From: an uncultured Bacilli bacterium
Lineage (GTDB): Bacteria > Bacillota_I > Bacilli_A > RF39 > UBA660
Length of the DNA stretch: 33,763 bases
Reading direction: 5' to 3'
Assembly: GCA_947626565.1 (NCBI GenBank)
Contig: CANQSQ010000011.1
Span: 1-33,763 of the forward strand
Each line of letters starts with the position of its first letter. The stretch's first letter is position 1. The notes beneath the pieces are model-generated. The model saw nothing but the letters and a program-made list of their open reading frames with translations, did not search any database and was not told the DNA's origin. The position numbers and the translations under genes were made by a program. Shown here one piece after another: positions 1 to 33,763 of this stretch.

Positions 1-431
1 AAATTTTTAAACTCCTCTTTCGAAGTATAACTAGGACAATCTAAATAAGTAAGATATGTATAATCACTCTTGGAATACTTAAAAATCTGCACATAAGACT
101 TTTCCATATCGCATTCGTTATCATCATAGTCTTTTATTGTTTCTGAAATATATTTAGATTCTAATAGATCTTTTAACGGAATCTTTACCTTTTGACCGAC
201 ATTTTTAGGTAGCTTATTCCTATTTTTTTGACCATATGATTGAGCCGCCAAAGTCAAATTTTCTTTTTGTTTTTCATAAAACTCATTACGGGCTTTTTGT
301 AATAGTTTATTTACGGAAACTATGGAGATAGAAAACAGCACTCCTAATATTACAACAACAGCTAATAATTCAACCATTGAAAAGCCTTTAATAGTATTAT
401 TTTTTCTTCTCTTCTTACTACTTTTTTTCAT
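1..431 (-). CDS. Type IV pilin-like / prepilin-type N-terminal methylation protein (3' part beyond window)
   Basis: The gene starts at the ATG at 429-431 and runs off the left edge, so only about 143 codons are visible. After a Lys/Arg-rich leader the translation contains KGFSMVELLAVVVILGVL, the prepilin peptidase motif: Gly-Phe cleavage site, Glu at position 5 of the mature protein, then a hydrophobic helix. The remainder is a hydrophilic domain starting with an amphipathic helix and containing two Cys. Such proteins are cleaved by a PilD/ComC-type peptidase and assembled into a pilus or pseudopilus at the membrane. A GAGGTG ribosome binding site lies about 7 bases upstream. It follows three genes for exported proteins and has its own promoter at 482-510. 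The motif is certain; whether it is a major pilin, minor pilin or ComG-like pseudopilin cannot be told. Confidence 0.85.
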   Translation of the reverse strand, partial: MKKSSKKRRKNNTIKGFSMVELLAVVVILGVLFSISIVSVNKLLQKARNEFYEKQKENLTLAAQSYGQKNRNKLPKNVGQKVKIPLKDLLESKYISETIKDYDDNECDMEKSYVQIFKYSKSDYTYLTYLDCPSYTSKEEFKN

Positions 432-481
432 ATTACACCTCTAAATATAAAAACGTAGAGCTATCTTACTTTACGTATTTA

Positions 482-510
482 ACAATAAACAAATTTTAAC
501 TTGTTGTCAA
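482..510 (-). promoter_or_regulatory. Sigma-A-type promoter for the pilin-like gene
   Basis: On the minus strand a perfect -35 TTGACA (505-510) is followed after 17 bases by TATTGT (482-487). It would start a leader of about 45 bases ahead of the pilin-like gene, which can therefore be expressed apart from the genes upstream. Not tested experimentally. Confidence 0.55.
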
Positions 511-546
511 GCAATGAAAAATTATATATAGACATAAAAATGTCAA

Positions 547-996
547 TTAAGAAGTCTTTTCATAATCATATGTAAACTTAATAAAGGTCTTACTTAAAAT
601 ATCTTCTTCTACTTGAAAATAATAGGTTTCATTCATATCTTTAACAAAATCTTTATTTATATCAATTGTTTTGGTATATAGCTCTTTACTGTTTTTATCT
701 ATAAGTATCAAAGTAGCTGTTTTCATATGATAAGTATTAGAAGTATTATTAGTTATACTGCAAGATAAGTTACCTTCAGGAGTTGCTTCTTCAAGAATGG
801 TACATTCATATTGCAGATCAGCATAGATTTGTTCTTTAGGTTTTTCTTCTTTTTTCTCTTTTGGTTCTTTGGAAGTGCTAGTAGCATCTTTTTTGATAGC
901 TTTAGAATTATGCGAAGTACTAATAAAAATACCACTAATTAGTAAAGCTAAGCTTAGAATAATTAATATTACAATACTAATTGTCTTTTTTTTCAT
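547..996 (-). CDS. Small exported/membrane-anchored protein of unknown function
   Basis: About 149 residues. A short Lys-rich N-terminus is followed by one hydrophobic segment (about residues 7-26), then a Lys/Glu/Ser-rich linker, then a beta-rich extracellular domain with two Cys (in CTILEE and SCSITN) that could form a disulfide. The domain pattern resembles small FxLYD/DUF-type immunoglobulin-like exported domains, but no family is claimed. I chose the ATG at 996 because AAAGAGG sits about 7 bases before it; a longer reading from a TTG would start inside that ribosome binding site. It is the third gene of the group 2542-547, only 21 bases after the previous stop. Confidence 0.75.
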   Translation of the reverse strand: MKKKTISIVILIILSLALLISGIFISTSHNSKAIKKDATSTSKEPKEKKEEKPKEQIYADLQYECTILEEATPEGNLSCSITNNTSNTYHMKTATLILIDKNSKELYTKTIDINKDFVKDMNETYYFQVEEDILSKTFIKFTYDYEKTS

Positions 997-1017
997 AAAT
1001 ATACCTCTTTTCAAATA

Positions 1018-1734
1018 TTAATTAACTTTAGCTACTAGGCTATTATAAGTATTAAGTAAGTCAGTAGTAATAAACATAATTTGATTATTTTCAATATACC
1101 AGCCATTAGGATTTTCACTTAGAAAGGTTAAAATTTCATCACTAGTAGTTAAGATATTTATTAGTTTATCAATAGCCGTAATTAATTCTTTAGTTGAGTT
1201 TGCATTAGAAATAAATTCATTAATTAACTCCGAAAACATGACTTGATTTTTTTTAGAGGTACTAGAAAGAAAATTCATAACTTTATCTTTATTGGTATAA
1301 TTAAGAAAGTTTTCTTTATTAGAGTTAAGCGTGTCTTTTGTTGTTTTTATATAAGCTTTACTTTTTACAAAAGTAGGGCCATCATTTTGGTAATTAGTAA
1401 CTGTCAACAAATTAACTAGATAATCATCATCAATAATGGTATTAGTGGAGTTTATAGTATTAGCAAAAGCAAGAAGATACTCTTCAAGAGCACTTTCAAC
1501 TTGGCGCCTAGAACCAGTAGTAATATCGGATTTTGTTATATCATTAATAGCTTCAATATTAAGGTGGTTAGGTTCTAAATAAGTGATTAAAGAATTAATT
1601 TCTTCTGCTAGGAGTTCTTTTTCTTTATTATATATGTAACTAGGATATAGTAATAAAATAGTAATAACTACAACAACAATGGTTATAATAGGAAGAAGAA
1701 ACAAGTTCTTCTTTTTTTTTCGTAACTTATTCAT
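1018..1734 (-). CDS. Single-pass membrane protein with helical extracellular domain, unknown function
   Basis: 238 residues. After a basic start (MNKLRKKKKN) a strong membrane segment covers about residues 12-31. The rest is predominantly helical, Asn/Thr/Ser-rich and probably outside the cell. No signal peptidase or sortase motif is clear, so a signal anchor is most likely. It overlaps the end of the upstream gene by 8 bases, which implies co-translation. Because a pilin-like gene follows in the same direction, a role in assembling or anchoring a surface appendage is possible, but that is context only. No family was recognised. Confidence 0.75.
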   Translation of the reverse strand: MNKLRKKKKNLFLLPIITIVVVVITILLLYPSYIYNKEKELLAEEINSLITYLEPNHLNIEAINDITKSDITTGSRRQVESALEEYLLAFANTINSTNTIIDDDYLVNLLTVTNYQNDGPTFVKSKAYIKTTKDTLNSNKENFLNYTNKDKVMNFLSSTSKKNQVMFSELINEFISNANSTKELITAIDKLINILTTSDEILTFLSENPNGWYIENNQIMFITTDLLNTYNSLVAKVN

Positions 1735-2542
1735 TTGGTGTTACACCATTAATTGGTTCTTTTACGGTGTCTGCTTGAGGGGTATTAGTTCCTGAGTCAG
1801 TAAAAGAAGAATCGGTATCAGTAGAAGATGAATCTTGTTGAGGTTCTGGAGACGTTGGTTCTGCAGGAGGAATATCCTCTTTATCAGTACAAAAATCAGA
1901 TTGATAGAGCATATTTTTAGGACCAATATATATATTATTGTTACCAGTAGAGGTTTTACAACTAATTACAGATAAACCATTATTAGTAAATTTCATACTA
2001 GGTTTATCTTCATATTGAAGGGTTAAACTATTAGAAAATTCTCTAGTGACATATAATTTATTAAGTAATTTTACTACTACATCTTTATCTTTTAAAATAT
2101 ATTTATCTAAGGATGTTTTTTTATCATCTTTAACTATATTAATGGTATCTAAGCAATACGTATATATCTTGAAGTTAGTATCATCATAATAGTATAATTG
2201 ACTAGGATTACTACATTCCTTAGTTTCAACTGTTTCAATAGTAAATTCATTGATAGGCGTTTCTCTTGGAACGTTGATAGGAATTTTGAACGTTAAAACA
2301 AGATATTGAATATCTTTAGAAGCTGAGATATCTTCGTCTTGACTAATAGAAATAATTCGCGTTGTTTTATAGAAGAAACCTCTAAAAGTTTGGGTTTTAG
2401 TTTTAGCATCATATGATCTTATCGCAAAAAGTGGCAACTGATTAGATTTAATTCTTAAATAATCAATACCACCAGTTAGTATTCCTATGATGACAACATA
2501 AATCAAAAATTTAAAGACAAAATTTAATTTTGGTTTTTGCAT
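1727..2542 (-). CDS. Membrane-anchored exported protein with Pro/Ser/Thr-rich C-terminal tail
   Basis: 271 residues. A membrane segment at about residues 9-24 is followed by an extracellular beta-rich domain containing several Cys (in TKECSN, TYCLDT, ISCKTS and DFCTDK, so disulfides are possible). The last 50 residues form a low-complexity tail rich in Pro, Glu, Ser, Thr and Asp, typical of extracellular spacers. It is the first gene of the 2542-547 group, with GAGGG ahead of its ATG and a promoter at 2572-2580. The family is uncharacterised as far as I can tell; similar proteins in gut Firmicutes are annotated hypothetical. Confidence 0.75.
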   Translation of the reverse strand: MQKPKLNFVFKFLIYVVIIGILTGGIDYLRIKSNQLPLFAIRSYDAKTKTQTFRGFFYKTTRIISISQDEDISASKDIQYLVLTFKIPINVPRETPINEFTIETVETKECSNPSQLYYYDDTNFKIYTYCLDTINIVKDDKKTSLDKYILKDKDVVVKLLNKLYVTREFSNSLTLQYEDKPSMKFTNNGLSVISCKTSTGNNNIYIGPKNMLYQSDFCTDKEDIPPAEPTSPEPQQDSSSTDTDSSFTDSGTNTPQADTVKEPINGVTPNE

Positions 2543-2571
2543 AAGTATCCCTCTTTACTCTACTCTATTAC

Positions 2572-2580
2572 ATTATAGCA
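2572..2580 (-). promoter_or_regulatory. Extended -10 promoter of the exported-protein operon
   Basis: The minus strand reads TGCTATAAT, an extended -10 (TGn-TATAAT). The -35 region is AT-rich without a good TTGACA match. The same TTTGCTATAATG string recurs upstream of the HD gene at 30670. Confidence 0.5.
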
Positions 2581-2623
2581 AATAATTTTATAATAGAAAA
2601 TATTTTTTTGGAAATTTTATGTC

Positions 2624-2661
2624 AAAGAAAAAACCATAATTTTTTTTATGGATTTTTCTTT
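2624..2661. terminator. Bidirectional intrinsic terminator after the YbjQ-like gene
   Basis: Arms 2624-2639 and 2646-2661 pair over 16 positions with one mismatch. The core CCATAA/TTATGG is flanked by A and T runs on both sides, so it can terminate on either strand. It overlaps the last codons of the YbjQ-like gene and isolates it from the downstream operon. Confidence 0.7.
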
Positions 2662-2972
2662 TTTAATTTAACAGCAGTACCATAAGCAATTATTTCAGCG
2701 GCACTACTCATGACAGCTGATGAGCCATAACGAACATTTATAATGGCATCAGCTCCTAAATTTTTAGCATCATCAACCATTCTTTTAGTAGCTATTTGCC
2801 GAGCCGTTTGAAGCATATCAGTGTAGCTTACTATTTCTCCTCCGACAATAGTTTTCATGCCCGCTAAAAAGTCACGACCAATATTTTTAGATTGAACAAC
2901 AGCTCCTTTGACAATACCTAAAGCTTCACTTATTTCTTCTCCAGGTATATAATCAATATTTACTAGCTTCAT
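2646..2972 (-). CDS. YbjQ / UPF0145 family putative heavy-metal-binding protein
   Basis: 108 residues, the usual length of the family. Recognisable features are the start with a Y.PG motif (IDYIPGEEI), the SKNIGRDFLAG segment, ARQIATKRMVDDAKNLGADAI and NVRYG. Members form small pentameric beta-barrel-like assemblies and are annotated as putative metal binding, but the biochemical role is not established. The start codon lies 20 bases inside the end of the MerR gene, so the pair is translationally coupled and shares the MerR-type promoter at 3619-3649. That supports the idea that it is a target of that regulator. Confidence 0.88.
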   Translation of the reverse strand: MKLVNIDYIPGEEISEALGIVKGAVVQSKNIGRDFLAGMKTIVGGEIVSYTDMLQTARQIATKRMVDDAKNLGADAIINVRYGSSAVMSSAAEIIAYGTAVKLKKKNP

Positions 2973-3597
2973 CTTCTTCTCCTTTCATAATTTCTTTTAT
3001 TCTAACAATTAGGTTGTAGATAGTTCCTAGTACAGGTAAGAATAAAATAATAAGTATAAAGATAAATAAAATTAAAGGCATTTGTTCTTGTTCTGTTATT
3101 TGAAAATAAGTAATAATAGCCATTAAAAAGATGAGTAAAGAACAAAAAATAGTTGCGGATAAGGTAGCTTCAATTAACTTTTTCTTTTTAATAGATTTAA
3201 TACTTCGCATCGTAAAACCCTCCTTATTTAAGACAGTCATTTTTTCAAGATAAGTAGCAATGTTAATATTATCATATGTATAGTTTTTAGAAATAATATC
3301 TTGACACATATTTTTTATTTTTTGATAATTAGCTTGCTCTTTAGTAATTTTTTCAATACGTTCTTTTAGACAGTCATTAAGAGTTAAAGAATTATTTTGA
3401 AGACGTTTAATATCATTGATAGGTACATCTAATTCACGTAAAAATTTTATGAGTCGTAATTCTTGAATATTTTCTGGAGTATACAAACGATAATTATTAT
3501 CTTCAGATCTTTTAGTCTTTAATAAGCCTAATTCTTCATAATATCTAATACTTTTTTTAGATAATCCTACTAAATGTTCAACTTCATTTATAAGCAT
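2953..3597 (-). CDS. MerR-family transcriptional regulator with C-terminal membrane anchor
   Basis: 214 residues. Residues 1-70 form the MerR winged-helix DNA-binding domain (KKSIRYYEELGLL and NNYRLYTPENIQEL are hallmark stretches). A dimerising coiled coil runs to about residue 105. Instead of a ligand-binding domain the C-terminus carries two membrane helices (about 145-165 and 173-197) and a charged tail. There is no CxC-type metal site. The protein should therefore sit on the inner face of the membrane while binding DNA, perhaps sensing envelope state. Its promoter has the long 19-bp spacer typical of MerR control, suggesting autoregulation. Confidence 0.88.
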   Translation of the reverse strand: MLINEVEHLVGLSKKSIRYYEELGLLKTKRSEDNNYRLYTPENIQELRLIKFLRELDVPINDIKRLQNNSLTLNDCLKERIEKITKEQANYQKIKNMCQDIISKNYTYDNINIATYLEKMTVLNKEGFTMRSIKSIKKKKLIEATLSATIFCSLLIFLMAIITYFQITEQEQMPLILFIFILIILFLPVLGTIYNLIVRIKEIMKGEEDEASKY

Positions 3598-3618
3598 AAA
3601 ATTCTCCTTTCACTCTCA

Positions 3619-3649
3619 ATAATAGAGTATTACCTAAGGGGAAGGTCAA
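3619..3649 (-). promoter_or_regulatory. MerR-type promoter/operator (19-bp spacer)
   Basis: Minus strand: -35 TTGACC (3644-3649), 19-bp spacer (3625-3643), -10 TATTAT (3619-3624). The spacer carries an ACCT...AGGT dyad. An overlong spacer with an internal dyad is the signature of promoters that MerR proteins untwist. It lies just upstream of the merR-ybjQ pair. Confidence 0.75.
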
Positions 3650-3662
3650 GATGTTTTTTTAA

Positions 3663-4226
3663 TTATTTTAAAAGTTCATAAATATCTAACCAGTTAAAGA
3701 CACGATGGATATTTTTATGAGCTAATTCTAAAGGCGAAAAGTCTCTATTATGCCAAGCATCAAAAAGAATTTTAGTCTTGGCACCCTTTAAATTATCAAG
3801 ACGATCATCAATTCTAATATCAAATTTAAGTAATTCTTTATTAGTAGTAAAAACATATTGCTCTGGTTTAATGAAAGGTAATTTTTCTCGTAAATAAGTA
3901 TATTTATTTTGTAAATTAGCTCCACTGATATCTATTTCTTGATTTTTCCATAAATAGGCAGTGACAATATATAAATCATATTTTTGATTTAATTTTTCTA
4001 ATACCCAGTAGCAATCATCTAGAAGTGGACTTTCGTCATAAAAATTTTTATCAGCTAAAAACTGCCAAAATTCTTTTTTGCGGTCATTTGTAACTAAATC
4101 TTGAAGAAAATAGGTTTTGATAGTATTAATATCAATTTTTTTATTTAAAAATTCTTGAAGAAGATTAAAAAAGCAACCGGTAGTTATGACATCATCCATA
4201 TCTACCATTAAAGTTTTCTTGGTCAT
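3663..4226 (-). CDS. HAD-superfamily 5'(3')-deoxyribonucleotidase-like phosphatase (NT5C type)
   Basis: 187 residues. HAD motif I is MVDMDDVIT (nucleophile Asp10, acid/base Asp12), motif II is the VTAY segment, a Lys follows in TTNKELLKF, and motif IV is RIDDRLDNL. This layout matches the NT5C-type phosphatases that remove phosphate from nucleoside monophosphates; the exact substrate is inferred. It is the last gene of the operon 7250-3663. Its ATG overlaps the stop of the kinase gene by 4 bases (ATGA), so kinase and phosphatase are probably made together. Confidence 0.8.
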   Translation of the reverse strand: MTKKTLMVDMDDVITTGCFFNLLQEFLNKKIDINTIKTYFLQDLVTNDRKKEFWQFLADKNFYDESPLLDDCYWVLEKLNQKYDLYIVTAYLWKNQEIDISGANLQNKYTYLREKLPFIKPEQYVFTTNKELLKFDIRIDDRLDNLKGAKTKILFDAWHNRDFSPLELAHKNIHRVFNWLDIYELLK

Positions 4227-4786
4227 ATATCCTCCTTTAAGTTAAATTTAGTTAAGAAAGTACCTATTTGTGGCTCGAGGTCTTGTTCAGTATTAATAGT
4301 AAAAGTAATTAATTCATCAGGAACTCGTGGAACATTGTTTACCATCCACAAATAATCTTGATAGGTAGTGGAAGTTGGTTCGTTTTGATGACGTGAGGCA
4401 AGACGCTTTTTAATGGTTGAACTAGAACATTCCAGGCGAATAATATAGTACTTGTAACCAAGGGATTGGTAATAAGAAAGCTTTTGGTGATAGTTGTGGC
4501 AAAAACAACTATCTAGGATACAACTATTATGATTTTTTAAGGCTTCTTCTAAGCGATATTTTTGAAAAAGAGATTTGATATTAGTTTTATCTTGATAGTC
4601 ATTTATAAAGCTTCTAATTTCGTCGTTATTGATAATAAGAGAATTATCTTTTTGAGCAATAACTTTACTAACAGTAGATTTTCCCATACCAGTATAGGCA
4701 TCAAAAAGAATAAGGTAAGGCTCTTTTTTAGTACCTTGAGGTATAGGAAAGTTCTTTTTTAATTGATTAAACAATGAATCATTCAT
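4223..4786 (-). CDS. P-loop kinase-like ATPase (AAA_33/zeta-like)
   Basis: 187 residues from the ATG at 4786. Walker A is AYTGMGKS (residues 30-37), followed by INNDEIRSF and a later LASRHQNEP lid-like basic segment, as in small-molecule or polynucleotide kinases of the AAA_33 group. A TTG seven-codon extension upstream would begin inside the Shine-Dalgarno (TTGAGGAG), so the inner ATG was chosen. It sits between an RNase J-like gene and a nucleotidase gene, which suggests a nucleotide or RNA-end substrate. Zeta-type toxin activity is not indicated, since no antitoxin gene lies beside it. Confidence 0.72.
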   Translation of the reverse strand: MNDSLFNQLKKNFPIPQGTKKEPYLILFDAYTGMGKSTVSKVIAQKDNSLIINNDEIRSFINDYQDKTNIKSLFQKYRLEEALKNHNSCILDSCFCHNYHQKLSYYQSLGYKYYIIRLECSSSTIKKRLASRHQNEPTSTTYQDYLWMVNNVPRVPDELITFTINTEQDLEPQIGTFLTKFNLKEDI

Positions 4787-4806
4787 ATTAATACTCCTCA
4801 ACGTGA

Positions 4807-6033
4807 TTAAATTTCTATTTCTTCACCATCATCTAAAATAAGGGCACTTTTAAATATTTGGGTAGCGGCTTCTTTATTTTCAGTATGAATGGGAATAGTA
4901 ATTTTAGGTTTGGTTATTTCTTCAACAATTTTTCGAGCTGTATCATCACCATGACCAGAAGTATGAAGAAAATGATAATCTATTCCTAAGGCTTTGACGC
5001 CAGCGATAAATTGACTAAGACCTTCTTGGTCAAGATAACCTTCCCACATAGAGTAAACTAGGCAGGCATTGGTAAGGGCTTTTTTAGCAGCTAATTTTTG
5101 GATATCTTTTAACATAGAGGCTTTAACAAGCATGGTAAAGTCTTTAAAGACAACAGATGAATTAGTATAGTCCTTAAAGGGAGATAAATATTTTTCTTTA
5201 AAACTAGTAGGTTTATTATTATATTTTAAAGGTATCCAAGTATAAACATCAGCAAAGGTTTTAGGCGTTGGAATTTTAGCATTTAAGGCATTAGTAATAT
5301 TAGCCGTAAATATATCTTCTATAAATACTTTATGGGTCTTTTTAGAAGCTTTATAAAAAGAAACTATTCTATCGATATTAGTTGAAGCTTGAAGAATAAA
5401 GACTTGATTATATTTTTTAAATAACGTGGTAGCAGCTCTTTCTAGTTCTTCTTCAGTTTGATATTTTTCTTTGGGACGACTAAGCGTTGTACCTTCAGTA
5501 ATAAGTAAGTCTACTTCCCCTATTTCTTGAAGTTTCTTTTTAAAGATTTTGCATTTACGACCATGGTTTCTATAATCACCAGTATGAAGAATTTTTTGAC
5601 CTTCACTTTCAACAAGAACCATGGCTGAATTATAAGAAGAATGATCTGTTATGAAAAAGGTTATTTGCATATCTTTAATGATAATAGGTTTTTGAAAGTC
5701 AACATCTTGGGTTGGATGATTATTTTCTTGATAGGTAAAAGCATTTAATAAATCATAGATTTTTTTACTTTCTTTTTCAACATAGATGGGAATGTCAGCT
5801 AATACATATTTTATAAGACCAATATGATCACCATGACTATGAGTAATAATGACAGCATCATATTTTTTAGTTCCGGTAGTTAAGCCATCTATTAGAGGAT
5901 TAGTTTTTGGTATATTGGATTCAGGATTTGGTAAATCTTCACCAAAGTCAATGATAATTCGGGCTTTTTTACTCGTAATTTCAGTAATACAGCCTCCTAT
6001 TTGATTTGTTCCTTTAATTATTTTTACTTTCAT
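4807..6033 (-). CDS. RNase J-like metallo-beta-lactamase-fold hydrolase (short form)
   Basis: 408 residues. The MBL zinc motif is HSHGDHIG (about residues 65-72), with further metal-site elements in TDHS and HTGDYR. A beta-CASP-like middle region follows, and a C-terminal HTSGHGD...IPIHTE segment supplies the late His residues. This arrangement is that of RNase J / RNA-processing MBL proteins. RNase J is normally about 550 residues; this one lacks the C-terminal domain and could be a distinct RNase J-like hydrolase. It overlaps the rRNA methyltransferase gene by 4 bases and is co-transcribed with it. Confidence 0.8.
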   Translation of the reverse strand: MKVKIIKGTNQIGGCITEITSKKARIIIDFGEDLPNPESNIPKTNPLIDGLTTGTKKYDAVIITHSHGDHIGLIKYVLADIPIYVEKESKKIYDLLNAFTYQENNHPTQDVDFQKPIIIKDMQITFFITDHSSYNSAMVLVESEGQKILHTGDYRNHGRKCKIFKKKLQEIGEVDLLITEGTTLSRPKEKYQTEEELERAATTLFKKYNQVFILQASTNIDRIVSFYKASKKTHKVFIEDIFTANITNALNAKIPTPKTFADVYTWIPLKYNNKPTSFKEKYLSPFKDYTNSSVVFKDFTMLVKASMLKDIQKLAAKKALTNACLVYSMWEGYLDQEGLSQFIAGVKALGIDYHFLHTSGHGDDTARKIVEEITKPKITIPIHTENKEAATQIFKSALILDDGEEIEI

Positions 6034-7250
6034 AATAACTCCTTATCTATAATTTTTTTAGTTAGTGAACAGATACACTCAACATGATAAGTTTTAGGAA
6101 ACATATTAAAAGGTTTAACAAAGTCAATTTCATATTTATCTTGAAAGAAAGCTAAGTCCCTGGCTAAAGTTAATAAGTCACAGGAAACATAAATTATTTT
6201 TTGGGGAGCAATGTTTACAATTGTCGATTTTGATTTAGAATCAAGTCCTTTACGAGGTGGATCAACAATAATAGCATCAATATTTTGAAAAGAAGTAATA
6301 ACATCTTCTACTTTAGCACATAAATAAGTAACGTTATGGGCGTTATTTAAGTCTTTATTATAGTTGGCATCTTTAATGTTTGATTCTAGGTAATCAATAC
6401 CTATTAGTTCTTGAACATAGTCATTAAGGTATAGACCAATAGAACCAGTACCACAATAAAGATCAAGGACTTTGGAATAATTTGCTTTCATAATTTCTTC
6501 TTTAACGGTATCATATAAATTCTTAGTAAGAGTTTTATTAATTTGAAAGAAAGAGGCAATGGATAAAGAATATTTTTTGGGACCTATTGTCGTTATAAAA
6601 GTTGTTTTAGGCGTTACTATCTTTTCATTGATATATAACACGTCAACAACAGTTAGTAACTCTTGATAAGTGGTTACATCGCCAATTAATTTAACCATCA
6701 CTTGCCCTTCATCATTAGTAACTCTAATAATAATTTCCTCGATATTGTTTTTAAAAACGACTTGTTTTAATATAGGAAGTAAATTATTAATTTTTTCTGC
6801 TAGAAGAAAACAGTGATCTATTTCAATTAAAGTATTAGTATTTTTTTCATAAAAACCAATTTGTTTATTTTGAACATGAAAAGTAACTTTATTACGATAA
6901 TTATAGTCGGAAGAGAAAATTATATCTTGAACTTTTGATGCGGGAAGATTTAAAAATTTATGAAGAATAGCCTTTACTTTTTCTTGTTTAAAATCATTTT
7001 CAGCCGAAAAAGATAAATGTTGGAGGTCACAGCCACCACAAATACTAGCCAAAGGACATTTAGGCTTTTGTCTTTCTAAAGAGGCATCTTTTATACTTAA
7101 AAGACGACCTTCTAAGTATTTTTTCTTTTCTGCGATTATTTCAATATTAACCACTTCATCTTGCAAAGTGTTTGGTATAAAACAAATTTTATTATTTACA
7201 TATGCTATTCCTCGTCCAAAATTATCAAGTTTAGTAATTTTTACTTCCAT
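6030..7250 (-). CDS. rlmD: 23S rRNA (uracil-C5)-methyltransferase, RlmD/RumA (TrmA) family
   Basis: 406 residues. It has an N-terminal TRAM RNA-binding domain (residues 1-52), iron-sulfur ligands in CPLASICGGC (Cys65, 71, 74), the SAM motif LDLYCGTGSIGLYL, VDPPRKGLDSKS, and the catalytic Cys in IIYVSCDLLTLARDL. The enzyme methylates uracil C5 in 23S rRNA from S-adenosylmethionine. In Bacillus one enzyme (RlmCD) modifies both U747 and U1939, so the exact target is uncertain. First gene of the operon that continues to 3663. GAGGG precedes the ATG, and an extended -10 lies at 7268-7276. Confidence 0.9.
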   Translation of the reverse strand: MEVKITKLDNFGRGIAYVNNKICFIPNTLQDEVVNIEIIAEKKKYLEGRLLSIKDASLERQKPKCPLASICGGCDLQHLSFSAENDFKQEKVKAILHKFLNLPASKVQDIIFSSDYNYRNKVTFHVQNKQIGFYEKNTNTLIEIDHCFLLAEKINNLLPILKQVVFKNNIEEIIIRVTNDEGQVMVKLIGDVTTYQELLTVVDVLYINEKIVTPKTTFITTIGPKKYSLSIASFFQINKTLTKNLYDTVKEEIMKANYSKVLDLYCGTGSIGLYLNDYVQELIGIDYLESNIKDANYNKDLNNAHNVTYLCAKVEDVITSFQNIDAIIVDPPRKGLDSKSKSTIVNIAPQKIIYVSCDLLTLARDLAFFQDKYEIDFVKPFNMFPKTYHVECICSLTKKIIDKELL

Positions 7251-7267
7251 AGAAATCCCTCTTTTCC

Positions 7268-7276
7268 ATTATATCA
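7268..7276 (-). promoter_or_regulatory. Extended -10 promoter for the rlmD operon
   Basis: Minus strand TGATATAAT (TGn-TATAAT) about 20 bases ahead of the rlmD ATG, in the 65-base divergent region shared with gerA. No convincing -35. On the plus strand the same region holds CATAATA (7306-7312), which resembles a sigma-G/F -10 for gerA, but its -35 is poor. Confidence 0.45.
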
Positions 7277-7315
7277 AAAAATACATATTTTTTATATTAA
7301 AATTACATAATAATA

Positions 7316-8713
7316 ATGGTGAAGAATATGACGTTAATTGAAGAATTAAAACATGAAGTTGGGGTGTCAACAGATTATATTTTTAAAGACTTAATAGTTA
7401 ATAATAAAAAAGTACATTTAGTTTTTAATGAAGTTTTAACTAATGGTCAAGGTATCAATGATTTTATTTTACGAGAATTAATACATTTAAAAAGAAAAGA
7501 TTTAGATATTTTAGATGAAATATTACCTAATACTAATATAATAGTTATTAAGAAAGAAGATATTTTAAAATATGTTAATAATGGATTCTTAGTAATTATT
7601 ACGAAGAAAATATTTGCTAGCGAATTTAGAGCTACTTTAGATAGAGGAATTACTAATATTGAAAGTGAGTTATCTATTAGTGGTCCAAAGGATAGTTTCT
7701 CGGAAAATTTTAATACTAATATTGGTCTTATTAGAAGAAGAATTAAAACTTGTAATTTAAAAAATAAGACTTTGGAGATTGGAAGAAGAACCAAGACAAA
7801 AGTAGGCGTTTTATATATAAAAGATATTGCTAGTTATAAACTGGTTGAAAAAATAGAAAAGATTTTACAAGCTATTGATATAGATGGAATTGTTGATTCT
7901 AGTTATTTAAAGTTTGCTTTAGAAGGAAAAAAGAGTTTTTTTCCAACAATCATGATGAGTGAAAGGCCGGATAAAAGTGTCATGGCTTTATTAGAAGGAA
8001 AAGTAGTTATAATTGTTGATATGAGTCCTTATGCTTTAATTTTGCCAAGCTTTTTTTTAGATTTTTTTCATACAGTAGATGATTATTATCAGAAAGGATT
8101 TAATACAAGTTTTATTAGAATAATTAGATTAATGGCTTTTTTGATTGCGGTTTTTGTGCCGGCTATTTATATTGCGGTTACAACGAGGAATTATGATTTA
8201 GTACCACTTGATTTATTATTAATGTTAAAAGCTGGAAGAACTTTTGTCCCCTTCCCGGCTTATATTGAGGCTTTATTTATGATTGTGTGTTTTGAAATAT
8301 TAAAAGAATCGGATTTAAGAATGTCTTCAACTAGTGGTTCAGCTATTTCTATTTTGGGTGGTTTGATATTAGGCGATGCCGCAGTGGCAGCGGGAATTGT
8401 TTCGCCAATTATGATTATTGTTATTGCTATATCATCTATTGCAGGACTTATTTTTACATCAATTGAATTAGTTAATGCCCTTAGAATTTATAAAATCTTT
8501 TTATTATTACTAGGAACAGTTTTAGGAATATATGGAGTTATTATAGGTAGTTTAATTATGCTTTATAAAATTGTTTCATTACGATTATTTGGCTATCATT
8601 ATATAAATGTTGATGAGAATGAAATAACTGATTCAATTATTAAAATTAATAAAAATATTCGTAAAAGAAACTCTAAGTTAACAAGAAATATTGAAAGAGG
8701 ACGATATCGATGA
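7316..8713 (+). CDS. gerA: Spore germination protein, GerA family (A subunit)
   Basis: 465 residues, slightly shorter than typical GerAA proteins. The N-terminal half is the cytosolic GerA domain. From about residue 270 there are several membrane helices containing the family's hallmark segments: AGRTFVPFPAYIEAL, LRMSSTSGSA and LGGLILGDAAVAAGIVSP. GerA-family A subunits form the core of the nutrient-germinant receptor/ion channel in the inner spore membrane. The next gene overlaps by 4 bases and is GerC-like; no gerB follows. The ATG at 7316 is given, but an ATG at 7328 preceded by GGTGAAG may be the true start. Confidence 0.9.
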   Translation: MVKNMTLIEELKHEVGVSTDYIFKDLIVNNKKVHLVFNEVLTNGQGINDFILRELIHLKRKDLDILDEILPNTNIIVIKKEDILKYVNNGFLVIITKKIFASEFRATLDRGITNIESELSISGPKDSFSENFNTNIGLIRRRIKTCNLKNKTLEIGRRTKTKVGVLYIKDIASYKLVEKIEKILQAIDIDGIVDSSYLKFALEGKKSFFPTIMMSERPDKSVMALLEGKVVIIVDMSPYALILPSFFLDFFHTVDDYYQKGFNTSFIRIIRLMAFLIAVFVPAIYIAVTTRNYDLVPLDLLLMLKAGRTFVPFPAYIEALFMIVCFEILKESDLRMSSTSGSAISILGGLILGDAAVAAGIVSPIMIIVIAISSIAGLIFTSIELVNALRIYKIFLLLLGTVLGIYGVIIGSLIMLYKIVSLRLFGYHYINVDENEITDSIIKINKNIRKRNSKLTRNIERGRYR

Positions 8714-9105
8714 AGAAAATAATTTTAATATTATTAGTGGTGTTAGGAGCTTTTGTAATTAAAATACCTAAATATGTAGAACTAAATAATTTAGCCATTA
8801 TTGAAGATGTGGGAATTAGTTATCAGGAGGGAAAGTATTATCTTTATTTGAAAGAAGTAATTCCTACTAAAGATGATAATGGCATAAGCTATAAATATAA
8901 ATATTATGAAGGTGTTGATGAGGAGTTAATGGACTCTTTAAAACAAATAAAAGGTAAAACAAAAAAGAAACTTTATCTAAAGAAGATAAAGTATTTAATT
9001 ACAAATTTAGATAAGACAGATACCGCAAAAGAAGTTTTACAGATTAATCCTAAATATATTTTACATACGAAAAAAGAAATATTAAAAGAATTAAAAGAAA
9101 ATTAA
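8710..9105 (+). CDS. Miniature GerC-like protein (truncated GerAC family)
   Basis: 131 residues. A signal-like hydrophobic N-terminus (residues 3-18) is followed by PKYVELNNLAIIEDVGISY, which matches the start of GerAC proteins after their lipid anchor. The family's usual length is about 370 residues; here only the first domain is present. There is no lipobox Cys, so a lipoprotein is unlikely and it may stay anchored by its N-terminal helix. Its ATG overlaps the gerA stop (ATGA), so the two are translated together. It may be a reduced C subunit rather than a broken gene: the frame is open and it ends naturally. Confidence 0.65.
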   Translation: MKKIILILLVVLGAFVIKIPKYVELNNLAIIEDVGISYQEGKYYLYLKEVIPTKDDNGISYKYKYYEGVDEELMDSLKQIKGKTKKKLYLKKIKYLITNLDKTDTAKEVLQINPKYILHTKKEILKELKEN

Positions 9106-9701
9106 GGTTTAATGATTATACCCAATAAGAGGGATAATTGAAGAGCTTGTTCATAGTTGACTATTAAACCTGGTAAAGAAGCAGGAGAAATTTTTAAATT
9201 ATTAATGGAACAAGTACGAAAATCAACATTTTTTAAGGATATTTTGGCAAATTCGGCATTATCTAAGGAACAATCAGTAAAGGCTAAATTAGTAGTTTTA
9301 ACATCATAGAAAGTTGCTTCTTTTAAATTACAATTTTGAAAAGAAATATTTTTGAGAGTGGTACCAGAAAAATTAGCGTATCGAAGATTACAATTTTGGA
9401 AAGTGACATTAGTTAGATAAGAATCAGTAAAATTGATACCCACTAACGTTGCATCCTTAAAGGTCAAATTAGTAAAAGTATGATCAACTAGGATTTGATT
9501 AGATAAATTAGTTTTTAGAAAAGTTGAGGCTGTGATGTCTAGTCCTTCAAAAAATTTAGCAGCAGTAAAATCACATGAAGTAAAAGTACAATGAGAAATA
9601 TCCAAGTACGGATAGGAAGAAGAAAAAATAATGTTAGAAAAAGAACAATTGGTCATGGTGTCTTCGGTTAAGGAAGAAGCTTCTCTTAAAGTAGTAGTCA
9701 T
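9102..9701 (-). CDS. Pentapeptide-repeat protein
   Basis: 199 residues made mostly of pentapeptide repeats of the A(D/N)LXX type, here often N-x-x-F-x, for example LTNVTFQNCNLRYANFSG. These fold into a right-handed quadrilateral beta-helix. The C-terminus GLIVNYEQALQLSLLLGI is typical of Firmicute members. Some relatives (Qnr, MfpA) mimic DNA and protect gyrase, but sequence alone does not show that here. It is the last gene of the group 10863-9102, two bases after DUF3006, and its stop overlaps convergently with the GerC-like gene. Confidence 0.88.
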   Translation of the reverse strand: MTTTLREASSLTEDTMTNCSFSNIIFSSSYPYLDISHCTFTSCDFTAAKFFEGLDITASTFLKTNLSNQILVDHTFTNLTFKDATLVGINFTDSYLTNVTFQNCNLRYANFSGTTLKNISFQNCNLKEATFYDVKTTNLAFTDCSLDNAEFAKISLKNVDFRTCSINNLKISPASLPGLIVNYEQALQLSLLLGIIIKP

Positions 9702-9703
9702 TC

Positions 9704-9931
9704 TTAATTCTTTTTAAGATTTTTTAGACGATTTAGTTTTTCTCGAAGCATTGCTTCACGTTCTTTTTCAGTTTGGATATCTTGGTAATAGTTGTTATTT
9801 TCTTCTCTGATAATGGCTTTTTCATAAATATTAGCTGGTAATAAAGAAAGAGGAACCTCTTTTTTTTCTTTGGTTACAATATTTTCTAAGATAGCGATAT
9901 CACCTTCAAGGCGATCAATAGCATATTTCAT
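9704..9931 (-). CDS. DUF3006 family small protein
   Basis: 75 residues. The N-terminus MKYAIDRLEGDIAILEN and the following KKEVPLSLLP are the conserved DUF3006 pattern: a small beta-barrel-like fold, then a charged helix. DUF3006 genes commonly neighbour ComEC-type MBL hydrolases, as here (8 bases downstream of one). The function is unknown; association with the MBL protein is inferred from co-occurrence. Confidence 0.85.
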   Translation of the reverse strand: MKYAIDRLEGDIAILENIVTKEKKEVPLSLLPANIYEKAIIREENNNYYQDIQTEKEREAMLREKLNRLKNLKKN

Positions 9932-9939
9932 TATCTCAC

Positions 9940-10863
9940 CTACCCGTTCGTATCAGTTTTTACTGTTTCAAAGGTAATATTAGTGCCATCAGTGGTAGCA
10001 ATAATAGTTCCATCTTCATCTGTTCGATAAATTTTAGCACCAATATTTTGTAATTTTTTAAGAGTTATATCTTTAGGATGTTTATAAGTATTATTCACTC
10101 CTACTTCGATAATAGCATATTTAGGAGCTACTTTTTTTAAGAAGGCTGTGGTTGAGGAATATTCAGAGCCATGATGGGCTACTTTTAGAACATCACTTTG
10201 AATATTTTTAGTTATTATTTTTTCTTCTATTTCACTGGTAGCATCTCCCATAAATAGAAAAGAAGTATTACCATAAACCATTTTTAAAACAATTGAAGTA
10301 TCATTTAAATCTTTTTGATTGCCATCTATATGAAGAACAGTAAATTTGGCATTGGCAAGAGAAAAAGTAGCATCTTCTTCAGGGGTTGTAAAAGCAAGTT
10401 GTTTATTTTCAAGGGCATCAAGTACATCTTCAAAGGTTTTAGTAGTCGTTATAGCATCAGGCATGAAAAAATTTTCAATGGAAAAGTTATTAATAATATT
10501 ATCCATACCACCGATATGGTCTTCATGGGCATGGGTACCTACAACATATTTAAAACTATTAATTCCTAAGCTATGAAGATAAGTCGTTAATTTTTCACCA
10601 TCTTCGTTATTTCCCGCATCAATTAACATATTTTCTCCATTAGTGGTAATGAGAATAGAATCAGCTTGACCAACATCAATAAAATAAACTTTTAAAGATT
10701 CATTTTCAAGGAAAGTTGCTGGTAAGGCATCTGTTTGTTTATAATTAATATCATCTGTGGGGTCTAAATTAACATACCCACTTTCATCGAGAAAAATAGC
10801 TCCTAACAAAATAATAATAATTAGGAAAAAATGGATTATTTTCTTTTTCGTTTTCTTTTTCAT
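9940..10863 (-). CDS. ComEC/Rec2-like MBL-fold hydrolase, membrane-anchored
   Basis: 307 residues from the ATG at 10863. A basic start and one membrane helix (about residues 7-24) place the catalytic domain outside the cell. The domain begins LKVYFIDVGQADSILI, with the zinc motif THAHEDHIGG, then FMGDA, KVAHHGSEYSS and YKHPKD. This is the soluble MBL domain of the ComEC family without the channel. Such stand-alone proteins are thought to degrade or process nucleic acid or phosphodiester substrates, though the role is unproved. The inner ATG was chosen over one at 10890 because AGGAG lies 10 bases upstream of it. Operon with DUF3006 and the pentapeptide protein. Confidence 0.85.
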   Translation of the reverse strand: MKKKTKKKIIHFFLIIIILLGAIFLDESGYVNLDPTDDINYKQTDALPATFLENESLKVYFIDVGQADSILITTNGENMLIDAGNNEDGEKLTTYLHSLGINSFKYVVGTHAHEDHIGGMDNIINNFSIENFFMPDAITTTKTFEDVLDALENKQLAFTTPEEDATFSLANAKFTVLHIDGNQKDLNDTSIVLKMVYGNTSFLFMGDATSEIEEKIITKNIQSDVLKVAHHGSEYSSTTAFLKKVAPKYAIIEVGVNNTYKHPKDITLKKLQNIGAKIYRTDEDGTIIATTDGTNITFETVKTDTNG

Positions 10864-10903
10864 TATTCTAACTCCTATTTTTTTCATCATACCACATTTT
10901 ATG

Positions 10904-10930
10904 TAAAAAAAGAAAGACTTAGAGCCTTTT
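10904..10930 (-). terminator. Intrinsic terminator downstream of the S51 peptidase gene
   Basis: On the minus strand, AAAGGCT pairs with AGTCTTT (one G-U pair, three-base loop), followed by C and seven T. It lies 130 bases after the peptidase stop and just before the start region of the MBL gene, so it separates the two units. Confidence 0.55.
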
Positions 10931-11062
10931 TAAATGTTTTTTAGAAAAAAATTAGGTAGTGTTTAAGGTAAAAATTGCACCTTCATTTTACAGTTAATAG
11001 TGTCAATGATATTTTTAAGAAGCTAATTTTTTATTATAAAAACTACTTTGTCTATAGACTTT

Positions 11063-11758
11063 TTAAAGGGATTTTTCAGAATATTTATTTTTTTGATAAG
11101 AACAAAGATAGGCCTTTTTAGTCGAATCACTTTTTATAATAGAATATGTTTTATCAATTATTTGCAAAGCTGTTTTATTTTCTAAAGCATAAACTTCTAA
11201 TGAAGTGTTTTCAAGATGTTTTTTTAAACTAAGACGTTTTTCTTGTTCATAGTGAGGACAAAAGTTAATATCAAGAAAACCTAAACCAGTAATAAATTCA
11301 TAATCAGTTGATGTGTTATTTAAAATTTTGTAGTCTGAAAAACCTTGTCGACAAAAGAGAATAGCTCCAGCAGACATACCAGCAAAAACAACGTCAGATT
11401 GGGCTTTTTCTTTTAATAAAGGAATTATATTGTATGATGTGATATCTTGAAGTAATTTTTCCGTATCACCACCACAAAAATATATTATGTCGGCTTCTTT
11501 TATTTTAGTAGCGACAAGATCAGGATTATGTAAAATGTTTTTCTTTTTTAAATAGACAGGAGTACAGCCTAAATCCTTATATATTTTTTTCATGGTATCA
11601 TAATAAGAATCAGAAAAAGAAGAAGCTAACCCGATAAATAAAAAGTTAGGATTGTCTTTACCTGTCATTTTTACAATTTCTTCATCAATTTCTTTAGTTT
11701 CATAAGCAGTATTGCCTCTACCAACATCACCGCCACCTATTAACATGTATTTAGCCAT
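11063..11758 (-). CDS. Peptidase E-like (family S51) serine peptidase
   Basis: 231 residues. Class I glutamine amidotransferase-like fold with the S51 signature: IYFCGGDTEKLL, then the nucleophile Ser in FAGMSAGAI, and a later CPHYEQEKR His. Family members include dipeptidase E (Asp-X dipeptides) and cyanophycinase. This length and the N-terminal LIGGGDVGRGN fit the peptidase E-like branch common in Firmicutes. The protein is probably cytoplasmic, with no signal peptide. It appears monocistronic, with terminators on both sides (11803-11831 and 10904-10930). Confidence 0.82.
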   Translation of the reverse strand: MAKYMLIGGGDVGRGNTAYETKEIDEEIVKMTGKDNPNFLFIGLASSFSDSYYDTMKKIYKDLGCTPVYLKKKNILHNPDLVATKIKEADIIYFCGGDTEKLLQDITSYNIIPLLKEKAQSDVVFAGMSAGAILFCRQGFSDYKILNNTSTDYEFITGLGFLDINFCPHYEQEKRLSLKKHLENTSLEVYALENKTALQIIDKTYSIIKSDSTKKAYLCSYQKNKYSEKSL

Positions 11759-11802
11759 TATCTCACTTCTTTCACTTAGTTTATTATAGCATAATTTATA
11801 AA

Positions 11803-11831
11803 AGAAAAAATCTATAAAATTATAGATTTTT
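11803..11831 (-). terminator. Intrinsic terminator of the serpin gene
   Basis: Arms AAAATCTATAA and TTATAGATTTT form an 11-bp hairpin followed on the minus strand by TTCTTTT. It begins at the serpin stop codon. Confidence 0.7.
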
Positions 11832-13497
11832 AATTAGCTGTTGGAGTTGTTACTTTACCAACAAACCATGTTTCTTTGGTATTTTTGTCTCTTATTAAAA
11901 ATAAATATGGTTTATTAAAAGTTATGTCGATAGTTTCTACTGGAACTTCATAATTATAGGTAAAACCACAACTAGCAGCACCATAGCCTCCAAAGGCTGT
12001 AGCAGCAGCGGCTTTAATACCATCGTTAGAAAATTCAATGTTAGCTTTATGTGTAGCTTGATTTATGAAGGCATTTTTTTCAGAAGTTAATTTAGATAAA
12101 TCAGCTTTTGATTTAGAGAAGACATCTGTTATACCAAGTTCTTTTAAATCATCCATTAATTGTAAGGTATAGTCAAAGTTAAATAAAGGGATGCTTCCTT
12201 CAATTTTAGTTACTTTACCCTTAGTAAAATTATTAGCTCTTAATATTTTTAAATTAGAAAGAATATTGTTTAGGCTTTTAGCATCATTATTATGAATGAA
12301 GGAAGAAAGACTTTCCGTTTTAGGCATAATACCTACATATTGTAGTGTTGTTCCATTATATTCTTTTAAATCCTTAGCAAATACTTTTACTTTTTCATCA
12401 TCATAAACAAGGAAGTCAGTTGAAGAGTCAACTCTTTGATAGTTAGAATCTATTTCTTTGATATATTGATTAACATATTCATCAACTGGTAAGTCATCAC
12501 CACAACCACCTTCATTTAACCATTTAGTATATTCAGAAGAAATGGTATTACGAATATTATCTTCACCTAATTCTTCAACTATATCGTAGTTGTTTACAGC
12601 AGCTACTAATTCTACTGCTTTAGCATCTATCTTGTTATCAAAACGTAATGTTGAATATTGATCGTTTTCAACGGAAGAAACATAAATATTAAAATTTTCA
12701 TGCTTATAGGCAGCACTGAATGGTTTATCTTTACCTTCAGCAGGTTGAATTCTCTTTACCCACTCCATATCGATAGCTAAGGCATTAATTAACATAAAAT
12801 CGGTTTCAGATACATCATCAACTAAATTGTTAATTAAATTAAAAGTATTATTACTAACCCATGAATTAATATTAGCAGGTGAATCAAAAGGATCAGTAAT
12901 TAATTCAGCATTATATTTATCACTTATAGTATCTTCGTAAGAGTCTTTAATTTTTTGTTCGTAGGTGTTGCGAATAAACATAGCATTAGCAAAGGACATA
13001 TTTTGACTTTGCGTGTATTTATTAGCGTGATAATCCCCTATTACGGCATCGATTTGGGCTTTAGAAAGGCCATCAGAACCAGCACTTAGCATAGCTAGAG
13101 CATATTTTATAGATAAGGGACTATATATAATGTTAGTATCATTTTTTTCTAAGGTTAAAAAACTTAGATCAAAGTCTTGTAAAGAATTGCCGGTCATTTT
13201 GTAATCACTTTGAACTTCTTTGGTGTCAGTTTTTATTTTCTTAGTTTCAGAAGAATCTTTTTTAGGTAAAAAGATAAAAAGTAAGATAGCAAGAGCTATA
13301 ATTATACATAGTATTAAAATTACTATAATAATTTTGGTTTTCGATTTTTTAGGTTTAGTAGGATTATTAGACGTTTTAATATCCTGAGAACTTGACTGTG
13401 AAGTTTCTTTTACTTCTTCTTGATTGGCACTAGATGGATCATTGATGATTTCTTGACTATTGTTAGTTACATTTTCTTTATCAGATTCATTATTCAT
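11830..13497 (-). CDS. Membrane-anchored serpin (serine protease inhibitor)
   Basis: 555 residues. Residues 1-53 are a Ser/Asn/Glu-rich cytoplasmic tail, 56-77 a single membrane helix, and about 105-555 the serpin domain, facing outward. The hinge GIKAAAATA (from about residue 493) has the small residues needed for loop insertion. The domain ends with the serpin signature KPYLFLIRDKNTKETWFVGKV. Counting from the hinge places the scissile bond near Ala-Ala-Ser around 507, which suggests elastase-like targets (inference). P14 is Ile rather than the usual Thr. The domain is longer than the usual 370-390 residues because of an insertion around 285-370. Bacterial serpins in gut species inhibit host or competitor proteases. 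AAGGAGAG precedes the ATG. Confidence 0.9.
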   Translation of the reverse strand: MNNESDKENVTNNSQEIINDPSSANQEEVKETSQSSSQDIKTSNNPTKPKKSKTKIIIVILILCIIIALAILLFIFLPKKDSSETKKIKTDTKEVQSDYKMTGNSLQDFDLSFLTLEKNDTNIIYSPLSIKYALAMLSAGSDGLSKAQIDAVIGDYHANKYTQSQNMSFANAMFIRNTYEQKIKDSYEDTISDKYNAELITDPFDSPANINSWVSNNTFNLINNLVDDVSETDFMLINALAIDMEWVKRIQPAEGKDKPFSAAYKHENFNIYVSSVENDQYSTLRFDNKIDAKAVELVAAVNNYDIVEELGEDNIRNTISSEYTKWLNEGGCGDDLPVDEYVNQYIKEIDSNYQRVDSSTDFLVYDDEKVKVFAKDLKEYNGTTLQYVGIMPKTESLSSFIHNNDAKSLNNILSNLKILRANNFTKGKVTKIEGSIPLFNFDYTLQLMDDLKELGITDVFSKSKADLSKLTSEKNAFINQATHKANIEFSNDGIKAAAATAFGGYGAASCGFTYNYEVPVETIDITFNKPYLFLIRDKNTKETWFVGKVTTPTAN

Positions 13498-13555
13498 ATT
13501 ACTCTCTCCTTATTTTAATATAATTATAACAAAATATAATGTTTTTGCAACTAAA

Positions 13556-13951
13556 TTACGTATTATTTTCTTTTAACCATTCTAATATGAGTGCAACAAT
13601 AAAACGTTCTTCTTTGGGTAAAAGATTACGATTAGGAGGTATTTTATGCCATTTATAAAGGCATTGGCGACAACAAGTGGCAGTAGCATGTTGGGCAATG
13701 AAAACAGGATGACCTTTGAAAGGAGTTTGTTTACCATCATTAGGAAGAAAAGCCGGAGAAAGTCTTGTTCTAATAAAGTTGTAGGCATGTTCTTCTATGG
13801 TAGAAAAGCCTTTATCGTTTAAATAGTTTTTATCTTTTTTGGTTAATTTAAAACTACTACGAAATTTAGATTGGTGAAGTTTAGCCAGTTTATTGTGAAG
13901 ATATTCTTTTTGAACCTTATTTAATTCTAGGGATGATGTATTTTTAGTCAT
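13556..13951 (-). CDS. DUF4186 family protein
   Basis: 131 residues. It contains the conserved DUF4186 stretches: KFRSSFKL near residue 30, a region around 65-85 with FIRTRLSPAFLPNDGKQTPF, then GHPVFIAQHATATCCRQCL and KWHKIP. The His and Cys residues suggest a metal site, but no activity is known for the family. Monocistronic, with GGAG upstream of the ATG. Confidence 0.88.
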   Translation of the reverse strand: MTKNTSSLELNKVQKEYLHNKLAKLHQSKFRSSFKLTKKDKNYLNDKGFSTIEEHAYNFIRTRLSPAFLPNDGKQTPFKGHPVFIAQHATATCCRQCLYKWHKIPPNRNLLPKEERFIVALILEWLKENNT

Positions 13952-14077
13952 TTTTAAGAACTCCTATTTAGAGAAATTTAAGAATATTTATAGATTTTAA
14001 CTATGAATTTAACATAAAATGGATTTTTTCTTGGAATTGATGATTTTTTAACATAGACCTTATTTTATCTTGCGTCA

Positions 14078-14725
14078 TTAACTTTTAGCATTAGAAATAA
14101 AGGCTTGTACTTTATCTTTATCTTTTACTCCGAACTCATTTTTACAGCCACTATTAACATCTACTCCATAGGGATGAGCTAGGGAAATAGCTTGTTTGAC
14201 ATTATCAGGATTTAGACCACCAGCTAAAAAGACCGGTTTATTTAATTGCTTTATTAGTTCAGCACTTTTAGTCCAATCATGAGTTAAGCCAGTTCCACCA
14301 ACTTGATTTGTTTGTAGATTAAAACTATCTAATAAATAGTAATCTACGTATTTCATTTTTTTATAATCAGTGCAGATTTCCCCATCTTTAGAAATATGAA
14401 TTAAGCGTACTAGTTTTACATTAGGTAGAGCTTTAGATATCTTTTCTACTTCACTTTCAGCTATATCAGAATGTAGTTGAATAATATTATTTCCAATAAA
14501 ATTTGTTAATTCAATTATTTTTGTAGCATCAGTTAAATGGGTTACTAGAGATACAGCACATCTTTTATTTACAAATTGGGTTATTTCTTTAGCTTTATAT
14601 TTATCAACAAAATCATTACTATTATGTTCTTGACCAACTAATATTCCTATTACATCAGCTCCAGCATCTAAACACATTTGGGCTTCTTCAATACTTTTAT
14701 TAGCACATATTTTTACTTTAATCAT
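14078..14725 (-). CDS. Phosphoribosylanthranilate isomerase-like protein (TrpF family), orphan
   Basis: 215 residues with a TIM-barrel TrpF layout: KICANKSIEEA at strand 1 (the usual Cys is kept, Gly replaced by Ala), IQLHSD, GGTGLTHDW, PVFLAGGLNPDNV and GVDVNSGCK, the phosphate-binding end. Classical TrpF converts phosphoribosylanthranilate to its ribulose form in tryptophan synthesis, but no other trp gene lies nearby, so it may act alone on another sugar phosphate. The start has a good AGGAG. A promoter (14788-14816) and a dyad (14749-14770) lie upstream. Confidence 0.8.
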   Translation of the reverse strand: MIKVKICANKSIEEAQMCLDAGADVIGILVGQEHNSNDFVDKYKAKEITQFVNKRCAVSLVTHLTDATKIIELTNFIGNNIIQLHSDIAESEVEKISKALPNVKLVRLIHISKDGEICTDYKKMKYVDYYLLDSFNLQTNQVGGTGLTHDWTKSAELIKQLNKPVFLAGGLNPDNVKQAISLAHPYGVDVNSGCKNEFGVKDKDKVQAFISNAKS

Positions 14726-14748
14726 AAGTCTTTCTCCTTAATTATGTT

Positions 14749-14770
14749 GTTTCAAACTATTATTTGGAAC
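14749..14770. promoter_or_regulatory. Dyad in the leader of the TrpF-like gene, possible operator
   Basis: Imperfect inverted repeat GTTTCAAA ... TTTGGAAC with a 6-base loop, between promoter and ribosome binding site. It could be an operator or RNA hairpin. There is no T-run and no T-box features. Confidence 0.3.
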
Positions 14771-14787
14771 AATTATTTAATACGTTC

Positions 14788-14816
14788 ATAGTAACATAAA
14801 AATGAGTAATCTTCAA
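14788..14816 (-). promoter_or_regulatory. Sigma-A promoter of the TrpF-like gene
   Basis: Minus strand: TTGAAG (14811-14816), 17-base spacer, TACTAT (14788-14793), with an upstream TGT forming an extended -10. Confidence 0.5.
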
Positions 14817-14898
14817 CTTATTTTACTTAGCACTTTTGTAATAAAAATAAGTGTTAATTTCTCTAGATATTGGTATTTTGTAATTAACTCTTGTAAAA

Positions 14899-14927
14899 TA
14901 TAAAAAGAACATTTAGTTCTTTTTATA
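14899..14927. terminator. Bidirectional terminator closing the biosynthetic-type cluster
   Basis: Perfect hairpin TATAAAAAGAAC / GTTCTTTTTATA around a 5-base loop. The A and T tracts in the arms allow termination on both strands. It is the second hairpin after the last cluster gene. Confidence 0.7.
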
Positions 14928-14943
14928 AATTTTATAAATAAAC

Positions 14944-14975
14944 CTAAATTGCTTCTTGCTCAATTTAGATTTTTT
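14944..14975. terminator. Hairpin after the ASCH-like gene
   Basis: CTAAATTG (14944-14951) pairs with CAATTTAG (14961-14968). The plus strand continues ATTTTTT, so it terminates best in the plus direction, but it also forms the first hairpin downstream of the minus-strand cluster. Confidence 0.55.
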
Positions 14976-15017
14976 ATGTATTTTAGAATTAGACAATATA
15001 TTTGATAATTTATTATT

Positions 15018-15470
15018 TTATATAATTTTTTCTTGATTAGAGTTATTAATATAGTTTATTAAATCTGGATATTTTGTATCATAGGCATAACTTTGGGGAG
15101 CAGTAAAATTATACTTTTCTTTCAAATCCACTAAGGAAATTGGATTAGTTAATTTGTAGACATTTTTAATGTGGTATGCATATTTTGACTTCTTTAAACC
15201 ATTATTAAATTCAATGTTGCCTACACCAGGTTCTTCTATAATAGTTGGATATTCAATAATTCTATCAATGAATAAAATATATTTCAAACAACAAGTAGGA
15301 GATGGTTCATAAACATAAAGTTTATTAATATTTCTTCTAGGAATATATTTTCTAAATTCATAATTCTTTTCACCAGTTTCAATTAATTTTGTAAAATTAG
15401 GTTTAATACTTATAAAAATTCCTGAAGATGATTGAGCAATTAATAAATCTTTTTTATTTTTTGTGACCAT
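15018..15470 (-). CDS. ASCH/PUA-like domain protein
   Basis: 150 residues. The segment FISIKPNFTKLIETGEKNYE followed by FRKYIP matches the ligand-binding start of ASCH-like (PUA fold) proteins, with a conserved Lys/Glu/Arg set. These domains are predicted to bind RNA or modified nucleosides. It overlaps the ABC-F gene by 17 bases with no clear ribosome binding site, so its translation is probably coupled to ABC-F. The last cluster gene; a second ASCH domain occurs in the kinase fusion at 21091-22134. The substrate is unknown. Confidence 0.65.
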   Translation of the reverse strand: MVTKNKKDLLIAQSSSGIFISIKPNFTKLIETGEKNYEFRKYIPRRNINKLYVYEPSPTCCLKYILFIDRIIEYPTIIEEPGVGNIEFNNGLKKSKYAYHIKNVYKLTNPISLVDLKEKYNFTAPQSYAYDTKYPDLINYINNSNQEKII

Positions 15471-17118
15471 TTTTTGTATAATTTAATTTTTTTACTTTTT
15501 GTTCTTTTAAATAATCATAATTACCAATATATCTATCAATTTGTTCATCATTGATTTCAAATGTATTTTGGGCTAGTTTGTTAATAAAATATCTGTCATG
15601 AGAAATAAATAGTAATGTTCCATTATACTCCTTTAATGCTTCTTCTAACATTTCTTTAGTATCTATATCAATATGATTTGTTGGTTCGTCGAGTATTAAA
15701 AAATTGGCATTTTTTTGAATTAACTCAAATAATTTTAAGCGAACTTTTTCTCCACCTGATAATGATTTAACCTTTTTAAAAACATTATCTTCATAGAATA
15801 AGAATTTGGCTAAACTAGCTCTCAGATGTGTTTCAGTTCCATTATAGAACTTTCTAGCTGTGTCTAAGACAGTAGCTTCTTCATCTTCAAAATGTATTTC
15901 TTGTGGCAAATAACCAATTAACACATTACTTCCTAATTTAATTTGTCCGTCTAATAATTCAGCATCTGACATATCTAATATCATTTTGATTAAGGTAGAT
16001 TTGCCACTACCATTTTTTCCCATTAGGCAATCTTTCTCACCGAAAGTAATGTGCATATTAGCACCATCAAATAATACTTTGTCACCAATTATGGCACATA
16101 AATTTTCTATGACTAAAACGTCTTTGCCACTTCTTTTACTAATTTGAAAATCTAGTGGAATTTCTTTTTTCTCTTCAGGTTTATCTAATAATTCTAATTT
16201 ATCTAATCTTTTTTTAATACTAGCAGCACGTTTAAAAAAGGCTTCTCCACCAGGGAAGGCTAATCTTCCAAACTCTTGTAGTTTTTTTATAGAAGCTTTC
16301 ATAGCAGCAATTTGTTTTTGTTGATCTTTAAAATCCTCAAACTCAGCCATTATTCTTCTTTCATTTTCTTCTAAGTAATAAGAATAATTACCAAAAAAGA
16401 TTTCTGATTTTCCTCGATCAATTAATACAGTTTTATTGGTTACTTGATCTAAAAAATATCTATCATGAGAACTTATCAAAATACTACCTTTATAATTTTT
16501 TAAATACTCTTCTAACCATTCTAAAGTATTAATATCTAGATGGTTTGTTGGTTCATCCAATAATAAAATTGATGGTTCACTTAATATAAGTCTAGCAAAA
16601 GAGACAATAGTTTTTTCACCACCTGATAATGTAGAAAATTTCCTATCCAGCATTTTATCAGATATTTTAAAACCATTGCATACTTTGTTTACATCAGATT
16701 CAAATCTATAACCACCTATTTTTTCAAATAGTTCCTGCAATTCACCATATGTTTTTAATAAACTTTCTAATTGTTCGGGATTAGCTGTGGCCATTTTTTC
16801 CTCTAAATTTCTTAGTTTAGATTCTATTTCTAATACTTTTGCTTTCCCTTGAATAATTATTTCTCTTACAGTTAAATCATTATTGTATTTGGGTGGCATT
16901 TGGGATAAGAAACCAATTGTAGCACCTTTTCTAATTGATATTTGCCCTGAATTAGGACTTTCTTCTCCTGTTATAAGTTTAAAAATTGTCGTTTTTCCTG
17001 AACCATTAGGGCCAATTAAAGATACTCTTTCACCTGTATTTAGTTCTAAATCAAAACCATTTAAGACATTTTTAAAGCCAAAATTTTTTACAATATTATT
17101 TAAACTTAATTCTGTCAT
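15454..17118 (-). CDS. ABC-F family ATPase (possible ribosome-protection/self-resistance protein)
   Basis: 554 residues with two ABC domains: Walker A GPNGSGKTT and GKNGSGKST, signatures LSGGEKTIVSF and LSGGEKVRLKL, Walker B LLLDEPTNHLD and LILDEPTNHID, and catalytic Glu after each. No membrane segments, and a charged inter-domain linker (about residues 240-320) that would reach the ribosomal P/E site: the ABC-F architecture. Members either tune translation or dislodge antibiotics from the ribosome; which applies cannot be settled by eye. The ATG at 17118 was chosen because AGGGGTGAT lies just upstream. It has its own consensus promoter inside the cluster, as expected for a resistance gene. 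Confidence 0.9.
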   Translation of the reverse strand: MTELSLNNIVKNFGFKNVLNGFDLELNTGERVSLIGPNGSGKTTIFKLITGEESPNSGQISIRKGATIGFLSQMPPKYNNDLTVREIIIQGKAKVLEIESKLRNLEEKMATANPEQLESLLKTYGELQELFEKIGGYRFESDVNKVCNGFKISDKMLDRKFSTLSGGEKTIVSFARLILSEPSILLLDEPTNHLDINTLEWLEEYLKNYKGSILISSHDRYFLDQVTNKTVLIDRGKSEIFFGNYSYYLEENERRIMAEFEDFKDQQKQIAAMKASIKKLQEFGRLAFPGGEAFFKRAASIKKRLDKLELLDKPEEKKEIPLDFQISKRSGKDVLVIENLCAIIGDKVLFDGANMHITFGEKDCLMGKNGSGKSTLIKMILDMSDAELLDGQIKLGSNVLIGYLPQEIHFEDEEATVLDTARKFYNGTETHLRASLAKFLFYEDNVFKKVKSLSGGEKVRLKLFELIQKNANFLILDEPTNHIDIDTKEMLEEALKEYNGTLLFISHDRYFINKLAQNTFEINDEQIDRYIGNYDYLKEQKVKKLNYTKNGHKK

Positions 17119-17142
17119 ATTATCACCCCTATTGCATTGTTT

Positions 17143-17170
17143 ATTATACACTAAATTGGTTAAATGTCAA
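17143..17170 (-). promoter_or_regulatory. Consensus sigma-A promoter for ABC-F and ASCH genes
   Basis: Minus strand: perfect TTGACA (17165-17170), 16-base spacer, perfect TATAAT (17143-17148). It overlaps the last codons of mazG. The predicted leader is only about 20 bases, too short for the attenuator found ahead of many ABC-F resistance genes, so expression is probably constitutive. Confidence 0.8.
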
Positions 17171-17459
17171 TTTTTACATTGACTCCATCCACCTTTTTAT
17201 ATACTCTATTTTTATTTATTTCCATCTTATTTTTTATTTCTATTTCTAAATCAAAACCTAGTAATTCAGAAATTCCTAGCAAGTAAATTGCAACATCTGC
17301 TAGTTCTTCACCTAAATCAGGTTTCTTTTTTCGATATGCTTCATAAGCTTCTGCAACCTCTCCATAAAGTAAACAAAACTCTTTAGGTATATCAGTTGTA
17401 TTAAAGCCATGATTAATTTTATTTTGAATTATTGCTTCCTGAGTTTTTTTTATATTCAT
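17160..17459 (-). CDS. MazG-type nucleotide pyrophosphohydrolase
   Basis: 99 residues. It has the MazG metal motif LLYGEVAEAYEAYRKK (EExxE-like) followed by LGEELADVAIYLLGISELLG. MazG enzymes hydrolyse nucleoside triphosphates to the monophosphate plus pyrophosphate; family members of this size act on NTPs or dNTPs. Its ATG overlaps the stop of the synthetase-like gene (4 bases). Two genes upstream is an N-glycosidase of a family that acts on monophosphates, so MazG could supply its substrate (inference). Confidence 0.82.
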   Translation of the reverse strand: MNIKKTQEAIIQNKINHGFNTTDIPKEFCLLYGEVAEAYEAYRKKKPDLGEELADVAIYLLGISELLGFDLEIEIKNKMEINKNRVYKKVDGVNVKIDI

Positions 17460-18541
17460 TTTCTTCCTCTTTCCTCAAATAACTTAATAAAATAATATAC
17501 TGAATAATTTCTAAATAATCTATAAGGTTCATTTAACCATAACATAGTTTCATCCATTATAACATCTAGTCCTGCTATACCAAACTTTTCTTTTAAAAAT
17601 GAATAATTAATCACGTATTTTGGTAAATCTGAATATGCTCCTTCTTTTACATATAAGCTTTTTGATAGCTTTGCCCCAGACCAATCCAATATTTGCGGAC
17701 AATACAATATCATTGGTAGCATATCAGCTTTATAACCTAAAATAGAAGCAATTTTATATAATAATTCTTCCTGATAGAAGCCAGCATAGTCTCCACCTGT
17801 TATTCTAATTATTTCATAGTCATAGTTACTACTTTCACTAATAATTCCATATATAATAGCTCTTACTAAATTTCTCAATGGTGTATTATATTCAACTCTA
17901 TTACTATTTTTTATATAGTTGACAATATATTCACCATGCTCAGGACATATGGATTTAATAATATCATTTTCTATAATAGTGTTAACTCCTTCTTTATCAA
18001 CCAGTCCACATTTGGGACATGTACATCTAATTCTTAATCTACCTTTATCAGGATCAAGCATATACCTAATCTCATCTTGTTTAGATACAATATTTTTTAA
18101 AATAGTTTTTATTTCTTTTTGACTATTAAATGCATTTTGATTTCTAACACTATAACTAATGTTGTTTTTTTGACTAAAATAAGTTAATATTTCTTGAAAG
18201 TCTTTCATGGCATCTGTCATTTTATTAGAATCTTTTAGATCCTTTTGATATTTTATTCCATTTATTTCGACTGTTTTGCTTGGAGCAGTATCTACTACTT
18301 CAAAGAGAACACTAACTTCTTTATCACAACGGTTTTCTTTAATCATTTTGGCAAGGGAAAAGGCCAGTGAAAAGACACATAATGTTCCAAAATGGGGTGA
18401 AGAATTTGGTTGTGCTCCTACACTTATAACAATTTTTTTCTTTTTTGATTTGCGCAATATATAATTTACAATATCATGCTCAAAAACATAAGATGCCCCA
18501 CCTAAAGGGTGGTACACTTGAAAATCACATTTTAATTCCAT
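17456..18541 (-). CDS. Class I aminoacyl-tRNA synthetase-like protein lacking an anticodon-binding domain
   Basis: 361 residues. It contains a HIGH-type motif PNSSPHFGTL (His50), a zinc-ribbon-like insertion (Cys173, 175, 178, 199), GGDYAGFYQEE (249-259) and a KMSKS-type motif GAKLSKS (291-295). The arrangement recalls the class I lysyl-tRNA synthetase catalytic core, yet the protein stops about 65 residues after KLSKS, with no room for an anticodon-binding domain. It should form an aminoacyl-adenylate and may load a carrier, small molecule or tRNA. Good ribosome binding site (GGAGG). It sits between mazG (overlap) and the N-glycosidase gene (2-base gap). The amino acid is unknown. Confidence 0.78.
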   Translation of the reverse strand: MELKCDFQVYHPLGGASYVFEHDIVNYILRKSKKKKIVISVGAQPNSSPHFGTLCVFSLAFSLAKMIKENRCDKEVSVLFEVVDTAPSKTVEINGIKYQKDLKDSNKMTDAMKDFQEILTYFSQKNNISYSVRNQNAFNSQKEIKTILKNIVSKQDEIRYMLDPDKGRLRIRCTCPKCGLVDKEGVNTIIENDIIKSICPEHGEYIVNYIKNSNRVEYNTPLRNLVRAIIYGIISESSNYDYEIIRITGGDYAGFYQEELLYKIASILGYKADMLPMILYCPQILDWSGAKLSKSLYVKEGAYSDLPKYVINYSFLKEKFGIAGLDVIMDETMLWLNEPYRLFRNYSVYYFIKLFEERGRK

Positions 18542-18543
18542 TA

Positions 18544-18990
18544 TTATCCTCCAAAATATGTATTTATCTCGTTTAATATTTGATTTTCTATATTTTTATA
18601 ACCTTTTTTGGTATCAATAGCAACTTTTACAGCCGGTGTAATAGTATCTATAAATCTAATTAATTCTGATTGATGATAATTTTTATCAATAAAAATAAGT
18701 ATTTTTTTATTAGCTGAACTAGCCCAACCTATTTCGACAGAAACGCCTTGCGAATCTTCGGGAAAAGCAACTATTAAATCAGCTTCATTGACTTTAGCAA
18801 AATCTATTTTTGTACAAACATCACCTGAGCCCGCTGTTTTATCTAATCCATATGCTTCTTTCTTTAATGGATAGTAAGTTTTGCCATAATTACATAATAA
18901 TTTATAAACATTATCCATAGTTTCCGTATAATCTTTATTCATTCCATTTCTTACATACTTTGATATTGGACTAGCTAAATATATTTTCAC
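18544..18990 (-). CDS. Nucleoside 2-deoxyribosyltransferase-family N-glycosidase (RCL/MilB-like)
   Basis: 148 residues. The start MKIYLASPIS and the segment NEADLIVAFPEDSQGVSVEI followed by GWASS are hallmarks of the family, with Glu86 the likely nucleophile. The S-x-GV-x-x-E-x-G-x-A form (rather than D-x-GT) is closer, as I recall the family, to the RCL/DNPH1 and MilB/BlsM enzymes that hydrolyse nucleoside monophosphates to free base and sugar phosphate. The start is GTG, with GGAGG 6 bases upstream. An ATG one base earlier runs directly into a stop. It lies between the glycosyltransferase fusion and the synthetase-like gene. Confidence 0.75.
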   Translation of the reverse strand: MKIYLASPISKYVRNGMNKDYTETMDNVYKLLCNYGKTYYPLKKEAYGLDKTAGSGDVCTKIDFAKVNEADLIVAFPEDSQGVSVEIGWASSANKKILIFIDKNYHQSELIRFIDTITPAVKVAIDTKKGYKNIENQILNEINTYFGG

Positions 18991-18991
18991 A

Positions 18992-21091
18992 TTATTCCTC
19001 CATTACCTTTTTTATATTATCTATTACTTGTAAAGTTCCATCATAATTAATATCAATACTTTTGGTATTTGATACATAGTCTTTATTTAAAACACTTTTT
19101 AAATATCTTTTAAATTTTTCTTTATCACTATAATTATTCATTTTTTTAATATTATCATTTATTATTTCTATTACAGCATGTTCATCTTTATCTAAATATT
19201 TCTTTAATCCAACTAAACTCAAACTACTATTATTCCAAGTAATTTCTTTATAAAAGTCAAATATTTTTTTACCATAGTCAATATTATAAAATTGGCTTAT
19301 ATTTTGAGGTGGCAAAAAAATTACTTTATTAACTATACTTCTACTTTCTAATATAGTAGTTAACCCCGGACTGGTAATAAACATTTTGGCATTTTGGATA
19401 TACTCAAAAAAAGTATTTTGAGGTAAATTTTTAACAACAACATTTTGATAGTCTTTAAAATATTCCTTTAAATCAATAGCGGCTTTAGAAGAAGTCGTTA
19501 TAATTATCTTGGTGTTACTGTAAATATCAACAATGCTTTTTACGACAACATCTACATAATCAAGTCCCTTAGTTGTTGGAGAATGCAAGCCTCCAATATT
19601 TATTAAAATAAATTCTTCTGATTCTAGATGAGTAGATAAATTACTTCTATTAATATTTATAATAGGATTAACCCAAACTAAATTCTTTACTTTACTAAAT
19701 AGTTTATTTGATTCGTCTGATAGACCAATAGTTTTTTGAGCACAATAGCAATCAACATCATAGGGAATTTTGCCAGTTTTAGCATCTTCAAGACTCCACA
19801 TAAATGGTAAACTATCTACATATATGACCTTAACATTCAATTCTAAGAGCAAACGAGCCATTTTATTTTTAAGTACTACTAAAGCATATTTAATATTATA
19901 TTTATCTATAAACTTTTTTAGGGTATCTTTGTCCATCGTAAAACAATTATCAATAAAAATTTGTTTATCATTAAATACATTTATATCAAACTCTTCACCG
20001 GCAGCAAACCAGTTAAAATCATTTTTACTGGCTTCTACAATAGCACTTAATTTCCCAACTGGTCCTAAGCCAAAGCAACTAGTAACAGCAAGAATATTTT
20101 TTTTCTTATTAAATACCTCTTTGATGGATTTGTCATTTAAAAAATTGGTATAGTTTTTTAAATCCCATTTTTTGCGATTATTTTCTAAGTTCTTAATAAC
20201 TTTCATATCACCAAGTATCATATCGTATCTGTTAACTCTACCTGTTTCTATCATGTCTTTGGCTAAACCAGGTCCACCATACAAATCCATATATTCTGTA
20301 TTTTTATAATGATTATATAAATCACTAATTAACATGTAAGAACCTGGAGAATATTTTTTATATTGCTCTTTATACGAATTTTTTAAGACATGAATTTTAT
20401 TATTATATTTAGCTTCTATTCTATATGAAACTATATCATTTGTATCTTTCATATAAGAAACAGCAATATTAGCAACACCTGATTCTACTAAAGATGAATA
20501 ATATATAAGTTGTTCCTTTTTAGCTAACATATCCTGCTTAGCTAAATGTTTCCAACTCTCACTTTCAATTTCTGTTATAATTTTACTTGGATTTATCTTA
20601 GTATAATATTTAATGTATAATTTATTTTCGAACTTTTTGACATTTTTATTAGAGTAATGAACTCTATTGCTACTTAATACTTTATCGATTATATTATCAA
20701 TCTTAGTATAATTACATATTGAAGTATATAATCTATCGTAAGTATATAAATCATTTTTTAAAAACTTATAAAAATTTGAGTCTTCATATACTAATGAAAA
20801 ATATAATGTTTTGTTTAAATAATTCTTAATATTATTTAAAAATTTTAAATATTTCTTTGTCGTAGCACCATTACTTACAATTGGCTCTATATTTAACGGG
20901 CATTCATAAACATTGTCGTCTTTTTTTACTAATACTGTTAGCATATTATTTTCAATAAATGTCATTGCACTTTTATTTGATAAGTAAATAGCGTAAATAT
21001 TTTCATATGTTTGTTGAAAATTACTTATATTTAAGCTTCTAATTATTTTTTCTACTTCACCTAATTTTTCAATATCACTTATTACAATCAT
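18992..21091 (-). CDS. Fusion of GNAT (FemAB/CelD-like) acyltransferase and GT-B glycosyltransferase
   Basis: 699 residues. Residues 1 to about 315 form a GNAT-type region with the CelD/FemAB-like core: HLAKQDMLAKKEQLIYY, then SPGSYMLISDLYNHYKN and YMDLYGGPG. Residues from about 335 (NILAVTSCFGLGPVGKLSAI) to the end are a GT-B glycosyltransferase, with a late donor-binding region around ITSPGLTTILESRSI, as in MurG/MGT-like enzymes. Such a protein could attach a sugar and then acylate or aminoacylate it. The stop/start junction with the kinase gene shares one base. In the cluster context the GT half could play the part of BlsD/MilC, which joins cytosine to a UDP sugar; this is inference. Confidence 0.75.
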   Translation of the reverse strand: MIVISDIEKLGEVEKIIRSLNISNFQQTYENIYAIYLSNKSAMTFIENNMLTVLVKKDDNVYECPLNIEPIVSNGATTKKYLKFLNNIKNYLNKTLYFSLVYEDSNFYKFLKNDLYTYDRLYTSICNYTKIDNIIDKVLSSNRVHYSNKNVKKFENKLYIKYYTKINPSKIITEIESESWKHLAKQDMLAKKEQLIYYSSLVESGVANIAVSYMKDTNDIVSYRIEAKYNNKIHVLKNSYKEQYKKYSPGSYMLISDLYNHYKNTEYMDLYGGPGLAKDMIETGRVNRYDMILGDMKVIKNLENNRKKWDLKNYTNFLNDKSIKEVFNKKKNILAVTSCFGLGPVGKLSAIVEASKNDFNWFAAGEEFDINVFNDKQIFIDNCFTMDKDTLKKFIDKYNIKYALVVLKNKMARLLLELNVKVIYVDSLPFMWSLEDAKTGKIPYDVDCYCAQKTIGLSDESNKLFSKVKNLVWVNPIININRSNLSTHLESEEFILINIGGLHSPTTKGLDYVDVVVKSIVDIYSNTKIIITTSSKAAIDLKEYFKDYQNVVVKNLPQNTFFEYIQNAKMFITSPGLTTILESRSIVNKVIFLPPQNISQFYNIDYGKKIFDFYKEITWNNSSLSLVGLKKYLDKDEHAVIEIINDNIKKMNNYSDKEKFKRYLKSVLNKDYVSNTKSIDINYDGTLQVIDNIKKVMEE

Positions 21092-22134
21092 TAAAACAGC
21101 ACCTTATCTATTATATCCATCCATTTCATAGCTTTTTCATCTATTTCAGATAAACCATAACTTTCTAAAAAAGCCTTAAAATAATCCATTTTATTATTTC
21201 TAATAAAACTCTTTCTTAAATAATATAAGTCAAAATATTTAGTGGATATACTAACATCTCCTAAATCAATTAAACTTACTTCGTTATTATCATCTATTAA
21301 TATATTCGGCAAACTATAATCACCATGTACTAATACAGTATCAGTTGGTTTATTATTCTTCAAAAATTCAAGGATACTTTTCTTGTTCATGTCGGGGTAT
21401 ATTTCTAGGATAGTTGGTAAAATTATATCTATTTTGTCTATAGCTATTTTTAATAAGTTATCAACATTATTATTAGTAAAAGGACAATTGGTAATATCAA
21501 TACTATGTATTTGTTTTAGATTTTTACCTACTAAGGGAGCAAAATTTTCTATTTTATGAGCCGATAATCCCGCTTTTTTTTCTCTTAAGTAATACTGATA
21601 ATTATCTAATTCCTTAAAATAATATACTTTTGGAACATTTAGTTTACCTTCTAACCATTTGTTTCTTTCATACTCATCTTTTAAATCATTTCTACTAGTT
21701 AAATATTGAATTTTTAAAATAGCATTAGTACCATCCTTCAATTTTAATTCATAAACTTCACTAGAACTATGACCTATTGTATTTTTAGTAAGGGAAGATA
21801 AATCAATTAGTTTTAGTAATTCAGGAGGTAATTCAGCACTTAATGGCTCTTTATTATCATATTTTATTCTATATACTATAATATTTTTTAAATCTTTATA
21901 ATAATCTTTAGCTTCTTCTTTACTTTTAAAATTACCAAATAATTCAAAAGAAATTAGATTAAAACAATCATCTAAATTATTATATTTGTATTTAATGGTT
22001 ATTTCAACTTTTATATTTTCTGATTTACTTTCTAACAAGACAAAATCTTTATTATTAAAACTATCATCGTCAGTAATTATATATACTTGCCTACCATTTT
22101 TTATATTAGTTAATTCTTTATTTTTTACCTTCAT
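21091..22134 (-). CDS. ASCH domain fused to APH-type phosphotransferase
   Basis: 347 residues. Residues 1 to about 95 look like an ASCH domain, ending with LFGNFKSKEEAKDYYKDLKN. From about residue 110 a kinase of the aminoglycoside/choline phosphotransferase fold follows: nucleotide loop IGHSSSEVYELKL, Lys in AILKIQY, the catalytic loop LVHGDYSLPNILI (Brenner motif HGDxxxxN) and the metal Asp in VSLIDLGDVS. APH enzymes phosphorylate hydroxyls of antibiotics or small molecules. Inside this cluster it could be a tailoring kinase or a self-protection enzyme, with the ASCH domain recognising the nucleoside-like substrate. The start lies 17 bases inside the FemAB-like gene. Confidence 0.78.
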   Translation of the reverse strand: MKVKNKELTNIKNGRQVYIITDDDSFNNKDFVLLESKSENIKVEITIKYKYNNLDDCFNLISFELFGNFKSKEEAKDYYKDLKNIIVYRIKYDNKEPLSAELPPELLKLIDLSSLTKNTIGHSSSEVYELKLKDGTNAILKIQYLTSRNDLKDEYERNKWLEGKLNVPKVYYFKELDNYQYYLREKKAGLSAHKIENFAPLVGKNLKQIHSIDITNCPFTNNNVDNLLKIAIDKIDIILPTILEIYPDMNKKSILEFLKNNKPTDTVLVHGDYSLPNILIDDNNEVSLIDLGDVSISTKYFDLYYLRKSFIRNNKMDYFKAFLESYGLSEIDEKAMKWMDIIDKVLF

Positions 22135-23053
22135 ATTCTTTTATCCTTCCATCAATATTCATACTTCTATTAATTAAGTTATAAAATTTATCTTTAGATT
22201 TGGCTTCAATTATATATGGATAATTTATTATATTTACATTAAAACTAGAAAAGAAATCATCTATTTCATCTATAACACTACCCTCAAAATCAAAATATTT
22301 TATCCTGATATTATCAAATAAATATTCATTAGCTCTTATTATAAGTAAAGGAATAATACCTCTTATTGTTTTATCTTGATAAGAATGTAATAAATATGAC
22401 CAATCTTTATCATATATACAAATTATACTAGCTTTAACTTTACCATCAACAAGACCTTTAATTACTATACCTTTATGATTAGCAATTAATTTTTTAGCTA
22501 AATTGCTTCTTTTAATAACTTCTTCTTTATCCCCTTTAATAGCTGAATCAAAATCAAAATTATGATAATCTTGGTCTATAATAACCTCTACTGTTTTCAT
22601 GGCATTTCTAATATGATTTCTTAATTTAGCTGGTACACTATCTAAAGTCATTTTCTTATCAGTTACATGAGTATGCCTCATTTCAACAAAGCCACCCTCA
22701 CTTTGAATTGCAGATATCATTTTAAAGGAAGGATGTAACGGAATAAAGCAGTAATCATACTTATTAAACAAATAATTAAACATTATTTTTAATATTTTTT
22801 TCTGATTATAATTATTCTCCTTATTTATAAATATGGGACTTATGTAGGGAAAAAATCTATACTCTCTTCTGATTCCATTATTATCAATTGGTATTAAAAA
22901 GACAGCTAATGGACAATCATTTTTTACTACTTTAATAATTTCTTTATTAGAATAAATATCTATGGCTTCTTGGTCGGCATATATTGGAATGTCTATATTC
23001 TTCTTTTTTAAAATTTCTAAATATTCATCTTTACTAATACTTTCTATTATCAT
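22118..23053 (-). CDS. FemAB-like GNAT-fold acyltransferase
   Basis: 311 residues. The second half has the FemAB/CelD acetyltransferase_6 pattern: KLRNHIRNAMKT, then VKASIICIYDKDWSYLLHSY, GIIPLLIIRANEYLFD and YFDFEGS. Classical FemAB proteins transfer amino acids from aminoacyl-tRNA to peptidoglycan; others acylate sugars. With an aminoacyl-tRNA-synthetase-like protein in the same operon, aminoacyl transfer to the pathway product is an attractive possibility. It overlaps genes on both sides (4 bases with the aminotransferase, 17 with the kinase). Confidence 0.75.
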   Translation of the reverse strand: MIIESISKDEYLEILKKKNIDIPIYADQEAIDIYSNKEIIKVVKNDCPLAVFLIPIDNNGIRREYRFFPYISPIFINKENNYNQKKILKIMFNYLFNKYDYCFIPLHPSFKMISAIQSEGGFVEMRHTHVTDKKMTLDSVPAKLRNHIRNAMKTVEVIIDQDYHNFDFDSAIKGDKEEVIKRSNLAKKLIANHKGIVIKGLVDGKVKASIICIYDKDWSYLLHSYQDKTIRGIIPLLIIRANEYLFDNIRIKYFDFEGSVIDEIDDFFSSFNVNIINYPYIIEAKSKDKFYNLINRSMNIDGRIKEYEGKK

Positions 23054-24204
23054 AATAAATATCCCTTATTCTTAATAGTTTGAATTAAACTAGCTATATT
23101 TGCTTCATCAGTACCATTTAATATTGGAGGAATAGAAATTACTAACATTTTTTCAATTAATTCTTTTGTATAGATACATTCCTTATTTTTTAAATCTTTA
23201 GAAGTTAATTTATATTTTTTAAATAATTCATTATCATAATATAATGATGACCACATATTTCTAAATTCAATATCATTATCTTTTCCCATATCAATTACTT
23301 TATCTTTAAACTTTTTATCATTTAAAATAATGATAATATTCATACCAGTATCTCCACTAGCATCTTTACTTGTTAATATGTTATTAATATTACTGATTTT
23401 TTGCATTATATTTTCTCTGGACTTTCTTTGCTTAGAAATTATCGTATCTAGTTTTTCTAACTGAGCATACAATACAGCAGCACACAAATTGTTCATTCGA
23501 TCATTTTCACCAAATAAAGCTTCAGCACTATCCCAAGATGGAAATCTATTTCTAGTTGATCCCATATCTGTATAATTACGCATTCTATTAAACATTAATT
23601 CATTATTTGTAACAACACAGCCTCCTTCACCACAGGTTATTTGTTTAAATTGTTGAAAGCTATAAACACCAATATCTCCAAAAGTTCCGGTGTACTTATC
23701 TTTAAATTTAGCCCCAAACGCTTGGCAAGCATCTTCTATTAAAACAATACCATTTTTTTCACATATTCTTTTTACCTTAGTTAAGTCAAAGGCTCTTCCT
23801 TGAAAATGAACAACTACTAGAGCCTTACATCCTAATTTAATTTCCTTTTCTAAATCTTCTAAATTAACTCCATAATTTAAGTCAACTTCTATTGGTATAG
23901 GAACTGCTCCAACGGCTATAGCAGCTAAAGCAGTTGCTAAAAATGTATAAGAACTTATTAATACTCTATCACCCTTTTCAACATTAGCACCTATAAATGC
24001 ACTTTTTAACGATGAAGTGCCATTAGTTGTCATTAGACAATAGTTAGTTCCTACTAAAGACTTGATTTTCTCTTCACACATAGATGTATATGGATAGGGA
24101 GTTCTGGAATATCTAAATATTCTTCTCGCATCAATTACATTACTTAAATATTTTTTTTCTTGTTCATCAAATAACAAACTACCATATTCATTGGGATTTA
24201 TCAT
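23050..24204 (-). CDS. DegT/DnrJ/EryC1-family PLP-dependent sugar aminotransferase
   Basis: 384 residues, the family's usual length. Recognised are TTNGTSSLKSAF (phosphate cup), the Asp in VLIEDACQAFGAKF, and the Schiff-base Lys in YSFQQFKQITCGEGGCVVTN. The SFQQ-x-K-x-x-T-x-GEGG form is that of glutamine-dependent aminotransferases of aminocyclitol and nucleoside-antibiotic pathways (StsC/BtrR type, as I recall). It should convert a keto-sugar to an amino-sugar. It directly follows the radical SAM gene (13-base gap) and overlaps the FemAB-like gene. Confidence 0.88.
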   Translation of the reverse strand: MINPNEYGSLLFDEQEKKYLSNVIDARRIFRYSRTPYPYTSMCEEKIKSLVGTNYCLMTTNGTSSLKSAFIGANVEKGDRVLISSYTFLATALAAIAVGAVPIPIEVDLNYGVNLEDLEKEIKLGCKALVVVHFQGRAFDLTKVKRICEKNGIVLIEDACQAFGAKFKDKYTGTFGDIGVYSFQQFKQITCGEGGCVVTNNELMFNRMRNYTDMGSTRNRFPSWDSAEALFGENDRMNNLCAAVLYAQLEKLDTIISKQRKSRENIMQKISNINNILTSKDASGDTGMNIIIILNDKKFKDKVIDMGKDNDIEFRNMWSSLYYDNELFKKYKLTSKDLKNKECIYTKELIEKMLVISIPPILNGTDEANIASLIQTIKNKGYLL

Positions 24205-24217
24205 TTTATTACCACCT

Positions 24218-25165
24218 CTAATATAATATTTCTTCTTTATCCATTATTTCTGGATGGTCATTAATATAAATATTTAATGGTTCACACTTACAATTATAAT
24301 TATTTTCTTTTAACCATAAGCGTATTTTTTCACATACTTCTTCTATGTCACCACTTAAATCAAAAGGTATTTCCTTTAATCTATGAGCTGCACAATTACA
24401 TGGAATTAATATATCCTTATCTGGTATATAAAATCTCACATTATCAACCACTTTACATTGACCATTAATTTTCAATCTAGAGTTATTATCAAAAGTATCA
24501 GCAATTTCTTCATCACTAGTACCAGCAAAATTTTTAGAATAACCTAAAAATTTAATTTTAGTAGAGGCTTTTACCTTATCAACAAAGTCTAGGTAATGTT
24601 TCTTACTATTTTCATCCCATAAATTATCCTTATATTTAATAGGTATTATGGACCACTGGTCTACACCTAAACTTACTAATAAATCATACATATTACTAAG
24701 ATCATGTATATTTTTACCACTTACTACTGTATTAATTCTTATAACAATGTTGTTACTTTTTAATTTGTTTATACCTTTAATAATATTGTCAAAACAACCT
24801 TTAAAATTTCTTAAACTATCATGAATATTGCTACAAGATCCATCTAAACTAATAATACATTCGTCTAGATTACTATCTATAAGCTTATCAGCATACCTAG
24901 GTAATAAATAACCATTGGTAATTATTGAAGTTTTTACTCCTATTTGTTTGGCTTTAATTAAAAATTCAATTATATTTTTATGTAATAAAGGTTCACCACC
25001 TGTAAACCTAATCATCTTATAATTATGATTTTTCATATGTTTTAATATTTTATCATATTGTTCAGCACTTATATTAATAGCGTTAGTAGTACCAGCAAAA
25101 TGACACATAAAACAACGAGAATTACAATTTTCTGATACTCTTATATACATAATTTTAGGATTCAT
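24218..25165 (-). CDS. Radical SAM enzyme
   Basis: 315 residues. The iron-sulfur motif is CNSRCFMC (Cys14, 18, 21), followed by FTGGEPLLH and ISLDGSC, the MoaA/PqqE-like core. Further Cys in the C-terminal part (GQCKVV, CNCAAH, CKCEP) suggest a SPASM/twitch-like auxiliary cluster. Substrates of this branch range from peptides to sugars and nucleosides. The neighbours (two PLP enzymes, glycosyltransferase) favour a sugar or nucleoside substrate, as for BlsE/MilG, which decarboxylate cytosylglucuronic acid. Overlaps the second DegT gene by 11 bases. Confidence 0.88.
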   Translation of the reverse strand: MNPKIMYIRVSENCNSRCFMCHFAGTTNAINISAEQYDKILKHMKNHNYKMIRFTGGEPLLHKNIIEFLIKAKQIGVKTSIITNGYLLPRYADKLIDSNLDECIISLDGSCSNIHDSLRNFKGCFDNIIKGINKLKSNNIVIRINTVVSGKNIHDLSNMYDLLVSLGVDQWSIIPIKYKDNLWDENSKKHYLDFVDKVKASTKIKFLGYSKNFAGTSDEEIADTFDNNSRLKINGQCKVVDNVRFYIPDKDILIPCNCAAHRLKEIPFDLSGDIEEVCEKIRLWLKENNYNCKCEPLNIYINDHPEIMDKEEILY

Positions 25166-26099
25166 AATATTTCCTCATTTCAATTTCAAATTTTCTTAAA
25201 TTTAGATAATTATTATTCGTTTTTAATAATAAACATTTTTCTATTTTTTTATTTCCAATTATTTTGATACCAATTTTCTTAACTAAGTTTATATCATCTA
25301 ACTTTTTTTTGTATTCTTTTTGATAGTTAATTTTACATTTTTCGAGAATAGTTATAATATTGTCATATTCAATTTCATCTATATAAATTGGAAAGCGATG
25401 ATAGCTTGGAAAGGAATTATTTTCTTCTATTAATTTAATAAAAGAATATTTCTCTAGGATTTTGTTAAAAAGAAGAGCATTTTTTCTTTGCTTAGTAACT
25501 TTTTTGTTGGCTTTTTTAATTATTTTTTTATAATTAATTGCTAAGGGATAATAATATTCTAAAAGATTCGCATTACTATTTCTACATTCTCTAGTTTTTA
25601 TATCGAAATTACTAATAAAGTTATTATTAGACATTATTATGCCACCAATGCCATTGGATAATGGTTTACTACTTCCTAGAGAGGATATAATATAATCACT
25701 ATTTTCTCCAATATGTCTGTTATTTAATTTAATATTCCATGACTGAGAGATATCTTCAATAATAATTAAATTTTTTATTTTTTCTATCTCTTGTTCATAA
25801 CCGTACTGATGAACTGCAATAAAAACTTTTATTTGTTCTTTTTTTACTATTTCTCTTACCTCTTTTTTACTAAGTGTTATACCATTGCTAGGGATTGCTA
25901 TAATTGGAAGCAAACCAGCATTTAATATAGCATGTAAAATACTATAACATACAACATTAGTAATCAACACTTTGTCATTTTTAGCTAATTTTAAACTTTT
26001 AAGAATTCCTTCAATAGCCAGAGTTCCAGAATATACAGATAAAAGATACTTTTTATTATACTTAGCTAAAATTATATTTTCATTGTTCACTGATATCAC
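25155..26099 (-). CDS. Short DegT-family PLP-dependent protein
   Basis: 314 residues, about 60 shorter than normal family members. It keeps the fold landmarks: SGTLAIEGILKSL, the Asp in LIIIEDISQSW and a Lys at the Schiff-base position in SSLGSSKPLSNGIGG. The C-terminal substrate domain is reduced and Lys-rich. It could be a second aminotransferase, a dehydratase-like PLP enzyme or a partner subunit of the first DegT protein. The start overlaps the PHP gene by 20 bases, so the two are coupled. Confidence 0.72.
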   Translation of the reverse strand: MISVNNENIILAKYNKKYLLSVYSGTLAIEGILKSLKLAKNDKVLITNVVCYSILHAILNAGLLPIIAIPSNGITLSKKEVREIVKKEQIKVFIAVHQYGYEQEIEKIKNLIIIEDISQSWNIKLNNRHIGENSDYIISSLGSSKPLSNGIGGIIMSNNNFISNFDIKTRECRNSNANLLEYYYPLAINYKKIIKKANKKVTKQRKNALLFNKILEKYSFIKLIEENNSFPSYHRFPIYIDEIEYDNIITILEKCKINYQKEYKKKLDDINLVKKIGIKIIGNKKIEKCLLLKTNNNYLNLRKFEIEMRKYYES

Positions 26100-26952
26100 C
26101 CAAGACCTTTTTCTCTTTGATTAATTTTTTTACTAATAATGGCTCATAATCTTGAGGAAATTTTATATTAGGATCACCAACACCACTAGCATATTTAAAA
26201 CTATGAAAATCACTGCCACCAGTTTCATACAAATCATATTTTATGGCTAAACTATGTATATAATCTCTAGCATTTTTATTTGCTTCAATATGATATGTCT
26301 CTAATCCATCTAATCCTAAATCTCTCAAATACATAACCAAAGTTTGTAGTTCTTTTTTCGTAATATCACATTTTTGAGGATGAGCAAAGACAGAATAACC
26401 ATGGCATGAATGGATTAATTTAATCATATCTTCAACACTCTCGTTATATTTATTATAAATTGGTTTATTACTTAGCAAATATTCTTTCAGTAATTCTAAT
26501 TGTTCTTCATTTATAAAGGTTCTTATATGATTTAAGATATTTTTATATAGCCAGCCATATTTAGTATAATTAAAATTATGAAAATATTCAGCATTTAAAA
26601 AAGAAAATTTTTTTATTAAATCTTCTAAATATTCTTTATTGTCATTGAAACGTCTGATATATAATTTTTGCAATACTTGATTTATTCTTTTATCTTTAAT
26701 CTTATAACCATATCCTAATAAATGAATCTTGGTTTTTCTACCTAAATAATATGTATCTGTAGAAAACTCAACTCCAGGGATTACCAATATATCTTTTTTT
26801 AAAGGCATATTTTGATATTCAATTAATCCAGAAATAGTATCATGATCAGTTATAGATATGATTTGAACATTATTTTCAATGGCATTATTAACCAATTCAT
26901 TCACTGTTAGAATTCCATCCGAATGAACTGTATGGGTATGTAAATCTATCAT
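26080..26952 (-). CDS. PHP-domain metal-dependent phosphoesterase
   Basis: 290 residues. Metal-binding motifs in order: DLHTHTVHSDG (residues 3-13), ITDHDT, PGVEFS, IHLLGYG, FAHPQK and GSDFHS. The layout is that of the TrpH/YciV-type PHP phosphoesterases, which remove phosphate from nucleotide or sugar phosphates. It is the first gene of the 26952-15018 operon, behind a near-consensus promoter and a GGGTGAT ribosome binding site. A role in dephosphorylating a pathway intermediate is plausible. Confidence 0.88.
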   Translation of the reverse strand: MIDLHTHTVHSDGILTVNELVNNAIENNVQIISITDHDTISGLIEYQNMPLKKDILVIPGVEFSTDTYYLGRKTKIHLLGYGYKIKDKRINQVLQKLYIRRFNDNKEYLEDLIKKFSFLNAEYFHNFNYTKYGWLYKNILNHIRTFINEEQLELLKEYLLSNKPIYNKYNESVEDMIKLIHSCHGYSVFAHPQKCDITKKELQTLVMYLRDLGLDGLETYHIEANKNARDYIHSLAIKYDLYETGGSDFHSFKYASGVGDPNIKFPQDYEPLLVKKLIKEKKVLGDISEQ

Positions 26953-26993
26953 ATAATCACCCGATTCAAACCAAAGCCTTTTTTATGATGTTT

Positions 26994-27022
26994 ATAATAC
27001 TATAAAGCATTAAAACTGTCAA
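26994..27022 (-). promoter_or_regulatory. Sigma-A promoter of the biosynthetic-type operon
   Basis: Minus strand: perfect -35 TTGACA (27017-27022), 17-base spacer, -10 TATTAT (26994-26999). The predicted leader of about 35 bases carries only the ribosome binding site. Confidence 0.75.
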
Positions 27023-27164
27023 TTTATTAAAAAGGAAATTGAATTAATAGATTTATTTACATATATTATATCATTTTTTATTACAAATTAATCTCTAATA
27101 AAATTACTTAATGAAAAAAATAGTTAGTCATATTTGGGACAAAAACTCGAATGTTTTAATAATT

Positions 27165-27200
27165 TAAAAAACTACTTTAAGTTTTATTTTAAAGTAGTTT
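27165..27200 (-). terminator. Intrinsic terminator of the P-loop ATPase gene
   Basis: AAACTACTTTAA (27169-27180 in plus sense) pairs with TTAAAGTAGTTT (27189-27200), 12 bp with an 8-base loop, followed on the minus strand by further T. Confidence 0.75.
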
Positions 27201-27263
27201 GTGAATACTAACTACATTTGTTTCTTAAAAATAAGATTATTTTTTTGATAAATAAAATTGTAT

Positions 27264-28268
27264 TTACAAATGAAATTTAGGAGGTGTTGCATCTATTTTT
27301 TGTAGTTGTTTTATTTTATTTTGTTGGGCACTAATTTCACTATCAAATTCACTTTCAATATTTTCAATGTGCCAATCTTGCCACTTTAATAAATCAGCTA
27401 TTTCTTCTAAGGTATCTAACATAAAAGAAATATTGCCATTGGCATTAGTAATTAGTTTATTATAAATTTTATCTGTTAAAATATCTTCATCAAAAAAACC
27501 TTGAGAATTAGAATTTAGTTCATTATACAACTTAATTCTTTTCTTTATAATTTGTTCAATAACATCTATATTTTTGCCATATTCAGTCGTTATAAAAGAA
27601 TAACCTTTGTGTTCTATTTCTTTTTGTTTACATTGTTCATCTAATGATAAATCATCAGTAGTAATTATAGTTTTATCAAACATATCAAAATAGTTACTTA
27701 TAATATGTTGAGTATAAGCACTACTACCATTAATCCAGTCAAAGCGATCTATCGCTAAATTTAGAGTCTTAATATCTAGATATTGTTTCATTCTTTTTAT
27801 TATTTCTGATGATATATCTTTAGGTGATAAGTAGTTTTCTAGTTGTTTTTTCTCAAAATATATATTATGGATAAAGTCATCAGTTTTCGTAGAAAGCCTT
27901 TGTAATAGTAGTTCTATATCTTTAAACTTAGATTCATAAGTTAAACTATAATTAGTTTTTATATAAGATAATAATTTCCATGAAAAGATTAATTCATAGT
28001 AGTGATTTAAGAATTTTTCATCAAGATATTCATTTGGACTAGTAGTTAAAGTTATAATTGATTCAAAAGGCATTAAAATAGTTTGTTCTGAAGTTCCAAG
28101 ACCTTTATCTTGTAGATTAAAAAGAACTAGACTTTTGCCAGAACCTCTACCCCCTTTTAGGATTATTTTATTTGAATTATCGGCAACTATTTTTTTATTC
28201 AAAAGATCAACTGGTTCTCTAATAAATTGTTCTGTTTTAATTGTTTCTTGTGGTTTTATTCTTGGCAT
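27264..28268 (-). CDS. P-loop ATPase of unknown function
   Basis: 334 residues. Walker A is KGGRGSGKSLVLF (about residues 38-50). A hydrophobic strand ending NLAIDRFDW (about residue 175) is the probable Walker B, with Asp followed by Arg rather than DE. A predicted helical C-terminus with Gln/Lys-rich end follows. It resembles ORC/STAND-like ATPases without a recognisable effector domain. Strong AGGAGG upstream; monocistronic, with its own promoter and terminator. The lone position in an accessory-looking region suggests a mobile or defence-type gene, but nothing in the protein proves it. Confidence 0.75.
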   Translation of the reverse strand: MPRIKPQETIKTEQFIREPVDLLNKKIVADNSNKIILKGGRGSGKSLVLFNLQDKGLGTSEQTILMPFESIITLTTSPNEYLDEKFLNHYYELIFSWKLLSYIKTNYSLTYESKFKDIELLLQRLSTKTDDFIHNIYFEKKQLENYLSPKDISSEIIKRMKQYLDIKTLNLAIDRFDWINGSSAYTQHIISNYFDMFDKTIITTDDLSLDEQCKQKEIEHKGYSFITTEYGKNIDVIEQIIKKRIKLYNELNSNSQGFFDEDILTDKIYNKLITNANGNISFMLDTLEEIADLLKWQDWHIENIESEFDSEISAQQNKIKQLQKIDATPPKFHL

Positions 28269-28295
28269 AATTTTAAACCTCCTCTTGATGTAATC

Positions 28296-28304
28296 ATTAT
28301 ATCA
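28296..28304 (-). promoter_or_regulatory. Extended -10 promoter of the P-loop ATPase gene
   Basis: Minus strand TGATATAAT about 28 bases before the ATG; no clear -35. Confidence 0.45.
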
Positions 28305-28540
28305 TAATTTTGTTGCAAAAAATTAAAAAGAAATTTAATAATTGAAAATATATAGGTGAAAATTTGATAGTTAAATACGTTAAGAATAAAAGACTCTTCA
28401 TCGTTCGTAATAATTAATGGAAATAATAGTAATTTATGATAGAATGTTACTAAAACAAATTAAGCTTTAACAGTGTGATATTTTTTAAATTGGTACTAAG
28501 GTTATGACAAGTTTTTTTATTGTAAGTAATATTTTTTAAT
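28305..28540. other. Non-coding stretch with no recognised feature
   Basis: AT-rich sequence between the ATPase promoter and the DUF3841 terminator. No open frame with a ribosome binding site, hairpin-rich RNA or repeat was recognised. Confidence 0.5.
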
Positions 28541-28573
28541 GAAAAAAGACCTACCTCATTTTATTGAGATAGG
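28541..28573 (-). terminator. Intrinsic terminator of the DUF3841 gene
   Basis: Minus strand CCTATCTCA pairs with TGAGGTAGG (9 bp, one U-G) across a 6-base loop, followed by TCTTTTTT. Confidence 0.8.
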
Positions 28574-28630
28574 GATATTTAAGTACTGCTTACTGTTTAA
28601 TATAGTATGATATTTTTTTTAATTTAAAAA

Positions 28631-29305
28631 TTATTTTAATCTCTTATAAAAGTCTTCTTGCCAATTTATTCTTTTTCCATTACTTCTTATATAATTTAGA
28701 GAACCATATCTATAGTTTTTATCCGTTAAAAATTCAATTTTTTCAATATCATCTAAGTTAATACGCCAAACACAGCCTTGTAAAATATCACTATTCGTAG
28801 TTATACATCTATCAAAACTCTTGCGAATTTCTTGGCAGGTTTGTAAGAAAACTTTATCTGTTCTGTGACTAGTAAATTTATCTTTTCTTACAAAAGCTTT
28901 TAGTTCATCGTTAGTTATATTATAAGTTAGTAATTTATTAGTAAATTGTTCCTTATCTTTTAAAGAATTAGGAATATAGGTATTACTAAGTAAAAAGGAA
29001 TATCTTCTAAAATCAGTGATAAAAACATCTTTCTTTTGTTTATGAAAAGTTATTTTGACATCAAAACCATTTACAGGTTCTCCTTTATGTTTTGGAGGAC
29101 AAATGTTATTATAGCACTTTACCCAACACCAAATAGGATATTTTGTATTGTTTTTGTTTTCCACTGACTGATTCATTTTTTTAATGACCCATTGATAAGT
29201 AGGTTCAGCTTTTTTCTCATCAATATATTTCTCATCACATTCTAAATAACCTTTGTTAATTAAATCTTTTAAAGCCGCTAAAGATTGGAAAGTTACTAAT
29301 TTCAT
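28631..29305 (-). CDS. DUF3841 family protein
   Basis: 224 residues. The N-terminus MKLVTFQSLAALKDLINKGY, then DEKYIDE, TYQWVIKKM and YPIWCWVKC are the conserved start of DUF3841 proteins. The middle binds no known cofactor by motif; several Cys and Trp residues are present. Function unknown. Single gene with TATAAT upstream (29321-29326 region) and a strong terminator downstream. Confidence 0.8.
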   Translation of the reverse strand: MKLVTFQSLAALKDLINKGYLECDEKYIDEKKAEPTYQWVIKKMNQSVENKNNTKYPIWCWVKCYNNICPPKHKGEPVNGFDVKITFHKQKKDVFITDFRRYSFLLSNTYIPNSLKDKEQFTNKLLTYNITNDELKAFVRKDKFTSHRTDKVFLQTCQEIRKSFDRCITTNSDILQGCVWRINLDDIEKIEFLTDKNYRYGSLNYIRSNGKRINWQEDFYKRLK

Positions 29306-29458
29306 CTAATCACCTTATAAACATTATACACTATAATTTAGCTGTTTATTAGTTTTATAATAATATTTTATTGTAAAGTAATAATAATTATTGATAATAC
29401 CAGTAAAAAGTAGGCTACTATTTTTTTAGAAGCAAATTAATGCTACAATATATGATGT

Positions 29459-29896
29459 ATGAAGGTTTTTATGTTAAAAGAAAGTGCTAAAAAAGGTATT
29501 ACTGATTTTGCTTTTTTAAATTTATTATCTTCAACTATTGTTTTACATGATAGAATGCCAATTTTGGAAAACTTGCAATTACAAAAGGATTTATATGTCT
29601 TTTATGATGATCCAGATTTTAATTTTTTATTTGAAGATATTTGTAAAAAAGAAAGTATAGATGGAAATAATTATATAGATTTAGACAAGGCTTTTCAACT
29701 AGCATATGCTTTAGGATTATTATCTATGATACAAGATAATGGTAATTTAAAATCAGTTATTAATTTAAGAAAAGATGAAGCTCGAAAGAATATTTCTCTG
29801 TTTGAACAAAAACAAGTAAAGGCTATGAATGATTTAGTTACTCAATTATATTTATCAAAGACAAATGATAAAGCTCAAGTATTAATAAAAAAGTAA
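29459..29896 (+). CDS. Small helical protein of unknown function
   Basis: 145 residues, no signal peptide or membrane helix, mostly alpha-helical by composition, with a charged C-terminus ending in KK. No family recognised. The given ATG lies about 10 bases after a TACAAT -10-like box, leaving no room for a ribosome binding site. The ATG at 29471, preceded by GAAGG, is at least as likely. A terminator follows. It is the only plus-strand gene between 9105 and the toxin gene at 32635. Confidence 0.65.
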   Translation: MKVFMLKESAKKGITDFAFLNLLSSTIVLHDRMPILENLQLQKDLYVFYDDPDFNFLFEDICKKESIDGNNYIDLDKAFQLAYALGLLSMIQDNGNLKSVINLRKDEARKNISLFEQKQVKAMNDLVTQLYLSKTNDKAQVLIKK

Positions 29897-29929
29897 TATA
29901 GTTTACGTATGATTCATTATAATAACATG

Positions 29930-29964
29930 AAACTACTTACAATTTAAATTGATAAGTAGTTTTT
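29930..29964 (+). terminator. Intrinsic terminator of the small helical protein gene
   Basis: AAACTACTTA (29930-29939) pairs with TAAGTAGTTT (29953-29962), with CAATTTAAATTG extending the hairpin inside, followed by TT then A. Confidence 0.7.
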
Positions 29965-30001
29965 ATATTTGGTTTGTTTTTATAGTTCACCTTTCAGTAT
30001 T

Positions 30002-30670
30002 CTAAGAAAGAAAATCAGTATATTGAATTTCTCTATTATTTATTAAAAATATATAATTTTTGTTTAAATATTCGGCTGCTTTTTTAGGTATAATAATGGC
30101 TTTATTCCAGTTTTTTAATACTGAAACGTCAAAGTTAGCTTCGGTAAAATATTTTACTATTAAATTTTTATCATCAATTATAATATCTACTTTTTTTATT
30201 TTTTGAATTTCTTTATTAACCCAATCTTGAATACTGGAATTTATGGTTCTGTGATATGTCACATCTAATTTATCAGCTAGTACTAAAGATAAACCAATTA
30301 AAGATTGTATATTATTACCTTTAGAGTGATCTAAAATAGCTTGCCTAATAATTTCCATTTCTTCGGGGCTAATATCATTTTTATCAATATATTTAGAAAA
30401 TATTTTACTACTTTCTATAGCATGATTCTTTTTCTCACCTTTAATTAAGCCAATATCATGTAATAAGGCACAAAGCATTCCTAACTCAACTGTTCTCTCA
30501 TCAGCATTTAACTGGATCAAAATTTTTTTGACATAAGCTGCAACTCTCTTATAATGATTTAGTCCATGTTCCCAATCCCATTTTCCATCTGTGATAAATG
30601 ACATTTGTTCTATTTTTTGGACAGTTTTTATATATTGATCATTATTTAATAATTTATCATATAAATTCAT
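30002..30670 (-). CDS. HD-domain phosphohydrolase
   Basis: 222 residues. Metal ligands are visible as His in WEHGLNHYKRV, the HD pair in CALLHDIGL, His in ILDHSKGN and the Asp in VLADKLDVTYHR. HD proteins of this layout hydrolyse phosphate esters, often of nucleotides; the substrate is not predictable here. The C-terminal 60 residues form a small beta-rich domain. The start has GGTGAT upstream and an extended -10 at 30687-30694. A second, unrelated HD protein lies at 32948-33622. Confidence 0.85.
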   Translation of the reverse strand: MNLYDKLLNNDQYIKTVQKIEQMSFITDGKWDWEHGLNHYKRVAAYVKKILIQLNADERTVELGMLCALLHDIGLIKGEKKNHAIESSKIFSKYIDKNDISPEEMEIIRQAILDHSKGNNIQSLIGLSLVLADKLDVTYHRTINSSIQDWVNKEIQKIKKVDIIIDDKNLIVKYFTEANFDVSVLKNWNKAIIIPKKAAEYLNKNYIFLINNREIQYTDFLS

Positions 30671-30686
30671 CTAAATCACCACTTAC

Positions 30687-30694
30687 ATTATAGC
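30687..30694 (-). promoter_or_regulatory. Extended -10 promoter of the HD-domain gene
   Basis: Minus strand TGCTATAATG, the same string as at 2572-2580, with about 17 bases to the ATG. Confidence 0.4.
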
Positions 30695-30769
30695 AAATAT
30701 TTTATTGATGAAAACTTAAACTTGAACTATAAGACCAATTTTGGTATTTATCTAAAGCTGGTGTAGAGG

Positions 30770-30925
30770 CTATTTATAATTTTTGTCATATTGCATAAAG
30801 TATCTAGTTTCAGTAGTTTCTTTTATTTTAAAACCTAATTTTTTATATAAATTTAAAGCAAGAGTGTTTTCTTTATTAATATTTTGGTAAGTGTAATAGA
30901 AGAACTTAGAAGGTTGTTTTTTTTA
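30770..30925 (-). pseudogene. Remnant of a GNAT acetyltransferase (C-terminal end only)
   Basis: The minus strand in one frame encodes a 50-residue piece with INKENTLALNLYKKLGFKIK and then RYFMQYDKNYK before TAG. This is the classic C-terminal GNAT motif (N-x-x-A-x-x-LY-x-k-x-GF). No start codon or ribosome binding site is available, and an in-frame stop lies right upstream, so it is a decayed fragment left after a deletion or insertion next to the ART-like gene. Confidence 0.7.
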
Positions 30926-30934
30926 CAAATTACA

Positions 30935-32158
30935 TTATTTTTTTCCGATATGGTCAATATTTTCAATAGTTTCTGTTTCTTTTGAATCATCATCAAACAA
31001 AATATCATCAATGCCAATTTCTCTCCTTCTTCTTTTATGAATCATTTCTTGAAATTGTTGTTCTATAATCTGCTGTCTTTCAGGCTCTAATTCATCATAT
31101 TCATATTTTTCTTTTATCATTTCCCATTCTTGATCTTCTCTTGTTGTGTTTTCATTAATAGAAGCATTATTTTGGGCATGCTCATGTTGATATTGTTTAT
31201 CTTTATTTCGACGAATAAGAACCATAGTCATAAGACTATCTAATCTTTTTTCTTGTTTATCGAATTTGCTTGTTACATAAGGTGTTCCCTCTTGTTTTTT
31301 TCTTTTTTCAAATGCAACTTTTTCTTGCAAATTCTTTATTTTATCATTTTTTAAAATTTCAATAATAGAATCAATACTTTTTGCCTGTTCTTTTAAACCA
31401 TTTATATATTTTATTGCTTGAAAATCAATATCTGATTCATTTTGTCTAAAAATCTTTGCTGTTAAATACTTTGTCATACCATCAACATCATTTGTGATTA
31501 AACTATCTTCATTAATATACTTTAAACCGTTTTTTCCATAAATAGTTTTTAAAATATTTAGTTCATCTCTACCAAAAGTATTTCGCTTTATAGGCGATAT
31601 TCTTTCCATAGCATTGGCAAACGTTTCTAGTCTATATTTGCGCATTTCTAAGTTTTGCTTGACTTGTTCGGAAATATTTTCAGTTCTTGATAAATCAATA
31701 TCCTCGGCATCATGTAAAATATCTGCACCAATTCTAACGCGATATAATGTATAGTTATTAGCAGGAACAATATCTGCTATCCATTCGTCGCCTTGAAAAC
31801 CATTATTATAATGCCCTTTTAAATAATCCGAAATAAAAGGTTTTTTTATATCTAATCCAGCGGTATTAATTTGGTATATTACAGCAATAGATGGTATCAT
31901 TATTCGTTCATTATAAATTGACAAATTATTATGAACAGGTATCCCATCATGATGTAAATTACCATATGCTGATGTAACCATATTTAGATTATCAGTCATA
32001 TAAACCCCATACTCATTTCCATCAATAACAGTTTTTCTACCATATTGATCAATAATCGGAGCATAATTAACTTTTAAGTCAATACCTGAAAATTTAAAGT
32101 CTTGTAAACTATTATAGTCAACTTTTATCCCTCTATATAATATACTTGGTTTCTCCAT
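30935..32158 (-). CDS. ADP-ribosyltransferase-like protein, uncharacterised
   Basis: 407 residues from the ATG at 32158 (GAGGTG upstream; a longer TTG reading would run through that site). The N-terminal 175 residues have ART-like landmarks: SILYRGIKVD (Arg), EYGVYMTDNLNMVTSAYGN and NGFQGDEWIADI (Glu). The C-terminal half is helical, highly charged and Gln/Glu/Lys-rich, with an acidic tail (IDDILFDDDSKE), perhaps a protein-interaction region. Similar N-terminal domains occur in hypothetical proteins of gut Firmicutes. The fold assignment is my inference; catalysis is unproved. Confidence 0.6.
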   Translation of the reverse strand: MEKPSILYRGIKVDYNSLQDFKFSGIDLKVNYAPIIDQYGRKTVIDGNEYGVYMTDNLNMVTSAYGNLHHDGIPVHNNLSIYNERIMIPSIAVIYQINTAGLDIKKPFISDYLKGHYNNGFQGDEWIADIVPANNYTLYRVRIGADILHDAEDIDLSRTENISEQVKQNLEMRKYRLETFANAMERISPIKRNTFGRDELNILKTIYGKNGLKYINEDSLITNDVDGMTKYLTAKIFRQNESDIDFQAIKYINGLKEQAKSIDSIIEILKNDKIKNLQEKVAFEKRKKQEGTPYVTSKFDKQEKRLDSLMTMVLIRRNKDKQYQHEHAQNNASINENTTREDQEWEMIKEKYEYDELEPERQQIIEQQFQEMIHKRRRREIGIDDILFDDDSKETETIENIDHIGKK

Positions 32159-32295
32159 TTTAAACACCTCATATCTACTATTCAATTATATCATTAATTT
32201 TGCTAATTATTATCTTTTCAAATTAAAATCAGCTTATCTTTACGATTATCATGTAATTGTTTTATATCTTAACATAACTAAATATGCCAAGCTGA

Positions 32296-32522
32296 TAGTA
32301 TGTAAAAGAAAAACACTCAATCTAGCCGAATTAAGTGCTAACTAATATATTGCGAGTACCCCAATATTTTGTTGTTAAGTATTTTCTTTTTATTTATGCA
32401 ATTTTTTTGACAACTGCATCATGACATAAAGATGCACTTTTATCAAGTAGCTCTATATCTTACTTGAAAATTCGAATATATTTCAATGGTTCCTTAAAGA
32501 AACAAGTTCAACAATTTTTAAT
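32296..32522. repeat. Diverged copy A of the type I toxin-antitoxin-like element (toxin lost)
   Basis: This stretch aligns by eye with 32704-32950: shared blocks include the CACTC...AAGTG hairpin, TTTATGCAA, TTGACA, a CATAAA block, TCAAGT/ACAAGT and the tail TAAAGAAA-AAGT-CAACAA. The antisense terminator (32306-32338) and promoter (TTGATA 32441-32446, 17 bases, CATGAT 32418-32423) are still recognisable, so an orphan antisense RNA may be made. Only the last codons of the toxin gene can be matched. Confidence 0.65.
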
Positions 32523-32539
32523 AAATATTACTCGAACAC

Positions 32540-32569
32540 TTGTTTTTATATGTAATAAATTGGTATACT
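32540..32569 (+). promoter_or_regulatory. Promoter of the small hydrophobic toxin gene
   Basis: TTGTTT (32540-32545), 18-base spacer, extended -10 TGGTATACT (TATACT at 32564-32569). Predicted transcript start near 32576, giving a 59-base leader. Confidence 0.6.
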
Positions 32570-32589
32570 TTTTATAGGGAATATCAGTT

Positions 32590-32626
32590 GTTGAGTGTCT
32601 ACCTCCAATCTTTATAGAAAGGAGGT
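32590..32626 (+). promoter_or_regulatory. Toxin leader: anti-Shine-Dalgarno hairpin and 5' arm of long-distance pairing
   Basis: ACCTCC (32601-32606) can pair with GGAGGT (32621-32626), hiding the strong ribosome binding site. Overlapping it, 32590-32603 can pair with 32767-32780 near the transcript's 3' end over 14 bp (one G-U). Both are typical ways type I toxin mRNAs are kept silent. Confidence 0.7.
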
Positions 32627-32634
32627 TTGATAAA

Positions 32635-32727
32635 ATGAAAACTAAGACTTTTGTTATAAAAGTTCTAAAGCTCATTACTATCATTTTATTTCTCCTTATC
32701 GTTATGATAGTAGTTATAAAAAAATGA
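32635..32727 (+). CDS. Small hydrophobic peptide, putative type I toxin (30 aa)
   Basis: 30 residues: a Lys/Thr-rich start (MKTKTFVIKVLK), a continuous membrane-spanning stretch (LITIILFLLIVMIVVI) and KK at the end. AAAGGAGG lies 9 bases upstream. Length and shape are those of pore-forming or membrane-disturbing type I toxins (for example AapA1, Fst-like, TxpA), though the sequence matches none that I recognise. The surrounding RNA architecture (sequestered ribosome binding site, 5'-3' pairing, convergent antisense RNA) supports the call. TGA is the stop codon. Confidence 0.78.
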   Translation: MKTKTFVIKVLKLITIILFLLIVMIVVIKK

Positions 32728-32751
32728 CACTCATTCGCTAGAATAAGTGTC
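32718..32751 (-). terminator. Terminator of the antisense (antitoxin) RNA
   Basis: Minus strand: GACACTTATTC pairs with GAATGAGTGTC (11 bp, one U-G, loop TAGC), followed by A and seven T. It overlaps the end of the toxin gene. Confidence 0.8.
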
Positions 32752-32829
32752 TAACACCTTATAGTGGGTAGACATTCAACTTGGAAAAACTGAATGTTCC
32801 CTTTTTTATTTTATGCAAGTTTCCTTGAC
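32720..32829 (-). ncRNA. Putative antisense antitoxin RNA, about 110 nt
   Basis: Runs from the predicted start near 32829, set by the promoter at 32836-32864, to the terminator at 32718-32751. It is complementary to the 3' part of the toxin mRNA for about 80 bases, including the 3' arm of the long-distance pairing, as in RatA/TxpA-type systems. Size and ends are predicted, not observed. Confidence 0.65.
32766..32807 (+). terminator. Terminator of the toxin mRNA
   Basis: ACATTCA (32772-32778) pairs with TGAATGT (32791-32797), GGG (32766-32768) with CCC (32799-32801), then TTTTTT. Its left arm is also the 3' partner of the leader, so the two structures compete. Confidence 0.8.
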
Positions 32830-32835
32830 AGATAC

Positions 32836-32864
32836 ATAATAGCATAAATACGACTTTTTTACAA
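32836..32864 (-). promoter_or_regulatory. Promoter of the antisense RNA
   Basis: Minus strand TTGTAA (32859-32864), 17-base spacer, TATTAT (32836-32841). The same spacing is kept in copy A. Confidence 0.65.
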
Positions 32865-32947
32865 GTCGCTTTTTAAATAACTCATAACTCAGAAATTCCG
32901 AGTTTTCATCAATCTGGTGCCCTAAAGAAAGAAGTACAACAACTTTT

Positions 32948-33622
32948 CTATTTTAAATAATTGTCTAAGTATTCTTTCCATTCTGGAGTATTTTCCTCAT
33001 CAAATAAATGATATAAAAAATCTACAATTATTTGATGTCTATTTTTTGCCTCTTCTTTTCCAGAAGTAGTTAACATCAAATCTTTCAGTTTAAGTATTTT
33101 TTCAAAGATATGGCATACACTACTATCTGCACATTTTCTTGTATATTTCTCAGCACTCATATCTTCGATTGGAAAAGTATTTTTATTAAAAAAAGGGGTT
33201 CCATTTTTTATGCTATAAGTATAGACACGTAAAATACCATTTGCTCCTAAAGCATCACACATATCGGCATCTGAAACTATTTTTCCTTCTAGAGTTGTAG
33301 GACAACATCCTTTTAATCTCTTACTATAACCAATATTATTAAGAGCAAGAATTACTTGTTTTTGAGTATCTTCGTCAATGTTGCAATCTTCCATAATTCT
33401 TTTTGCATTAGTAAGGTTTTCTGCATTTTTAATGCCAAATAATTTATAATCATCTACATCGTGTAATAACGCAATTAAAGAAGATATTTCTTTATTTGCA
33501 TTTTCTTTTTCCGCAAATTTTAATGTTAAATTTAAAACTCGCTCCACATGATCAATTCCGTGTCCTGAATTGTCGTTACTTAATAATTCATATACTTTAC
33601 TTTTTATTTTTTCTAGCACCAT
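32948..33622 (-). CDS. HD-domain metal-dependent phosphohydrolase
   Basis: 224 residues. HD-superfamily motifs: SGHGIDHVERVLNL (His), IALLHDVDDYKLFG (HD pair), and the late Asp in IVSDADMCDALGANGI. This arrangement is that of YpgQ/YedJ-type phosphohydrolases, some of which hydrolyse (d)NTPs. Its stop codon abuts repeat copy B and no separate terminator is visible, so transcripts may read into the toxin-antitoxin region on the minus strand. The start MVLEKIKSK follows a short AT-rich leader. Confidence 0.85.
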   Translation of the reverse strand: MVLEKIKSKVYELLSNDNSGHGIDHVERVLNLTLKFAEKENANKEISSLIALLHDVDDYKLFGIKNAENLTNAKRIMEDCNIDEDTQKQVILALNNIGYSKRLKGCCPTTLEGKIVSDADMCDALGANGILRVYTYSIKNGTPFFNKNTFPIEDMSAEKYTRKCADSSVCHIFEKILKLKDLMLTTSGKEEAKNRHQIIVDFLYHLFDEENTPEWKEYLDNYLK

Positions 33623-33705
33623 TATTATTATCCTCGCTTTTTTATAAATTGCTTATTACCAATATGCAAGTGTGTTTTCTAAACTGCGTTAAATTTTAAG
33701 TAAAG

Positions 33706-33763
33706 TGCACAAATAAGTGCAATTGAGTCAAAATAGTTTATTTTTAAAAGAAAATGCACAAAT
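33706..33763. repeat. Short direct repeat TGCACAAAT at the right edge
   Basis: TGCACAAAT at 33706-33714 and 33755-33763, 49 bases apart, upstream of the HD gene. Could be a protein-binding pair or chance in AT-rich DNA; the window ends inside the feature. Confidence 0.25.

Follow-up and report, generated by a model that had tools for sequence, protein, structure and literature searches.

The locus raises the question of what the catalytic core of an aminoacyl-tRNA synthetase (aaRS) does when it stands alone, without an anticodon-binding domain, inside a biosynthetic unit. The window (the whole stretch of 33,763 nucleotides analysed here) comes from an uncultured Bacilli bacterium whose draft genome has an estimated contamination of 6%; the same cluster was found independently in two other genomes. 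Twelve genes keep their order in all three (window, rabbit gut and rumen), the core being gene 9. In the window ten genes form a tightly packed unit with gaps of -20 to +13 bp, where the core is again ninth. The features are as follows.

15018-15470, minus strand: ASCH-fold partner, 150 aa, with the GxKxxExR octapeptide GEKNYEFR and a match to 5guq/5gus
15454-17112, minus strand: ABC-F ribosomal-protection protein (NF000355, 437 bits, cut-off 380); likely start ATG 17112, GTG 17151 possible
17143-17170, minus strand: promoter-like site of the ABC-F and ASCH genes, TTGACA-16-TATAAT (12/12), conserved in the three genomes
17160-17459, minus strand: MazG-like NTP pyrophosphohydrolase (MazG-like E 6.4e-5, just below the cut-off)
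17456-18541, minus strand: stand-alone class I LysRS-like catalytic core, 361 aa, with HFGTL, KLSKS and a CxxC...CxxH zinc site
18544-18990, minus strand: BlsM-like protein of the nucleoside 2-deoxyribosyltransferase family (PF05014 above cut-off; homologues in blasticidin-type clusters)
18992-21091, minus strand: fusion of a FemAB/GNAT-like N-terminal half (gougerotin-type GNAT homology) and a BlsD-like cytosylglucuronic acid (CGA) synthase C-terminal half (TIGR04467)
21091-22134, minus strand: APH(3')-like kinase with an N-terminal extension of ~100 residues
22118-23053, minus strand: second FemAB-like protein, homologue of an unannotated GNAT-like ORF in the gougerotin-type cluster
23050-24204, minus strand: DegT/DnrJ aminotransferase 1 (profile match; homologues in known clusters)
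24218-25165, minus strand: radical SAM protein, BlsE/CGA decarboxylase-like (CxxxCxxC; TIGR04466)
25155-26099, minus strand: DegT/DnrJ aminotransferase-like protein 2 (homologue in a Streptomyces microflavus locus)
26080-26952, minus strand: PHP phosphoesterase, 3',5'-nucleoside bisphosphate phosphatase-like
26994-27022, minus strand: promoter-like site of the 10-gene biosynthetic unit, TTGACA-17-TATTAT, conserved in the rabbit-gut contig (L003) and similar in the rumen contig (L004)

The core gene has the coordinates that a preliminary description of this DNA had given, but lies on the minus strand, and the cut-down catalytic core with a zinc insertion reported there is present in all its parts. 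HFGTL occupies residues 50-54 (H50-F-G-T53-L) and KLSKS residues 291-295 (A290-K-L-S-K-S295), the zinc ligands are C175, C178, C199 and H202 (Cys3His), and the chain ends 66 residues beyond KLSKS with the anticodon-binding domain absent. Across the family alignment HFGT (50-53) and KLSKS are invariant or nearly so, and the zinc ligands and catalytic motifs are kept unchanged from Bacilli to actinophages. With a dN/dS of 0.07-0.13 the gene is among the most constrained in the cluster and is under strong purifying selection; as the same protein recurs in independent genomes and plasmids at such values, the open reading frame is not a chance one.

The only relevant Pfam family touched by the core was class I LysRS (PF01921), below threshold with 16.5 bits against a cut-off of 27 (E 0.004); a Macrococcus relative reached E 9e-5 with the same family. 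An NCBIfam scan gave no relevant match, and a PDB sequence search matched no relevant chain. Profile comparison was marginal (LysRS over 160 columns at 28% probability, GluRS over 43 columns at 24%, no match to the CysRS profile), hence a sequence phylogeny against other synthetases is unusable as evidence.

The AlphaFold2 model, built on a 15-row alignment, has a pLDDT of 79 and a pTM of 0.83, its poor regions being the first 20 residues and the KMSKS loop (294-309). Its best Foldseek match was the class I LysRS of P. horikoshii (LysK, 1irx; 2.9e-10), and VIA-align ranked 1irx (Z 17.4) before BshC (4wbd, 15.3), CysRS (14.1) and MshC (8hfn, 13.2), in line with the class I LysRS layout suggested earlier. 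The match to 1irx spans 284 residues, and residues 3-329 of its 507 exhaust the whole model, so that the core is, as modelled, a LysRS-type core without the C-terminal alpha-helix cage that binds the anticodon. The preliminary description had named clustering with nucleotidyltransferases as a refuting outcome; that identity is not supported, the first 50 hits by structure all being class I synthetases or related ligases. HIGH and KMSKS motifs on a Rossmann-type fold place the protein in the class I aminoacyl-tRNA synthetase superfamily, as a real and unusual enzyme of presumed activity. A 'lysine--tRNA ligase' of the haloarchaeal virus HGTV-1 (BFVD R4T703), only 375 aa long, was also a structural match, and is perhaps another free-standing LysRS core.

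The core is nevertheless not a LysRS: PF01921 stays below threshold, a pocket position is changed, the anticodon-binding domain that LysK has is missing, and the host has its own class II LysRS. This separate full-length enzyme (541 bits) and the missing domain led us to reject a full class I LysRS or housekeeping role, and the separate enzyme makes the non-ribosomal use proposed earlier likely; class I LysRS was not found in the phylum genome sample. The loop before HIGH changes from GITPSGYVHVGN in LysRS to GAQPNSSPHFGT in the core (ITPSGYVHVGN against AQPNSSPHFGT), LysRS T29 and S31 becoming Gln44 and Asn46, both invariant in the family. As T29 is a lysine-pocket position, its replacement argues against simple lysine specificity, and one conserved non-lysine amino acid is a reasonable guess. 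Nothing singles out lysine, arginine or a beta-amino acid, the substrates first put forward.

MshC and BshC offer another parallel. They ligate cysteine to GlcN-inositol and GlcN-malate in mycothiol and bacillithiol synthesis, and like the core they are free-standing class I-like folds without an anticodon domain, which activate an amino acid and then join it to an amino sugar. They are CysRS-derived or separate families, however, with no detectable sequence similarity to the core, and we know of no ASCH partner for either. Synthetase domains that have been put to use in RNA modification or natural-product synthesis (Glu-Q-RS, VlmL, SbzA and AcmF; PMC9437257, PMC12945691) derive from GluRS, SerRS, IleRS and AlaRS, whereas the present core is LysRS-like. 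Recruitment of synthetase cores outside translation is thus already known, and what is new here is the ASCH link and the nucleoside context.

The neighbours of the core match the CGA pathway. The CGA synthase half matched TIGR04467 (BlsD) with E 1.4e-48 and 166 bits against an equivalog cut-off of 300, and the radical SAM protein matched TIGR04466 (BlsE) with E 1e-50 and 173 bits against a cut-off of 400. Counterparts of the radical SAM protein, the first DegT protein, CGA synthase and BlsM were found in Kitasatospora and Streptomyces bls-type loci, and those of five genes (both DegT and both FemAB-like proteins, CGA synthase) in the S. microflavus locus. By its content (an MFS exporter, LOG and an asparagine synthase-like protein) we take the latter locus to be of the gougerotin type. 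Judged by these homologies the window cluster is a hybrid, combining a blasticidin trait (BlsE) with gougerotin ones (the FemAB-like pair, the DegT pair and CGA synthase), and looks like a gene set for a blasticidin/gougerotin-like nucleoside antibiotic. In its CGA synthase-like, BlsE-like radical SAM, DegT and BlsM-like proteins the window resembles the blasticidin S, mildiomycin and gougerotin clusters, and the FemAB-like and DegT pairs recur in the gougerotin-type locus; the window differs in its Bacillota gut host, the fusion of BlsD with a FemAB-like half and the APH-like kinase. The core and its ASCH partner were not found in the clusters of these types that we inspected. An ABC-F-like gene also adjoins the blasticidin-type CGA synthase in Kitasatospora.

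The operon with two GNAT/FemAB-like proteins of the preliminary description stands, the two proteins being 22118-23053 and the N-terminal half of 18992-21091, although only one has even a sub-threshold Pfam match. This is PF13480 (FemAB/GNAT) at 0.0065 for the fusion protein, not above the cut-off; no Pfam FemAB/GNAT profile matched 22118-23053, which is 24% identical over 293 aa (3e-31) to the gougerotin-type GNAT-like ORF. With no profile match above cut-off, we call both proteins FemAB-like only. As for the other members, the MazG-like protein probably converts CTP to CMP, the BlsM-like protein is probably a CMP hydrolase yielding cytosine, and ABC-F and the APH-like kinase are, from their families, probable self-resistance and self-protection proteins. 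The consensus promoter alone groups transcription of the ASCH gene with ABC-F and not with the core. No dedicated tRNA, tRNA-like or known RNA element was found near the core. In contrast to the Streptomyces counterparts, no exporter is recognisable in the conserved cluster (15018-26952), whose product may be exported by a transporter of the host or act intracellularly.

A second, different CGA-type nucleoside cluster lies in a related gut Bacilli genome (G151 contig 12, L061:1-11032). Its BlsM, APH, ABC-F and BlsE proteins are 39%, 37%, 60% and 46% identical to those of the window, CGA synthase is also present, and it has in addition a Ham1-like NTPase, a UDP-glucose dehydrogenase, an AMP-binding ligase, a LysR regulator and two small GNATs. 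The G151 genome gave no match to the aaRS family, nor was an ASCH gene found in the sequenced L061, which ends inside the cluster. As ABC-F occurs here without core and ASCH, the ASCH gene tracks the core rather than ABC-F or the nucleoside. The AMP-binding ligase might stand in for the core, but this is no more than a thought.

The ASCH partner, natural fusions of the two proteins, the spread on phages and plasmids and the cytosine peptidyl-nucleoside cluster were all absent from the preliminary description. The window protein at 15018-15470 belongs to the ASCH superfamily: its octapeptide fits the consensus G-X-K-X-X-[ETS]-X-R (PMC9599836), with K, E and R invariant in 5/5 relatives, and its profile (A3) matched the Z. 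mobilis ASCH structures 5gus/5guq with E 2.5e-11. This closest solved relative, ZmASCH (5GUQ), binds nucleic acid and has ssRNA nuclease activity (PMC5615036). The core is paired with an ASCH-fold gene in every sampled lineage except Pantoea, where no ASCH gene adjoins the homologue. In Macrococcus the gene that directly follows the core overlaps it by 8 bp and is 43% identical to the window ASCH; an ASCH gene adjoins the core on Streptomyces and Amycolatopsis plasmids (after it in the Streptomyces loci inspected), in G034 of the same bacterial family (just upstream) and in 12/12 viral loci (again after the core), with an ATGA overlap in most of the viral and Streptomyces plasmid cases. On phage contigs L025 and L026 the two form one uninterrupted frame. 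The PHROGs phrog_35625 ('tRNA synthetase') and phrog_19935 ('RNA-binding protein') of Streptomyces phages Picard and Mojorita are the same family and its ASCH partner, there without a biosynthetic cluster, unlike the window pair. Two ASCH partner types exist, with no profile match to each other beyond the octapeptide, and in all partners Glu replaces the nucleophilic Thr24 of YqfB, an ASCH-type N4-acylcytosine amidohydrolase with a Thr-Lys-Glu triad (PMC6972931), which argues against YqfB-type activity. Our literature search found no paper naming both an ASCH domain and an aminoacyl-tRNA synthetase.

The aaRS family is rare, patchy and often carried on mobile DNA. A scan of 395 genomes of the class and 392 of the phylum found it in the bacterium's own genome only, and viral scans with Bacilli-type and Pantoea queries gave no match. 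The closest copies are in two independent gut genomes (rabbit gut, 90% identity; rumen, 79%), followed by plasmid copies in Macrococcus (44%), the G034 copy (36%, with one in-frame stop), and plasmid copies in Pantoea (33%) and in Streptomyces, Amycolatopsis and Prauserella (24-27%); the family is further present in Picard, Mojorita and 12 IMG/VR contigs. In the family tree, where the G034 row is in a wrong frame and to be disregarded, the window core groups with Macrococcus (97/98).

The surroundings of these copies vary. In the rabbit-gut genome (L003:924-18706) the cluster sits between two pieces (924-1334 and 17876-18706) of one D-Ala-D-Ala carboxypeptidase gene; it carries a large serine recombinase (16258-17931) at its right end, and is apparently an integrated mobile element of roughly 16.5 kb. 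A Mob/Pre-like relaxase gene directly upstream of the rumen cluster (L004:247-1530) suggests mobility there, and a tRNA-Thr gene just upstream of the ASCH and aaRS pair of G034 (L002:636-709) is possibly an integration site. On Macrococcus plasmids (L008:3076-8045 and L009) a regulator, an MFS transporter, two ATP-grasp ligases, the core and ASCH make up a compact unit with the look of a small-molecule pathway. One run on the Pantoea plasmid (L010:11174-14954) holds a methyltransferase, the core, a LOG-like protein, a DMT transporter and a Ham1-like NTPase, sharing the base-supply logic (NTP to NMP to free base) of MazG and BlsM in the window. In actinophage contigs the aaRS is directly preceded by the gene of a small conserved protein of ~104 aa (L016:3612-3926, L022:3606-3917), the one copy scanned having no Pfam match, and NUDIX, HATPase, AAA_28 or HTH genes occur nearby.

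We favour, at what we judge to be evenly balanced chances, a reading where the core activates one amino acid in a cytosine peptidyl-nucleoside pathway, with transfer by way of an ASCH-held RNA and the FemAB-like proteins; its place inside the 10-gene unit speaks for this. From its motifs and fold, the core would use ATP to turn one particular amino acid into its aminoacyl-adenylate. Lacking an anticodon domain, it would work with the ASCH protein, whose PUA-like fold would most likely present the acceptor, probably an RNA 3' end. MazG and BlsM would yield cytosine, the BlsD-like half would couple it to UDP-glucuronate, the BlsE-like enzyme would decarboxylate the CGA-derived intermediate and the DegT enzymes would install amino groups. 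The two FemAB-like (GouJ/GouK-like) proteins would then form amide bonds between amino acid and amino sugar of the cytosine nucleoside, while ABC-F and the APH-like kinase would protect the producer's ribosomes and the intermediates. In the main variant the amino acid would be handed to the amino sugar directly, in the manner of MshC/BshC, and no RNA would take part.

Such transfer has precedents. Transferases of the FemABX type draw on aa-tRNA in several pathways (PMC12945691, PMC2922099); in this nucleoside class BlsK (PNAS 2021, as cited in PMC10691278) forms an amide in an aa-tRNA-dependent manner, and MilH is putatively aa-tRNA-dependent like BlsK (PMC11784345). GouK and GouJ were proposed on bioinformatic grounds to activate and attach the gougerotin amino acids (PMC12835213). 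The gougerotin-type cluster, however, has GouJ/K-like proteins without such an aaRS, so these proteins do not need one, and the pairs on phages and plasmids without nucleoside genes fit a self-sufficient function, e.g. protection, equally well.

Taken by itself, the direct route would have the core adenylate the amino acid and pass it straight to the sugar-nucleoside amino group with no RNA, ASCH binding the cytosine part. BshC and MshC rank high among the hits by structure, the amino-sugar acceptor class and the missing anticodon domain agree with it, YqfB-type ASCH proteins bind N4-acylcytosines (PMC6972931), and the Pantoea homologue also lies beside base-supply genes (Ham1 NTPase, LOG). 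We still find it rather unlikely, given that two FemAB-like amide-forming proteins are already in the cluster, that cytosine nucleoside genes are missing around the Macrococcus and phage copies, and that the ASCH partners have Glu for Thr24. We are similarly doubtful that core and ASCH are a protection module which aminoacylates a target or toxic molecule (e.g. tRNA, rRNA or an antibiotic), used in the window for self-immunity together with ABC-F and APH. The pair does stand alone on actinophages and plasmids without biosynthetic genes, and in the window ASCH has its promoter in common with ABC-F and scores against the candidate-defence model PDC-M11B of PADLOC (2.4e-16); but no PADLOC defence model matches the core, which lies inside the biosynthetic unit between BlsM and MazG, and the L061 cluster keeps ABC-F and APH without the pair. 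A LysRS paralogue that is degenerate or regulatory, and so without catalytic function, could account for the weak overall similarity to any LysRS and for the in-frame stop in G034, yet with catalytic motifs and zinc ligands all invariant from Bacilli to actinophages, and with the low dN/dS, we regard it as very improbable.

Going beyond the pathway role, we suggest tentatively, as a possibility we would sooner bet against, that core and ASCH are a new two-part aminoacyl transfer system, i.e. a split synthetase with ASCH as its RNA-binding part in trans or fused, spread by phages and plasmids and recruited in gut Bacilli for a nucleoside antibiotic, likewise new, of the blasticidin/gougerotin kind. 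With the pairs carried by phages and the naturally fused forms, the mechanism can be put to a direct test. If true, a LysRS-like core would join the few synthetase cores that have been recruited for uses outside translation, and an ASCH protein would act as the missing RNA-binding half of a synthetase. Further, uncultured gut Bacilli would be a source of a CGA-type peptidyl nucleoside antibiotic, a class that is a Streptomyces trait in the literature we found.
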